From Schlesneria sp. (GTDB lineage Bacteria; Planctomycetota; Planctomycetia; Planctomycetales; Planctomycetaceae): a DNA stretch of 64,000 bases. Positions 1 through 64,000 of this stretch are shown piece after piece; the stretch's first letter is position 1, and every line of letters begins with the position of its first letter. Made by a program: the position numbers and the translations under genes. The notes below the pieces were generated by a model that had not been told where the DNA came from, did no database searches, and worked only from the letters and a program-made list of their open reading frames with translations. The stretch is taken from assembly GCA_028291515.1 (NCBI GenBank), contig JAQGHU010000074.1, forward strand, positions 124,001 to 188,000, read 5' to 3'.

Positions 1-2100
1 AATGGCGTTGTTGACGAGGTTCGAGATTGCTTGAGCCAGTCGCGTCTTATCGGCATCCACGTACGTAGGTTCTTCGGGCACCTTGACCGTTAATTCATGG
101 TGTCCATGGTCGGTGTGCTGGCCGATCACCTCGAGAGCGTGAGCCACGACGGCACCCAGAGATAACCGCTCTTTCCGGAGTTGCAGCTTCCCCTGGCTGA
201 TCCGGCTGACATCGAGCAGATCGTCGACGAGTCTGACGAGATGCTGGAGTTGGCGTTCCATCATCGGTCGAGCTTGAGCCAATGCCGCTCGATCATTGTC
301 CGCCAATCGTAAGACCTGCAACCCGTTTCGCAGTGAAGCAAGTGGGTTTCGTAACTCGTGGGCCAGGACCGCAAGGAATTCGTTCTTCCGCCGGTCTTCC
401 AGTTTACGAGCGGAAACGTCGCGTGCAATTTTGGAGGCACCGACGACTTTTCCTTCGGCGTTCAAGATCGGAGAGATCGTCAAGGCCACATCAACCAGAC
501 TTCCGTCCTTGCGAACACGCTGAGTTTCGAAATGCTCAACACTCTCAGCTCGCGCAATTCTTTCCATCAGGTCTGGTAACTCGTCCGGGTGATCTCCAGG
601 AATAAGAATTGATAGCGGCTGTCCGATGGCCTCGTTGGCAGAATAGCCATACAGTTGTTGTGCCCCTTTGTTCCAGCTCGAAATCTTGCCATCGAGCGTC
701 TCGCCGATAATGGCATCGTCAGAGGATTCGACGATCGCGGCCAGGCGCAGTCGCGTTTCGACCGCACGACGCATCTCTGTCACATCGCGAAAGACGAGGA
801 CCGCGCCTTCAATTTCGCCGCTCTTGCTACGGATCGGTGCCGCTGAATCTTCAATAGGGATCGTCCTGCCATTTTTGGCGATCAAGGCGGTGTCATTGGC
901 CAGGGTGACGACGTTCCCCTTGAGAAAGACCAACTTCACTGGATTGGCGATCGGTTCACCTGTCGTGTCGTTGACGACGCGAAAGACCGACTCCAACGGC
1001 TTGTTGGTTGCCTCTTCCAGATCCCAACCAGTCAGCTCGGACGCCACCGGATTCAGGAACGTGATGATCCCCTCGCCGTCGGTCACGATGACGGCGTCGC
1101 CGATGCTGGAGAGAGTGACGTGCAACTGTTCTCGTTGCCGATCGACCTCGTGTGCCCACTGTTCCGCTGCGCGACGTGCGACTTCTTCCATCAACAACCG
1201 ACGCTGATTTTCTTCGGCCGCTTGTCGCTCGGTCAAATCGCGGGTGACCTTCGCATACCCGCGCAGAATTCCAGACTCGTCTTTCACGGACGTAATGACA
1301 ACATTCGCCCAAAACGTCGTTCCATCCTTCCGAACGCGCAATCCTTCGTCCTCAAAACGCCCCACCGCTGCAGCGGTTCTCAGTTCCTCAGCCGGCCAGT
1401 CTCGCTCGATGTCTGCCTTCGTATAGAACTTTGAAAAATGCTGCCCGATAATTTCTTCGGCAGTGTATTGCTTCAGACGTTGAGCTCCCACGTTCCAAGT
1501 TGCGATTCGTCCGTCCGGGTCGAGCATGAAAACCGCGTAGTCCGAGACGCCATCAACGAGCAGTCGGAACCGTTCTTCACTCAGTTTCAGCCGCTCTTCC
1601 GTCTGCTTGCGGTCGGTGAGATCGCGCGTAATCTTGAGGAAGCCGCGCACTTCCTGATCGGGCCCCCGCAGAGCGGTGATCACCACGCTGGCCCAGAATT
1701 TCGATCCGTCTTTTCGCAGACGCCAGTTTTCTTCTTCAAAGCGTCCGGTCTCAGTAGCGACTTTCAATTCGTGGGTTGGCCAGCCTGCTGACACAGACTC
1801 ACGCGGGTAAAAACGAGAGAAATGCTGGCCGATGATTTCCTCAGGACGATATCCCTTCAGCCGCTCGGCACCCGCATTCCACGTCAGGATGACTCCGTTT
1901 CGGTCCAATAGTAATACGGAATAGTCTCGGACCCCGGCCACCAATTGAGCAAAGTGTTCTTCGCTCTGCCGCAGTCCTGCCTCCGCCATATTTTGGCTCT
2001 CGACGGCCGCTTCCAATGAGGCGACCGAAGTCGGAAACATTTTTGGCTTCGCAGGCTGTTGGGGCGGTTTCGCAAACAGTCGCTGCAAGTATTCGAACAT
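1..2100 (-). CDS. Multi-PAS sensor histidine kinase (C-terminus beyond left edge)
   Basis: Read on the minus strand from ATG at 2098-2100, the frame stays open for 700 codons to the window edge. Four PAS-like segments follow one another (roughly residues 40-160, 165-290, 300-430 and 435-560); the first two share the pattern 'WN.GA.RLK.Y..EEIIGQHFS.FY' and 'RKDG..FWA.VVIT'. A HisKA domain then shows the H-box LAHELRNPL with the phospho-accepting His near residue 581. The window ends just after an N-box-like NLVNNAI, so the rest of the ATPase domain, and any receiver domain, lies outside. There is no signal peptide or membrane segment, so it is probably a cytosolic sensor. Duplication of the first two PAS units looks recent. 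The stimulus cannot be read from the sequence. Confidence 0.9.
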   Translation of the reverse strand, partial: MFEYLQRLFAKPPQQPAKPKMFPTSVASLEAAVESQNMAEAGLRQSEEHFAQLVAGVRDYSVLLLDRNGVILTWNAGAERLKGYRPEEIIGQHFSRFYPRESVSAGWPTHELKVATETGRFEEENWRLRKDGSKFWASVVITALRGPDQEVRGFLKITRDLTDRKQTEERLKLSEERFRLLVDGVSDYAVFMLDPDGRIATWNVGAQRLKQYTAEEIIGQHFSKFYTKADIERDWPAEELRTAAAVGRFEDEGLRVRKDGTTFWANVVITSVKDESGILRGYAKVTRDLTERQAAEENQRRLLMEEVARRAAEQWAHEVDRQREQLHVTLSSIGDAVIVTDGEGIITFLNPVASELTGWDLEEATNKPLESVFRVVNDTTGEPIANPVKLVFLKGNVVTLANDTALIAKNGRTIPIEDSAAPIRSKSGEIEGAVLVFRDVTEMRRAVETRLRLAAIVESSDDAIIGETLDGKISSWNKGAQQLYGYSANEAIGQPLSILIPGDHPDELPDLMERIARAESVEHFETQRVRKDGSLVDVALTISPILNAEGKVVGASKIARDVSARKLEDRRKNEFLAVLAHELRNPLASLRNGLQVLRLADNDRAALAQARPMMERQLQHLVRLVDDLLDVSRISQGKLQLRKERLSLGAVVAHALEVIGQHTDHGHHELTVKVPEEPTYVDADKTRLAQAISNLVNNAI

Positions 2101-2354
2101 TGGTGGCGGCATCCCGGAAAGGCGGATCTCTGTACCCTAGATAGTAACCTACCCGGCTACCGTTAGCGCCTTGATAACAAATAGCCACTTGAATCCGAGC
2201 CGAATGAGTCTGTTGTCGGAGCGATTCTGCACTTAGGAACGGTCTCAACTCGATGCTGACAAGACAGTCCCCTTCCTCGACTGCGGGACTTCCAGACCAC
2301 ATCGCGTACAATCCGCTGACGACTATGGGGCAAGGAACGAACGAAAGCCGCGAT

Positions 2355-3272
2355 ATGACCAGCAATGAACGATATGTGACCGTCAGTGTTGTCCAAGCGG
2401 GATCGGTCCTGTTCGACACACCACGGACCTTGGAGAAACTCGCGGACCTTGCTGCGCAGGCCCACGCGACAGAGGCGCAACTCGCGGTGTTTCCCGAGGC
2501 CTTCGTCGGCGGTTATCCTAAGGGGAGCCAATTTGGAATCAGCCTAGGGCGGCGCACTGCCGAAGGTCGCGAGGAGTTTCAACGCTACTTTGAAAACGCG
2601 ATCGAGATTCCCGGACCGGATATCGATTTTCTGGCGAGAGTGGCTCGCGAAAACCAGTTCTATCTGGTCTGCGGCGTGATCGAACGCAGTGGCGGCACAC
2701 TGTATTGCACGGCGGTCTTCTTCGATCCGCTGGGGACTTATCTGAGGAAGCATCGCAAAGTGATGCCGACGGCATTGGAACGGGCCCTGTGGGGTTGCGG
2801 CGACGGTTCGACCTTGCCGGTGTTGCAGACGCCGCACGGTAAGCTGGGAGCCGTCATCTGCTGGGAGAACTACATGCCTCTACTGCGGACCGCCATGTAT
2901 GCCAAGGGGATTGAACTCTACTGTGCGCCGACAGTCGACGATCGCGATATGTGGATCCCCACGATGCGGCATATCGCCTGCGAAGGGCGCTGCTTCGTCC
3001 TGTCGGCCTGTCAGTATCTGCCGCGAGAAGGCCAATCAGACGCGAGCGGAACGCCGCTGATTCGTGGCGGAAGCTGCATCGTTTCGCCATTCGGCGATCT
3101 GCTCGCCGGCCCGATCTATGGATCCGAACAAATCCTGACGGCCGAACTCGATCTGCGTGACATCGTCAAAGGAAAGTTCGATCTGGACGTCGTCGGTCAC
3201 TATTCTCGGCCGGACATTTTCCAGTTCCGAGTCGATGAGCGGGAGCAGTCGCGGGGCGTTAAAACTCCGTGA
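2355..3272 (+). CDS. Nitrilase / carbon-nitrogen hydrolase family protein
   Basis: A 305-residue enzyme with the Glu-Lys-Cys triad of the nitrilase superfamily: E48 in FPEAFVGGYPKG, K135 in HRKVMPT and C169 in GAVICWENYMPL. The segment after the Lys (LERALWGCGDGS) and the ENYMPLLR after the Cys are typical of true nitrilases that hydrolyse R-CN to the acid and ammonia, rather than of amidases. Start chosen at ATG 2355, where similarity begins (SVVQAGSVLFDT); an in-frame ATG 102 bp upstream would add an unlikely tail. It is divergent from the histidine kinase, with 254 bp between the two starts. Substrate is not predictable. It acts in the cytosol. Confidence 0.88.
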   Translation: MTSNERYVTVSVVQAGSVLFDTPRTLEKLADLAAQAHATEAQLAVFPEAFVGGYPKGSQFGISLGRRTAEGREEFQRYFENAIEIPGPDIDFLARVARENQFYLVCGVIERSGGTLYCTAVFFDPLGTYLRKHRKVMPTALERALWGCGDGSTLPVLQTPHGKLGAVICWENYMPLLRTAMYAKGIELYCAPTVDDRDMWIPTMRHIACEGRCFVLSACQYLPREGQSDASGTPLIRGGSCIVSPFGDLLAGPIYGSEQILTAELDLRDIVKGKFDLDVVGHYSRPDIFQFRVDEREQSRGVKTP

Positions 3273-3433
3273 AGATTACAGCCACGAAAGCTGCGATGGT
3301 GTGAATCGAAGAGAAGTCGAAGAGACCAAGTTGAATCGGCTGATTTGGCGATTCGTCCAGACATTGCACTGCTGACCATAACGGATCAGAATATCGCGAC
3401 GTTTTTTTATCACCTCACAGATCGAGTCACGAG

Positions 3434-3727
3434 ATGATCCAGTCCCCGCTTGCACTGCCCCGCCTCAAGAAACTTGTCGGTCAGATCCAATCTGACTCAT
3501 CGACAGAGTCAAACGCTGCATATGCCGCGGCGATGGCGATTACTGGGCAACTCCTCGCCAGACTCGATCACTTCCACCCTGCCGTGGGAAAGCTGAATGA
3601 GTTTGTCACTCGTCTGAACGCCCTATTTGGCGTGGAGATTTCCACAGACGCCACCCTACAGAGGAATCGGGCGATTGAAGCTCTGGAACTGTTGTCTGAG
3701 GCTTGGATGTTAGGGGCGTCGAAGTGA
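3434..3727 (+). CDS. Small hypothetical protein
   Basis: A 97-residue, mostly helical, soluble protein with no recognised domain, cysteine cluster or signal peptide. It starts with MIQSPLALPRLKKL and is rich in Ala and Leu. There is only a weak purine stretch before the ATG. It lies 161 bp after the nitrilase gene on the same strand, and could be in its transcript. The composition looks coding, but with no family match it may be a lineage-specific gene or a chance frame. Confidence 0.45.
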   Translation: MIQSPLALPRLKKLVGQIQSDSSTESNAAYAAAMAITGQLLARLDHFHPAVGKLNEFVTRLNALFGVEISTDATLQRNRAIEALELLSEAWMLGASK

Positions 3728-3782
3728 GCCACGTTTGAAGCCCGGACCGCTCACCCTCTGTCACCACGAAACAGTCGACTGC

Positions 3783-3868
3783 GCGTCAGCCAAATCAGCT
3801 TGGCTGACGCCCGAAAAGGCCAGAGGCCTGACGCAGCCCGCATCAGGCGAGACTGCGATGCGGCCTCT
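3783..3868. repeat. Cluster of palindromes (REP-like)
   Basis: An 11-bp perfect inverted repeat (GCGTCAGCCAA 3783-3793 with TTGGCTGACGC 3800-3810, 6-nt loop) is followed by a second foldable segment. There AGAGGCC 3822-3828 can pair with GGCCTCT 3862-3868, and CCGCATC 3838-3844 with GATGCGG 3857-3863. It lies in a gene-free stretch. It is not followed by a T-run, so it resembles an interspersed palindromic unit more than a terminator. Confidence 0.6.
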
Positions 3869-3901
3869 TTTCAGCCCGTTGTATTATCACAACCAACAAA
3901 C

Positions 3902-4012
3902 TCACTTGCTGTTTTTCTTGTCAGCCTTTGCCTTGCGCTTCTCTTTCAGACTCAGCACGGCCTTCTTCTGAGGTTCCTTCTTGCCTTTATCGCCTTTTCC
4001 TTTTTCCGCCAT
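3902..4012 (-). CDS. Very small Lys-rich protein
   Basis: An ATG at 4010-4012 opens a 36-codon frame on the minus strand, beginning MAEKGKGDKGKKEPQKKA and ending with KADKKNSK. About 15 of 36 residues are lysine and there are no aromatic residues. A good ribosome site (AAAGGA) sits about 10 nt upstream of the ATG. Small, strongly basic proteins of this kind are common in planctomycete genomes; nucleic-acid or ribosome binding is a guess from charge alone. It is too short for ordinary gene finders. Confidence 0.6.
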   Translation of the reverse strand: MAEKGKGDKGKKEPQKKAVLSLKEKRKAKADKKNSK

Positions 4013-4061
4013 TTGAATTAATCCTTTGTTGTGATGACCCGTAACGCAGAGCAAATCTGCC

Positions 4062-4259
4062 TTGGGAAACATACGGTGTCGGAGGGACTCGCGTCAAACC
4101 TTCGGTCAACCGCGACTGACATCAGTTGTGATCGATCAGGCCGGGAACGTCTGGGCGGTCAATAACTGGAAGCCAGATTTCAACACCGACGTGACCACAA
4201 ACCCCGGTGGTGATGGCGTCGTGATTTTCGTGGGGTTGGCTCCGCCACCGAAGAAATAA
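4062..4259 (+). pseudogene. 3' remnant of an NHL/Vgb-type beta-propeller gene
   Basis: The last 45 residues of this frame read like the end of an NHL or virginiamycin-B-lyase-like propeller: SVVIDQAGNVWAVNNWK, then NPGGDGVVIFVGLAPP and a stop. The upstream half (MGNIRCRRDSRQTFGQ) does not continue the propeller, and no ribosome site precedes it. The start of the gene seems lost, leaving a terminal blade. A strong terminator 47 bp after the stop fits an ancestral functional gene. Alternatively it is a very small functional protein, which I think less likely. Confidence 0.55.
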
Positions 4260-4306
4260 CTGAGAGTCAGACTCGATCCGGACAGGTCAGGTAGAGTTGC
4301 ATGGGG

Positions 4307-4343
4307 AATGCGGCCCGCCAAATTATGGCGGGCCGCATTTTTT
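4307..4343 (+). terminator. Rho-independent terminator
   Basis: A perfect 14-bp stem (AATGCGGCCCGCCA 4307-4320 with TGGCGGGCCGCATT 4326-4339), a 5-nt loop and a run of six T (4338-4343) on the plus strand. It follows the propeller remnant, so it is probably that gene's surviving terminator. Confidence 0.85.
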
Positions 4344-4353
4344 GCTCTTGGCA

Positions 4354-4440
4354 TTTCCGCGGAGGCGGGAATCCAGTGAGTCGCAGGACATTGTTGAGGA
4401 GTGCCGTTGTGACACAACGGATTCCTGCCTGCGCGGGAAT
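4354..4440. repeat. Inverted-repeat element with dRS3-like ends
   Basis: Two imperfect inverted arms, 4354-4374 (containing GAGGCGGGAATCC) and 4419-4439 (containing GGATTCCTGCCTGCGCGGG), enclose 44 bp. The right arm holds ATTCC-N10-GGAAT, close to the dRS3-type palindrome known from Neisseria and widespread elsewhere as an intergenic repeat. There are no coding genes inside. Confidence 0.55.
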
Positions 4441-4480
4441 AACAGAAGTGAGCGATGATCAAGCGGTGGAGCGATCCGAG

Positions 4481-5965
<1,485 letters not shown>

Positions 5966-6078
5966 GATTGGTTGCGGATCAAAGGTGTTGGACGATGCAA
6001 GTTGTTTGCAGTTTCATCCGCCTACCCTGTCCCCGCATGCTCCTGCGGAAAAGGTCACTGCTGATTCGACTGCGGTGT

Positions 6079-6702
6079 TCAAAACGACTGACGGCCCCGC
6101 AAGGCATCCGCCAGCATCTCTCGGTTGGCAAACTCTAGCACACTTCCCGACGCGATCCCGCGAGCGAGTCGCGTGATCTTCACATTGTCATTGGCCAGTA
6201 AATTCGAAATGAAAAGGGCAGTTCCATCCCCTTCCAATGTCGGATTTGTCGCCATCACAATCTCGCGAACTCCCTGAATGCGCACTCGCTTAACCAGGGC
6301 ATTAATCGTCAATTCATCGGGACCGATTCCATTCAGCGGGGAAATACGCCCTCCCAGGACGTGATAGACGCCGCCAAAGATCCCGGCTGCTTCCAGTGCC
6401 AACAAATCGCGTGACTGTTCGACGACACACACCGCATGGTGGTCTCGTCGCGAGTCCGCACAGATGTCGCATTGGTCGTTCTCTGTCAGGTTGAAGCAAA
6501 CAGAACAGCTATGGACTCGCGTTTTGACTTGCCGGATCGCTTCCGCAAGTGAATTGGCCTCGTCCGCGGGGCAGGAAAGCAAATGATTTGCCAGACGCTC
6601 CGCCGACTTGCGACCAATCCCGGGCAACGATGCCAGCCGGTTAATCAAGTTTCCCACGGCCTTGCCATAGGGGTGCCCAGTAGACTCTTCGAACTTCGCC
6701 AT
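6079..6702 (-). CDS. recR: Recombination mediator RecR
   Basis: A 207-residue RecR that loads RecA at gaps together with RecO (and RecF). It shows the N-terminal helix-hairpin-helix ([22 protein letters not shown]), a C4 zinc finger ([16 protein letters not shown], about residues 57-72), and a Toprim domain beginning at [14 protein letters not shown] and continuing through [16 protein letters not shown]. It sits downstream of the YbaB gene on the same strand, the conserved dnaX-ybaB-recR order of many bacteria. Confidence 0.97.
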
Positions 6703-6759
6703 CCGTGTTATTTGACCTCATCGAGGACTGGACGCTTCCAGTAACCCCATTTTGTACTG

Positions 6760-7107
6760 CTACAACCCCAGACCAGACATCGCCGACGACAGGCCTGGAA
6801 TATCGATCCCCCCTGTCACCGCCTGCATCTCTTTCATCTGGGCTTCGCGAATCTTGTCGAACGCTTGATTGGTGGCCGAGCAGACCAGTTCTTCCACCAT
6901 TTCACGATCACCAGACTGGAACAGCGTCGGATCGATTCGGCAGCTCAAGACTTTCATCGAGCCGCTGACTTCGACTGTCACCATCCCAGCTCCGGCCTGA
7001 CCTTCACTTTTCAGGCTGGCGATCCGATCTTTGACTTCCTGCAACTTGCCGCTCATCCCTTGTGCCTGTTTCAGCATGGATGCGACGGCTGCAAATTCTT
7101 TCAGCAT
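6760..7107 (-). CDS. YbaB/EbfC nucleoid-associated protein
   Basis: A 115-residue protein of the YbaB/EbfC family. It begins MLKEFAAVASMLKQAQGM and has the family core GAGMVTVEVSGSMKVLSCRIDP and a C-terminal NQAFDKIREAQMKEMQAVTGG. These small dimers bind DNA and are encoded between dnaX and recR in many phyla, as here. The ATG at 7105-7107 is chosen because the family begins there and GAGAGGG lies just upstream. The in-frame upstream start at 7200 would run inside dnaX. It is 4 bp after the dnaX stop, so translational coupling is likely. Confidence 0.93.
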   Translation of the reverse strand: MLKEFAAVASMLKQAQGMSGKLQEVKDRIASLKSEGQAGAGMVTVEVSGSMKVLSCRIDPTLFQSGDREMVEELVCSATNQAFDKIREAQMKEMQAVTGGIDIPGLSSAMSGLGL

Positions 7108-7111
7108 GGCA

Positions 7112-8902
7112 TTAACCCTCTCCCCCGGCCTTGTCGTCGGACTCGCGCCCGACATCAGCCGCATGGGATTGCATCTTCCATCCCTTGATTCCGAACACAT
7201 TCATCATTTCTTGGAGATAGGGATCGTCCGTCTCTTCCACGACGCGTGATTTCACCGCAACCTTCGCTGGCGTTGCCACCGCTTTTGGTTCCGGCGCGAC
7301 CGCTTCGGTGAGATGGAAGCGAACTCGAACTCGTTTTCCGACTAGATCGAAAACAATCTGTTCAAGTCGACTCACCACTTCCGGGCGATCACACTGCCGT
7401 CGATCTAGATCATAGTTCGCTGGGAACAAAAAATCCAGCTGACTTGGCCCAGAAATTGCAGTCTTTGCGACACGTCTGAGATGCGCGCCGATCATATCGC
7501 TCAAGCGGGTTAAAACGGCTGCGTGCAAGTCTTTCTCGCAACCGGGTTTCCAATCAATGACTGGAGCCTGTGGCGTTGCGGTTGGTGAAGCCTCTTCAGT
7601 CTCTGGCTCCCCGGCATCGTTCCTATCGAGGGCAACCTGCGCAATTTCGGATCGATCTGGTCGATTTACGTCATTTTTTTTTTCGCCTGTGACATCCGCT
7701 GGAGGCAATTCCCGAGCCGCTGGCAGCGATCGGGGCGGCGTGGACGGTAGACTGGCTCCGGCTCCTCCTCTAAGCTTCGCCACCAGATCGTCGATTCGGT
7801 CCAAATCCTCCAGCATCGAGATTCGAATGAGGGCGAGTTCCGTGAGGGCGCGACCGTAAGTGACTCGCTGCATCCGAGCCTTTGTTTCGGCCATGATCTG
7901 CATCGCCGCAACGATCGTTTGCAGCCCCCACTTCGATGCTTGGGCCAGCAACGCGGGGCGTTGATCAGTTCCAACACTGAGTAGCGGTGCGTCTGTCGCC
8001 CCGCACGCGGTGACCATCAGGTCCCGGAAATAGCCGATGAACTGGTCTGTTAGAGCCTCGAGTTGCACACCTTCATCGAGAGCCCCCTCAAGGCGCTGTA
8101 GAGTTCCCGCGCGATCGCGGTCGATCATCGCATTCATGATCCCGACGACGCGATCGTCTGGAGCGGTCCCCAACAGGCGGTGAACATCGGCCGATGTGAT
8201 CTTTTCGGACCCAAATGCGAGCAATTGGTCGAACAGCGACTGACTGTCTCGCATCGATCCAGCAGCGCGACGAGCGACCAACTCCAACGCGTCGGGATCA
8301 ACTTCAAACCCCTCCGCGTCGGCCAACTGCCCCAGTCGCAACTTGATGTTGTAGGTGGAAATCGTGCCGAAATCGAACCGCTGGCAACGCGACAGAATCG
8401 TGTCAGGAACTTTGTTGGGCTCCGTCGTACAGAAGACAAACTTCACGAGCGGGGGCGGTTCTTCCAACGTTTTCAAGAGGGCGTTGAACGCCTCTTTCGT
8501 CAGCATGTGAACTTCATCGATGATGTACACTTTGTACTTCGATCGCATCGACTTCACGCCGACGTTCGCTCGCAGCGAGCGGATATCATCGATCCCGCGG
8601 TTGGATGCGCCGTCGATTTCCGACACGTCCACGTCCTGCCCGGCACTGACACCATTGCAGATTTCACAATTATTACAAGGGACGCCGTCGGCATCCACGT
8701 TGGGGCAGTTCAGGGCTTTGGCGAAGATCCGCGCCATCGACGTTTTCCCAACGCCGCGAGCCCCCGTAAACAAATAAGCATGTGCGACCCGGTTCTCGCG
8801 AATCGCGTTGCGAAGCGTTTGAGCAATTCGTTCCTGGCCCACGACTTCCGTAAAAGTCTGCGGACGAAAACGTCGAGCTAAAACAGTGTATTGAGCGTCC
8901 AT
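7112..8902 (-). CDS. dnaX: DNA polymerase III subunits gamma/tau
   Basis: A 596-residue clamp-loader ATPase. Walker A GARGVGKTS is at 47-55, the four zinc-binding cysteines are C66, C76, C79 and C82, Walker B is IIDEVH about 127-132, and there is a sensor-1 region (FVFCTTEPNKVPDTILSRCQRF) and a domain III. After a Pro/Ser-rich linker (about 375-410) comes a C-terminal tau-like region. A run of ten A on the coding strand (7683 down to 7674) encodes E407-K408-K409-N410 at the linker. Slippage or a frameshift there would end translation within two to four codons in either other frame, giving a protein of about 410 residues (gamma). It heads the dnaX-ybaB-recR cluster. Confidence 0.97.
   Translation of the reverse strand: MDAQYTVLARRFRPQTFTEVVGQERIAQTLRNAIRENRVAHAYLFTGARGVGKTSMARIFAKALNCPNVDADGVPCNNCEICNGVSAGQDVDVSEIDGASNRGIDDIRSLRANVGVKSMRSKYKVYIIDEVHMLTKEAFNALLKTLEEPPPLVKFVFCTTEPNKVPDTILSRCQRFDFGTISTYNIKLRLGQLADAEGFEVDPDALELVARRAAGSMRDSQSLFDQLLAFGSEKITSADVHRLLGTAPDDRVVGIMNAMIDRDRAGTLQRLEGALDEGVQLEALTDQFIGYFRDLMVTACGATDAPLLSVGTDQRPALLAQASKWGLQTIVAAMQIMAETKARMQRVTYGRALTELALIRISMLEDLDRIDDLVAKLRGGAGASLPSTPPRSLPAARELPPADVTGEKKNDVNRPDRSEIAQVALDRNDAGEPETEEASPTATPQAPVIDWKPGCEKDLHAAVLTRLSDMIGAHLRRVAKTAISGPSQLDFLFPANYDLDRRQCDRPEVVSRLEQIVFDLVGKRVRVRFHLTEAVAPEPKAVATPAKVAVKSRVVEETDDPYLQEMMNVFGIKGWKMQSHAADVGRESDDKAGGEG
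7674..7685 (-). promoter_or_regulatory. Candidate slippage/frameshift site for gamma production
   Basis: On the coding strand the sequence is GGC-GAA-AAA-AAA-AAT-GAC. In the -1 frame (or with one extra A in the mRNA) it reads GAA-AAA-AAA-AAA-TGA, an immediate stop. In the +1 frame (or one A fewer) it reads AAA-AAA-ATG-ACG-TAA, a stop three codons later. dnaX uses ribosomal frameshifting in E. coli and transcriptional slippage on an A9 run in Thermus to make gamma. No strong internal Shine-Dalgarno or stem-loop is evident here, so transcriptional slippage fits best. Confidence 0.65.
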
Positions 8903-9277
8903 GATGAAGCCACTAAATCGTCAAGCTGGAAGGCACAGGCAGTCGTTCTGGGGCACACTATCCACTATCCCGAAGTGACTATCCACTCACCCCACCGCAT
9001 CGGATTAGAATCTGCCGATTTGTTAATTGCGTATCGCGGAAGGTGCAGCCCACTCGCAGTTTCTATCGTGTTTCTTCAGTGATTGCTTGATGATTCAATG
9101 CCCTCGTTTCGATCGGACCACTCGATGGAACGAGGGGGTTTCGTTTGAGCCGATCATAAATTTGGCTGGATTTTAGACGAGGCCAATTTGAACGAATCCA
9201 CTTGTCCATTCGACGCGGCCCTGCCAGACTTTCCAACGTAGATCTACTGACCGCGCGAACGAGAACGGAAGTCTCGC
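8903..9277. other. Divergent intergenic region with a strong hairpin
   Basis: 375 bp separate the divergent dnaX and deacetylase-like genes and should carry both promoters, which I could not place with confidence. A hairpin at 9101-9136 pairs CCCTCGTTTC (9101-9110) with GGAACGAGGG (9127-9136). It is not followed by a T-run. No RNA gene could be recognised. Confidence 0.5.
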
Positions 9278-10210
9278 ATGACAATCCTCTACACGGACGA
9301 CGCCTTCCTGCAGCATAAAACTGGAACACACAACGAACGCCCTCAGCGGTTGTTGTCGATCACCGACGAACTGACCCGCACGGGCCTCGCAGCAAAGTGC
9401 AAACCCGCTGCAACGCGAGTCGCGACGGTTGAAGAGCTCTCTCGCATTCACGGCGTCATGTACATCGGTCGCGTCGACGAATATGCGAAAGCGGGCGGCG
9501 GTTGGATCGAGCAAGATACTTTCATGTCGCGCGAATCCTATGACGTGGCCTGTCGCGCGGCCGGGACCGGGATGGCCGCGGTCGATGCGGTCATGAAGGG
9601 GACTGACAAGTCGGCCCTGTGCCTGGTCAGGCCTCCGGGCCATCACGCACTCGCTCACGACGCGATGGGATTCTGCCTGTTCAACAACATTGCCGTGGCA
9701 GCGGACTACGCCATCAAGCAGCACAAGCTTGATCGGGTGCTGGTGATCGACTGGGACGTGCATCATGGCAACGGCACCCAGGACATTTTCTACGAACGAG
9801 AAGACGTCTGGTTTCTGTCCGCTCATCGATCTCCGTTTTATCCGGGTACAGGTGCCGAAGATGAAACGGGAAAGGGAAAGGGACTGGCGACGAAGTTCAA
9901 TCTGCCAGTTACCTTTGGAACGTCGCGAAAAGATTACCTAACCCAGTTCGAGTCGTTGCTGACGGATGCCGCCACGAAATGTAAGCCGCAATTGATTCTG
10001 ATCAGCGCAGGATTCGACGCTCACGCCGAGGACCCGATCGGGTCGCTGGGACTGCAGACCGAGGACTTCCAGACTCTGACGAAACTGGTTCAGCAGGTGG
10101 CGACCACGCACTGCAAGGGCCGGATCGTCAGTTGTCTTGAGGGCGGCTACAACGTGAAACGGCTCGCAGAGTCAGTCGCGTGTCACTTGGAAACGTTGCT
10201 GGCTGGCTGA
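9278..10210 (+). CDS. Histone-deacetylase-family (AcuC/HdaH-like) amidohydrolase
   Basis: A 310-residue zinc-dependent deacetylase of the arginase/HDAC fold. The tandem His pair is in RPPGHHALA (H122, H123). Metal ligands are D160 and H162 in [12 protein letters not shown] and D247 in [11 protein letters not shown]. The active-site Tyr is Y291 in LEGGY. The [10 protein letters not shown] loop is typical of bacterial class-II-like HDACs, which act on acetylated small molecules (polyamines, acetoin-pathway compounds) or on protein lysines. No signal peptide, so cytosolic. It stands alone on the plus strand, divergent from dnaX. The substrate is not determined. Confidence 0.92.
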
Positions 10211-10460
10211 GATCACCCAATCTCGGGTGCCACGGTTTTGGAGTCCTCGACATGGCCGTGTGGATGGGAGCGAACGCGTTCATCAACGACAGGGACGGCC
10301 GGAATTTGCAGTAGAAGTCATAACCAGCGTTCCACGAGTCACTTGCGATCCGCCGCGACGATCTGACTCGGCTCTCTGAACGGCCGAAACATGTTGACCG
10401 CTTCGGCAGATTCTGCCATACCTCGCCCCGGACGAGTGATTGGTCTTCAGCAGGGATGCG

Positions 10461-13400
10461 ATGATGGTTGGGCGACGACGGATTGTCTCTCTCGGTGGCG
10501 TAGTTTTCTTTGCTGTTCTCGCGGTCCTTAACTACGCGATTGCGCAAAGTGTTGAACCAGCCGACGAGTTGACGCTCGCTGATTTGCAAATGCGACTGAA
10601 GCACGCGCAGTCCGAGATCGAACTGGCACCGAAGGTCAAACAGACCGTCATCGAAACATACCAGTCGGCGATCGAACGATTCGAGATTGCTGATGAAGCC
10701 GCTGTAGCAGCCAAATCGTATCTGCAGCGAATGAATACGGTCGCAGAGGACTTGCAGCAGGCCAAGCTGATGTTGGCCACCTTGCCGGATGCTCCCTCGC
10801 TTACCGTTTCAGCGACCGATGATATCGTCAGTCTTGAACGACAACTGACGGAACGTCGCCAACAGATCGACGATCCCGAGCACGGCCTGCGTGCAACTGC
10901 GGAAACGATCAAGAGGCAGCTTGCTTCCCGCAAGACGCGTCTGGAAGAGATCACTCATGAGCTCGCCGAAATCGACGAACGACTCACTTCGATCCAGGAC
11001 GCACTCGATGCATCGCCGCCGCAAGATCAGCCCCGTGAACTGACGGCCGCATTGGATACGTTGCTGACTGTCCGCAAACTGAGAGCAACCGAAGAGCGGA
11101 CGGCTCTGCGATCTGAGCAGACCTGGTGCGAATCTGAAGTGGTCAACGAATTGCTGCGTACTCAGCGTGACATGGCGACGAAGGAACTGGCACTCGCAGA
11201 CGCCGAGGTCCAACTGATTCAGGATGCCGTCGACAAGCGGCGCGGTAGCGAAGCCGATCAGCGAGTGCGTGCGGCGGAACTGGTCGTAGCGCAGACAAAA
11301 AAGCCGTTCAAGCCGATTGCGGAGACCAATCTGGAACTGGCCAAAGAGAGCCACGACTTGACCACGGAACTGCATGACACGAATGAGCGACTGGATGCGG
11401 CCCGCGACAATTACAACACGCTCAAGGCTGACTTCGAACAATCGCAAACGATGGAGAAAGCGGTTGGACTGACGGAATCGATCGGCCTGCTACTGCGTCA
11501 ACAACGAGCCAAGATCAGTGACACGCGCAGCCTGCACTCGCGATTGGCCCTACGCGGCGAGAAAGTTCGTCAGACCCGGATGCGACTGTTCCAAATCGAG
11601 ACTGAGCTGACAGCTCTGCAAGATCTGGACGACGCGACGACGAAGACTGCCACGGAGTTAATCGGCGATGAATCGGCCTCACCGCAATCCAGCGTTAAGA
11701 CGCTAGATCCCGCGATGATCGAAAAACTGGCCGTCGAAATTCGGCCGCTACTCGAACAGCGAACCGAACTGATTGAACGCCTGAACGCAGACTACGGGAC
11801 CGGATTTGAAAAACTGGTGTTACTCGACAACGATGAGCGGAAGCTGCTGGATCTGACAGAAAAATATGCCGCCTACATCGACGAACGCGTGCTGTGGATT
11901 CGGACCGGCTCGATTTTCGGCGGTTCACACGTCGCGCGAGCCGTCGCCAATTCGACGTGGTTAGTCGACCGAGCCAACTGGTCGAAAGTTGTTGACGCGT
12001 TGCAAGTCAATTTTCAACGCGAACCGCTCCCCTACGCCTTTGCACTGGCCGGTTTCCTGTTGTGGATTGCCACTCGCTGGACGTTGCAGAGCCGACTTCG
12101 AAAAGAGGGAATAGCGGCCGCGGATCCAAGTTGCCGCAACATGCTGCCGACTCTGCAGGCCATCGTCATGACGGTCCTGCTGGCTGGCTTTGTCCCTGCT
12201 GCACTGGGATTTTTGAGTTGGCGATTGGACCATTGCGCTTCGATATCACGATTCGTTCATGCAGTCGCCTTCGGCCTGCGTCGAGCCGCCATTTTCGCGG
12301 CCTCATTGGAATTACTGCGGTTGATGGTGGCTCGCGGTGGACTGTGTGAGAAGCACTTCGACTGGTCAATGAACTCCTTGATTCGACTCCGCCGTCACCT
12401 GCACTGGTTCGTTCCGGTGGGAATCGCCCTCGTCGGCATTGCGGGGATGATCGAAGCCACATCCGACGAACAGCGGCTCGATACATTGGGACGAGTCGAC
12501 TTTCTGGTCTTTGTCGGACTACTGGCCTTCTTCAGTCATCGCGCGTTCCCACGCTTTGAGGAAACACGACCCGATGCAGCGGCAGTCCCGCCAGCGGTAC
12601 CTCAAGATCCTCGACGTAAGCAAGAGACCGAAGATGAAGTCTGGGTCCATCGACTGTCGCGATTCGGATCGTTCATGACCGTCGCGATTCCATTGGGGCT
12701 GCTAGTCCTGTGCTGGAGCGGCTACTTCTACACCGCGCTGCAACTCACCTGGCGTATCCAATCGAGTGCGTGGCTGGTGCTGGCGTTGGTTTTGTTGCGA
12801 GGGACGGTTCGACGCTGGATCACTCTGGAACGTCGTCGCATGGCTGTGCTGCAGGCTCAAGAATTACAAGCGATTGTCGGGGCCAGCAAGGATCCTGGTG
12901 CGGATGGTCATTCACCATTTCTGTTCCCACGCTGGACGTGGCCCGATTTCCGTTTGAATTTGACGCAGATTGTCACTCAGGTTCGCAGCTTGCTGGACAC
13001 GGGATTGCTCACGCTTGCCGCGATTGGCTTATGGTTCATCTGGGCTGACGTCACACCAGCACTGAACATTCTCGATCACGCTAAGTTGTGGAAGACGACC
13101 GTGGAAGAAGTCGTGATATCCAAAGATGCGAACGAAAAGGACGTGGTCCAGATTGTGAAACGGCCGATGGACATTACTGTTGCGAATCTAGGTCTGGCCG
13201 CCTTGATCCTGTCGATCGCCATCATTGCTGGTCGCAACGTGCCTGGATTGGTGGAAGTGATCTTGCTCGAACATCTCTCGGTCGATGCGGGGGTTCGTTT
13301 TGCCACGACGTGCCTGGTGAGGTATGTCATTTTTACTTCTGGTGTGGTCCTGGCATTCAACGAGATTGGAATCGGCTGGAATAGTATGCAGTGGCTGGTG

Positions 13401-14030
13401 GCCGCGGCGTCTGTCGGGTTGGGATTTGGATTGCAAGAAATCTTTGCCAATTTTGTGTCTGGGATCATCCTGCTGTTTGAACGGCCCATGCGAGTCGGCG
13501 ATGTGATTACGATCGGGGACACCACCGGGACCGTTTCGCGGATTCGCTTCCGAGCGACGACAATCGTCGATGGCGATCGTAAGGAACTGATCGTTCCCAA
13601 CAAGTCGTTCATCACTGGCAACCTGCTGAACTGGACGCTCAGCGATAGCGTCAATCGCGTGGCTGTGAAGGTTGGAGTCGCCTATGGATCCGATCCTGAC
13701 AGAGTGCGTGAATTACTGCTGAAGATCGCCTCGGAACACCCATCAATACTCAAAGATCCTGCTCCGACGGCATCGCTGGAAGAATTGGGTGATAGTGCCC
13801 TGATCTTCCAGATGCGCGCCTTCCTGCCCACATTGAAGGATCGTCAGAAGGCGACGCACGAACTGAATACAATGATTCACGATCGCTTCCGCGCGGCTGG
13901 AATCGACATTCCGTTCCCGCAGCAGGAAGTCACGATGAACGTCCGCAGCATGCCGCCTCGCAGCGAACCGTACACCGATTTGCATGGTTCGCTCGACGCC
14001 GCTCTGAAGCGTGCGGGTGTGAACGTCTGA
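10461..14030 (+). CDS. Very large mechanosensitive channel (MscS/MscK-like)
   Basis: A protein of nearly 1,190 residues with three parts. An N-terminal signal or first TM segment (RRRIVSLGGVVFFAVLAVLNYAIA) is followed by about 450 residues of mostly charged, heptad-like helix (periplasmic coiled coil). Next come several TM segments (about 510-840). The C-terminal MscS unit has the pore helix (GLGFGLQEIFANFVSGIILLFERP) and beta domain (VGDVITIGDTTGTVSRIRFRATTIVDGD, LIVPNKSFITGNLLNWTLSD). This is the MscK/KefA architecture: a pressure-relief channel of the inner membrane with a large periplasmic sensor. ATG 10461 is preferred because AGGG lies just upstream; an ATG at 10440 would add seven residues. 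It starts 250 bp after the deacetylase-like gene; the gap shows nothing notable. Confidence 0.92.
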   Translation: MMVGRRRIVSLGGVVFFAVLAVLNYAIAQSVEPADELTLADLQMRLKHAQSEIELAPKVKQTVIETYQSAIERFEIADEAAVAAKSYLQRMNTVAEDLQQAKLMLATLPDAPSLTVSATDDIVSLERQLTERRQQIDDPEHGLRATAETIKRQLASRKTRLEEITHELAEIDERLTSIQDALDASPPQDQPRELTAALDTLLTVRKLRATEERTALRSEQTWCESEVVNELLRTQRDMATKELALADAEVQLIQDAVDKRRGSEADQRVRAAELVVAQTKKPFKPIAETNLELAKESHDLTTELHDTNERLDAARDNYNTLKADFEQSQTMEKAVGLTESIGLLLRQQRAKISDTRSLHSRLALRGEKVRQTRMRLFQIETELTALQDLDDATTKTATELIGDESASPQSSVKTLDPAMIEKLAVEIRPLLEQRTELIERLNADYGTGFEKLVLLDNDERKLLDLTEKYAAYIDERVLWIRTGSIFGGSHVARAVANSTWLVDRANWSKVVDALQVNFQREPLPYAFALAGFLLWIATRWTLQSRLRKEGIAAADPSCRNMLPTLQAIVMTVLLAGFVPAALGFLSWRLDHCASISRFVHAVAFGLRRAAIFAASLELLRLMVARGGLCEKHFDWSMNSLIRLRRHLHWFVPVGIALVGIAGMIEATSDEQRLDTLGRVDFLVFVGLLAFFSHRAFPRFEETRPDAAAVPPAVPQDPRRKQETEDEVWVHRLSRFGSFMTVAIPLGLLVLCWSGYFYTALQLTWRIQSSAWLVLALVLLRGTVRRWITLERRRMAVLQAQELQAIVGASKDPGADGHSPFLFPRWTWPDFRLNLTQIVTQVRSLLDTGLLTLAAIGLWFIWADVTPALNILDHAKLWKTTVEEVVISKDANEKDVVQIVKRPMDITVANLGLAALILSIAIIAGRNVPGLVEVILLEHLSVDAGVRFATTCLVRYVIFTSGVVLAFNEIGIGWNSMQWLVAAASVGLGFGLQEIFANFVSGIILLFERPMRVGDVITIGDTTGTVSRIRFRATTIVDGDRKELIVPNKSFITGNLLNWTLSDSVNRVAVKVGVAYGSDPDRVRELLLKIASEHPSILKDPAPTASLEELGDSALIFQMRAFLPTLKDRQKATHELNTMIHDRFRAAGIDIPFPQQEVTMNVRSMPPRSEPYTDLHGSLDAALKRAGVNV

Positions 14031-14141
14031 CGTATCGCAAAGCCTGTTTCCTCGAATCGGTTGCTGCTGCGTGTCGAATTCTGCACGATAGTCTCGCATT
14101 CCATGGCGGGACTATCGGCTTCACGGCCTGAAGGGCAACTC

Positions 14142-15425
14142 ATGAACGGATTTTTGAGGGACGGTTCAACATTTCGGCTCGTGATCGCCGCCTTCTTGGG
14201 AATGCTAATTTCATCATTGGCAGTCGCGCAAGACACAACGGCGAAGCACGAATGGCCGCAGTTTCTTGGACCCGCTCGCAATGGGATCTCCAGCGAGACC
14301 GGCCTTCTGAACGAGTGGCCGCAGGACGGCCCCAAGGTCACCTGGAAAGTTCCAGGAGGCGTGGGAATGTCGGGCTTGGCCATCAGCCGCGGTCGCGTGA
14401 TCACGCTTGTCCAACGGCAAGGAAAGCAATGGGCGACCTCGCTGGATGCGGAGACCGGTCAGACCCAATGGCAGACACCTCTAGCTCCTGCCTACAAGAA
14501 CGGCATGGGGAATGGTCCCAGAGCAACACCAGCAATCGCTGCAGAGACCGTCTTCGTCTTTACCGGTGAGGGAATCCTGACAGCGCTCAATGTCACAGAC
14601 GGCAAGCTCATCTGGTCGCACGATGTGATTGAAGATTCGCAGGGAACCATCGCAGAATATGGGATGGCCTCTTCGCCACTCGTGATCGGTAATCTGGTCG
14701 TGGTCACAGCGGGAGCGCCCGGCGCATCGGTTGTCGCCTATGACACGAAGACCGAAAAGCAGGCCTGGAAATCGGGCGACGATGCAGCGGGCTATTCATC
14801 ACCGGCACTGCTGGAATTGTCGGGCCGCCAACAACTGGTCGTCTTCACAGGCGAAGCGACTGTCGGATTGATTCCCGAGTCGGGTAAACAACTGTGGCGT
14901 TTCCCTTACGAGACCAACTTCAACTGTAATATTGTCACTCCGATCGCGTTCAAAGATCAGGTCTTCATTTCGTCCGGCGAGAATCACGGTTGTGTGATGC
15001 TGTCCTTCAAGGGAGCAGGGGATCAGACGCAGGTCGGCCAGGCGTGGACTTCGCAAGGGTCACAAAGCGTCCTGCGAAATGAATGGCAGACTTCGATCTT
15101 GAGTGATGGCCATCTGTATGGATTCGACAATGTCGGAGCTGCAGGTCCGGTGACTCATCTCACTTGCATCAATGCAGAGACGGGCAAACGCGTCTGGCAG
15201 AAAACTCGCTTCGGCAAAGGGAACATGATCGCCGCTGACGGCAAGCTGTTCATCGCAACCATGAATGGCGAACTGGTCGCAGTGAAGCTCTCGCCCAAAG
15301 CATTCGAGGAAATTGGACGCGTCAAGTTGATTGGCCCCGCTCGACAGGCACCCGCCTTATCGAATGGCAAGTTATACCTGCGAGATGACGAAGAGGTTGT
15401 TTGCGTCGAAGTACGGGCCAAGTGA
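14142..15425 (+). CDS. Exported PQQ-type beta-propeller protein
   Basis: A 427-residue secreted protein: signal peptide at 1-30 (LVIAAFLGMLISSLAVAQ), then WPQFLGPARNGISSE, a segment that opens many planctomycete PQQ-like propellers. Repeated blades end in patterns such as LDAETGQTQWQT, LNVTDGKLIWSH, and INAETGKRVWQK. This is the YfgL/quinoprotein dehydrogenase-like fold, but the catalytic residues of PQQ dehydrogenases are not seen, so a structural or binding role is likely. ATG 14142 is chosen because AAGGG lies 6 nt upstream and the signal peptide follows directly; the frame opens earlier at 14061. It lies 111 bp after the channel gene. Confidence 0.88.
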   Translation: MNGFLRDGSTFRLVIAAFLGMLISSLAVAQDTTAKHEWPQFLGPARNGISSETGLLNEWPQDGPKVTWKVPGGVGMSGLAISRGRVITLVQRQGKQWATSLDAETGQTQWQTPLAPAYKNGMGNGPRATPAIAAETVFVFTGEGILTALNVTDGKLIWSHDVIEDSQGTIAEYGMASSPLVIGNLVVVTAGAPGASVVAYDTKTEKQAWKSGDDAAGYSSPALLELSGRQQLVVFTGEATVGLIPESGKQLWRFPYETNFNCNIVTPIAFKDQVFISSGENHGCVMLSFKGAGDQTQVGQAWTSQGSQSVLRNEWQTSILSDGHLYGFDNVGAAGPVTHLTCINAETGKRVWQKTRFGKGNMIAADGKLFIATMNGELVAVKLSPKAFEEIGRVKLIGPARQAPALSNGKLYLRDDEEVVCVEVRAK

Positions 15426-15427
15426 TC

Positions 15428-17644
15428 TCAGCGGATAATCGGAGCTGACACCAATGGCAACGGCACCGACGCATGCAGCGTGATCGGGATCGACTTGAAC
15501 GCTGGTGTTCTTGATCGAGGGTCCGATGAACGCGGCACCAGGACATTGCATTCGGGATAATACATCGCAACGTTCCCTGGGCGGATCTTGGGAAACGGCG
15601 TGAGCTGAATCCCGCGCATGGTTCCGGTGACGCTGGAAACGGTAACCACCTCATCCGGTTCAAAGCCAAGTCGAGCGATATCGTCCGGATGGATCAACAT
15701 CACATTGCGACCCTCGATCCCGCGATACAGATCGTAGTCTTCATAAACGACAGTGTTGAATTGCCCCTCGCTGCGGATTGTCATCAGACGCAGTTCGTCA
15801 CCTTCGCCCGCCAGCTCCGGCAAGGAATGGACTCGCAGTTGTGCTCGACCATTTTTGGTAGGGAATTCCGGCGTATAAAAAGTCCGTCCCGCGAGTTGGA
15901 ATTCTTTCTTCGTCTCACCGATTGTCTTGATGTCATCGAAGCCAGGCACGACTCGGGCGATCGCATCACGGATGCGGTTGGTGTCCTGCATCAATTGCCA
16001 ATCAATCGGCCCGTCGCGACCCAAGATCCCCTGCGCCACCGTGGCGATGATCTCGATTTCACTCTTCGGGCCGACATGCCGTGACGGACCGCCGTCACTG
16101 AGACGGACGTAATTGAACATTGATTCCTGAGTCGTTGCCTGCGGCTCTTCATCGCGAGCCAGCACTGGCAGGATAATCGTTTCATCGGCCAACCCGTGAG
16201 CGTGGCCGGTATTCAATGTCGTGTTCAAATAGACCAGCATCTCCAGCTGATCGAGCGAATGCTTCGCATACTCCGCGTCGGGATTGGAACCGTACAAGTT
16301 TCCACCGAGGCAGAATCCAAATTTCAGCTCGCGACGTTCCGCCGCTTCCATGCAGGCCATCGTGTCGAGACCCGCTGTCGTCGGCAGAGTCATCCCGAAC
16401 TCGGACTGCAACTTATTGAAAATGGCATCCTTGAGTTTCGGAGTCACGCCGACTGAGCCGATTCCCTGCACATTCGAATGCCCGCGAATCGGCAACAAGC
16501 CCGCATTCGGCCGGCCGACCATACCTCGCAATAGTGCTAGATTGGCAATCGCCTCGACATTCTCAACGCCGTACGTGTGATGCGTAATCCCCATCGTCCA
16601 GGTGAAGACTACGTTTTCCGCAGCGGCGTAACGCGTGGCAATTGAGTTGATCCCGTCGGCTCCGACCCCCGACTTTTCGTAGATGTCGTTCCAGTCGGCA
16701 TCTGCCAGGTTTTGCTTGAGCGCGGGCCAGTGATCGCAATACCGAGTCAGATAGGCTTCATCATGGGCGTTCATTTCGACAATGCGTTTGGCGACGCCGG
16801 TCAACAGTGCCAGATCGCCGCCGATGTGAGGTTGAATGTAGAGCGAGGCGATCTTCGTCCCGAACATCAGGCTCAAAGGATCACTGGGGACGCTGAAGCT
16901 GACTAGCCCCGTTTCCACAATCGGATTGATCACCACCACATGGCCGCCACTGCGTCGAATATGCTTCAGTGTGGTCATCAACCGAGGATGATTGCTGGCG
17001 GGATTGCCGCCAATGATGAAGACCAGATCGGCATGTTCGACATCTTCCAACTGTAACGTCGCAGTCCCCGTGCCAAGCACGCTGTTCAAGCCGACACCGC
17101 TCGCCTGATGACAGTAGAAACTGCAGTTGTTGACGTTGTTGGTGCCGTACATGCGAGCAAAGATTTGCAGCAGAAAGCCCGCCTCGTTGGAACTGCGGCC
17201 GCTGAAGTACCAGAAGGTCTCTTCTGCGGTTATCTTCTTCAACTTCGCAATGATCTTCTTGAACGCTTCGTCCCAACTGATCTGCTGATAGCCGTTCTCA
17301 CCGCGCCGATAGATCATCGGTTGCGTCAAGCGACCGCTCGTTTCCAGCTCGCGGGGTGTGAACGTCTGCAGTTGGGGAACAGAATACGTACTGAAATAGT
17401 CGGGCTTGATGGCCCCTTGCATGTCCGAGACCATCGCCTGCAGCGACTTTTTGCAGACTTCAGGAAAGACACCGCGTTCGTTGACCATTCCCCCCTGTTG
17501 ACCGCCCATGCCAACAGCGCAGGTCTTGCAGGCATTTTTCGACCGCATGGCTTTCCAAAGCTTCCACAGCCCACCCGCTTCCCGTGCTTTGCGAAAGGTG
17601 TAGAAGACGGCAGGCCAGCCACCACCGGTTTTGACTCGACGCAT
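15428..17644 (-). CDS. YdeP/FdhF-family molybdopterin oxidoreductase
   Basis: A 738-residue molybdopterin-binding oxidoreductase. The N-terminal ACKTCAVGMGGQQGGM has only two close cysteines, as in YdeP-type proteins, and not the CxxC-x3-C-x26-C of a 4Fe-4S cluster. The molybdopterin domain follows (TFWYFSGRSSNEAGFLLQ, CSFYCHQASGVGL, IIGGNPASNHPRLM), and a C-terminal MopB-CT-like region contains VHSLPELAGEGDELRLMTIRSEGQFNTV. The family is formate-dehydrogenase-like with poorly known substrates and is linked to acid resistance in E. coli. No Tat signal, so cytosolic. It converges with the beta-propeller gene, with 2 bp between the stops. Confidence 0.9.
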   Translation of the reverse strand: MRRVKTGGGWPAVFYTFRKAREAGGLWKLWKAMRSKNACKTCAVGMGGQQGGMVNERGVFPEVCKKSLQAMVSDMQGAIKPDYFSTYSVPQLQTFTPRELETSGRLTQPMIYRRGENGYQQISWDEAFKKIIAKLKKITAEETFWYFSGRSSNEAGFLLQIFARMYGTNNVNNCSFYCHQASGVGLNSVLGTGTATLQLEDVEHADLVFIIGGNPASNHPRLMTTLKHIRRSGGHVVVINPIVETGLVSFSVPSDPLSLMFGTKIASLYIQPHIGGDLALLTGVAKRIVEMNAHDEAYLTRYCDHWPALKQNLADADWNDIYEKSGVGADGINSIATRYAAAENVVFTWTMGITHHTYGVENVEAIANLALLRGMVGRPNAGLLPIRGHSNVQGIGSVGVTPKLKDAIFNKLQSEFGMTLPTTAGLDTMACMEAAERRELKFGFCLGGNLYGSNPDAEYAKHSLDQLEMLVYLNTTLNTGHAHGLADETIILPVLARDEEPQATTQESMFNYVRLSDGGPSRHVGPKSEIEIIATVAQGILGRDGPIDWQLMQDTNRIRDAIARVVPGFDDIKTIGETKKEFQLAGRTFYTPEFPTKNGRAQLRVHSLPELAGEGDELRLMTIRSEGQFNTVVYEDYDLYRGIEGRNVMLIHPDDIARLGFEPDEVVTVSSVTGTMRGIQLTPFPKIRPGNVAMYYPECNVLVPRSSDPRSRTPAFKSIPITLHASVPLPLVSAPIIR

Positions 17645-17997
17645 GATGCAGAGTACCCAGAAGGCTCAACGAAGATCGTCAACAGCGAAGGCCCAATTGT
17701 AGGCCCGTTTGCGCAGGGCCTCAATCACGGATCGCGTGAAGACTCACTTTGCGGAACAATCGAGAAATCGAGAAACACCGTTCGGCACTCGTCGTGATTG
17801 TCATAGGACATCGATCGAATGGCGAACATGCCGATCGTCGGAAGCTTTCTCCGAGTGCTCACGTGTACCGCGCAGCGTCAAAGGGCTCGCGTCGCACCCA
17901 GCGGTCGAGCCTCTGAAATCCTGACACCAAGCGGTACCAGCGGCACCGTTTGGCGGAGGATTAGTGAAAAATGTTGGAAGGCGGCGGCGGCGAGACT
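17645..17997. other. Gene-free stretch upstream of the molybdoenzyme gene
   Basis: About 350 bp between two minus-strand genes. It should contain the promoter of the molybdoenzyme gene. I see no stable hairpin with a T-run, no RNA gene and no convincing reading frame. Confidence 0.4.
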
Positions 17998-18477
17998 TCA
18001 GTCAACCAATTCGATCTTAATATCCGCGATTCCTGCCTCGGGAACCTTCAGTGTCAGGCCAGACGTTTCGATTTTGCCGTACTTTGCTGGAATGAGTGGT
18101 CGTGGCGGAGGTGGTGCCGGGACATCGTGAGCGGGAACCCCTGGAGGAGGTGCAGGTCGGGCCTCTGCCGGCGCATTTTTCTGGATCGTGATCTGATAAT
18201 CGCCCGGCACGGCCCCTTTCTCGGGCGGATAGGCTTCCAGGCTGAAGTTACCATTCGCATCGGTGTACGCGGACGCGGCGACGGCTTTGTCTCCGGCGAG
18301 CGTTGGAAAACAGACAATGACCGCGTCCGCCAAAGGCTGCCCGCGATACATCACTGCGCCAGTAGCCTTTGCCGTCTTCTGCCGTGCCTTCTTGAACTTG
18401 TCGGACGCTCCGCCACCGCAACCGATGACAAGCGATAAGAGGAGGCAGAGCAATGCTGAAGCCGCGCGGCGAGACAT
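17998..18477 (-). CDS. Lipoprotein with transthyretin/carboxypeptidase-regulatory-like domain
   Basis: A 159-residue lipoprotein. The signal peptide SALLCLLLSLVIGC ends in a lipobox with the modified Cys near residue 21. A domain with GAVMYRGQPLADAVIVCFPT, AYTDANGNFSLEAYPPEKGAVPGDYQITI follows, the pattern of carboxypeptidase-regulatory-like domains abundant in planctomycetes. A Pro-rich loop (PAPPPGVPAHDVPAPPPP) precedes the last strand. ATG 18477 is chosen over the upstream 18522 because AAAGGG is well placed and the lipobox position becomes normal. A role at the cell envelope is inferred from export only. Confidence 0.85.
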   Translation of the reverse strand: MSRRAASALLCLLLSLVIGCGGGASDKFKKARQKTAKATGAVMYRGQPLADAVIVCFPTLAGDKAVAASAYTDANGNFSLEAYPPEKGAVPGDYQITIQKNAPAEARPAPPPGVPAHDVPAPPPPRPLIPAKYGKIETSGLTLKVPEAGIADIKIELVD

Positions 18478-18716
18478 TACGAATTCCCTTTCAACAACAA
18501 GATTAAAGGAGAGGATTTGCAAAAGCAGGACTCAGCCCCAGCTTCGGCAGAGGCCGTATTGGAAACATGCTGGCAACCAGACATGAGAAATGAAGACAAC
18601 CCGAATGTTAATCCAGGGCTATCTCAGAATCAACGAGCGATTGAGCGAGTTTTCGTGTGTGCCCAATTGGTTTCCGAACCCCACTGAAGTCTGGCGGAGG
18701 CAAGACGTCGCTTCGC

Positions 18717-19580
18717 CTACCAGCCGAATAGTCGAGAAAATGCCATCTGCGGCGGCGATTCGAGCCAGCCGATCAAGGTCATTACGCCAGATAACAGTGC
18801 GATCATCAGTGCCATCAGGACTTCGACTTCCCGGACACACATATGAGGCCGCGAAAGAGGGCGCTGGTAGTAGATCCAAACTGCGGCAACCAACAGGACC
18901 AGCGACCAGAACAGTCCGATTGCGTTCGAGTGAAAGAAATAGTATGCGATCCACGACGCCGAGAATGGCGTGAACAGCAGGAACCCCAAGATAAAATTTG
19001 TGGGGCCACTCGTCAGGTCAATGCGAGCGGGCGAGACACTCCACCTTGCATGGCGCGGAAGTCGCGAGCGAACCAGCTTGATGAACTCGGTCATCTGGTC
19101 CAGCCCGCGAACCAGCACAACGCCTTTTTCGCTTTGAGTGATTCTCAAGCTGCTGCGAACCACATCGGCGTGCGGGCGTTCGTCGACCGTCTGGATCAAA
19201 TCCCAGCTCACTTCGCGAGTGAATCGCCGCCACCGCATCCGCAGTTTGTCGGCCGACATCTCATAGCGAATGGCCACCCACGATGAGAAGTCGGCCAGAC
19301 CGCTGATCAGAGCACAGAAAGCCATGGCGGGCCCTGTCCCGAAGCGGATGAGTTCGCGAATCTCTTCACTTGCGGGCATCATCCACAAGCGAGGATCGTT
19401 GAAGATTCGAATCGGCAGTTGCCAAAGCTGGTCGAGGGGAATGGCAGGGACAAACCAGAGTGACACGAGCAGAAACAGGCCCCAACTGACCAGAATGCCG
19501 CCGCCCCCGCAAAGGGCCTGCAGCCAGAGGTTCCTGAGATAGCGCGGTGAGATCGAGTCACTGCGACTGATGTCGTTCAT
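18717..19580 (-). CDS. Membrane protein of unknown function
   Basis: A 287-residue integral membrane protein with about five hydrophobic segments: ALCGGGGILVSWGLFLLVSLW near the N-terminus, a second around FGTGPAMAFCALISGLADF, two near FILGFLLFTPFSASWIAYYFF and FWSLVLLVAAVWIYY, and one at the C-terminus (VLMALMIALLSGVMTLIGWL). A soluble middle part (VAIRYEMSADKLRMRWRRFTREVSWDLIQTVDE) resembles the PH-like domain found in bacterial YdbT/DUF304 membrane proteins. ATG 19580 has GAGG upstream. Function unknown. Confidence 0.7.
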   Translation of the reverse strand: MNDISRSDSISPRYLRNLWLQALCGGGGILVSWGLFLLVSLWFVPAIPLDQLWQLPIRIFNDPRLWMMPASEEIRELIRFGTGPAMAFCALISGLADFSSWVAIRYEMSADKLRMRWRRFTREVSWDLIQTVDERPHADVVRSSLRITQSEKGVVLVRGLDQMTEFIKLVRSRLPRHARWSVSPARIDLTSGPTNFILGFLLFTPFSASWIAYYFFHSNAIGLFWSLVLLVAAVWIYYQRPLSRPHMCVREVEVLMALMIALLSGVMTLIGWLESPPQMAFSRLFGW

Positions 19581-19690
19581 AATTAACCTCGCCGATTCGC
19601 GAGGAACAGACGTGAAGGCGAACGCCATCGGATTGTACGCAGTCGATCAAGCCCCCATGGTCCAATTGAGTTCTCCCGACCCGCTCCCGC

Positions 19691-20656
19691 TCAATTGCTG
19701 GCGGCAAGTTTATCAATCAGATAGTCGACAACTTGAGCGTGCTTCACATCTGCAGCGCCCGGGAAGACCAACTCACAAGGAACTTTCACGCTGCTCATCT
19801 TCTCTTGCAGCTTAACACCAAAGTTGGACGTGTGAGTTGGGTCTTTTTGATCTCTACCGAGTGCGGGGGGGGCGTTGTAGAAGAGATAGATGGGTGGATC
19901 GTCCTTGGTGACCAGTGAGTATGGCGAATACTCCTGGATCCACGGCAGAATCTTTTCGCGCTGTGCCAGAAACTCTTCAAAATCGCGAACGTCTTTACCG
20001 TCTACCTTCTTGAAGATGCCAAAAGCGTGACTACCGTAATTGCTGTTGGGAGTCCATTCTTTCATCTGTTCGGGGTCGAGCGTCGTTTGGGCTCCATTCA
20101 CAGCCGCACACAGCAATCGCGTCGATTCGCGCGAGATGGGATCGTCACTCTTCGAATCGGCCAGATCATCGCGAAATGCGAGCCACAGACTAGTACAGGC
20201 TCCCGCCGATCCCCCTGACGCTCCGATTCGCTGTTTATCGATATTCCATTCACCCGACTTGCTACGAACAAACTGCAATGCCCGAGCAGCGTCGTGCAGT
20301 GGCGCTTTCACCGGCGGCTTGACGTTGTCGGCAATCGCTTCCTGGATGAACCGGTATTCGACCGAGACGACCGAGATACCGTTCTTCAAATACTGTGGCA
20401 GTACTCCCGCCAGACCACTCATACGGTTCCCGCCTTGCCAGCCTCCTCCATGAATAAAGAAGACAACGGGCGCAGGTTTATCGGATTCAGCCTTCCAGAA
20501 ATGCATCACCTGTTTTGGGTGGGAACCGTAGGCGACATCGGCTTGAGTCGGAGGAGGCGGTGCCGGAGGCCTGCCTGGTTTCGAGGCCTCTTCCGCGGAG
20601 GCGGCCATCGCAGACAAGCACAACATCGCGATCACATTCGACCAGAACGCTCGCAT
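19691..20656 (-). CDS. Secreted alpha/beta-hydrolase (esterase/lipase-like)
   Basis: A 321-residue enzyme with a cleavable signal peptide (residues 1-21, ending SAMAASA), the oxyanion motif HGGGWQGG, and the nucleophile elbow GASGGSAGA with Ser in the second GxSxG position. A C-terminal acid and His appear in the expected region (FPGAADVKHAQVVDYLI). This is the BD-FAE/esterase-lipase type common in planctomycetes, often acting on acetylated or feruloylated polysaccharides. The substrate here is not determined. It lies on the minus strand with more than 100 bp on each side, so it is probably monocistronic. Confidence 0.87.
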   Translation of the reverse strand: MRAFWSNVIAMLCLSAMAASAEEASKPGRPPAPPPPTQADVAYGSHPKQVMHFWKAESDKPAPVVFFIHGGGWQGGNRMSGLAGVLPQYLKNGISVVSVEYRFIQEAIADNVKPPVKAPLHDAARALQFVRSKSGEWNIDKQRIGASGGSAGACTSLWLAFRDDLADSKSDDPISRESTRLLCAAVNGAQTTLDPEQMKEWTPNSNYGSHAFGIFKKVDGKDVRDFEEFLAQREKILPWIQEYSPYSLVTKDDPPIYLFYNAPPALGRDQKDPTHTSNFGVKLQEKMSSVKVPCELVFPGAADVKHAQVVDYLIDKLAASN

Positions 20657-20870
20657 ACTATCTCTCCGCTATGCCCGCGAAAAACTGCTGATTTCATCAC
20701 CAATTGTTTGGCGAACGCCATCGCTTCGCAAGTGCGGATCGGCGTCAGTTTCGTAAAAGTGACGAAGATGAACGACGTGAGGCTCTATTGTGCAGTGAGA
20801 CTACGCACTTCGCAATTCGTCATTTAGCCGACGCGGCGACAACTTCGGAAACAAGCCGGTGAGGCAAACT

Positions 20871-21107
20871 TTAAGGAGGATCGTAGCCACCGGGATTCCA
20901 AGGATGACATCGGCAGATTCGCCAAGCTCCACGCGCCGATCCTGAAACTGCGCCGTATTTTCTGACCGCCTGAATGTAGTAGTTGCTACATGAGGGTTCG
21001 AATCGGCAGTGCTTGCCCAGCAGCGGACCGATAAACAGCTGATAAAAACGAACACACGCAATCAGCAGCACTCTGGGAAGCTGATAGATCCAGGTCACGA
21101 TTTTCAT
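20871..21107 (-). CDS. yidD: Membrane protein insertion efficiency factor YidD
   Basis: A 78-residue YidD. An N-terminal amphipathic/hydrophobic stretch ([21 protein letters not shown]) is followed by the signature [21 protein letters not shown] and [16 protein letters not shown]. It helps YidC-dependent insertion of membrane proteins at the inner membrane. Its ATG overlaps the rnpA stop by 4 bp, so it is translationally coupled. The usual neighbours rpmH and yidC are not adjacent here. Confidence 0.95.
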
Positions 21108-21484
21108 GAAGGCAATTCCGCCTGTTGATTCGTCTGCTCAAGCCGTCGGCTGAGCCGCTTGACCAACCCTGCCAGCGATTTTCGATAGGCATCGAGCGAA
21201 CCTCGGTCCGCAGCCAGTGGAATGGCAATCAGATCGACTCCCTTTGGAAATTGATGACACTCCAGGCGAAACGCTTCACGCAGCCATCGCTTCAGCCGAT
21301 TGCGATCCACTGCTCCGCCATGCTTCTTGGAGACGCTCAGTCCAATCCGCGTCGTGTTGAGTCCGTTCAGCGCGACAAACATCAGCAAGACGCCATCAGC
21401 CGCCTTGCACTTCAACGCGTAAACGCGTTCGAAGTCGCTGCCGCTTCGGATGCGATTGTGACTGGAAAAGCGGGTCTTGGGCAT
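21104..21484 (-). CDS. rnpA: Ribonuclease P protein component
   Basis: A 126-residue RnpA that binds the catalytic RNase P RNA in tRNA 5' maturation. It shows the conserved RxRxSxxF-like start ([12 protein letters not shown]) and the RNR motif in [15 protein letters not shown], which contacts the RNA. It overlaps yidD by 4 bp and begins 36 bp after the two-TM gene. No rpmH gene is found in the expected upstream position. Confidence 0.96.
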
Positions 21485-21520
21485 GTTGTATTCTTGACAC
21501 AGTCTCGAAGGCCGCCGGAC

Positions 21521-21982
21521 TCACTGGCGCTCGTCAGGCGGATCAGGTGATTCGTGGAGCGGCTGGTGTGCATCAGGCAGAGACGATTCAGTTACTGTGG
21601 GTTTCGGGGGCTTCAAAAACCAGAAATCGCGTTCGGAACGGACACCGTTCGGCAAGGGGCGACGGATTTGTCGTCGCAATCGACCCGCCCAGAGAATCGT
21701 CAACGCGGCCAATGCCAGACCACAAATCACAATTCCGGCGAGTGCTGCGAGACCCGAATAAGCTTTGATCTGCTTTTCACTGGGACGCTTCGGACCAACG
21801 GTGGTTGCCGGATCGTCGCTGGCTGGAGCGGCTTCTGGCTCCGCCGCATTCACCGGAAGCATGCCCTGCCACAGCGACTCGCCAAAGACGGCACAAAGCG
21901 ACAACAGCAATATCAGACTGACAAGGAGTTGTCGCCAGCCAAGTCGCGTCGGCAGACTCGATTGGAGTTCAGGATCGTACAT
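21521..21982 (-). CDS. Two-TM protein of unknown function
   Basis: A 153-residue protein with one TM or signal segment at about 18-38 (LLVSLILLLSLCAVFGESLW), a short Ala/Pro/Glu-rich external part and a second TM segment (GLAALAGIVICGLALAALTILWAG), then a basic cytoplasmic tail (GRLRRQIRRP). The ATG at 21982 has GGGAGG about 9 nt upstream; the earlier GTG at 22015 would overlap the dnaJ-like gene. It lies between the cbpA-like gene and rnpA in one likely transcript. No known family recognised. Confidence 0.7.
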   Translation of the reverse strand: MYDPELQSSLPTRLGWRQLLVSLILLLSLCAVFGESLWQGMLPVNAAEPEAAPASDDPATTVGPKRPSEKQIKAYSGLAALAGIVICGLALAALTILWAGRLRRQIRRPLPNGVRSERDFWFLKPPKPTVTESSLPDAHQPLHESPDPPDERQ

Positions 21983-22008
21983 GTGGACGTTCCTCCCTGA
22001 TCGCAAAC

Positions 22009-22953
22009 TCACCACAGGCTACTGCGAGGCGATGTTTCGCTGGCAGCCAGTTGTTCATAGAGCTTCTTGTCGGCATCGCTGAGACCCTTGGGGACCGCGA
22101 TCTTGATCACAACGAACTGATCCCCCTGCTGATTCGTCTGCGGATCCTGAATGCCTTTGCCGCGCAATCGCAGCTTGACGCCGCTGGATGTCCCGGCCGG
22201 AATTGTCATGACAACATTTCCTTCATTCAGCGTAGGGACTTCGACCTTGGCCCCCAATACCGCTTCTGAAGGTGTGATGGGGACCTCCAGCAACAGGTTC
22301 GCGCCCTCTCGTCGAAAATAGCGATGCGGTTGGATTTCAATCGTCAAATACAGATCGCCAGCGGGCCCATTTTTCGTCCCCGGAGCCCCTTGACCGGACA
22401 AGCGGATCACCTGTCCTTCGCTGACCCCGATCGGCACCTTCACCGTCAGTGTTTCTGCCGAGCCGTTGCGATCAAATGTGACATCCACCGGACCGCCGGT
22501 GACAGCGGTCTCGAATGGAACTTTGACATTCGCCCTCAAATCGGCACCACGCGCCGGCCCGCGTCGACCGCGAGGCCGAGATCCCCCGCCGCCAGCACCG
22601 AACAGGTCGCCGAAATCGAAGCCGCCCTGGCCAAACAAATCGCCAAGATCGACTGGCCCCGAGCCCCCAGTGAAGCCGCCTCCCCCGCCCGCAAAAGGGT
22701 TCGCCCCCGCGGCGCTGGCTCGGGCAGCATGCTCATAGTCTTTGCCGAACCGATCGTACAGTTCCCGTTTCTTTTCGTCGTTCAAAACGTCGTACGCTTC
22801 CTGAACCTGCTTAAATCGCTCGGCCGCCTGAGGATTGTTAGGATTCGCGTCGGGATGGTTCTCGCGCGCCAGCTTGCGGTAAGCCTTACGAAGCTCGTCT
22901 TTCGTCGCACCTTTGGAGATGCCGAGGGTTTGATAGAAGTCGTGATCTGCCAT
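22009..22953 (-). CDS. CbpA-like DnaJ co-chaperone (no zinc finger)
   Basis: A 314-residue type II J-protein. The J-domain at 4-70 has the HPD motif (ENHPDANPNN) that triggers DnaK ATPase. A Gly/Phe-rich linker (about 80-125, GGGGGFTGGSGPVDLGDLFGQ) leads to a substrate-binding beta-domain (LRANVKVPFETAVTGGPVDV, PAGTSSGVKLRLRGKGI). It lacks the four CxxCxGxG zinc repeats, unlike the DnaJ at 55879-57027. It acts in the cytosol and is probably the first gene of the cbpA-like, two-TM, rnpA, yidD run. There are 570 bp of non-coding DNA upstream. Confidence 0.93.
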   Translation of the reverse strand: MADHDFYQTLGISKGATKDELRKAYRKLARENHPDANPNNPQAAERFKQVQEAYDVLNDEKKRELYDRFGKDYEHAARASAAGANPFAGGGGGFTGGSGPVDLGDLFGQGGFDFGDLFGAGGGGSRPRGRRGPARGADLRANVKVPFETAVTGGPVDVTFDRNGSAETLTVKVPIGVSEGQVIRLSGQGAPGTKNGPAGDLYLTIEIQPHRYFRREGANLLLEVPITPSEAVLGAKVEVPTLNEGNVVMTIPAGTSSGVKLRLRGKGIQDPQTNQQGDQFVVIKIAVPKGLSDADKKLYEQLAASETSPRSSLW

Positions 22954-23523
22954 GGATTATTTTCAAGCGGGGAATGCACCGATAGTGACTGCAGACGGGA
23001 TTCTAAGAGCCAGCGGAAGAGGGGACAAGCAGGTGGCGGCACTCCGTATTGACGCGAGAAACCGGTACCAATGACGACCGTTTGCTTGCCCAAGGCGTTG
23101 CCTCGGTATTCTCACAGACAATTCAACGAAGAATGTAGATGATGACGTTGCGATTATGAATCGATATTCGATTGATTGGAGCAATTGGATGTCAGCGCAA
23201 CTTCAATTCGCGATGCTTGCCAAACAAAGTCGCAGCCCGCACCCTGATCGATCCCAGCAATGATGATCGCAATCAGTCTCGCGGTTATTTCAGCAATTGC
23301 ATGAGGAGGACCAATGCTGGATCCATTCGGGAAACCAAAAGTTCCAAACGCGCCCTGGAACTTGGAGGGACTATGGTCGGAAGGATGTTAATCAACATCG
23401 GTGGAAAGGTCCCCCAGTCGAAGCCCGTCGAGTTCGATCAGGCGTGCGAAATGAATTCCCGCCGATCACCCTTAAATGGCAACGTCGATGATGCGTCCCT
23501 GCCAATCCTGACCTCGACGGAAA
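22954..23523. other. 570-bp gene-poor stretch
   Basis: Upstream of the cbpA-like gene and downstream of the subtilase gene. It must hold the promoter of the former. A plus-strand frame of 124 codons (23172-23546) has no ribosome site, an un-protein-like composition and overlaps the end of the subtilase gene, so I do not call it. Base composition drops here, marking the left side of the lower-GC subtilase segment. Confidence 0.4.
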
Positions 23524-24981
23524 CTATCGAAACGACACAAGCTTGATGGGGGACACGTTGTGTGTCTGGCTGGGATACTCGTGATCAGTGACACTGACCG
23601 GAAACCGTACTCCCAAGACTTCCAGAAGAATGGTCAAGTCTGTCGTGCTGAGAGCTCCTTGAGGAAATCGCGAAAGTATCAGCGATGCAATTCCAGCGAC
23701 CTGTGGGCACGCATGGCTGGTGCTCCCGCCAATTCTGGATTTTGGTCGCCGAGTCATTTTATCAAGAGTCTCAACATTCTCACCCGCAGCAATGAACTCA
23801 GGGACACTCTTAAGGACACTGTTGCTCTTTTCCCGCACGACACTGAAAAGGCTTGTTTCGCACGCCGTTGTCCCCATCACATGCAATGAGCCCACAGAAA
23901 ATGCGTGCTGAGAATCGGCGGGTGAACCGCACAAACCACCCGTGTGCCCATTCGTGCGGTTAAAGTTGCCGACTGCAGCGAATCCGAACCAGTTACCATT
24001 CACTTCTTTGTCAAAACATTGTCGCATTCCTTCATTCGGGCTTGGTCCGCCAATGACCTGCCCATCGACAACTCCTAAATTGTCTTGCGAGCAGAGAGAA
24101 ATTGAAAGAACCTCGATCAACTGAGTTCTGACAAGCCACTTGAGAGCTTCGGCAAATGCGTTTTCGGTTAAGCACTTCGTAATAGCAGCGACCGAAAGCT
24201 CGCACTTTGGATCAACTCCAAGAGTATTGCCGGCCAATATCACCGAACAAGAAGAACCATGCCCATTGGTTTCTTTTTGCGAATCGAAGTCTTCGAAACT
24301 ATCCCCCGTTATTTTTCCATCCTCGTCAAAGTGCTGGATGACAACGGAACGCTGGCCAAATTCCCTCTGTCGAACTCTGTCCGAAAGGCCGCTGTCGATG
24401 ATTCCAACTCGAATTAATCTTCTTGGGAAATTACGAACGTTGGCTAGGTGGGCTCTGCAGGAAGGGGATAGCTGCGCCCACCGCGGCCCATTGGGAACAA
24501 GTTGCGGATGTTTCGATAAGAGGTCCAGTTCTTGCTCGATTCTCCTGCCTACGCTTCTGGCGGTCAGCGTGGGTCCCACACTTTGATAAAACGTCGAGTG
24601 ATTATGCTGCGGATAAAGCACTGCTGAAGATGGTTTCCGCTCCAAGTTCGCGGATTCGATGATGATCGTTCGCTTGGCCAACCTTGTCAGGGCGTCAAGA
24701 TTCTGAGTCGTGATAGGTCGTACAACATCAACCTTCACAGAGTTTTTTTCCTTGAGATGAGGCCACATGAAAACTCCACGAAGCCCAGGTTGTAGTTGTT
24801 TTTTGGCGTTGGGTATGTAAGTCAGGTGTACGCCATCCTTCAAAAAAATCCGCAGATTCTTCAACCCGCGCTTTGAACGAGGAATAACTTTGACTCTGAA
24901 TTTCATCCAGGTTCCATCTTGAGGGCTCGCCAATTCCTTTACTTTGGCTCGATTTAATCTAAGTTTACTCGGACTACTCAT
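23524..24981 (-). CDS. Subtilisin-like (S8) serine protease with novel N-terminal domain
   Basis: A 485-residue protein. Residues 1 to about 185 match nothing I recognise (basic, with KFRVKVIPRSKRGLKNLRIFL). The rest is a subtilase with an intact active site: Asp in VGIIDSGL (D196), His in NGHGSSCSVILAG (H241), oxyanion Asn in AAVGN (N339), and Ser in STSHACPQVAG (S422, an unusual version of GTSMAAPHVAG). No signal peptide, so it may act inside the cell. ATG 24981 is chosen because GAGGG lies just upstream; a TTG 12 bp earlier is less likely. GC is near 48 percent in sampled lines, below the flanks. It is divergent from a pseudo-subtilase gene, with 311 bp between starts. Confidence 0.88.
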   Translation of the reverse strand: MSSPSKLRLNRAKVKELASPQDGTWMKFRVKVIPRSKRGLKNLRIFLKDGVHLTYIPNAKKQLQPGLRGVFMWPHLKEKNSVKVDVVRPITTQNLDALTRLAKRTIIIESANLERKPSSAVLYPQHNHSTFYQSVGPTLTARSVGRRIEQELDLLSKHPQLVPNGPRWAQLSPSCRAHLANVRNFPRRLIRVGIIDSGLSDRVRQREFGQRSVVIQHFDEDGKITGDSFEDFDSQKETNGHGSSCSVILAGNTLGVDPKCELSVAAITKCLTENAFAEALKWLVRTQLIEVLSISLCSQDNLGVVDGQVIGGPSPNEGMRQCFDKEVNGNWFGFAAVGNFNRTNGHTGGLCGSPADSQHAFSVGSLHVMGTTACETSLFSVVREKSNSVLKSVPEFIAAGENVETLDKMTRRPKSRIGGSTSHACPQVAGIASLILSRFPQGALSTTDLTILLEVLGVRFPVSVTDHEYPSQTHNVSPIKLVSFR

Positions 24982-25292
24982 TTCAGCCCTCAATCATCTC
25001 AGATCATGGAAGGTTCAGCGCGACCGCATCATAGATTATGGTAAAAAGTTCGGCAAGAAAGACTAAGCAACTTGTCGCTGCAATGACCGCGATCGAAGTT
25101 GCATATTGGTGAACATCGAACTGGATTTGATTGTTCCAAAAGACATAACTATATTACTGAGCCTTGTTAATGATTCGGGATGCGTCGGACCGGTAGCATT
25201 CACCACTTCGTTAATTCGACCTACTGAATCGTCGGGATTCGATACCAAACATGAAGAAGGTACTTCAATTAGCCCCACTCAGGGAATTCTTT
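24982..25292. promoter_or_regulatory. Divergent control region of the subtilase pair
   Basis: 311 bp between the protease and pseudo-protease starts, AT-richer than the window average. It should contain both promoters, allowing joint control, but I cannot pick out a clear -35/-10 pair or operator. An in-frame ATG at 25251 precedes the preferred start of the plus-strand gene. Confidence 0.4.
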
Positions 25293-27251
25293 ATGGGCAT
25301 CGCGGACAGAACATACGCGCTCAGAAAAATCATCATGGATTCACCGCTTCGGTTCTGCGTGTTGATCGTAATGCTAATCGGAATCATTTCTCTCGCTATC
25401 TGGTGGGTTATGCTCACCTGGAGATTTTTCTTCCCACCCGAACCTGACACGATTGCTCCATTCAATCTCGTCGGCCTGACATCCCCGGATAGCGCACGGC
25501 CACTGGCAATGGCTCGATTGCTCAGTGCGCGTCTAATGCATCTGAACAGTGAGATTGAGCACGTCAAGGACGCTGTTGCCAACATCAGTTCCGATTACAA
25601 ATTTCCGATCTGGAACGATTCGTCCACACTCCGGCCAGTCACAAAACAATTGACGCCAGACATTCCCACCGCCGCGCCTCCACCGCCTTCTCGGGAAGCA
25701 ATGAAAAACGTCGCGGCCATTTTCAAACCAATGGAGCCGATCGACGTAGATCTGAAGATTGGCGGTGTCGAACTCAATTGGTTAGTTGCCTGGGTGCAGT
25801 CGTACCTCTCTAAACCGAACTCAATTGAAGTCACGGTTCATTATCAAGATGCCGACGCGGCATTGGTTGCAGCGACTTTTGGACAATCGTCAGACACTGT
25901 CTGGCGTCAGTTACAAAAGGTGGAAGGGAAGGACATCCAAGAGAGAATTGTCTCAGAGGTGGCCTACGCTTACTGGTACCAAAAGATGTCGGTGTCGGGA
26001 AAAGAGCAGAAGGATAAACTCCTGGAGAAGGTTAAAGCTCTGCCCGTTAGCCGCTTCCAGTCGCTCATCGAAACATTGTCAGAATTTGCAAGTCTGCAGA
26101 CTTTTGGAACAGCAGGCCGCCGAGTCCCTGCCGAATGGGCTCAGGTTTCAAAGAACCTTGCCAAATTCATCGAGGAAGTTCCCGAATGGGATGAACTCCT
26201 GCCTGTGGCGGAACAGGCAGCTCACCGAGCCATGGACTATCAAGAGCAACTGCGGCTGGCGCGAATTGAACGGACCTTGTTGGATCTAAAGGCCCCTTCA
26301 AGTCCGCGATTGATCAGCCTGAAAAACGAGATACAAGAACTTGAAAAACTACTGAAAGACCCAGTTGTCGTTGCATTAACTGATTCGTTCCCGACTGTCC
26401 TGGAACGCGAAATTCTGGAAGGCACACTGAATCTTCCCGTCAACTGGATGGACCCATCGGCACCCGCGGATGCGCAGCACCCTGCGAGCGGAACGTCATT
26501 AGGTGGTGTCGTTTCTATTGTCGGTTGCCAACCGTTTCCAGGCATCCTTGCCAGCAACGTCTCGCTGGTCGGCGAAGCAGGAGTTTGGACTAACGATTAT
26601 GAAGGTCGACTCTATTCCGGCGGACTGGGGAGTGTAGTCCAATACGTGGCGCCACAGACTCCGTTGCGAATCATCAAGATTACTGGCCTGCCAACCGCTG
26701 AGTCTTTGGTGACAGCACTAAAAAGAGTCGGCGAACCGCGTGGAACTCAAATACTGCTCTACGCATACGGGCCTTCGTCCAAGCCAGAGGAAAATGATTC
26801 GATATTTGCCGAACTGCTTAAACTGGCCGATCAAGGAACGATCTGCGTGATTTCGGCGGGCGACGGCAGCGAAGACTCGGCTGCACTTCTGAGAAATGCA
26901 GAGATCCTGAAGAAGTGCGTCGTGATCGCGGCAGTCGATGAAGATGGTTTGTCCATTCCAAAATGCGAGCACCTGTTAGCTGAATCCTTGATCCTTTGGT
27001 CATTCGGTTCGAAGGTTCCTGTCCGGGTTCCCACAGGTACAGGGACCGACAACTGGGGCGGAACGGGGCCGGCGGCTGCCATCGCAGCAGGTTGCATTTT
27101 GAAATTGGCCTCCGATTGCCCAACTGCCAGTTCGGCGCAAATCATCGGCACGCTGCGTACGACAGCAAGATCTATTGGAGATGGTAATGGGCCACCGGTT
27201 TTGCAGTTTGAGAGCGCACGCAAAAAACTCGATCCGCCGACCAAAAAATAG
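25293..27251 (+). CDS. Membrane-anchored pseudo-subtilase
   Basis: A 652-residue protein. One TM segment lies near residues 20-45 (FCVLIVMLIGIISLAIWWVML), followed by a Pro-rich linker, a long helical middle (about 120-380) and a C-terminal subtilase-like fold. The fold's landmarks are present but the catalytic residues are replaced: VVSIVGCQP where VAVIDTG is expected (Asp lost), GGLGSVVQYVAP where GHGT...GVAP is expected (His lost), VISAGDGS where AAGN is expected (Asn to Asp), and GTGPAAAIAAG aligning with GTSMAAPHVAG (Ser to Gly at about 592). ATG 25293 is preferred because AGGGA is 8 nt upstream; ATG 25251 lacks a site. It is divergent from an active subtilase, suggesting partner or regulator. 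This assignment is my own reading of the fold. Confidence 0.75.
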   Translation: MGIADRTYALRKIIMDSPLRFCVLIVMLIGIISLAIWWVMLTWRFFFPPEPDTIAPFNLVGLTSPDSARPLAMARLLSARLMHLNSEIEHVKDAVANISSDYKFPIWNDSSTLRPVTKQLTPDIPTAAPPPPSREAMKNVAAIFKPMEPIDVDLKIGGVELNWLVAWVQSYLSKPNSIEVTVHYQDADAALVAATFGQSSDTVWRQLQKVEGKDIQERIVSEVAYAYWYQKMSVSGKEQKDKLLEKVKALPVSRFQSLIETLSEFASLQTFGTAGRRVPAEWAQVSKNLAKFIEEVPEWDELLPVAEQAAHRAMDYQEQLRLARIERTLLDLKAPSSPRLISLKNEIQELEKLLKDPVVVALTDSFPTVLEREILEGTLNLPVNWMDPSAPADAQHPASGTSLGGVVSIVGCQPFPGILASNVSLVGEAGVWTNDYEGRLYSGGLGSVVQYVAPQTPLRIIKITGLPTAESLVTALKRVGEPRGTQILLYAYGPSSKPEENDSIFAELLKLADQGTICVISAGDGSEDSAALLRNAEILKKCVVIAAVDEDGLSIPKCEHLLAESLILWSFGSKVPVRVPTGTGTDNWGGTGPAAAIAAGCILKLASDCPTASSAQIIGTLRTTARSIGDGNGPPVLQFESARKKLDPPTKK

Positions 27252-27359
27252 TTGAAACTGCCCTGCTCGATGCCCCCGCGAGTTGATTGACCGTTATCTG
27301 ACGGGGACTCAGGTGACATTATTACGAATTATCCGATTCGTGGTCTTCGCCAACTTGCT

Positions 27360-28796
27360 TCAATGAGTCGGTGGCGGACTGGTCTGGAAGGCTCTCGCCC
27401 GGAATAGGAAGTCGATGATGTTGCCTTCGTGCGGCTGCATCCAGTGCAACTGATTGGTCCGAACTTCGCCGATGTTCAAGCGGTCAATATTCGTGGCATC
27501 CAACAATTCCTGCGACCACTTCGGATCTCTGGTCAGGCAGGAACCAACCAGCGTGCTGCCGACCTTCTTGATCATCTCGTTCTGTGAACATTGCACCACT
27601 GAGACGAACGGGAACATGTACTCCGTATTCGCAATCGCAGGTTCGGTGCTGCTGCAATGTACGATCGTCGGACGCAGGAAGTCGTAGCGTTCGTGCGGCT
27701 CGTGTCGGTCGCCATTGCGATACTTTGCGGTCACCTCGGTCACGCCGGGAGCTTTCAACAGCTCTTCGATTTGAGCGTTGATCGCCTTGGCAGCCCCTGG
27801 AACCGTGAAGGCGGCCAATGACGACTTCGGATCGCTCATCGGCAATGGAGCCACTGGCCCCAGACGTTGTGCCAGGGCATCGGCGATCGCTTCGGTATGT
27901 CGGCTGGCCCAGATCCCCGAACAGTTGATGCAGGAGCGGCCGCTGTTGACGAAGATGCTGTCGACCATCAGGTCGATGTACTTTTCCCAATCGTCAACCA
28001 TGTCGTCGCCGATCAAGATCTTCGAGAACCCAGGCCCATGTGCCTGAATGCGTGGATCGCCGTGATAGCGTTCGACCGTCGACGCTCCTCCAAAAATCAT
28101 GGCTCGTGCGCAGGTCTCGGTGACGGCGGCACCACAGTCGTGAGCACCGGGATAGATGCAGAACACTTCGCGAGGCACTCCCGCTTGCGCGAACGCTTCA
28201 TAGATACGATAAGGAGTCCACGGCTCTTGCGAGCCTGGCTTCAACACGAGTCCAACCTGTAGCGGAAGCACCGGCATCCACAGCGTATGAACCCCGGGGG
28301 AATTGGATGGCAGGACCATTCCCATGACTGGGGTCTGGGCTTGGTAACTGACCGTAATGCCACGGCTTTCCATGCCGTAACCTTTGGATAAGACATCGAA
28401 CGGCAACCCACGCGTCAGTGCTTCAAGCACCTCCTTCATGTGCTTCAGAACATACGAATTCTTGCGCATGTTGGCCGCGCACATATGCTGAGGCAAGCCG
28501 GTCGTGGCCGATTGAATCTCGCAGAATTCCTGTGGTGTCTGAGTTCCGTTTCCCAGTGGCAAGGTCGCGTTGAGGTAGAAGTCGGCCGCCTTCTCGCACA
28601 TCTCACACAGTTGCTCGATCGAGAACTGCCGCAGGATGTCGCGAGCCTTGCTGGCCTTGCGCATGTCCATCTTGATCAAGCCGCCGTTGGCCTGATTCAT
28701 GCTGGCCAGCGTCTCACCCGTTTCGAAGTGAACGACCGGCTGCTTCTCCATGGATTCGTATGGCCGGCCCCAACGGATGACAGGAATTTCAAGCAT
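27360..28796 (-). CDS. Aldehyde-dehydrogenase-family (acyl-CoA reductase-like) protein
   Basis: A 478-residue ALDH-superfamily enzyme. The catalytic Cys is in VNSGRSCINCSGIW (about C289 or C292), after a Gly-containing IFGGASTVERYH cofactor segment; MVLPSNSPGVHTLW matches the LPSNSP region of acyl-CoA reductases rather than typical sugar or betaine ALDHs. The next upstream gene is a LuxE-like AMP-forming ligase, so the pair resembles a LuxC/LuxE-type system that activates and reduces an acyl group to the aldehyde. ATG 28796 is preferred over the upstream start at 28820. The substrate is unknown and the LuxC link is inference from pairing. Confidence 0.8.
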   Translation of the reverse strand: MLEIPVIRWGRPYESMEKQPVVHFETGETLASMNQANGGLIKMDMRKASKARDILRQFSIEQLCEMCEKAADFYLNATLPLGNGTQTPQEFCEIQSATTGLPQHMCAANMRKNSYVLKHMKEVLEALTRGLPFDVLSKGYGMESRGITVSYQAQTPVMGMVLPSNSPGVHTLWMPVLPLQVGLVLKPGSQEPWTPYRIYEAFAQAGVPREVFCIYPGAHDCGAAVTETCARAMIFGGASTVERYHGDPRIQAHGPGFSKILIGDDMVDDWEKYIDLMVDSIFVNSGRSCINCSGIWASRHTEAIADALAQRLGPVAPLPMSDPKSSLAAFTVPGAAKAINAQIEELLKAPGVTEVTAKYRNGDRHEPHERYDFLRPTIVHCSSTEPAIANTEYMFPFVSVVQCSQNEMIKKVGSTLVGSCLTRDPKWSQELLDATNIDRLNIGEVRTNQLHWMQPHEGNIIDFLFRARAFQTSPPPTH

Positions 28797-28923
28797 GATT
28801 CGACTTTCGCTGTTGATCAAATTTTGTCAGATAGATTCGACATCCATCCAAAAGAACCCGCACTCCGAACCCGTGAGGTATCGGAGGGAGTCATGGGCCA
28901 TTACTGGGCGAAGACACCGGATG

Positions 28924-30018
28924 TTAATAGACGCCAACGGTGGTCGTGGCGGCGATCTCATGGAACGGTCGCGTCCCGCTGACGCCGTCCCACGGATACT
29001 TGTCATGTGGCAGTTCGCGTTCCCCTTCATCGCGTTCCATGAAACCGGGGATGAACAATTCCTTGGTCATCGTGTACAGCTTGACACGGCCCGTTTCGCC
29101 GTAGCCCACAACTTGATCGTAATCCTTGAAATCCACCGTTTCGATGACCGCGCGGGGTTGCGGGGCGTAGTAGGTAATCTTGAAGTTGTCGGCCGGATCA
29201 AACGGCTTGCCACAGGCCAAACCCATCAGCGTATTGCCGTAGGTCGGCGTAATATAGACATTGGGGCCGAGCAATTCTTCGCGACAGAAGCGATACCATT
29301 GCGGTGTGAACTCAGTCCCCCCCGCGAAGATCCCCTTGATGCCCGCTTCTTCGACGCTGCTGCCATTGTCCATCAATTTGAGTGCCAATGCTTCCAACAG
29401 TTTGGGAGTCGCAAAGGCGCACTTGATGTCGTGCCCGGCCGAGAGGACCGTGATCGCTTGATCAATGACGTGATCGGCATAGGCCTTCGCTCCTGCGACA
29501 TCACCCTTCTTGAGCAGTTTCACCACCCAGCGAGGGTCCAAGTCGACACAGAAGCAGATGCCTCCACGATATTGTGCGAGATGCTCGACGGCCAGTCGCA
29601 AACGGCGAGGGCCGGATGGGCCCAGCATCAGCCAGTTTGACCCACGTGGGAAGGATTCATCCGGTAATGTGTCGCTGAAGTTTTCGTAGTCGATCCAGTG
29701 ATCTTCGATCACCATGCGGCTTTTCGGAATCCCTGTCGTGCCACCTGTCTCAAAGACATAAGCGGGCTTTCCGGCTAAACCCTTCGGGATCCAGCGGCTG
29801 ATGGGGCCGCCGCGCAGCCATTCGTCTTCGAAGTGAGGAAACTTCTTCAAGTCGTCAAAGCATTTCACTTCGGTCAGCGGATCGAACTTATAGGTCTTCG
29901 CCTTCTCCAACCAGAACGGGCTGCCCGTCGAAGGGTGAAAATGCCATTGCACGGTTTCGACCGTGTGGGCGTCTAACTGGGTCTTGGCTTTCGAAACTTT
30001 TTCAGAGAGATCGCTCAC
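28924..30018 (-). CDS. LuxE/phenylacetate-CoA-ligase-like AMP-binding enzyme
   Basis: A 364-residue adenylate-forming enzyme. The P-loop-like motif TGGTTGIPKSR is at 91-101, IFAGGTEFTP and PTYGNTLMGLACG carry the adenine-binding region, and GYGETGRVKLYTMTKE leads to the short C-terminus. Length and motifs fit acyl-protein synthetase LuxE or the short phenylacetate-CoA-ligase type rather than full acyl-CoA synthetases (over 500 residues). It would activate a carboxylic acid with ATP. It is followed after about 130 bp by the aldehyde-dehydrogenase-family gene, with which it probably forms one acid-reducing module. Confidence 0.78.
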   Translation of the reverse strand: MSDLSEKVSKAKTQLDAHTVETVQWHFHPSTGSPFWLEKAKTYKFDPLTEVKCFDDLKKFPHFEDEWLRGGPISRWIPKGLAGKPAYVFETGGTTGIPKSRMVIEDHWIDYENFSDTLPDESFPRGSNWLMLGPSGPRRLRLAVEHLAQYRGGICFCVDLDPRWVVKLLKKGDVAGAKAYADHVIDQAITVLSAGHDIKCAFATPKLLEALALKLMDNGSSVEEAGIKGIFAGGTEFTPQWYRFCREELLGPNVYITPTYGNTLMGLACGKPFDPADNFKITYYAPQPRAVIETVDFKDYDQVVGYGETGRVKLYTMTKELFIPGFMERDEGERELPHDKYPWDGVSGTRPFHEIAATTTVGVY

Positions 30019-30176
30019 GTCGGGACTTTCTGCTGCAAGGAGTCAGTCATCACTACAGGTGGGATAATAGTCAGCTCTCATCCAAATTCAACGGGCGTCG
30101 GATCCTGTCCGATGGTTTGATCCATCAGCAGATTCAACGTCGTCAATTGGATGTCCGCGGCCGAAAACAGTTTCGG

Positions 30177-31628
30177 TCACAGATCTTCAGTCTTCGGAAC
30201 GATATACGGAGCCCGGTATTCCCTGGTCAGATATTTGTTGGCATCAGCCGCGTGACTGCCACTGAACTCTTCCGTCCCCGCAAGCGTCAACTTCGGCCCT
30301 AACGTGATCTTGGTTGCGTCTGGCGAAACTTTATTCTCGAGCAAGTGCTGCTGGAATCGATCCAATGTCTCGAGTGCTTCCTTGTCGCTAGCCAGGCTGG
30401 TGGCGATCTCTTGCGCTGTCGATGGCGCGCCTAATCGATATGAGATATTGCCGACATGACACAGCGCACTGGAAAGGTGCCCATCGAGGATATCGGCATT
30501 CAAGTCTTCGTGATTGCGGCTGCGAACCCCCTTCACAAAGTTGGCGAAATGATGCGAATCGCCGCCACCGTTGAAGACTTTGTCGGTCTTCGTCCCGCTC
30601 TTGTCAAAGACCATACCGCCGTTGTAGCTGGGCATGACCAGATAGCCGTCGGTTCCGTAGAAAATGACGCCGACTTTGGCATCCATCAGGGCGTCGGTTT
30701 TCAAGCCGCGGACTTCAAACACCAGCCGCTTATCGCCTTTGAATTCGTGGATGCAAATTTGGGTATTCGCGGTCTCTCCTGCGTCTTCATATCCAAATCG
30801 TCCGCCATAACTCTGGACGGCTTCACCGAGGTTCATTTCGTTCAAGCCCCAGCGAGCGATATCCATCTGGTGAATCCCCTGATTCCCCAGATCGCCGTTG
30901 CCATACTCCCACTGCCAGTGCCAATCGTAGTGCAGCTTGGGGCGAGTCAGCGTATGCTTCTGGGCTGGCCCAGACCACAAGTCGTAGTCGACACTGGCCG
31001 GGACATCGTAATTACCGCGAGGGCCGATCGAGCCGCGTGGTTTGTAGCACAGCCCGCGCGCCAGCTTCACTTCACCGATGCCGCCGTCGTGCATGAATTT
31101 GATCGCTTCGCGCATCCCCGGGTTCGATCGGCTTTGCGTACCGGTCTGCACAATCTTCTTGTACTTGCGAGCCGCTTCGACGACCCGACGACCTTCCGTC
31201 ACGTTGTGACTGACCGGCTTTTCGACGTAAACATCTTTGCCGGCTTGAATCGCCCAGATCGCGGATAATGCGTGCCAGTGGTTCGGTGTCGCGATACTGG
31301 CGATGTGAATGGACTTGTCGTCAAAGCACTTTCGCATGTCCAGATACACAGCGGGACGCTTGCCGAATCGCTTTTCAATGTCGTCCGCTTTCCTGTTGCC
31401 GATCACTTCGTCGGCATCGACAATCGCAGCGATCTCACAATCTTTGCGAGCCCCGAACTCGGCGATATGCGAACCACCGCGTCCGTTGACCCCGACAACC
31501 GCGACTCGCAGCTTCTCGCCTGGTGCGTCGTCGGCAGCGAAACTGACCTGAGACCGGCCTGCCAACGCGGCGGCCGCAGTGGCCAACATCGAGTTTTCCA
31601 GGAACTGACGGCGAGACAGATGAGACAT
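30177..31628 (-). CDS. Tat-exported Gfo/Idh/MocA oxidoreductase
   Basis: A 483-residue protein with a Tat signal (SHLSRRQFLENSMLATAAAALAG), then a Rossmann domain (RVAVVGVNGRGGSHIAEF) that binds NAD(P), the EKP motif (DVYVEKPVSHN, Lys needed for catalysis), and the C-terminal Gfo/Idh/MocA domain (HYDWHWQWEYGNGDLGNQGIHQMDIARW). Planctomycetes encode many such secreted oxidoreductases, thought to act on sugars or inositols. ATG 31628 has AAGGA upstream and places the twin Arg correctly; the frame opens at 31664. Monocistronic by spacing. Confidence 0.9.
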   Translation of the reverse strand: MSHLSRRQFLENSMLATAAAALAGRSQVSFAADDAPGEKLRVAVVGVNGRGGSHIAEFGARKDCEIAAIVDADEVIGNRKADDIEKRFGKRPAVYLDMRKCFDDKSIHIASIATPNHWHALSAIWAIQAGKDVYVEKPVSHNVTEGRRVVEAARKYKKIVQTGTQSRSNPGMREAIKFMHDGGIGEVKLARGLCYKPRGSIGPRGNYDVPASVDYDLWSGPAQKHTLTRPKLHYDWHWQWEYGNGDLGNQGIHQMDIARWGLNEMNLGEAVQSYGGRFGYEDAGETANTQICIHEFKGDKRLVFEVRGLKTDALMDAKVGVIFYGTDGYLVMPSYNGGMVFDKSGTKTDKVFNGGGDSHHFANFVKGVRSRNHEDLNADILDGHLSSALCHVGNISYRLGAPSTAQEIATSLASDKEALETLDRFQQHLLENKVSPDATKITLGPKLTLAGTEEFSGSHAADANKYLTREYRAPYIVPKTEDL

Positions 31629-31779
31629 CGGTGCAATCCTTGGTGAGAAGCTGGTGGGCATCAAGCGGAGGGCGGGTGAACCGTGACGCTAGTGTAGGCT
31701 CGTTCGATGCCAGGTCGCAAGCATCGGACATGGGCGATATGGTGGCCAGTCAGAGCGATGACTTCACATTTCCATATTT

Positions 31780-32949
31780 TCAGGCGGCACTGAGTTCCTG
31801 AAAGAGATTGTGAACAAACGCGGCGTTGTCGCATTGCAGGTAATGCATGGCTCCGCCCATTCGCGAATAACTTTTGCAGAAGCGAAGATAATACGCGGCG
31901 TTCGTCTTGGGAGGTTCTCCCTGCGTCCAGTCCCAGCCGCCACCGTCCTGTAAGTCGACGACGTAGATCGAGTGATCATGAACCACCGGACGACCGCTTT
32001 GCAGTCGCAAATTGTTCACGCAACTGGCTGACTTCTCGAACACCTGCGGTCCCATGATCGCCGAACCGACCGACAACACGACGCCACCATCGAGTTGATC
32101 GACCGCACCACCGAACAGTTTGAAATCCCATTCCGCCGCTCGACCGATCGCTCCACCACAAAAGACCGGGTGATTGGAAATGATGTCGTAACCGATCCCT
32201 GGATGGACAGTAACAGGAATGTTGTGCCGATACGCCTGAGCAATGATCGAAGCCTGTTTCCAGCGATGATCGATGGAAATACGACCTGCAGGCCACTGTT
32301 GCTGGATCATCGTTCGCAGCAGATCGGCCCGGGCCGCCGTCAACGGATGTGCGGGCTCTGCCGCGATTGCGTCTTTCAACTGCTGCTGCGTCGGCAAAGT
32401 CACTCCGTCGTCATGAATCATTCGCCCCAGCGAGCACCCATAGCCAAGTCCATCGAGAGCTCCGGCCATGATTGCGAGATGAATGTTCGTCGCGGTTTCA
32501 TCCCAAGTTCCAAAAGTGCCGTTGCTGACATTCATCTCGACGCTTTCGGTCGACGCGCCAAACCAGGCGTATTCCCAATCGTGAATGGTTCCGGCACCGT
32601 TCGTAGCCAGATGCGTGAGCCAGTCATTTGCCATCATCTGTTCGAGAATCCGCGCCGCTCCATTTCGCAGCAGATGGGCACCGTAGATCAACATGACCGA
32701 GGCACCGCGTTCACGTGCCGCACGAATCTTCGACGCGCATTCTTTGATGCGAGCCGTATTCTGTTCAGAGCAAGGCTTCGCAACGGTCGTCGGATCGATC
32801 AAGATCTGATCGACCGTCGTCAGGCTGTGTCGCTCGGCGAGCGGCAGAACTTTCAGTTTGCTGAGATCCAGAGGCGCGGCCGTCTTCGTCGATTTCACAG
32901 AGTCGCTCGCTAATTTGTGACCGTGAGGGTCAGCGATCTGAGGCCTCAC
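31780..32949 (-). CDS. Deoxyhypusine-synthase-like conserved protein
   Basis: A 389-residue cytosolic protein. The segment VMLIYGAHLLRNGAARILEQMM...LATNGAGTIHDWEYAWFGASTESV...GTFGTWDETATNI...GYGCSLGRMI resembles bacterial proteins often named deoxyhypusine synthase-like, with an NAD-type Rossmann fold. No eIF5A substrate is expected in bacteria, so the reaction must differ; a homospermidine-synthase-like or other aminobutyl transfer is one possibility. The catalytic Lys of true deoxyhypusine synthase could not be placed. Single gene on the minus strand, divergent from the DUF58 gene. The family call is made from memory of motifs only. Confidence 0.5.
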   Translation of the reverse strand: MRPQIADPHGHKLASDSVKSTKTAAPLDLSKLKVLPLAERHSLTTVDQILIDPTTVAKPCSEQNTARIKECASKIRAARERGASVMLIYGAHLLRNGAARILEQMMANDWLTHLATNGAGTIHDWEYAWFGASTESVEMNVSNGTFGTWDETATNIHLAIMAGALDGLGYGCSLGRMIHDDGVTLPTQQQLKDAIAAEPAHPLTAARADLLRTMIQQQWPAGRISIDHRWKQASIIAQAYRHNIPVTVHPGIGYDIISNHPVFCGGAIGRAAEWDFKLFGGAVDQLDGGVVLSVGSAIMGPQVFEKSASCVNNLRLQSGRPVVHDHSIYVVDLQDGGGWDWTQGEPPKTNAAYYLRFCKSYSRMGGAMHYLQCDNAAFVHNLFQELSAA

Positions 32950-33001
32950 AGCGGTTTTGGATTCAAAGGGTTGGTTTCAGTGGATCGCGGCAGTCTAATG
33001 A

Positions 33002-33949
33002 ATGTCGCTGCAATCAACACGTGTTCGACCGCACGTTAGAAGCAAATTCGCAATGCCCGGTGCCGAACAATTCCTGAAGCCATCTGTCATCCGCCATGTC
33101 GCGCGGCTGGATCTGCGTGCGCGATTTATTGTGGAAGGATTCCTGACAGGTCTGCATGCGAGTCCCTTCCAAGGGTTCAGCGTCGAATTCAGTGAACATC
33201 GCCGCTATTCGCAGGGGGATGATCCCAAGGATATCGACTGGCTGGTGTTTGCGAAGACCGACCGCTTCTACATCAAGAAATATCAGGCCGAGACGAACAT
33301 CTCGGGCTACATCTTAATGGATCTGTCGGAAAGTATGGGCTACACCCATCGCCAGGAACTGACGAAATTCGACTACTGCACTTGTCTGGCCGCGGCGCTT
33401 TCGTACCTGATGATTCATCAGCAAGATCCAGTCGGCTTGATGACCTTCGACACTCAGTTGCGAGTTTGCCTCCCTGCACGCAGCAAACGCAGTCAGCTCG
33501 GAAACATGTTGGCGTTGCTGTCCAAGGCGGCTCCCAGCGGGATGACCGACATTGCCGGGAACTTGCGGCGAATCGCAGCCATGATCCGCCAGCGTAGCTT
33601 GATGATGATCTTTTCGGATCTGCTCTGTGATCCGCAACCGGTCCTCGACAGTCTGCACATGCTGAGACATGCGGGACATGATGTGATTCTGTTTCATGTG
33701 TTGGACGAAGCGGAAGTTCATTTTCCTTTCGATGGATTGGCCGATTTCGAAGATCCCGAAACGGGCGAGCGTTTGGTGATCGATGCCGCAGGGATTCGAG
33801 GCGACTATCTGGGGGCAATTGAGGAACTTCGCCAGCAATACCGCCGCGAGTGCTTGAACATGGGGGCCGACTACGTCGCTCTCGACACCAGCATGCCGTT
33901 CGATCGCGCTCTGGTGGAGTATCTTTCGCAGCGAAAAGCCCGCTTCTGA
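33002..33949 (+). CDS. DUF58 (vWA-like) protein
   Basis: A protein of up to 315 residues (298 if ATG 33053 is the start). It carries the DUF58 signature FVEGF...SPFQGFSVEFSEHRRYSQGDDPKDIDWLVFAKTDRFYIKKYQAETN, then a vWA-like fold with a MIDAS-type DLSESM and a second metal-ligand site near SGMTDIAGNL. DUF58 proteins usually pair with MoxR ATPases; no moxR gene is next to this one. The following gene is an ABC exporter (75 bp away, same strand), so a shared transcript is likely. Role unknown, perhaps in assembly or activation of cell-envelope complexes. Confidence 0.85.
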   Translation: MSLQSTRVRPHVRSKFAMPGAEQFLKPSVIRHVARLDLRARFIVEGFLTGLHASPFQGFSVEFSEHRRYSQGDDPKDIDWLVFAKTDRFYIKKYQAETNISGYILMDLSESMGYTHRQELTKFDYCTCLAAALSYLMIHQQDPVGLMTFDTQLRVCLPARSKRSQLGNMLALLSKAAPSGMTDIAGNLRRIAAMIRQRSLMMIFSDLLCDPQPVLDSLHMLRHAGHDVILFHVLDEAEVHFPFDGLADFEDPETGERLVIDAAGIRGDYLGAIEELRQQYRRECLNMGADYVALDTSMPFDRALVEYLSQRKARF

Positions 33950-34023
33950 GCGGCCGCGGAACTCATCTGGACCGGTTCTCGGATTCTGTGTCTAATCCCA
34001 CCCCATTTGGAAGGATCGGCGGT

Positions 34024-36057
34024 GTGGATAGTTTAGCTCGACTCATCCCATTCGTCTGGCCGCAGCGGCGACGTATGGTGATCTCTATTTCGTTGGGATG
34101 CGTGATCGCACTCCTCTGGGCCGGCGCGCTTCTGCTCGTCTTTCCAGTCGTCAAAATCATGCTCGAAAATCAGAACATTGACGATTATGTAGCCACCAAA
34201 ATCCAGGCGGCCCAACTAGAAGCTCGGGTACAGAGCGATCGCCTGGGAATCTTCGATGCGGAACTCGTCACAGTTCGCGCGACGGCCGACGCGGAGCAAA
34301 TTGCCCGCACCGAAGCATCACGAGCGCAGTGCGTTAGCAAATTGAATGACGCTCTGCGGAGCGAGTGGCGCTATTCATGGCTGCAAACGCAGTTGCTGCC
34401 CTATTTGTTCACAGATCGTTTCACAATGCTGGCGGCGGTAATGGTACTGTTGCTTGCGCTGACCGGTGTGAAATGCGGACTCTCTTATTTTCAAGAGACC
34501 TTAGTCAGCGCATCTGTCGAACGCACGATGCAATTGGTTCGCGAGCGGTTGTTTCGTGCGACTCTCAAATTAGACCATCAGACATTGGCGTTGGAGACAA
34601 CCCCGACATTGATGTCGAGGTTTACCTTCGATTTACAGCAATTGGCCACGGGCCTGACGCTGCTCGGCAGCAAGGCCGTCGTCGAGCCCTTGAAAGTCAT
34701 CGCTTGTGTCACCGGTGCATTCTGCGTCAACTGGCGGCTGACGGCCTTGTCCTTCGCCTGCGTTCCCTTGGCCGCGCTCTTGTTCGGACAATTGGGACGC
34801 CGACTCAAGCGTGCCAGCGTTCGCCAAATGGAAAGCATGTCGCGCGTCTATCGAACGCTCATTGAGCCGCTGCAGTCCTTCACCTCGGTCCTCGCGTTCC
34901 GAAACGAACGTCTGCATCGTCGGCGTCTAGCGCGAGAGAGCAAGGATTACTACGATAAGGCGATGAAGATCGTCCGGATCGACGCTCTCTCCAGCCCTTC
35001 CGTCGAATTCCTGGCCATGGTGGGTGTATTCATCGGATCTCTGCCCGGGGCCTACCTCGTCCTGCGAGGCCAAACGTCGATCTGGGGCGTACGCCTCGCG
35101 GCGTATCAGATGGAAGGCGCAGAATTGGCGCTGTTGTACACAATGTTGGCCGGGGTCCTCGATCCTGCACGGCGAATCGCCAGCATCTTTTCCAAGCTGA
35201 AAAAATCGGCGACAGCATGTGAACGAGTGTTTGGTTGGATGGATCGAACGTCGCTCCTGCATGTCGCTCACGAAGTGGTCGAGTTGCCACGTCACCAGCA
35301 GAGCATCGAATTTGATCGAGTCACCTTCCGATACGCGACAGCGGCCCCTGACGAAAACCGCCCTGCTGCCCTGAACGATGTTTCACTGACAATCCCATTC
35401 GGGTCCACCGTGGCGATTGTCGGCGGGAATGGGTGTGGGAAATCGACCTTGGCGGGGCTGCTTCCCCGTCTGTTCGATCCGCAGCACGGAACAGTCCGGA
35501 TCGACGGCATTGATATTTCGCGAGCTGATCCGCGGCAGTTACGCGGGCAGATTGGAATGGTGACGCAGGACACCTTGCTGTTCGACTGCTCGATTGAAGA
35601 CAACATTCGCTATGGAATGCCCTCAGCAACGGCAGCCGAAGTACAAGACGCTGCCCGACGTGCTCACGTTCTCAGTTTTGTTCAGCAGATGCCGGACGGG
35701 CTGAAAACGGGGGTCGGCGATCGCGGTCACCGACTGTCGGGTGGGCAGCGGCAGCGAGTTGCTTTAGCTCGGGCCATCCTTCGGAATCCCGCAATATTAA
35801 TTTTGGATGAAGCCACGGCTGCAGTCGATGTGCAAAGCGAACAACTGATACATGGTTCGCTGGAGGATCTCGCCTGCGGACGCACAACGTTGATCGTGAC
35901 GCACGCAATGACTCCGGTGCTTCTCGAGCAGATCTCGCACGTTCTGGTCATGGAAAACGGCCGCGTCGTGGCTTTTGGATCACATGAAATCGTTCTCAAG
36001 ACCTGTCCGCTTTACCAGCGGATGTTCGACGCACAGGTCCGGCGTCGAGTGGCGTAA
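34024..36057 (+). CDS. ABC exporter, fused TM and ATPase domains
   Basis: A 677-residue half-transporter. The membrane domain has six TM segments (the first near VISISLGCVIALLWAGALLLVF) with an unusually long external segment after TM1 containing a coiled coil (about 50-120). The ATPase domain has Walker A GGNGCGKST (467-475), the signature LSGGQRQR (from 571) and Walker B ILILDEATAAVD. It works as a dimer, similar to MsbA-type lipid or drug exporters. GTG 34024 is chosen because GGAAGGA lies 8 nt upstream and TM1 follows; the frame opens at 33850 inside the DUF58 gene. Confidence 0.9.
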   Translation: MDSLARLIPFVWPQRRRMVISISLGCVIALLWAGALLLVFPVVKIMLENQNIDDYVATKIQAAQLEARVQSDRLGIFDAELVTVRATADAEQIARTEASRAQCVSKLNDALRSEWRYSWLQTQLLPYLFTDRFTMLAAVMVLLLALTGVKCGLSYFQETLVSASVERTMQLVRERLFRATLKLDHQTLALETTPTLMSRFTFDLQQLATGLTLLGSKAVVEPLKVIACVTGAFCVNWRLTALSFACVPLAALLFGQLGRRLKRASVRQMESMSRVYRTLIEPLQSFTSVLAFRNERLHRRRLARESKDYYDKAMKIVRIDALSSPSVEFLAMVGVFIGSLPGAYLVLRGQTSIWGVRLAAYQMEGAELALLYTMLAGVLDPARRIASIFSKLKKSATACERVFGWMDRTSLLHVAHEVVELPRHQQSIEFDRVTFRYATAAPDENRPAALNDVSLTIPFGSTVAIVGGNGCGKSTLAGLLPRLFDPQHGTVRIDGIDISRADPRQLRGQIGMVTQDTLLFDCSIEDNIRYGMPSATAAEVQDAARRAHVLSFVQQMPDGLKTGVGDRGHRLSGGQRQRVALARAILRNPAILILDEATAAVDVQSEQLIHGSLEDLACGRTTLIVTHAMTPVLLEQISHVLVMENGRVVAFGSHEIVLKTCPLYQRMFDAQVRRRVA

Positions 36058-36147
36058 AAGAATTGCGACTTTCAGTTTGCAATTTTCGACCTCGTCGACT
36101 TGAATGCGATCAGGAATCCGCAGTGTCGCATCTGGAGATTGGTCACC

Positions 36148-36624
36148 ATGGCGCATGAAACCATCGGGCGCCCGATGGAAATCCTGCTCGTTGAGGACAG
36201 CCTGACGTTCGCCCGCCTGGCTATCAATGCTCTGCGGAAAGGACAGGTCCAGCACCGACTCACCTGGCTCACGGACGGGGCCGAAGCGTGGAAGTTCTTG
36301 CAGCGCGGAGGAACGTACGCCAACGCCCCTCGCCCAGACTTGCTGCTTCTCGACTTGAAGTTGCCCGGCATCGAAGGCATGGAACTGCTCGCTCTAATTC
36401 GAGCCGAAAACGACCTGCAGCATTTACCAGTCGTCGTCATGACCGGCGACGAAGAGGCAACCTGCGAACTTCCTGTCGAAGCGTTCCTCACTAAACCGCT
36501 CGATTTCGACAAGTTCATCGGCATCGTCCAACAGCTTTCCCATCTGTGGCGAGCAGACATGATCGTGCCGATGCGGGTCCCCGCGGTTTCCGATGACGAT
36601 TCACTGGATTTCGGCGAGCACTGA
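36148..36624 (+). CDS. Single-domain response regulator
   Basis: A 158-residue protein made of one receiver domain (residues 10-130): acidic pair VEDS, phospho-accepting Asp in DLLLLDLKLPG, Thr/Lys switch residues in VVMTGDEE and FLTKPLDF. It has the long loop found in Rcp1-type regulators that talk to phytochrome-like kinases (LTDGAEAWKFLQRGG). There is no output domain. ATG 36148 has GGAG upstream. It lies about 90 bp after the ABC gene. Its kinase is not in view. Confidence 0.9.
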   Translation: MAHETIGRPMEILLVEDSLTFARLAINALRKGQVQHRLTWLTDGAEAWKFLQRGGTYANAPRPDLLLLDLKLPGIEGMELLALIRAENDLQHLPVVVMTGDEEATCELPVEAFLTKPLDFDKFIGIVQQLSHLWRADMIVPMRVPAVSDDDSLDFGEH

Positions 36625-36688
36625 CATCGGGTGGCACCGCCTTCTGATCCGCTTCCGCAATCGAACTGCCAATGTGAAAGTTGAACTG

Positions 36689-37729
36689 ATGACCGCTTTG
36701 TCTGGCCCCGCCAACGACCCGACGTCTATCTTCGAACACTTTCGAGGGAGTTACGGGACGGAACTACTGACGGTTGCGATTGCCCACTTGAACCTGTTCC
36801 GACTTCTCAACGAGAAGGCACGGAGCGAAGAACAGTTGAGTTCAGAACTGAAGCTGGCTCCGCGGTCCTTCGTGGTGTTGACGACGGCCCTGCGCGCGAT
36901 GAAGCTGTTGGAAGTCGACGGCCAGAACCAATACTGCCTGACTGAAATGGCGCGCGAACATCTTGTTCCGGGCGGCGCATTTTATGTCGGTGACTACGTC
37001 GGCTTAGCCGCCGAGAGTCCGGGCGTTGTGGCGATGGCTGATCGTCTGCAAACCAATCATCTGGCGAACGCGACTAAATCTGACGCGGGGGCCGCGTTCA
37101 TTTATCGTGAAGGGATTGACTCGGCAATGGAAGCCGAGCAGTCAGCCAGACGATTGACGCTCGCCTTGGCCGGCCGAGCCAAAAATGTGGCACCCGTTTT
37201 GGCCGAACGAGTTTCCTTTGGCGAGGAGACATTGTTGGATGTCGGTGGTGGCACGGGAATCTATGCAATCGCATGTTTGAGGCAGCATCCGAAACTCAAA
37301 GCGATCGTGTTTGACCGCCCGGAAGTGCTGAAAGTTGCCCGCGAGTTTGCTGTTCAGTTCGACGTCGCCGATCGCTTGGAATGCCGTCCTGGTGACATGT
37401 TCCGCGACCCACTGCCAACAGCCGATACGATTCTACTGTCGAACATTCTCCACGATTGGGACGGACCTGAATGTCAGCAGCTCGTCACAAAGTGTGCGGC
37501 GGCGTTACCCGCAAGCGGAAGACTGCTGATCCACGATGTCTTCTTAAATGATGCGCTGGACGGTCCGCTGCCGGTGGCCCTGTACTCAGCCGCTTTGTTC
37601 TCATTGACAGAAGGCCGCGCGTACAGCGGAGCGGAATATCGACAGTGGCTGACCAGCGCTGGATTGACCCCGTCCGAGATCGTGCCAACGCTGATCCATT
37701 GCGGCGTCTTAACGGGAACCAAGCATTAG
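36689..37729 (+). CDS. SAM-dependent methyltransferase (O-methyltransferase-like)
   Basis: A 346-residue protein with an N-terminal winged-helix dimerisation domain (about 15-95: FEHFRGSYGTELLTVAIAHLNLF) and a methyltransferase domain with motif I LLDVGGGTGIYAIA, an acidic FDRPEVL and NILHDWDGPECQ, the catalytic His region of plant- and actinomycete-type small-molecule O-methyltransferases. The product is unknown and no other biosynthetic genes surround it. ATG 36689 is the likely start; the frame opens 96 bp earlier, inside the response regulator gene. Confidence 0.85.
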   Translation: MTALSGPANDPTSIFEHFRGSYGTELLTVAIAHLNLFRLLNEKARSEEQLSSELKLAPRSFVVLTTALRAMKLLEVDGQNQYCLTEMAREHLVPGGAFYVGDYVGLAAESPGVVAMADRLQTNHLANATKSDAGAAFIYREGIDSAMEAEQSARRLTLALAGRAKNVAPVLAERVSFGEETLLDVGGGTGIYAIACLRQHPKLKAIVFDRPEVLKVAREFAVQFDVADRLECRPGDMFRDPLPTADTILLSNILHDWDGPECQQLVTKCAAALPASGRLLIHDVFLNDALDGPLPVALYSAALFSLTEGRAYSGAEYRQWLTSAGLTPSEIVPTLIHCGVLTGTKH

Positions 37730-37749
37730 GCCATCGACTCAATCGGCCT

Positions 37750-39114
37750 TCAGACACTCGTGCCATTGAACAACGACTCGATCACATTCCCCTTGTTCAA
37801 CAGAACCGGGCGGCCCAAGCGATCAGACACGATCACTTCGGGCGGGATTCCCAAAACGTGATAGACGGTCGCCGCGACATCGTTCGGCGAGAAGGCTCGC
37901 GTGGCCGGATAGGCTCCTGTCACGTCAGAGCGCCCAATCACCTGACCCGGTTGAACTCCGGCCCCGGCAAATAAACCGAAGAAGCACGGACCCCAGTGAT
38001 CGCGGCCTCGCTCTTTGTTGATCTTCGGTGTTCGACCAAACTCACCGAGCATCATGACCATCGTGTTTTCGAGCAACCCGCGCGAATCGAAGTCATCAAG
38101 CAGTGCGGACACCCCTTGATCGAGTGGTGGCAGTAAGCGCTTCTTCAATGTGTTGAAGATGTCCCCATGGTTATCCCAATTCTGGACCCGACCAATATTG
38201 ACCTGCACGATTGGTACACCAGCCTCAATCAACCGCCGAGCCGTCAACAACGACTGGCCGTCCGTCGTGCGACCATATCGGTCTCGCACGCCGTCTGGTT
38301 CACGATGCAACTCGAATGCTTGAGAGAGTCTGCTGGAGGTCAGCATGTTGAACGCCAACTGCTGATCCTTCTGCAACCGCCGCGACTGGGCGACTTCCTC
38401 GAATTGCGACTGCTTGCGATTCACTTCTTCCAGCAGGGCCTGTCGCCGTCCCATGTGCACAACATCCATGCCAGATGCCAACGTCAAGGCGTCGACGCGA
38501 AAGTCAGGCTTGTTCGGATCGCCGGTGATCTGCCAGGGATCATAGTTGGGTCCCAGGAAACCCGCGTGCTGCCCTGGCCAGGTTAAGGGCCCTTCGCGCA
38601 GGAATGTCGGCAAATTAACGCCGCTTGGCAGCCCGTCATCTCGTTTTCGCAGATAGGCCAACGCGCTGGAGTAGCACGGCCAGTCATCACGCGACGCAAC
38701 TTTATCGAAGAACCCGCCAGGCTGCTTTTCGCCAGTCAGCACATGATGAGTGGACATCAAGTGGTTGTTATCTTCGTGTGACAACGTCCGAATCACGGCG
38801 TATTTGTGCGCTCGGGCGGCAAGTTGCGGCAGATGCTCGCAGATCGAATAGCCCGGGATGGATGTCGCGATCGGCTGGAACTCGCCCCGAATCTCTGCCG
38901 GCGCATCCAGCTTCATGTCGAAGGTATCGTGGTGGCTGGCGGCACCCGTTAAGAACACGACGACCAGCGACTTGGGCGAACGACTTGATGCTACAGGCGC
39001 GGCCTGAACACGTCGTCCAAGAACGGCGGGTAAACCCAAGCCAAGCAAACCAGAAAATCCAGCCTGCAGGACTTCGCGGCGACCTAATCCCGCTCGATGT
39101 TGATGAGGCAGCAC
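37750..39114 (-). CDS. DUF1501 protein with Tat-like signal
   Basis: A 454-residue protein. The N-terminus GLGRREVLQAGFSGLLGLGLPAVLG is a twin-Arg signal. A sulfatase/alkaline-phosphatase-like fold follows: VVVFLTGAASHHDTFDMK near the start, NIGRVQNWDNHGDIFNTLKKRLLPPLDQG, and MMLGEFGRTPKINKERGRDHWGPCFFGLFAGAGVQPGQVIG near the end. DUF1501 proteins are numerous in planctomycetes and often sit beside DUF1549/DUF1553 cytochrome-like genes, absent here. It converges with the methyltransferase gene. Enzymatic activity not established. Confidence 0.93.
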   Translation of the reverse strand: MLPHQHRAGLGRREVLQAGFSGLLGLGLPAVLGRRVQAAPVASSRSPKSLVVVFLTGAASHHDTFDMKLDAPAEIRGEFQPIATSIPGYSICEHLPQLAARAHKYAVIRTLSHEDNNHLMSTHHVLTGEKQPGGFFDKVASRDDWPCYSSALAYLRKRDDGLPSGVNLPTFLREGPLTWPGQHAGFLGPNYDPWQITGDPNKPDFRVDALTLASGMDVVHMGRRQALLEEVNRKQSQFEEVAQSRRLQKDQQLAFNMLTSSRLSQAFELHREPDGVRDRYGRTTDGQSLLTARRLIEAGVPIVQVNIGRVQNWDNHGDIFNTLKKRLLPPLDQGVSALLDDFDSRGLLENTMVMMLGEFGRTPKINKERGRDHWGPCFFGLFAGAGVQPGQVIGRSDVTGAYPATRAFSPNDVAATVYHVLGIPPEVIVSDRLGRPVLLNKGNVIESLFNGTSV

Positions 39115-39307
39115 TGGCTATTCCCCTCCATGCCTAACTGATGTCCCAACAATTGGTTGCAGAACCGGGGCAACCAATCTTGAGACGAACAAGTCTAGCA
39201 TACATCAACAGCGACCGAAATGACACGAAAACTTGAACCTGCTTCGTGCTGACTGCGCCGATCCGCAGACTTGGAGCTGCGAATCGGGCGTGGGCCCGCT
39301 TGAAAGA

Positions 39308-41182
<1,875 letters not shown>

Positions 41183-41438
41183 CCCTGCTACCTGACCTGT
41201 TCCAAGACAGTCTGAATGTCCAGTGAGAACGTCTAAACGACCTGGGACACAACGATGACGATTGTGCCGGAAAAAACAATCGGATGGTATCAGTTGGCGC
41301 GCGGCCTCACAATGGTGCCAATTCCTTGCTCGTCGGCAAGTTCCACTGCAGTTCGCCACCGGAATCTGGTGTAGAGTTAGGCAACCTTCTCTGCATTTCG
41401 GTTGGCATCATTTTTTATGTTGGACAAGTCGATTTAAC

Positions 41439-42356
41439 GTGACTTTACTGCGTGGGCAATTTCTGACGACTGGGCCGTTAGCACTCATTGCAATGTGCTA
41501 TGCGATCGCAGGCCCACCATCGGGCACCCATACCACTCCACTGCTGCCGGCAATCAATCTAGGTCACTCTGGGGGGACCTTGAATGTGGACTGCCGAAGG
41601 ACGGCAGACAATCTGCAACAGCAGTTGCCGAACGCCTGGCATGTACTCGTCAAAGAGCCCTTCGTGCTGGCCGGCGATTGTTCGACCGAGCAATTGGCTC
41701 GCTATCATCAAGAGACGATCGCTCCGACTTCGCTGGCATTATCGATCCAGTACTTTGATGCTCATCCAACCTGGCCCGTGGCCATTATCCTCTGTAGCTC
41801 AGACCAGGCCTATCGGGAGTGCAATCGGTCGCTGGGAGAACGCGAGCGCAGCGATTACGCAGGGATCTATTCGCGGTCCGAACATCGCGTCATCGTGAAT
41901 GTCGCCACGGGCGAAGGAACACTGGCTCACGAACTGACCCACGCCCTCGCGCACGTCGATTTTCCCGAACTGCCCGAATGGCTCGACGAAGGCCTGGCAT
42001 CCCTGCATGAAGAATGCGAGTTCTCGGCCGACGGGATTCGATTGATTGGACTACAGAATTGGCGAGCCGCGTCATTAAAAGCCGCCATTCAACGAGGAAC
42101 CTTACAGTCAATCGTCGATCTTGCTGGTAGTCGATTCGCAAAAGCAGACGCCGCAGTCGATTACGCTCATTCGCGATACTTCTGTCTGTATCTGCAGCAG
42201 CGCAATTTGCTTGAGCCGTTCTACCGGAAATGCCGGTCGAATTCGAAGACCGATCATGGCGGCATCACATCGCTGACCCAACTCATGGGAACAGACGATC
42301 TGCGAAAGATTGACGCCCAGTTTTCGGCTTGGCTGCGGACCCTGAAAGCCGACTGA
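41439..42356 (+). CDS. Peptidase-MA-like gluzincin, exported
   Basis: A protein of about 305 residues with the zinc motif HELTH (H164, E165, H168) and the third ligand in WLDEGLAS (E184), the arrangement of the peptidase MA family. A hydrophobic N-terminus (LTTGPLALIAMCYAIAG) suggests export. GTG 41439 is chosen because the signal follows it; ATG 41493 is possible. It is divergent from glgB. The middle part (FDAHPTWPVAIILCSSDQAYRECNRS) is typical of planctomycete DUF1570-like proteins. Substrate unknown. Confidence 0.75.
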   Translation: MTLLRGQFLTTGPLALIAMCYAIAGPPSGTHTTPLLPAINLGHSGGTLNVDCRRTADNLQQQLPNAWHVLVKEPFVLAGDCSTEQLARYHQETIAPTSLALSIQYFDAHPTWPVAIILCSSDQAYRECNRSLGERERSDYAGIYSRSEHRVIVNVATGEGTLAHELTHALAHVDFPELPEWLDEGLASLHEECEFSADGIRLIGLQNWRAASLKAAIQRGTLQSIVDLAGSRFAKADAAVDYAHSRYFCLYLQQRNLLEPFYRKCRSNSKTDHGGITSLTQLMGTDDLRKIDAQFSAWLRTLKAD

Positions 42357-42363
42357 TCACGCC

Positions 42364-43491
42364 TTAGGCGCTCATCAGCATGGGGCGACTAATCGGCCCG
42401 AGCTTCTCTTTGATCAGGCTCAGTAACCCTTCGAGATCGCTTCGCTTCAACTGGTGCTGCTCGAAAGCGATCGGTCCACCCCGGCCTTCATCGAACGTGA
42501 TGACACTCGCTTCCCAGGAAGCAGCCCGCCTGGAGAGGAGTTCACGACTCGAATCCGAGAGATTGTCGATCCCGCAAATCACGACATTCCACGGCCGCAA
42601 ATGTTCGCTCTCCAGAGCCTCGATGCCGTCTGCGGAGGCCATCGCGACATAGCCAGCGGATTCAATCATCGTTGTCAGCAGCATTCGTATAAACGGCGAT
42701 CGATCGAGGATCAGCACTCCAGGTCGTAGGCCTGACATTTCCACTTCAATTTGCTGTTGATCGAAACTTTCTACGAGCTTCACCGGCATGTCACCATGAG
42801 GAATACTCATGCTGGGGATTGTCAATTCTGCAAGCAACTCTTCCGAATAGCCAGAAATCTCGGCTGGTCGGTCTGTTTGTGGGACAGTGATCACATGGTC
42901 ACGTACCAAAGTCGCCAGATGATGAATGCGTCCCAGTGCCGCCGTATGAGGGAAAACGCTCTCTTGAATGACCCGCTCCAGCAGCGATCCGCTCGCTTGC
43001 ACGAGTTCCTGGCTGATGGCAACCAATTCATCATCGTGAGCAGGTGTTATGACTTCGAACTCCGGTGCTTGAGGTGCCATTGGCGTCGACCCTGCTTGCT
43101 CAGCGTCGAACTCCAGCCCCCAGTTCGACTTCAGCTCTTCGACAATTTCAACTGGCTCGGGAATTGTAATCTCTTTTGCAGCCTCAAGTTCGAGCAACAT
43201 CTCGGCCAACACCGTGACAATCTGCGAGGTTTTTTCGGCGATCTCTGGTTCAAACGTGATCGTCCCGCTGGCCAGGCTGTTCAAGACAAACGCGGCCGAA
43301 AACGCCAGGCGGGCCGGCTTGGCATAGCCGATCCGGCGCAGATCGTAGGCGAGTTGATCCATGGCGCGACCCGTCTGGCTCGCCCCAGTCGTCGTAAATT
43401 CGCCATCGTCGTTTGGAGCGAGCAACTGCCACGCTTCGCGTGACGACTGCCAGCCGAGTTCAAGGATCGAGAGTAAATCGTCGCTGGACAT
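42364..43491 (-). CDS. Protein with degenerate receiver domain
   Basis: A 375-residue protein. The first 230 residues are helical with Glu-rich linkers and may contain a phosphotransfer-like bundle, but no conserved His pattern is evident. The C-terminus (about 255-365) has the receiver fold (GVLILDRSPFIRMLLTTMIESAGYVAMASADGIEAL) in which the phospho-accepting Asp is replaced: NVVICGID stands where DLVLLDL is expected. The Lys switch is also not found. So it is likely a phosphorylation-independent signalling scaffold. It converges with the gluzincin gene. Confidence 0.65.
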   Translation of the reverse strand: MSSDDLLSILELGWQSSREAWQLLAPNDDGEFTTTGASQTGRAMDQLAYDLRRIGYAKPARLAFSAAFVLNSLASGTITFEPEIAEKTSQIVTVLAEMLLELEAAKEITIPEPVEIVEELKSNWGLEFDAEQAGSTPMAPQAPEFEVITPAHDDELVAISQELVQASGSLLERVIQESVFPHTAALGRIHHLATLVRDHVITVPQTDRPAEISGYSEELLAELTIPSMSIPHGDMPVKLVESFDQQQIEVEMSGLRPGVLILDRSPFIRMLLTTMIESAGYVAMASADGIEALESEHLRPWNVVICGIDNLSDSSRELLSRRAASWEASVITFDEGRGGPIAFEQHQLKRSDLEGLLSLIKEKLGPISRPMLMSA

Positions 43492-44959
<1,468 letters not shown>

Positions 44960-44990
44960 GCCAATCTCGCTTACGATCTGAGAGTACATG

Positions 44991-45027
44991 CAGCCCGACT
45001 GCCATCCGCAGTCGGGCTGTTTCGTTC
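44991..45027 (+). terminator. Terminator of gap
   Basis: Perfect 12-bp stem CAGCCCGACTGC (44991-45002) with GCAGTCGGGCTG (45008-45019), 5-nt loop, then TTTCGTTCTT. It lies 32 bp after the gap stop. Confidence 0.8.
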
Positions 45028-45185
45028 TTGCATTGAACATTGGCGACTAGCCTCCGATCTCGGTATTCTAGTGACGCGGCCCATCGTGGCCGCTTTTTGT
45101 TCTCCCACAACTGATCCGACCGATCCTCGCTGAAAGCGGCCCCTGCGATTGCCGCTGCTCGAGCTTTTTCACTGACAGAGTTCTC

Positions 45186-46367
45186 ATGAGTCGAATTGAG
45201 CTGATTGCCACCGCCGCCTTTGGAATCGAGTCCATCGTCGCCCGCGAGTTGGCTGAGTTGGGTTACCATGAGCAACGCGTTGAGGATGGTCGGGTCACCT
45301 TCTTTGGCGACGAACTCGCCATCTGCCGCTGCAATCTGTGGCTTCGATCTGCTGACCGCCTGCTGATTAAAGTCGGCGGGTTCCACGCCGCGGATTTTGA
45401 TGCGCTGTTCCAGCAGGTCACGGCGTTGCCTTGGGCACAGTGGTTGTCGATCGATTCGGCATTCCCCGTTAGTGGTAAGGCCGTCCGCTCGCAGCTTCAT
45501 AACGAACCCAGTATTCAAAGTGTCACCAAGAAGGCGATCGTTGAGAGCCTGAAGTTGTCGTACGAACGACACTGGTTCAACGAAGATGGCCCTGAATTCC
45601 CCATCGAAGTCGCGATCCTCAAGGATTGGGTCACGATCAGCATCGACACCTCGGGAGCCGGCCTCCACAAGCGCGGCTATCGCCCTGAAGCGGGTGCCGC
45701 CCCGTTGCGAGAAACCACCGCCGCCGCCCTCGTTCTGCTCAGCTTCTGGAATCTCAATCGTCCCTTCCTCGATCCGTTCTGTGGGTCAGGCACGATTCCG
45801 ATCGAAGCTGCAATGATCGCTCGCGATAAGGCCCCCGGCGCAAATCGTGGGTTTCAATGCGAGCAATGGCCGCAGATCACGCGCGAACATTGGAAACAAG
45901 CGCGCGATGAAGTGCGCGACCGAGCGATAGCCAGGCCCCGATTCGCACTTCAAGCGAGCGATGTCGACGCCCGAGTCCTGAAGATCGCCGAAAAGAACGC
46001 GAACGAAGCCGGTGTCGGCTCCGACATCGAATTCAAGCAGATGGATGTCCTGGAACTGAAGACCATCCGCGAATACGGCTGCGTCGTCACCAACCCACCC
46101 TACGGTGTTCGCATGGAAGACGACGAGTCCGCGGGAGCGATCTATGACGACATGGCCGACGCCTTCGAGCCGCTGAAAACATGGTCGATCTACGTCCTGA
46201 CCTCACACCCCGGCTTCGAACGCTTCTTCCGGCGGAAAGCCGACCGCCGTCGTAAACTCTACAACGGCCGCATCGAATGCCACTACTTCCAATACCTCGG
46301 CCCCCGCCCACCAGGCGAATTGGACACAGAAGAAATTTCGGGCAACGAGCCGCAACCTTGGGCCTGA
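45186..46367 (+). CDS. THUMP-domain RNA methyltransferase (RlmL N-terminal-like)
   Basis: A 393-residue class I methyltransferase: ferredoxin-like and THUMP domains (about 1-165), the motif GLHKRGYRPEAGAAPLRETTAAAL, SAM motif FLDPFCGSGTIPIEAAMIA, and TNPPYGVRM as the catalytic NPPY. This is the RlmL/YcbY and YpsC type, which methylates guanosine-N2 in 23S rRNA. It lacks the RlmK half present in the E. coli fusion. Starts 226 bp after gap; probably its own promoter. Confidence 0.92.
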   Translation: MSRIELIATAAFGIESIVARELAELGYHEQRVEDGRVTFFGDELAICRCNLWLRSADRLLIKVGGFHAADFDALFQQVTALPWAQWLSIDSAFPVSGKAVRSQLHNEPSIQSVTKKAIVESLKLSYERHWFNEDGPEFPIEVAILKDWVTISIDTSGAGLHKRGYRPEAGAAPLRETTAAALVLLSFWNLNRPFLDPFCGSGTIPIEAAMIARDKAPGANRGFQCEQWPQITREHWKQARDEVRDRAIARPRFALQASDVDARVLKIAEKNANEAGVGSDIEFKQMDVLELKTIREYGCVVTNPPYGVRMEDDESAGAIYDDMADAFEPLKTWSIYVLTSHPGFERFFRRKADRRRKLYNGRIECHYFQYLGPRPPGELDTEEISGNEPQPWA

Positions 46368-46402
46368 AGTGAGGACAGAGTGACGGAAAATAAGTCGAGG
46401 CC

Positions 46403-46428
46403 ACGGATTGACACGGATGAACACGGAT
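46403..46428. repeat. Three 10-bp tandem units
   Basis: ACGGAT occurs at 46403-46408, 46413-46418 and 46423-46428 with a 10-bp period, reading ACGGATTGAC, ACGGATGAAC, ACGGATCTTG. Sequences of this type (cacggatgaacacggat) recur between genes in many bacteria. Confidence 0.6.
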
Positions 46429-47090
46429 CTTGAAGAAACGAAGGCGACAAGGAATTGGGGATAGGGCTTACGGGCTGATGCACTAGCCGATCACCTGCCT
46501 AGGGCAAAGGCCCGCTTCCACCGAGGTGAACTCGGTGGGGAATTGCCGAGCGAAGTAGACTCCAACCCCTTCGAGCTTGTCTCGATGGATTCGGGCCTGT
46601 GCACTACCGACTCCCTGCAGGTCTTTGCTGATCGCGCATGACACAACCGACGAAACCTCGGCCGGGAGGCAAGTTGGCGTCGGTGGACGTGGCACCTGCC
46701 CAGTACGCAGTACAGAGTGCTCAGTGCCTCCGCTTATCCGACACAACCTCACTATACCAAAATTGCCCACTATCCTTTGTCAAAGAACAACTGGACGCGG
46801 CTGGTCATGGCGAGAGGTTTTGGCGATTGGAGCCAAAGCGGTGTCGAGCCACCGCACTCCAAGGTTCGCTGACGATTCGGCATTCATTTGTCAAAGAGCA
46901 ATCCCGCCGCGCGGGCTTCGGACTCGGGTTGTTGACGTTGACCAGGCCTCAATGATGAGGGCTCACAGTCACGCAAATAGGAGTTCTCTTGTGCCATAAT
47001 CTCGTGCGCGCGCCAATCAGTGAAATTGGGTATTTGGATCATTTTTCCGAAGGTTTATTGAGGTGCTTTTATCACAGTGCAAAGCAGGGC

Positions 47091-47253
47091 GGGTGGCCGG
47101 GTTTGGAGCGCTTCGCGAAACCCCGGTGCGGAACCCGCGTCAGGTTTTGAATGCGTTCCTGACGCCTCGTCGTAGCGTTTTCGTAATGCGACTTTGAGAA
47201 CTAAGCCGGTCTTGCAACCGGGGTTTCGCGAAGCTCTCCAAACCCGGCCACCC
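47091..47253. mobile_element. MITE-like element with 37-bp terminal inverted repeats
   Basis: Left arm 47091-47127 and right arm 47217-47253 are reverse complements at 36 of 37 positions (the single difference is C at 47109 versus its partner). Between them a second 8-bp hairpin pairs GCGTCAGG (47137-47144) with CCTGACGC (47158-47165). The 163-bp unit has no open frame and lies between a methyltransferase gene end and non-coding DNA. No clear target duplication is seen at its edges. Confidence 0.7.
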
Positions 47254-47287
47254 ATCCGCACACTGATGCTGTCCGGCAGCGAGCGGT

Positions 47288-48043
47288 CTACTTCTTCCCG
47301 GAAAAAATGACGACCGGGAACGCGAAGCCGAGACCATTGTCGCGATTGGCATCGATGCCGACGCGGTTGACTCCGATGTCGCTTTCGACCGTCTCTCGGA
47401 AAGCATCGGCTCCGCCGGGTTCGGGGAATGAGCGGGACAACAGTACGTCAACATTGACGGGATACTTGTAGAACTCGCGGCGAATATCGGAGAGTCCGCT
47501 GAAGAGATCTTCGAACTCAGTCAGTTGCAGGGCATGGGTATGCGATGGATCTCGGTGCTTCTCCATCCGATCGTAAAGGTCCGCCTGTTCCGCTGTGGTC
47601 ATGAAGACATCGCAGACAGTGACGCTACCTCCAGGCCGGCAGACGCGAACCATTTCGGCAAACGCGAGTTCCGGATTCGTGAAGTGATGAAATGAGTATC
47701 GCGTGACGACGCGACTGAACTCGCCATCGGCAAACGGCAGCGGATGAGCGTCTCCCACGACAAAGTCGAGGTTCGTCAGCGCGAGTGATTGTTGATGCTT
47801 GCGAGCTTGCTCGATCATGGCGGGAGTGAGGTCAACTCCGGTGACATGTCTGGCAACCTTGGCGACCTCGCACGCCACCAATCCCGGTCCGCAGGCGACA
47901 TCGAGCACGTTATCGTTGGCTTCAATGCCGGCTGTTGTGATCAAAAGCTGATGGATCTGGGCATCATCCCGCGCGTGCAGTTGCGAGAAGGGAATTGCCT
48001 GTCGGGTAAACTGATCCAGAATCAATTCGCGCTGTTCGTCCAT
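47288..48043 (-). CDS. Class I SAM-dependent methyltransferase
   Basis: A 251-residue methyltransferase of the UbiE/type-11 kind: motif I NVLDVACGPGLVACEVAK, acidic VTGVDLTPAMIEQAR, then VGDAHPLPFADGEFSRVVTRYSFHHFTNP and a C-terminal VRVCRPGGSVTVCDVF. Substrate unknown. ATG 48043 is followed by the expected N-terminal helices. It is divergent from the GH43-like gene, with 188 bp between the starts. Confidence 0.88.
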   Translation of the reverse strand: MDEQRELILDQFTRQAIPFSQLHARDDAQIHQLLITTAGIEANDNVLDVACGPGLVACEVAKVARHVTGVDLTPAMIEQARKHQQSLALTNLDFVVGDAHPLPFADGEFSRVVTRYSFHHFTNPELAFAEMVRVCRPGGSVTVCDVFMTTAEQADLYDRMEKHRDPSHTHALQLTEFEDLFSGLSDIRREFYKYPVNVDVLLSRSFPEPGGADAFRETVESDIGVNRVGIDANRDNGLGFAFPVVIFSGKK

Positions 48044-48231
48044 AGTTCCTCCAAAAAAGAATACCGGTTAGATACAAATACCGGAAACTGGTTCGCGAGA
48101 TTCGAAGCTCAACTTTCGAGAATGAGCCGCAAAACAATATGCAGTGACTCGAACCAGCCATTTTTGCTTCAGCGATCGCAACAGTGCATCATTCATGGAA
48201 CCACAACGTGAAGAAAACAAAGGCGCTGGCC

Positions 48232-49215
48232 ATGAATCTCAGGATGACAAGCAGGCCAATGATGCTCCACGCCGCTCTCATACTGTCGATGCTGACAGTT
48301 GCGAGCCAATCCGCGTTTGCCGATCCGGAACCTGAACAGGGTTGCTACCTGTTCAGTTATTTCAGAAACAACGGCGAAGACGGATTGCACTTCGCCAGCA
48401 GTTCTGATGGGTTGAAGTGGGAATCACTCAACGACGACAAGTCGTTTACGTCACCGACAGTCGGCGGGAAGTTAATGAGTGATCCTTCGATCGTGCAAGG
48501 CCCCGATGGCGTCTTTCACATGGTCTGGTCGAGCGGTTGGTGGGATCTGGGATTTGGCTACGCCTCATCGCGAGATCTCATTCACTGGAGTGAGCATCGC
48601 CTGATCCCCGTGAACCAGGATGTGGCAGGAGCCAAGAACACGTGGGCTCCCGACCTGTTTTTTGATCAGGTCAATGAACAGTTCGTGATCCTGTTCGCGA
48701 CGACCATCCCAGGCCGCTTTCCCGAGACAGATAACGGAGGCGATCACAACCATCGGATGTACTGGGTGAAGACGAAAGACTTCGTTACCTTCTCCAAGCC
48801 CGAACTGGCGTTTGATCCCGGTTACAACTGCATCGATGCCACGCTGGTAAAGATGAACGACGGCATCACCATGATCTTCAAAGATGAGCGCCCAGGTCAT
48901 AAGCGACTGCACGTCACAACGGCCGCAGGGATCGGCAAGCCCTGGTCCGCTCCAGGAGAACCCATTCTGAAACGAGACTGGGTCGAAGGTCCCACCGCGC
49001 TCAAGGTCGGCCCCGTCTGGCGCCTCTACTTCGACTGCTACAAGGACGGCCACTACGGCGCCGCCGAAAGCCGCGACGGCAAGTCCTGGACTGACATTAC
49101 CGACAAACTGCAGATGCCCAAAGGAATGAGACACGGCACGGCATTCAGCGTGTCACCAGAGATTTACGCGCCCCTGTTGAAGTACAAAACCACAGCGACA
49201 AACCTAAAAAACTGA
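48232..49215 (+). CDS. Exported GH43-like five-bladed beta-propeller protein
   Basis: A 327-residue secreted protein with a signal peptide (LHAALILSMLTVASQSAFA). The propeller resembles glycoside hydrolase family 43: LMSDPSIVQGPDGVFHMVWSS, NTWAPDLFFDQVNEQFVILFAT, EGPTALKVGPVWRLYFDC. Candidate carboxylates occupy the usual blade positions (Asp in SDPSI, Asp in the CIDATL region, Glu in EGPTA), as for the three acids of GH43. Target is probably an arabinan, xylan or related polysaccharide. ATG 48232 has AAAGG 8 nt upstream; a GTG at 48184 would add 16 residues before the signal. Confidence 0.8.
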   Translation: MNLRMTSRPMMLHAALILSMLTVASQSAFADPEPEQGCYLFSYFRNNGEDGLHFASSSDGLKWESLNDDKSFTSPTVGGKLMSDPSIVQGPDGVFHMVWSSGWWDLGFGYASSRDLIHWSEHRLIPVNQDVAGAKNTWAPDLFFDQVNEQFVILFATTIPGRFPETDNGGDHNHRMYWVKTKDFVTFSKPELAFDPGYNCIDATLVKMNDGITMIFKDERPGHKRLHVTTAAGIGKPWSAPGEPILKRDWVEGPTALKVGPVWRLYFDCYKDGHYGAAESRDGKSWTDITDKLQMPKGMRHGTAFSVSPEIYAPLLKYKTTATNLKN

Positions 49216-49234
49216 TTGGCTCCTCGGAGCCGAT
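49215..49234 (-). terminator. Terminator-like hairpin after GH43-like gene
   Basis: ATTGGCTCC and GGAGCCGAT (49215-49234) pair with a G-T wobble. On the minus strand it is followed by CAGTTTTTT, so it could stop minus-strand transcripts coming from the HEPN element, as well as serve the plus-strand gene. Confidence 0.5.
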
Positions 49235-49304
49235 TCTGCGGACGATAGCGTCGATTATTCTGGCACGACCAGAATTACAGAAACCCGTGAAAAGAGAGGT
49301 CCTG

Positions 49305-49356
49305 CTGAGTGGGACTGCAGGAACTCGAACCCTGAACCAAAGGATTATGAGTCCTC
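49305..49356. repeat. Partial tRNA copy: distal attachment site
   Basis: 52 bp matching 50916-50967 at 51 of 52 positions (A at 49322 instead of G). The match begins 5 nt outside the 3' end of the tRNA gene and covers its 3' part through the anticodon loop, then diverges. This is the expected leftover of site-specific integration into a tRNA 3' end. Confidence 0.85.
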
Positions 49357-49423
49357 ATGAAGTAATGACTTGCGACCTCATCTTTAGCATTCCTTAGCGC
49401 TTAGCGGACGTCAAAGAATGGCT

Positions 49424-49449
49424 GAAGCCGCCCATTGCTCGGCGGCTTC
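49424..49449 (-). terminator. Hairpin downstream of HEPN-like gene
   Basis: GAAGCCGCC (49424-49432) and GGCGGCTTC (49441-49449) form a 9-bp stem with an 8-nt loop, 109 bp after the HEPN-like stop in its direction. The following minus-strand sequence is AGCCATTCTTTG, only mildly T-rich. Confidence 0.45.
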
Positions 49450-49557
49450 CTTACTTTGAGCGATAGGTCCGCATCCGTTCATCTGTGAACGGAAACATCA
49501 GAATGTGGACCGCTTCAGCGATCGGGGTACATGAGATGGAAACGGACAAGATGGCGA

Positions 49558-50664
49558 CTACTGTGGATTCGCCATAAGCCATCCGTTCACGAAATCGATC
49601 AATAGGCCGCCCTGCTCGTCGGCGATATTTATCATTTTGGCAACTCTATCGCCCGTCAGCGGCACGGCCTCCCCAAGCTTTAGATTTCCCAACAACGTAT
49701 GGTTCTTTGCAAGTGTTTCGAATTCCTTGTCCACTACTCCAGCATTGTGAATGAGGTTGTTGCGAACTGCAGCCAGCAACCGGAGTTCATTGTCTTCAAA
49801 GATCGACACAAGTCTTGGCTTGTCATCCTTGAAGATTTTGTAATAAGCATCTGCGGCTTTGTCTCGCCGGTCAAAGCTCCATTTCTTTTGCTCTCGGCAG
49901 AGAATCCCCATGCCCTTGGAAAAATCGAATACTGGGTCACGAAGCATCCAGTGGGGAATTGGAATCTTGGCATTGCGCTTAGACTTGGTCTCTGGTTCTG
50001 TGTCGTCCGCTGACGGCTCAACATCCAGAGCGATGAACCCAAGCCTTGGCCTGGCATTGAGGCACTGAACCCATAAATCCTCTGTTAGGGCCTCAAACGC
50101 GGTCCATGCTCCAATTATCTGAGACGCCAGAATCGCGTTGATTGCTTCGTCGGGGCCGCCATTTTCATCGGAAATGATCGTGTCAATTGATGTTTTGCCG
50201 AGGTGAACAAGCTTTGTCGGCACATGATATGTTGTTTCGATCCCGTCTCTGACGGCGTCTTCCGAATGACCCGTATGACGGCTTTCGTTGACAACCCAAT
50301 TCTCAAGCATTCCTCTCCCGACAAGATAAGACAGCAAAACCATAACATCTGTCGTGCGGTTCATGTTTCGCTGGAACGATCGCACCGCCGTGCGTATGGC
50401 GGTCTGGATATCTTCCGGGTACCGATTTGTATATGCATAGGCAACGTCCATCGCTTTTGTGAAGTGGAACTTTTCATCATGACAGTCAAGTGAGACCTGC
50501 TCCTTCACGTCATTAACTTCCGCGGCAAGGTCGTGTGCCAATATCAGCCCGCAGCGCGGGCAAGGCGAGCAATAGTACATCTCGGGAGACTCGCCTCCTC
50601 TTGGAGGAAACAGCCATTTGCATTCTATACATGCGATTAGAAGACCGCGCACTGGATCTGTCAT
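49558..50664 (-). CDS. Zinc-ribbon plus HEPN-like protein, cargo of the tRNA element
   Basis: A 368-residue protein. Residues 12-38 hold a zinc ribbon (CIEC, then CSPCPRC: C12, C15, C32, C35, C38). The middle is helical and unrecognised. The C-terminal part has a helix IIGAWTAFEALTEDLW (about 184-198) and ELRLLAAVRNNLIHN (R301, N302, H306), an RNxxxH motif as in HEPN RNases of toxin and antiviral systems. HEPN proteins usually cleave RNA when activated; that this one does is inference. ATG 50664 is chosen for GAAGGG just upstream; a frame to 50868 also exists but has no ribosome site. It is the only gene in the element, with no obvious antitoxin. Confidence 0.7.
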   Translation of the reverse strand: MTDPVRGLLIACIECKWLFPPRGGESPEMYYCSPCPRCGLILAHDLAAEVNDVKEQVSLDCHDEKFHFTKAMDVAYAYTNRYPEDIQTAIRTAVRSFQRNMNRTTDVMVLLSYLVGRGMLENWVVNESRHTGHSEDAVRDGIETTYHVPTKLVHLGKTSIDTIISDENGGPDEAINAILASQIIGAWTAFEALTEDLWVQCLNARPRLGFIALDVEPSADDTEPETKSKRNAKIPIPHWMLRDPVFDFSKGMGILCREQKKWSFDRRDKAADAYYKIFKDDKPRLVSIFEDNELRLLAAVRNNLIHNAGVVDKEFETLAKNHTLLGNLKLGEAVPLTGDRVAKMINIADEQGGLLIDFVNGWLMANPQ

Positions 50665-50920
50665 TACATTCCCTTCGCGGTGTTGTGCGCGAGCTCCTGT
50701 GGAACTCGTCATGGTCTGGGAGGAGCAATCAGCAACGCCACGCCCCGTACTTCGCTCGAGTTGCAGCATCTGAGCCGCTTGGGGCACCGTATAGCCCAGC
50801 CGTTCCATCATTCCTACCAACGCTCTGCCCGTCGGAGGCAACGTACGATACGAGTCGACTGGCTCCATTGAAGCGGAGACTCATCGGCTTAAGCTCCTAT
50901 CCATCTTTCAACATTCTGAG

Positions 50921-50994
50921 TGGGACTGCAGGGACTCGAACCCTGAACCAAAGGATTATGAGTCCTCTGCTCTAACCGATTGAGCTACAGTCCC
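50921..50994 (-). tRNA. tRNA with CAU anticodon (elongator Met, or Ile2)
   Basis: Folds as a normal 74-nt tRNA on the minus strand: acceptor GGGACTG pairs CAGTCCC (50988-50994 with 50922-50928), the D-arm is TAGCTCAATCGGTTAGAGCA, the anticodon loop is CTCATAA and the T-arm has GGTTCGAGTCC. Discriminator A is at 50921 and CCA is not encoded. CAU in a non-initiator body means elongator Met or, if modified by TilS, Ile(AUA). It is the integration site of the 1.6-kb element. Confidence 0.92.
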
Positions 50995-51163
50995 GGTCCC
51001 TTATTTCTAAGGGATTTTTGGTGTGCCAACAACGCACAGAGGTGCTTATGGCCAGGAAAACAGGAGGGAGGCCGGAGCGACCGTGTGAACGTCAGAGGGT
51101 CGCAATGCGCAATGATGCGAAACGACTTTCGCCCAATGATCCCTCGCGGCCTTTGCCGTTCTC

Positions 51164-51376
51164 TTAAGGGACCTGTTGCGGCGTTCGTGGTGGGACTTGG
51201 GGTTCGGGTTGCAGGGCCAGGTCCATGGTTGAGATGTAGACCACCATTGCGACTAACATCACCACCACACCCCAAAACTTCCAATCACGATGAGCTCTGG
51301 TCCAGTACGGGCTCGGCGCGCCGTGATCGCCGTGTGGTTTGTCGGGGTGAGAATGAGAATGTTGCGGATGATTCAT
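51164..51376 (-). CDS. Small single-TM protein
   Basis: A 70-residue protein: His/Pro-rich start (MNHPQHSHSHPDKPHGDHGAP), one TM segment (FWGVVVMLVAMVVYISTMDLAL) and a Pro/Gln-rich tail (QPEPQVPPRTPQQVP). ATG 51376 has AAAGG 8 nt upstream; the longer frame reaching 51598 has no support. Similar short His-rich membrane proteins are common in planctomycetes. Metal binding by the His-rich start is possible but unproven. Confidence 0.6.
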   Translation of the reverse strand: MNHPQHSHSHPDKPHGDHGAPSPYWTRAHRDWKFWGVVVMLVAMVVYISTMDLALQPEPQVPPRTPQQVP

Positions 51377-51653
51377 GGACGGGCCTTTGAGCACTGGTCG
51401 GAAGACCGAAATCTGTGCCTGCTCAGACTGTTTAACTGATTGAACGGCAGTTCCTTGGCCGGTCACACGCGATCTTGATAGAGTGTCGGCCTTGGAATGT
51501 TTGAGAAGTATCCCGACGAACCGCTGGATGTGCAAGCCGATCCCGTTGAGACGGACGTGCAACCTGATCAGTGCCGTGTGAACGGAAAGAACTGCCACTT
51601 CTGGATGATATCGCTGGCAATGCTCTGACCGTCAGTTACGTAGAAAGCCTCTC

Positions 51654-51953
51654 GTGGAATCGCGGTTCACCGTCACGTTCTTTCGTGCCACTGAGGGCCG
51701 CATGGGGGCACCCTCTTTCTCGGAAATTGAACCACCGGTCGCTGGTGAATCGGCGAAGATCCTGTCGAAGGCCGAGATTTTGGCCACCTGGGACCGAGTC
51801 AAATACCAGTATCCGCAGCAAATCATCGTTGTCACGGATGGCAAGATCATCGCGTGCTCGACGTTCGCGGTGACAGTCCCTCGTGAACTGGTCTGGCTCT
51901 ACGATTCTGCTCAAGATCGGCTGGATGCGAAAATTGCGCATCTGAAACAGTGA
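51654..51953 (+). CDS. Small hypothetical protein
   Basis: A 99-residue frame starting with GTG, reading as an alpha/beta protein (ILATWDRVKYQYPQQIIVVTDGKIIACSTFAV, ELVWLYDSAQDRLDAKIAHL). There is no TM or signal segment. The ribosome site is weak (GAAAG). The composition looks coding, yet a minus-strand frame covers the same DNA, so certainty is limited. Confidence 0.45.
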   Translation: MESRFTVTFFRATEGRMGAPSFSEIEPPVAGESAKILSKAEILATWDRVKYQYPQQIIVVTDGKIIACSTFAVTVPRELVWLYDSAQDRLDAKIAHLKQ

Positions 51954-51996
51954 CGGCGTTTGAGGAAGTCTCTCAGCCCTGCCAACTAGATTCGCG

Positions 51997-52323
51997 TCAT
52001 GTGCTCGGTTGCTCACGAAAATTGACTTGACGTTCAATAGTCGGCAGCGGCATTACGCCACCTAGATTTACGAATAGCTTCCGAGTGCCGCCGAAATCGA
52101 TCACCAGTTGCGTTGCCTTGAGTTCGACGCGTTTACCGTCGGGCAGGGTAACGGAAAGAGCGAGCGTTGGATTTTTCGGCATCACATTCATCTTGTCGGA
52201 CTCGACCTGATAAGAATCCTCGCCGGAAGTTGCCGCTTCGGTGTCGCTCACGACAGCGAGAGAAGCGACTGCCGTGGCCGCAATCAACGCTTCTCGACGA
52301 GACATGATTGATTGATCACTCAT
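51997..52323 (-). CDS. Small Tat-exported hypothetical protein
   Basis: A 108-residue protein with a Tat-like signal (MSRREALIAATAVASLAVVSDTEA) and a short beta-rich body (LALSVTLPDGKRVELKATQLVIDFGGTRKLFVNLGG). ATG 52323 has AGGA 8 nt upstream; the next ATG, six codons on, is also possible. No known domain. The body may hold a folded beta unit only. Confidence 0.6.
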   Translation of the reverse strand: MSDQSIMSRREALIAATAVASLAVVSDTEAATSGEDSYQVESDKMNVMPKNPTLALSVTLPDGKRVELKATQLVIDFGGTRKLFVNLGGVMPLPTIERQVNFREQPST

Positions 52324-52417
52324 TCGCAGCATCCTGAATCGAGGGGACTTGGTCGATTTCGGCGCGATCCTATCCCAGCGCAGCAAATTCGCGAAGGTCT
52401 GTTTTCGGAGAAGTCGC

Positions 52418-52663
52418 CTAAGCCCCGAACTGCGCTTTCAAGAACGCATGAAACGTGCTGGGACCAAGCGGCAGGCCACTTGCGGCTTCCCAGACGGCAA
52501 TCTCGGCTTCGCCGAACTCGCGGAGATTCACGGGCGAGGCATTCTCCGACTTGAGCAATGTGCAAACGAAAATTGTCGCACTTCGATCGACCAGGCTGCG
52601 TCCAACGACCTTTTGGTCGCCATTCACGCGATTGACGGACGTGATCTTTAAACTGCGTGACAT
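52418..52663 (-). CDS. Small hypothetical protein
   Basis: An 81-residue frame (SLKITSVNRVNGDQKVVGRSLVDRSATIFVCTLLKSENASPVNLREF) with protein-like composition but no good ribosome site and no known domain. It could be a fragment of a longer gene. It lies between the Tat-exported protein and the inositol-phosphate synthase. Confidence 0.35.
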   Translation of the reverse strand: MSRSLKITSVNRVNGDQKVVGRSLVDRSATIFVCTLLKSENASPVNLREFGEAEIAVWEAASGLPLGPSTFHAFLKAQFGA

Positions 52664-52765
52664 GAGGCATCCGAGGAAGGTAGAAGCAGCAATGACTGCT
52701 GCAGACTACCTGAACTCAGTCCGAAAAACCCAACTGGGCGCAGAATAGGATCGCGTGAGTCGAAG

Positions 52766-53977
52766 TTATTCCTTCGCGACCGTCTCCACCCAGTGCATTA
52801 ACTGCTGGAACTGGTATGCAAACGTCGGTTCGTCGCTGCCCATGGGGCTCTTGAAGAAGGAGGCGAGGTGGGACATGACTCCTGCTTTGCCTCGGCGGGC
52901 TTCGCGTTCGGTGAGGCGGATGAGGTCGATGACGAGTGGGGCGGCGAGCAGGGAATCGCAGCCTTGCCAGATGAACTGCAGCACCATGGGCGTCCCCAGG
53001 AAGCCTTGGAAGTGGATGTGATCCCAAGCCGTTTTCCAGTCACCCAGCGATTCGATGTATTCGATTGAGACGAGTGACTGAGGCTTGTAGCCAAGGATCT
53101 CGGTGAGCAGGTGATCCTTCGATTTCACCTTGTTCGCTTTGTTGACGGGATCGTCGAGGACCTTACCGTCAAGGTTGCCGAAGATATTGTGGCCGACCCA
53201 GCTCATGACCTTGAGATTGCGGGCGGCGAACATCGGGGCCAGCACGGCTTTCATCAATGTTTCGCCAGTCTTGCCGTCTCGTCCGGCATGCACGACCTGC
53301 TGAGCGAGTGCGTACTCGTACAAGCCGGGGAGGTCGGAGCCGATCGAGGGGGTAAAGTTCACGAACGGGCAACCGGCCTGCATCGCCGCGATGGCGTAGA
53401 GCGTGCTGGCGGGAATCGGCGAGGCTCCCTTGGCTTGCAGTGAGCGTTGGATCTCGGCCCAACCCCAAGTGCGGATCTCATCCGGCGGTGGCGGTTCGGT
53501 CGAGGAAACATTGACGACGATCACGCGTTCGAGCTTTTCGCGAGTTTTGAATTCGCTGATGTCTTTGGCGAGCCGGTTCACGGCTTGAGCGGCGGTCTCT
53601 TTGCGAGTCTTCGCGGCAGCAGGACCAGCGAGCGAGTCGATTTTCGAACCGACGTTGACCAGTGTTCCGGGTCGCACATTCTTATCGAACTTCGCCAACT
53701 GCGAAGCGATGGACGATAGTGTCGCCGCGCTGAACACGTGCGATTTTTCGAGCAGCACTTGCGCTTCGGCGGCAAATGTGGTCTCGCGGATTTCGTGACC
53801 ACCGATGACGAGTTCATCCCAGCCGACGAGATCCAGCGCCGCAAACGGAGGCAACGCACTCACCAAGCCGTTGGTCTCGGTCAAACCCTTGCGCAATGCA
53901 CAGAGCCCAACGACGACTGTCGTCGCCACACCGCCCCAAGCTCCGACCAGCCAGACTCCGACCTTCCGCTTTGCCAT
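52766..53977 (-). CDS. Inositol-1-phosphate synthase family protein
   Basis: A 403-residue enzyme that converts glucose 6-phosphate to myo-inositol 1-phosphate using NAD. The Rossmann motif VGVWLVGAWGGVATTVVVG is at the N-terminus; VIVVNVSSTEPPPP, FVNFTPSIGSDLPGLYEYA, GKTGETLMKAVLAPMFAARNLKVMSWVGHNIFGNLDGKVL are the core conserved parts. ATG 53977 is preferred because GGAAGG precedes it; the earlier start at 54016 would add a Cys-rich tail. Inositol lipids or osmolytes would be downstream products. Confidence 0.92.
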   Translation of the reverse strand: MAKRKVGVWLVGAWGGVATTVVVGLCALRKGLTETNGLVSALPPFAALDLVGWDELVIGGHEIRETTFAAEAQVLLEKSHVFSAATLSSIASQLAKFDKNVRPGTLVNVGSKIDSLAGPAAAKTRKETAAQAVNRLAKDISEFKTREKLERVIVVNVSSTEPPPPDEIRTWGWAEIQRSLQAKGASPIPASTLYAIAAMQAGCPFVNFTPSIGSDLPGLYEYALAQQVVHAGRDGKTGETLMKAVLAPMFAARNLKVMSWVGHNIFGNLDGKVLDDPVNKANKVKSKDHLLTEILGYKPQSLVSIEYIESLGDWKTAWDHIHFQGFLGTPMVLQFIWQGCDSLLAAPLVIDLIRLTEREARRGKAGVMSHLASFFKSPMGSDEPTFAYQFQQLMHWVETVAKE

Positions 53978-54309
53978 CCTTCGCCTTCCACTGCTGCAAT
54001 TCGTGGTGCAATTCATCGAAAACTCGCGAACCCGCAGTCTAGCAGAGGCTGCAACTCATCGCGAGCGACTGATTCATGCTGTTTGGATCTGCCGATATGT
54101 GTCGTGATCAGGGTATGGTCCCTGCGGACCGGTCCGGACAAACAGAGAAATTCGATTGCAAGGGTCGCGAATTCTCCGCGAAGTTCAACGCCCCGAACCG
54201 AGCCGACTGCGGAAGATGAGACCTGCTCGGTTGCCAGCGGATCAAGCATCCGGCTAACGTACCTGCGTGATGGGAACAACTCGGCTATTACTCTCAGGAA
54301 ATCGTACTC
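53978..54309. other. 332-bp intergenic region between divergent genes
   Basis: Lies between inositol-phosphate synthase (minus) and the VOC gene (plus). It should hold both promoters; no clear promoter, hairpin or RNA could be identified. Confidence 0.4.
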
Positions 54310-54870
54310 ATGAAAAAAGCGACTCAACTGCTCGCGCTCGGCCTGGTCGTGGCTTTGGCCTTCACTTTGGGAGCCGCCGCCAATCAACAGACCGCATCTG
54401 AATCGCCGTTTGCAAACGAAGTTATTGATCTGGGAATGGTGGTCAGCGATCTCGACAAGTCGCTGAAATTCTACAAGGACGTGATCGGCTTTGAAGAAGT
54501 CGACGGCTTTAAGGTGCCGGGCCAGTTTGCACTCGATAGCGGCCTCGCCGACAAACATCTGCTAGACGTACACGTTCTGGTGCTGGGCAAAGATGAGAAG
54601 GCAACCAAGCTGAAACTGATGCAGTTTAAGACCGCGCCAGGGGCTCGCGTGGACAACACGTTCATTCATTCGTCGTACGGCTATCGCTATCTGACGATCG
54701 CCGTGAAAGACGTGAATGCGGCCGTCGCTCATGCAGAGAAGGCGGGAGCAAAGCCGATTGCCAAGTGTCCGGTTCCATTGCCAGAAGGCTTTCCCGACGG
54801 ATTGGCATTGGCCAACTATCGCGATCCAGACGGCAACCTGATCGAACTCGTCGGACCTTGGAAGAAATAA
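54310..54870 (+). CDS. Exported VOC-family (glyoxalase-like) protein
   Basis: A 186-residue protein with a signal peptide (LLALGLVVALAFTLGAAA) and one vicinal-oxygen-chelate domain: DLGMVVSDLDKSLKFYKDVIGFEEVDG, then RYLTIAVKDVNAAVAHAEKAGAKPIA and LANYRDPDGNLIELVGP, whose final Glu is a typical metal ligand. Most VOC proteins are cytosolic, so export is notable, though it is common in planctomycetes. It converges with the chaperone operon, with a shared terminator. Confidence 0.87.
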   Translation: MKKATQLLALGLVVALAFTLGAAANQQTASESPFANEVIDLGMVVSDLDKSLKFYKDVIGFEEVDGFKVPGQFALDSGLADKHLLDVHVLVLGKDEKATKLKLMQFKTAPGARVDNTFIHSSYGYRYLTIAVKDVNAAVAHAEKAGAKPIAKCPVPLPEGFPDGLALANYRDPDGNLIELVGPWKK

Positions 54871-54897
54871 AGAGCGAGCCGAAGCCATTCAAAAACC

Positions 54898-54927
54898 ATG
54901 CCGCCGACTTCGATAAGTCGGCGGCAT
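54898..54927 (-). terminator. Terminator of the chaperone operon
   Basis: A perfect 13-bp stem (ATGCCGCCGACTT 54898-54910 with AAGTCGGCGGCAT 54915-54927) and a 4-nt loop. On the minus strand it is followed by GGTTTTTG. It sits between convergent genes and may serve both. Confidence 0.75.
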
Positions 54928-54960
54928 TGGAAAACGATCGTTGAAGAGCCGGACTGACTC

Positions 54961-55254
54961 TCAGTCCGACTTCTTGGACGAGCTATCAGAGCCCTTCGAT
55001 CCCGAATCTGGCTTGGGAGCAGAATCACTGGAGGGAGCCTTGTCCGCTTCGGCGGATTTCTTGTAGGCATCGCTGCGGTAGTCGGTCAGATAGAAACCTG
55101 ATCCTTTGAAGATCAATCCCGCTCCGCCGCCGATCAGTCGCCGGGCCTTCTTCTTGCCGCAACTGGGGCATTTCTTCGTCGGTTCGGCCTTGATGGACTT
55201 GAACTCTTCCCACGTATGTTCGCAGGCGTCACATTTGTAATCGTAAGTGGGCAT
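54961..55254 (-). CDS. FmdB-type zinc-ribbon protein
   Basis: A 97-residue protein: an FmdB/CxxC-CxxC-SSSS zinc ribbon at the start (MPTYDYKCDACEHTWEEF, KKCPSCGKKKARRLIGGG) and a low-complexity Ser/Lys/Asp tail (SSDSAPKPDSGSKGSDSSS). FYLTDYRSDAY is conserved in the family. Role unknown; it sits last in the groEL-dnaJ-grpE run, suggesting a folding link. Confidence 0.88.
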   Translation of the reverse strand: MPTYDYKCDACEHTWEEFKSIKAEPTKKCPSCGKKKARRLIGGGAGLIFKGSGFYLTDYRSDAYKKSAEADKAPSSDSAPKPDSGSKGSDSSSKKSD

Positions 55255-55291
55255 GGCAGTGGGTCGGATCTGGAGGAATGAAAAGGATCGA

Positions 55292-55822
55292 CTATTCGGC
55301 TTTGGCGACAATCACTTTGCTGGGCCGGACGACTCGGTCATGTAGCATGTAGCCTCGCTCGACATCATGCAACACCGTCATCGGTGGATGCTCGGCCGAA
55401 GGCATTTGCGAAATCGCTTCGTGCATGTTGGGATCGAATGGCAGTCCGACGGCTGGAATCGACTTCGCGCCGAAGCCATTGAGGGCCGTTTCCAGTTGCT
55501 TGACGGTTAACTGGATCCCCTTGATCAGTTCGTCCGTGTTCTTCGAAATTGCGGCGGCTTGAAGAGCACGGTCGAAGCCATCAAACGCGGGCAGCAGTGA
55601 CTTGAGCATGGGCATCGCCGCGTATTTGCGATCTTCTTCCATCTCACGCTGGACGCGTCGTCGGTAATTATCGAGATCCGCGAGGGCTCGGGCCCACTTG
55701 TCCTTGAACTGATCGCGTTCGACGAGCGCGGCATTCAGTTGCTCTTCCAAGGTCAGCGTCTCTTCGTTCGAGTCACCCAACGGCTCGGCATTGTCATCGC
55801 CAGCAGCAGATTGTTTCGTCAT
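55292..55822 (-). CDS. grpE: Nucleotide exchange factor GrpE
   Basis: A 176-residue GrpE that releases ADP from DnaK. A long N-terminal coiled coil (EEQLNAALVERDQFKDKWARALADLDNYRRRVQREMEE) precedes the beta-wing with AVGLPFDPNMHEAISQMPS and VLHDVERGYMLHDRVVRPSKVIVAK. It is preceded by AAGGTG. Lies between dnaJ (56 bp away) and the zinc-ribbon gene. No dnaK is present in the window. Confidence 0.96.
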   Translation of the reverse strand: MTKQSAAGDDNAEPLGDSNEETLTLEEQLNAALVERDQFKDKWARALADLDNYRRRVQREMEEDRKYAAMPMLKSLLPAFDGFDRALQAAAISKNTDELIKGIQLTVKQLETALNGFGAKSIPAVGLPFDPNMHEAISQMPSAEHPPMTVLHDVERGYMLHDRVVRPSKVIVAKAE

Positions 55823-55878
55823 CGTTTCACCTTGCTATTAATCAGCGACGGCAAGCGTCGCATGCATTACCAACGGAT

Positions 55879-57027
55879 CTATTCAGCTTCTTCTGCAGCC
55901 CCGAAAAACTCTTTCACAGATTCGAAGAACGTCTTCCGGTGAGCACTCACATGCTTCTCGTCGATCTCGGCGAGTTGCCGCAGTAGCTCTTCTTGTTTCT
56001 TGGTCGTCTTCTTGGGTACTTCGACATGGAACTGGACATGCAGATCACCGCGAGGGCCACCATGCGGGTCGGGCATCCCCTGGCCGCGTAATCGCAGGAT
56101 TTCGCCCGGTTGCGTCCCGGCAGCGACGGTGAGTCGATGCTTTCCGGTCAGAATCGGGATGTCCATTTCGGTGCCAAGGGCCGCTTGCGAAAAGGTGATC
56201 GGCACCTGACAAGTCAAATGGCGTCCATCTCGTTCAAAAAGTGTATGCGGCTTGACGTGAATTTCGACCAGCAAATCTCCCGCAGGGCCACCGTGTTCGC
56301 CTGCTTCTCCTTCGCCTCGCAGGCACAGTTGCATGCCGTTGTCGACGCCTGCAGGTACCTTGATCGTGATCTTCGAGGTGCGCGCGACAAATCGCGACCC
56401 GCGACAATCGGTGCATTTTTCACGCACGATTTGTCCCACGCCACGGCACGCTGGACAGGTGGTCTGCACGCGGAAAAATCCCTGCGACTGTACGACCTGT
56501 CCGCGCCCGCCACAGTAGTCGCATTGTTGCGGCTTCGTTCCTGGCTTGGCACCCGTTCCGACGCAGGTGACGCAGGTCACGTGCTTTTCGATCTCCATAT
56601 CGCGCGAACAACCAACAGCGGCATCGAGTAGTTCGATGGTGAGCGATGTCTGCAGACTGGCTCCGCGACGAGCACGGCTTGCGCCACCACCTCGTCGACC
56701 GCCGCCACCACCACCAAAGAAGTCGCCGAACATCTCGCCAAAGGCATCCATGATGTCGCTGGCTTCACCGAAGCCAGCGCCGGCACCGCCTCCCATCCCT
56801 TCGACACCGGCATGTCCGAAGCGATCGTAGCGCGCTTTCTTTTCGGCGTTGCTGAGGACATCGAATGCCTCGGCCGCTTCCTTAAAAGCTTCGATGGCAG
56901 CTTCATCACCTGGATTGCGGTCGGGGTGGTGCTTGGCAGCCAGCTTCCGATAGGCCCGCTTGATCTCATCGTCTGAGGCCGTTTTTTCGACCATCAGAAC
57001 TATGTAATAGTCTCGCTTCGTCGCCAT
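55879..57027 (-). CDS. dnaJ: Chaperone protein DnaJ
   Basis: A 382-residue type I J-protein. The J-domain has HPD at 34-36 (KHHPDRNPGD), a Gly-rich linker (about 75-115), four zinc-binding repeats (CVTCVGTG, CDYCGGRG, CPACRGVG, CTDCRGSR) and the C-terminal substrate domain (VPAGVDNGMQLCLRGEGEAGEHGG). Oddly, helix I reads DYYIVLMVEKTA instead of the near-universal DYYEVLGVxxxA (Gly to Met). ATG 57027 has GGAG upstream. Confidence 0.95.
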   Translation of the reverse strand: MATKRDYYIVLMVEKTASDDEIKRAYRKLAAKHHPDRNPGDEAAIEAFKEAAEAFDVLSNAEKKARYDRFGHAGVEGMGGGAGAGFGEASDIMDAFGEMFGDFFGGGGGGRRGGGASRARRGASLQTSLTIELLDAAVGCSRDMEIEKHVTCVTCVGTGAKPGTKPQQCDYCGGRGQVVQSQGFFRVQTTCPACRGVGQIVREKCTDCRGSRFVARTSKITIKVPAGVDNGMQLCLRGEGEAGEHGGPAGDLLVEIHVKPHTLFERDGRHLTCQVPITFSQAALGTEMDIPILTGKHRLTVAAGTQPGEILRLRGQGMPDPHGGPRGDLHVQFHVEVPKKTTKKQEELLRQLAEIDEKHVSAHRKTFFESVKEFFGAAEEAE

Positions 57028-57211
57028 CACGGCTCCGCTCCCGCGCAATTCTTTGCTGCGGACGCTGGCAGCATCCGCAATCCAATCCATGATCTCAGTC
57101 GATTTGAAGGAAAGGGCTTCCTCTCGGACGACCCCACCTTCTCACTACTACAAGTCTACGTTTCCAATCAACGCCAGCGGCGTCTGACTGGACCTCCCGA
57201 TAGACAACGAA

Positions 57212-57233
57212 CCGCCGAGGAAAACCTCGGCGG
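57212..57233 (-). terminator. Intercistronic hairpin between groEL (distal copy) and dnaJ
   Basis: CCGCCGAGG (57212-57220) pairs CCTCGGCGG (57225-57233) with an AAAA loop. On the minus strand it is followed by TTCGTTGTC, weakly T-rich. Located 60-80 bp after the groEL stop, it may be a partial terminator that lowers dnaJ-grpE expression. Confidence 0.55.
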
Positions 57234-57292
57234 CTCGATTGATGCACTTCTCGACCGTGGATGAAGACTAAATCTTCTGGCCACGCTGGTGT

Positions 57293-58909
57293 TTAGCGAA
57301 CCGCCCCTTCGACCTTCGCCCGGGGCTTGCCATCGGTTTCGTCGCTACGAGTGACCAGCACCGATGTCGTCAACATCAGGCCAGCGATCGAAGCGGCGTT
57401 CCGCAGGGCACTCTTCACAACCTTGGCTGGATCAATGATACCGGCCTTGTACATATCGGTGTACTTGCCGGCATTGGCATCGTAACCCTGGTTCGTTGGC
57501 AGGTTGCGAACTTCATCGGCAACCACGCTGCCATCCAGACCGCAATTGTTGACGATCTGACGAATCGGGCCTTCCAAAGCCTTCACGACGATTTGCACGC
57601 CGATCTTTTCATCGCCCTTGGCCTTCACTTCGCTGACGGCTGCGATTGCTCGCATCAGAGCGACACCACCACCTGGGAGAATTCCTTCTTCCACAGCAGC
57701 ACGTGTCGCATGCAAGGCGTCTTCCATACGAGCCTTGGTCTGCTTCATTTCGGCTTCGGTCGCAGCACCGACGGAGATGATTGCCACGCCACCGGTCAGC
57801 TTGGCCAATCGTTCCTGGAACTTTTCGCGATCGTACTGGCTTTCGGTCTGCTCGATCTGGCGACGGACCTGATCGACGCGAGCCTTGATTTCCTTGGCGT
57901 CGCCGGCACCTTCAATGATCGTGCAGGCGTCCTTGGTGACTTCAATCTTCTTGGCGCGGCCCAACTGGTTCAGTTCAACCGTGTCGAGCTTGATGCCCAA
58001 GTCTTCGGAAATCAGCGTTCCACCGGTCAAAGTGGCCATGTCGCCCAGCATCGCCTTACGACGATCGCCGAAGCCTGGAGCCTTGACTGCACAGATTTGC
58101 AGGACGCCACGGAGCTTGTTGACGACCAGAGCCGTCAAGGCTTCGCCGTCAACGTCTTCGGCAACGATCAGCAATGGCTTGCTGCGTTGAGCGACCTTTT
58201 CCAGAATCGGCACCAATTCTCGCAGGCTCGAGACTTTCTTCTCGAACAGCAGAATGTAGCAGTCTTCCAGAATGACCTTCATCTCTTCGGGATTGGTCAC
58301 GAAGTAAGGGGAAATGTAACCCTTATCGAACTGCATCCCTTCGGCCAGGGTCAACGTCGTGTCGTTGCCCTTACCTTCTTCGACGGTGATCACGCCATCG
58401 CGTCCGACCTTTTCCATCGCATCAGCGATCAGGTCGCCAATGGTGCGGTCGCTGTTGGCGGAGATCGAGCCGACTTGAGCGATTTCTTCCTTGGAAGAAA
58501 CCGGCTTGGCCATCTTCTCCAGGAATTCGATTGCGGCGTCAACAGCCTTATCGATCCCACGGCGAACGATGGTCGGATTGGCTCCCAGTGTCAGGCTGCG
58601 AAGCCCTTCCTGATAGATTGAGCGAGCGAGCACGGTCGCGGTTGTCGTTCCATCGCCAGCGGTATCGCTGGTCTTGGAGGCGACTTCGTTAACCAGCTTC
58701 GCACCCATGTTCTCGTATGGGTCGTCGAGTTCCACTTCCTTCGAGACGGTGACACCGTCTTTGGTCACGACGGGGTTACCGAACGACTTGTCGATGATCA
58801 CATTTCGACCGGTCGGACCCATCGTCACGGCGACTGCTTGGGCCAGCGTTTCCACGCCCTTCTGCAGCTTGAGGCGGGCTCGATCATCGAACAATAGTTG
58901 CTTAGCCAC
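57293..58909 (-). CDS. groEL: Chaperonin GroEL, distal copy without GGM tail
   Basis: A 538-residue Gro[25 protein letters not shown], ATPase motif [11 protein letters not shown], apical domain ([20 protein letters not shown]), and [15 protein letters not shown]. The C-terminus ends in [11 protein letters not shown], lacking the Gly-Gly-Met tail that lines the cavity. GTG start with AGGAG upstream. Second groEL of the cluster, following groES; probably a paralogue with special clients. Confidence 0.97.
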
Positions 58910-58947
58910 GACAGGGCTCCTGTGGAGAAACGAATGGATTGTGGTTA

Positions 58948-58979
58948 GGAAGCAGTGGATCGCGGAAGGATCTGCTTCC
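58948..58979 (-). other. Intercistronic hairpin between groES and groEL
   Basis: GGAAGCAG (58948-58955) and CTGCTTCC (58972-58979), 8-bp stem. A smaller GGGCAC/GTGCCC pair follows at about 59000. No T-run; probably an mRNA processing or stability structure. Confidence 0.45.
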
Positions 58980-59038
58980 GCACCACATCCGCGGCAACGG
59001 GCACATCTCCAGACGTGCCCGAACCGCCTCTAGACCAA

Positions 59039-59329
59039 TTAGGCAGTCACTTTGGCCAGGATGTCCGATTCACGCAGAATCTTGACTTCCTTCTTGTCGA
59101 TTTCAATTTCCGTCCCGCCGTACTTCGCAAACAGGACTTCGTCGCCAACCTTGACGGCGATTGGGCAGCGTTCGCCGCTATCCAGCAAACGGCCTGGGCC
59201 AACAGCGAGAACCTTGCCACGTTGTGGCTTTTCTTTCGCAGCATCGGGCAGAACGATCCCGCCAGCGGTCTTCTCTTCGGCGGTCAGCGGTTCGATCACG
59301 ACGCGGTCGTCGAGAGGCTTGAGGTTCAT
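59039..59329 (-). CDS. groES: Co-chaperonin GroES
   Basis: A 96-residue Gro[36 protein letters not shown] with the mobile loop, then VLAVGPGR and [14 protein letters not shown]. It caps GroEL rings. ATG 59329 has AAGGAG 7 nt upstream. It lies between two groEL genes, an uncommon order (groES usually precedes a single groEL). Confidence 0.97.
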
Positions 59330-59379
59330 GCAGTCACTCCTTGGTTATGATTTAGCGTTAGCTGTCTAAGTGTTGGAGA

Positions 59380-59399
59380 GGGCCTCCATTCAGAGGCCC
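59380..59399 (-). other. Hairpin between groEL (proximal copy) and groES
   Basis: GGGCCTC (59380-59386) pairs GAGGCCC (59393-59399) with a 6-nt loop. Not followed by T-rich DNA; may set the ratio of the two products. Confidence 0.45.
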
Positions 59400-59441
59400 A
59401 ACCGGAATTTGCCGTGAGGTCTGGATTCTGGAACGAGCGGA

Positions 59442-62452
<3,011 letters not shown>

Positions 62453-63394
62453 ATGCTGCCGGATCAATTCACCAGACGCGGCTTTCTGCACGCGGCCGGC
62501 GCCATGGCATTGTCGGCGGCGGCATCCGCGGCTCCGTCGCTGCCGGCGAAAATCGGATTTGGCTTCAGCCTGTATGGCATGAAGTCGCTGAAGGTCGTCC
62601 AAGCTTTACGAGTATGTGCCGATATCGGGTACAGCAGCGTTGAACTGGCGTGCCTGAAGGATTGGCCTTGCGCTCCCGAGTTGTTGCACAAGCCAGAGCG
62701 AACCGCCTTGCGAGCCGAACTTGAAGGGCTGGCACTGGATCTTCCCTGCTTGATGGAAAACCTGACGCTGCTTGCTCCTGACGAGCAACATCGAACCAAC
62801 CTCGAACGCCTCAAGAATGTCTGCCAGTTGGGGCACGATCTTTCGCCCGATGCCCCGCCAATCGTCGAGACGGTACTTGGCGGGAAACCCGATCAATGGG
62901 ACACAGTCCGCGAGCAAGTAGTCGTGAAGCTGCGCGATTGGGAAAAGGTGGCCGCGTCACAGCAGACAGTCGTCGCAATTAAGGCTCATGTCTTCGGTGC
63001 TCTGCATACCCCGCAAGACGCCAAATGGCTGGTGCAACAGGTTGGCAGCCCCTGGATTCGCCTGGTTTATGACTACAGCCATTTCCAGCGACAGCACCTC
63101 ACCTTGAAAGAGTCACTGGAGACGATGTTGCCTGAGACGGCATTTGTGCATGTCAAAGATAACCTGACGGCAGACGGCAAGACCGAGTTCGTCCTGCCAG
63201 GAGATGCCGGGGACATTGACTACACGGAATACCTGAAACAGCTGCGCGATGCAGGATACCGTGGGGCTCTCGTTGTCGAAGTGAGCGGCCAGGTATCGAA
63301 CAAGCCGGGTTATGACCCGATTGTTGCGGCAAAACGCTGCTACAAGAATCTTCAGCCTGCGTTCGTGAAGGCTGGGTTGCGCGTCGAGGCGTAA
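62453..63394 (+). CDS. Tat-exported sugar phosphate isomerase/epimerase-like protein
   Basis: A 313-residue protein with a Tat signal (FTRRGFLHAAGAMALSAAASAA) and a TIM barrel of the xylose-isomerase-like AP-endonuclease-2 type: IGYSSVELACLKDW, WIRLVYDYSHFQ, AFVHVKDN, YRGALVVEVSGQV, with Glu, Asp, His and Glu positions fit for metal binding. Substrate unknown. ATG 62453 has AAGGAG 6 nt upstream; the frame opens at 62378 but has no site there. Confidence 0.88.
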   Translation: MLPDQFTRRGFLHAAGAMALSAAASAAPSLPAKIGFGFSLYGMKSLKVVQALRVCADIGYSSVELACLKDWPCAPELLHKPERTALRAELEGLALDLPCLMENLTLLAPDEQHRTNLERLKNVCQLGHDLSPDAPPIVETVLGGKPDQWDTVREQVVVKLRDWEKVAASQQTVVAIKAHVFGALHTPQDAKWLVQQVGSPWIRLVYDYSHFQRQHLTLKESLETMLPETAFVHVKDNLTADGKTEFVLPGDAGDIDYTEYLKQLRDAGYRGALVVEVSGQVSNKPGYDPIVAAKRCYKNLQPAFVKAGLRVEA

Positions 63395-63472
63395 GCGAGT
63401 TCGGTTGCCATAAATCGGAATCGAACGAGGGATTCTCAAGTCGAGTGGATTCCGGTTCGGAAAGTCTTGAAC

Positions 63473-63805
63473 ATGCCAACAAAAGGAACAGCAGAGTTGG
63501 TCCCTGAAGGTAACGCGTTGATACTCTTTTTGTTTGAGGAAGCAACAAGTCGGTTATTAGAACGGGAGATCGTACTGACGTACGAGGCACCAGTCGTTGA
63601 GTGGCTAATAGAACAGTCAGATTGGAGGGAATCCCTAAATCCAATTAGAACGTTGGACGGATTCTGGCATGAGAAAGTTGCCAAAGTGATCGAAGAAATG
63701 TTGTTGAACGGGAGGCTCCACCAACAACAATCGCTCGCAGTTGCCCTCGAAAAATCGCCGAGCGGCAAGATACTGCAATACACGGTTACTGATCTTTCGA
63801 ACTAG
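63473..63805 (+). CDS. Small hypothetical protein
   Basis: A 110-residue protein (MPTKGTAELVPEGNALILFLFEEATSRLLEREIVLTYEAPVVEWLIEQ) with mixed alpha/beta composition and no known domain or signal. GGAAAG lies 9 nt before ATG 63473. GC is lower than in neighbouring genes, which hints at recent gain, and it sits close to the palindrome cluster at the window end. Confidence 0.5.
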   Translation: MPTKGTAELVPEGNALILFLFEEATSRLLEREIVLTYEAPVVEWLIEQSDWRESLNPIRTLDGFWHEKVAKVIEEMLLNGRLHQQQSLAVALEKSPSGKILQYTVTDLSN

Positions 63806-63905
63806 CGAGTTTGGCATTGATACGAGAGTATCCCATTGACTCTGAAGATAACTACACATCTCTGATCTGATGCATTCGTTTTGGAATTCGTTGGTCTCTG
63901 TCATG

Positions 63906-63998
63906 AGGCCCAAGGGGCCGGAACTTTACCCAGCCGGGGCCCTTCGGCCCCGGAACAGGATCTCTTAAAACATCTCTGGAGGCCTGAAGGGCCGGCCC
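63906..63998. repeat. Palindrome cluster at right edge
   Basis: CCGGGGCC (63934-63941) and GGCCCCGG (63946-63953) form a perfect hairpin with a CTTC loop. Flanking GGCC-rich motifs (GAGGCCCAAGGGGCCGG and GAGGCCTGAAGGGCCGG) are near-copies of one another. Likely an interspersed palindromic repeat that continues past the edge. Confidence 0.55.
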
Positions 63999-64000
63999 AT

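Follow-up and report, generated by a model that had tools for sequence, protein, structure and literature searches.

We propose that a 1.6-kb segment beside a tRNA gene of Schlesneria sp. is a decayed integrative element, probably a CIME-like deletion remnant that most likely descends from a prophage or phage-like island. The segment lies within a 64,000-nucleotide stretch of one contig, hereafter the window, and is bounded by two copies of a 52-nt repeat that reaches from the anticodon stem of the tRNA to four bases beyond its 3′ end (Table 1). The copies agree at 51 of 52 positions and their starts are 1611 bp apart; the best other place for the 52-mer in the window scores 27/52, and 50 mononucleotide-shuffled windows reach only 31/52, so the duplication of the tRNA 3′ part from which the earlier note on this DNA set out is real. 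One copy is part of a complete tRNA gene that ARAGORN assigns to Met(cat) and that scores 75.7 bits with the Rfam tRNA model RF00005, Ile2 being a possible alternative identity for this CAT tRNA. The gene has a single full-length match in its own genome (8.59 Mb in 119 contigs); apart from the displaced fragment, two partial matches of 80-83% are found there, which are presumably other tRNAs. The restored tRNA gene and the displaced fragment share one orientation, as in a tRNA-integrated island, and a single substantial gene, the 368-aa cargo gene, stands between the two copies, in agreement with the first description. A T-arm-like 16-mer at window positions 48140-48155, upstream of the GH43-like gene, matches the tRNA at 15/16 positions; it was considered as an older scar and discarded, since a similar sequence at the same place in the relative G142 marks it as inherited.

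Table 1. Features of the integrase-less element and its flank (window coordinates).
Feature	Position	Strand	Basis
Flanking chromosomal GH43-like gene, kept in G142 beside an intact tRNA	48184..49215	+	Pfam PF04616; 86% DNA identity
Displaced chromosomal tRNA 3′ half, distal attachment scar, one T-stem mutation	49305..49356	-	Repeat match; outer flank colinear with G142
GC-rich hairpin (9 bp) after the cargo stop, before the distal repeat	49424..49449		Terminator-like on + strand only
Cargo gene, 368 aa, N-terminal CxxC pairs, C-terminal RX4H domain	49558..50664	-	Translation; C-terminal relatives in G005 and G059
Truncated helix-turn-helix-type gene (stub), about 50 codons	50731..50886	-	Related to G139 prophage-region gene
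tRNA-side repeat copy: element-borne tRNA 3′ half plus 4 bases	50916..50967	-	51/52 to other copy
tRNA gene, anticodon CAT, reconstituted target gene	50920..50994	-	ARAGORN; Rfam RF00005

The comparison with G142, a genome of the same genus, indicates the origin of each repeat copy. Window positions 47288-49356 align with G142 at 86% identity over 2072 bp, a stretch that takes in the GH43-like gene, a methyltransferase gene and the complete 52-bp fragment, and in G142 this colinear flank runs directly into an intact tRNA without the cargo. The fragment is therefore the original chromosomal 3′ half, and the complete tRNA gene of the window would owe its 3′ half to the incoming element. The single mismatch between the copies falls in the T-stem and is assigned to the displaced copy, because the tRNA copy agrees there with the intact tRNA of G142. 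The earlier note had reasoned that a tRNA fragment at this place in relatives lacking the cargo would speak for a simple duplication unrelated to integration; the arrangement found in G142 supports integration instead. G142 represents a site without insert for the 3′ side only. The window's other flank lies there on a second contig, joined to the 5′ 40 bases of the tRNA, and on the 5′ side there is a different element, whose integrase piece is 40% identical to the integrase of G143 and is cut off by the contig end; Pfam gives no match for this piece of 207 aa. The two G142 contigs at the split tRNA both end in one integrase stretch (L061:10465-10602 and L060:10640-10777, 46 aa identical), which suggests an integrase piece at both ends of that element or a collapsed repeat. 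It is conceivable that G142 lost the cargo by exact excision, and the polarity of the event is thus not proved.

The tRNA site is an integration hotspot into which elements insert from both sides. The comparison covered 20 loci from 19 genomes, 13 of the same genus (including the genome of the window) and six others; G140 and G136 were left out of the 15 same-genus genomes, as the best matches in these two seemed to be other tRNAs. Clear displaced tRNA halves (E below 1e-7) were found in 8/19 genomes, 5′ halves in G142, G143, G145, G146, G139 and G051, and 3′ halves in the window's own genome, G146, G141 and G139. Because 40 shuffled halves run against each of the 20 loci gave 11 matches at E up to 0.01 vs 16 for the real halves, six weak or explained matches were dropped (one each in G144 and G090, the latter being tRNA-Arg, a second one in G051, a 5′ half in G141, a 14-mer in G139 and the 16-mer mentioned above) and 10 of the 16 were counted. 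The clear halves break around the anticodon loop, and from these break points the crossover of the window element may be placed there as well.

On the 5′ side, G143 carries a 6.4-kb element (L063:4137-10593) that restores the tRNA 5′ half and encodes an integrase barely recognised by PF00589 (24 bits, below the cut-off) and better by a PHROG integrase profile (E 2e-19). Integrase remnants lie beside the tRNA on the same side in G135 and G144; in the former (L070:9552-9908), residues 2-83 adjoin residues 381-414, as if the middle of an integrase gene at the hotspot had been deleted. On the 3′ side, a tyrosine integrase (PF00589, E 5e-12) is encoded 80 bp from the tRNA on a MAG contig (L119), and relatives of it are found within 100 bp of the CAT tRNA in G172, about 1.6 kb from the corresponding CAT tRNA in G090 and, as a partial copy (residues 209-395), about 115 bp from the tRNA in G138 of the same genus. 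In IMG/VR, the 44.7-kb viral contig 3300032241_003019 (L110, L116) contains two copies of a tRNA 3′ half of this kind, which seem to be its termini, and one of them adjoins a PF00589 integrase gene; the contig resembles a complete provirus that uses a site of the same type. In G146, displaced halves occur on both sides of the tRNA. Its 3′-side occupant encodes HTH_3, Gp49-like and DUF6932 proteins and that of G141 encodes TIR, DUF4238 and RCC1 proteins, and among the part of their ORFs that was scanned neither interval gave a PF00589 match. A further contig, titled Kuenenia (L125), has a 3′ half at 594-637 (93%, 44 bp) 3.2 kb upstream of a full tRNA at 3847-3920, which is overlapped by a PF00589 integrase ORF; its order is opposite to that of the window. 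Taken together, the colinear flank in G142, the tyrosine integrases at the same tRNA and the displaced halves in relatives support the integration at a tRNA 3′ end that had been deduced from the repeat. Insertion on either side of a tRNA is already known, since in the Islander work a 5′ fragment is recorded for 159 of 3919 islands (PMC4383910).

PF00589 has no match in the neighbourhood of the element; the family matches 22 places in the genome at E ≤ 0.001, and those on the element's contig are more than 130 kb away. Because PF00589 scores one integrase type of the hotspot below its cut-off, direct searches of the element matter too. With 191 ORFs from the integrase loci as queries, the search for an integrase remnant gave a best tblastn E of 0.009, which is at noise level; the integrase-region ORF of L119 found no match in the element, and those of L125 and L128 matched nothing but the two repeat copies derived from the tRNA, with one of these alignments extending 20 bp inside the element. 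The absence of an integrase asserted in the earlier note thus holds, with no PF00589 match nearby and no remnant detectable by direct search. Since an integrase gene is missing from the element, we class it as a remnant or CIME-like rather than as an autonomous island. Nor is a helper integrase of the G143 or L119 type evident from the sequence of the same genome, which contains no relative of the former at 1e-20 and, as best relative of the latter, a partial match of 27%.

The stub at the tRNA-proximal end, 30 to 185 bp from the tRNA-side repeat copy, points to the kind of parent. It contains one stop and is 38% identical (E 2e-7) to a G139 gene of 135 aa whose contig carries terminase, portal and capsid genes (PHROGs). 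It also matches a gene on another contig of its own genome, C88 (E 0.002), and the C88 gene and the stub are the only two relatives of the G139 gene in the 15 same-genus genomes at E ≤ 1e-4; a pattern-based scan of IMG/VR found none. The helix-turn-helix label comes from weak PHROG sigma-factor matches (E 0.002-0.003) and a reading of the sequence. The 368-aa cargo frame continues into this truncated upstream gene, and the mechanical ORF therefore measures 436 aa. The C88 relative is full-length (L080:12556-12954) and appears on reading to consist of two similar helix-turn-helix-like halves; a tyrosine recombinase match is present on the same contig at 6055-6558.

The gene order is comparable as well. 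In one direction, G139 has the helix-turn-helix gene, a DNA methyltransferase gene and the tRNA 3′ half, and the window has, in the same orientation, the stub, the cargo and the tRNA 3′ half; in L119 and G172, an integrase gene occupies about the stub's present place beside the tRNA. In G139, the tRNA 5′ and 3′ halves point in opposite directions beside prophage genes, with 2 kb between them (L072:13358-15395), possibly through an inversion between attachment sites or an assembly fault. Since these halves are opposed, the contig starts within phage genes and no PF00589 match is found on it, G139 is a parallel and not a clean parent. Its lack of an intact tRNA seemed odd at first, but a second contig breaks off within the tRNA's first 22 bases, and an assembly break may explain the gap. 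A conserved leader between helix-turn-helix gene and cargo, shared by G139 and the window, was also rejected, the DNA alignment being below the best shuffles and tblastx giving a weak 37-aa match (30%).

The cargo gene is far longer than expected by chance: when the element was shuffled 200 times, no ORF exceeded 192 codons. The G+C content of the element is 0.516 vs 0.556 for the window, and third-position G+C of the cargo is 0.556 vs 0.69 and 0.73 in two host genes. Its N-terminal CxxC pairs read as zinc-ribbon-like. The motif RX4-6H is the hallmark of HEPN ribonucleases. An R-X4-H motif of this kind (R-N-N-L-I-H) is present in the C-terminal 200 residues of the cargo, with the same spacing in the relatives from G005 and G059, and as a lead only we regard the C-terminal domain as HEPN-like; the superfamily is treated elsewhere (PMC3710099). 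Similarity to the G005 relative amounts to 30% over 199 aa (E 2e-16) and is confined to the C-terminal part. Among 170 family genomes, the 436-aa query found matches in four, namely its own, G139 (stub only), and G005 and G059 (C-terminal part only), and the cargo part matched 2 of 392 sampled phylum genomes, its own and G005. No full-length relative outside its own genome was found in the 170 family genomes, the 392 sampled phylum genomes, plasmids or phages, and pattern-based scans of genome_contigs and IMG/VR gave no close relatives. Searches of Pfam, PHROGs, PADLOC and PDB sequences returned no match for the cargo, and its AlphaFold models (mean pLDDT 34.7 and 36.2) were unusable. The hairpin behind the cargo is one of three such sites in the region vs 1.5 expected, which is not significant.

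We propose the following sequence of events. A tyrosine integrase would have inserted the parent element into the CAT tRNA gene, of which the target is the only complete copy found, with the crossover lying around the anticodon loop. The element's own tRNA 3′ half would have restored the gene, and the chromosomal 3′ half would have been displaced to the distal end. A later deletion would then have removed almost the entire element, integrase included, so that 1.6 kb remained with both scars, the stub and a single cargo gene, which, to judge from its motif, may encode a defence ribonuclease of HEPN type. The deletion is suggested by the missing integrase together with the stub, not by a direct trace. 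Such an element should be immobile alone and, in principle, recombinable by an integrase of matching specificity.

The earlier note had left open whether the segment is a deletion remnant or a passive passenger. We favour the remnant, because the truncated tRNA-proximal gene is related to a prophage-region gene of G139 and because in other genomes the corresponding tRNA has integrase genes close to its 3′ end; the passenger is the weaker reading. Several points tell against the remnant: the stub starts near the tRNA and keeps the 5′ part of its gene, and could be the true end of the element; the occupants in G146 and G141 are also without integrase, which is unexpected of independent deletions; and the stub's relative on C88 may not be phage-borne. 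An intact passive element, with one gene between two attachment sites and moved in trans by the integrases of others, would naturally have no integrase, and it could draw on the integrases that exist beside this tRNA in the genus and in other genomes; the toxin-antitoxin-like and TIR-type cargo of G146 and G141, in intervals without a PF00589 match, would be its counterparts. We nevertheless consider it unlikely, as its tRNA-proximal gene is truncated, the genome contains nothing closely related to the hotspot integrases of G143 and L119, and the unit was found only once: the earlier note had advised looking for the repeat with its cargo elsewhere, and neither searches for the cargo in the family, the phylum sample, plasmids and phages nor pattern-based scans of genome_contigs and IMG/VR for close relatives gave a second full-length copy.

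A broader form of this idea, to which we give decidedly little credit, is that the tRNA is a dock for tiny integrase-less cassettes, mostly for defence (HEPN-like here, TIR in G141, toxin-antitoxin-like in G146), that enter on either side and are served by the integrases of unrelated elements. If small units do move in trans, tRNA sites would be cassette docks for defence genes. It is very unlikely that the segment is an accreted tandem member, the leftover of a larger array whose other members are gone; the displaced halves on both sides of the tRNA in G146 show that several elements can share the site, but only one displaced half was found in the genome of the window. Duplication of the tRNA 3′ part alone, the cargo having arrived separately and without site-specific recombination, would presumably look the same if only the 52-bp repeat were considered, but it is largely refuted by G142, where the outer flank of the fragment is joined to the intact tRNA itself, and the halves break around the anticodon loop in relatives too; we therefore regard it as extremely improbable.

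As a deletion remnant, the segment shows how little of a tRNA-integrated element can remain, its scars and one gene persisting, and it draws attention to a tRNA of Schlesneria-like planctomycetes that is a hotspot for integration on both sides. Titles and the openings of abstracts revealed no published work on tRNA islands at this planctomycete site. The elements in G143, G139 and the IMG/VR contig break, like that of the window, around the anticodon loop of the CAT tRNA, but are several times larger than its 1.6 kb; those of G143 and the IMG/VR contig carry an integrase, unlike the window element, and the G143 element restores the 5′ half of the tRNA whereas the window element restores the 3′ half. 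In the Islander collection, 3760 of 3919 islands have a 3′ fragment, and anticodon-centred sites form one of two classes (PMC4383910). A restored tRNA and a displaced fragment mark the ends of these islands as they do in the window, but the candidates are tested for an integrase gene, which the window element lacks; a finder with this demand would miss it. Integrase-less remnants are already known as a kind. Among the Dehalococcoides ssrA islands, 15 without an integration module are described beside 16 modules (PMC3146451); like the window element they are bounded by an RNA gene and its repeats, but they differ in the serine recombinase, the tmRNA gene and the multiple tandem islands. CIMEs have lost their integration and transfer genes and kept attL and attR (PMC5704250). 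The window element likewise has putative attachment sites at both ends, which could in principle serve as CIME sites, and it lacks genes for integration or transfer. The published description treats CIMEs as decayed forms of ICEs or IMEs, whereas the only trace of ancestry observed in the window, the stub related to the G139 prophage-region gene, points to a phage-like parent.
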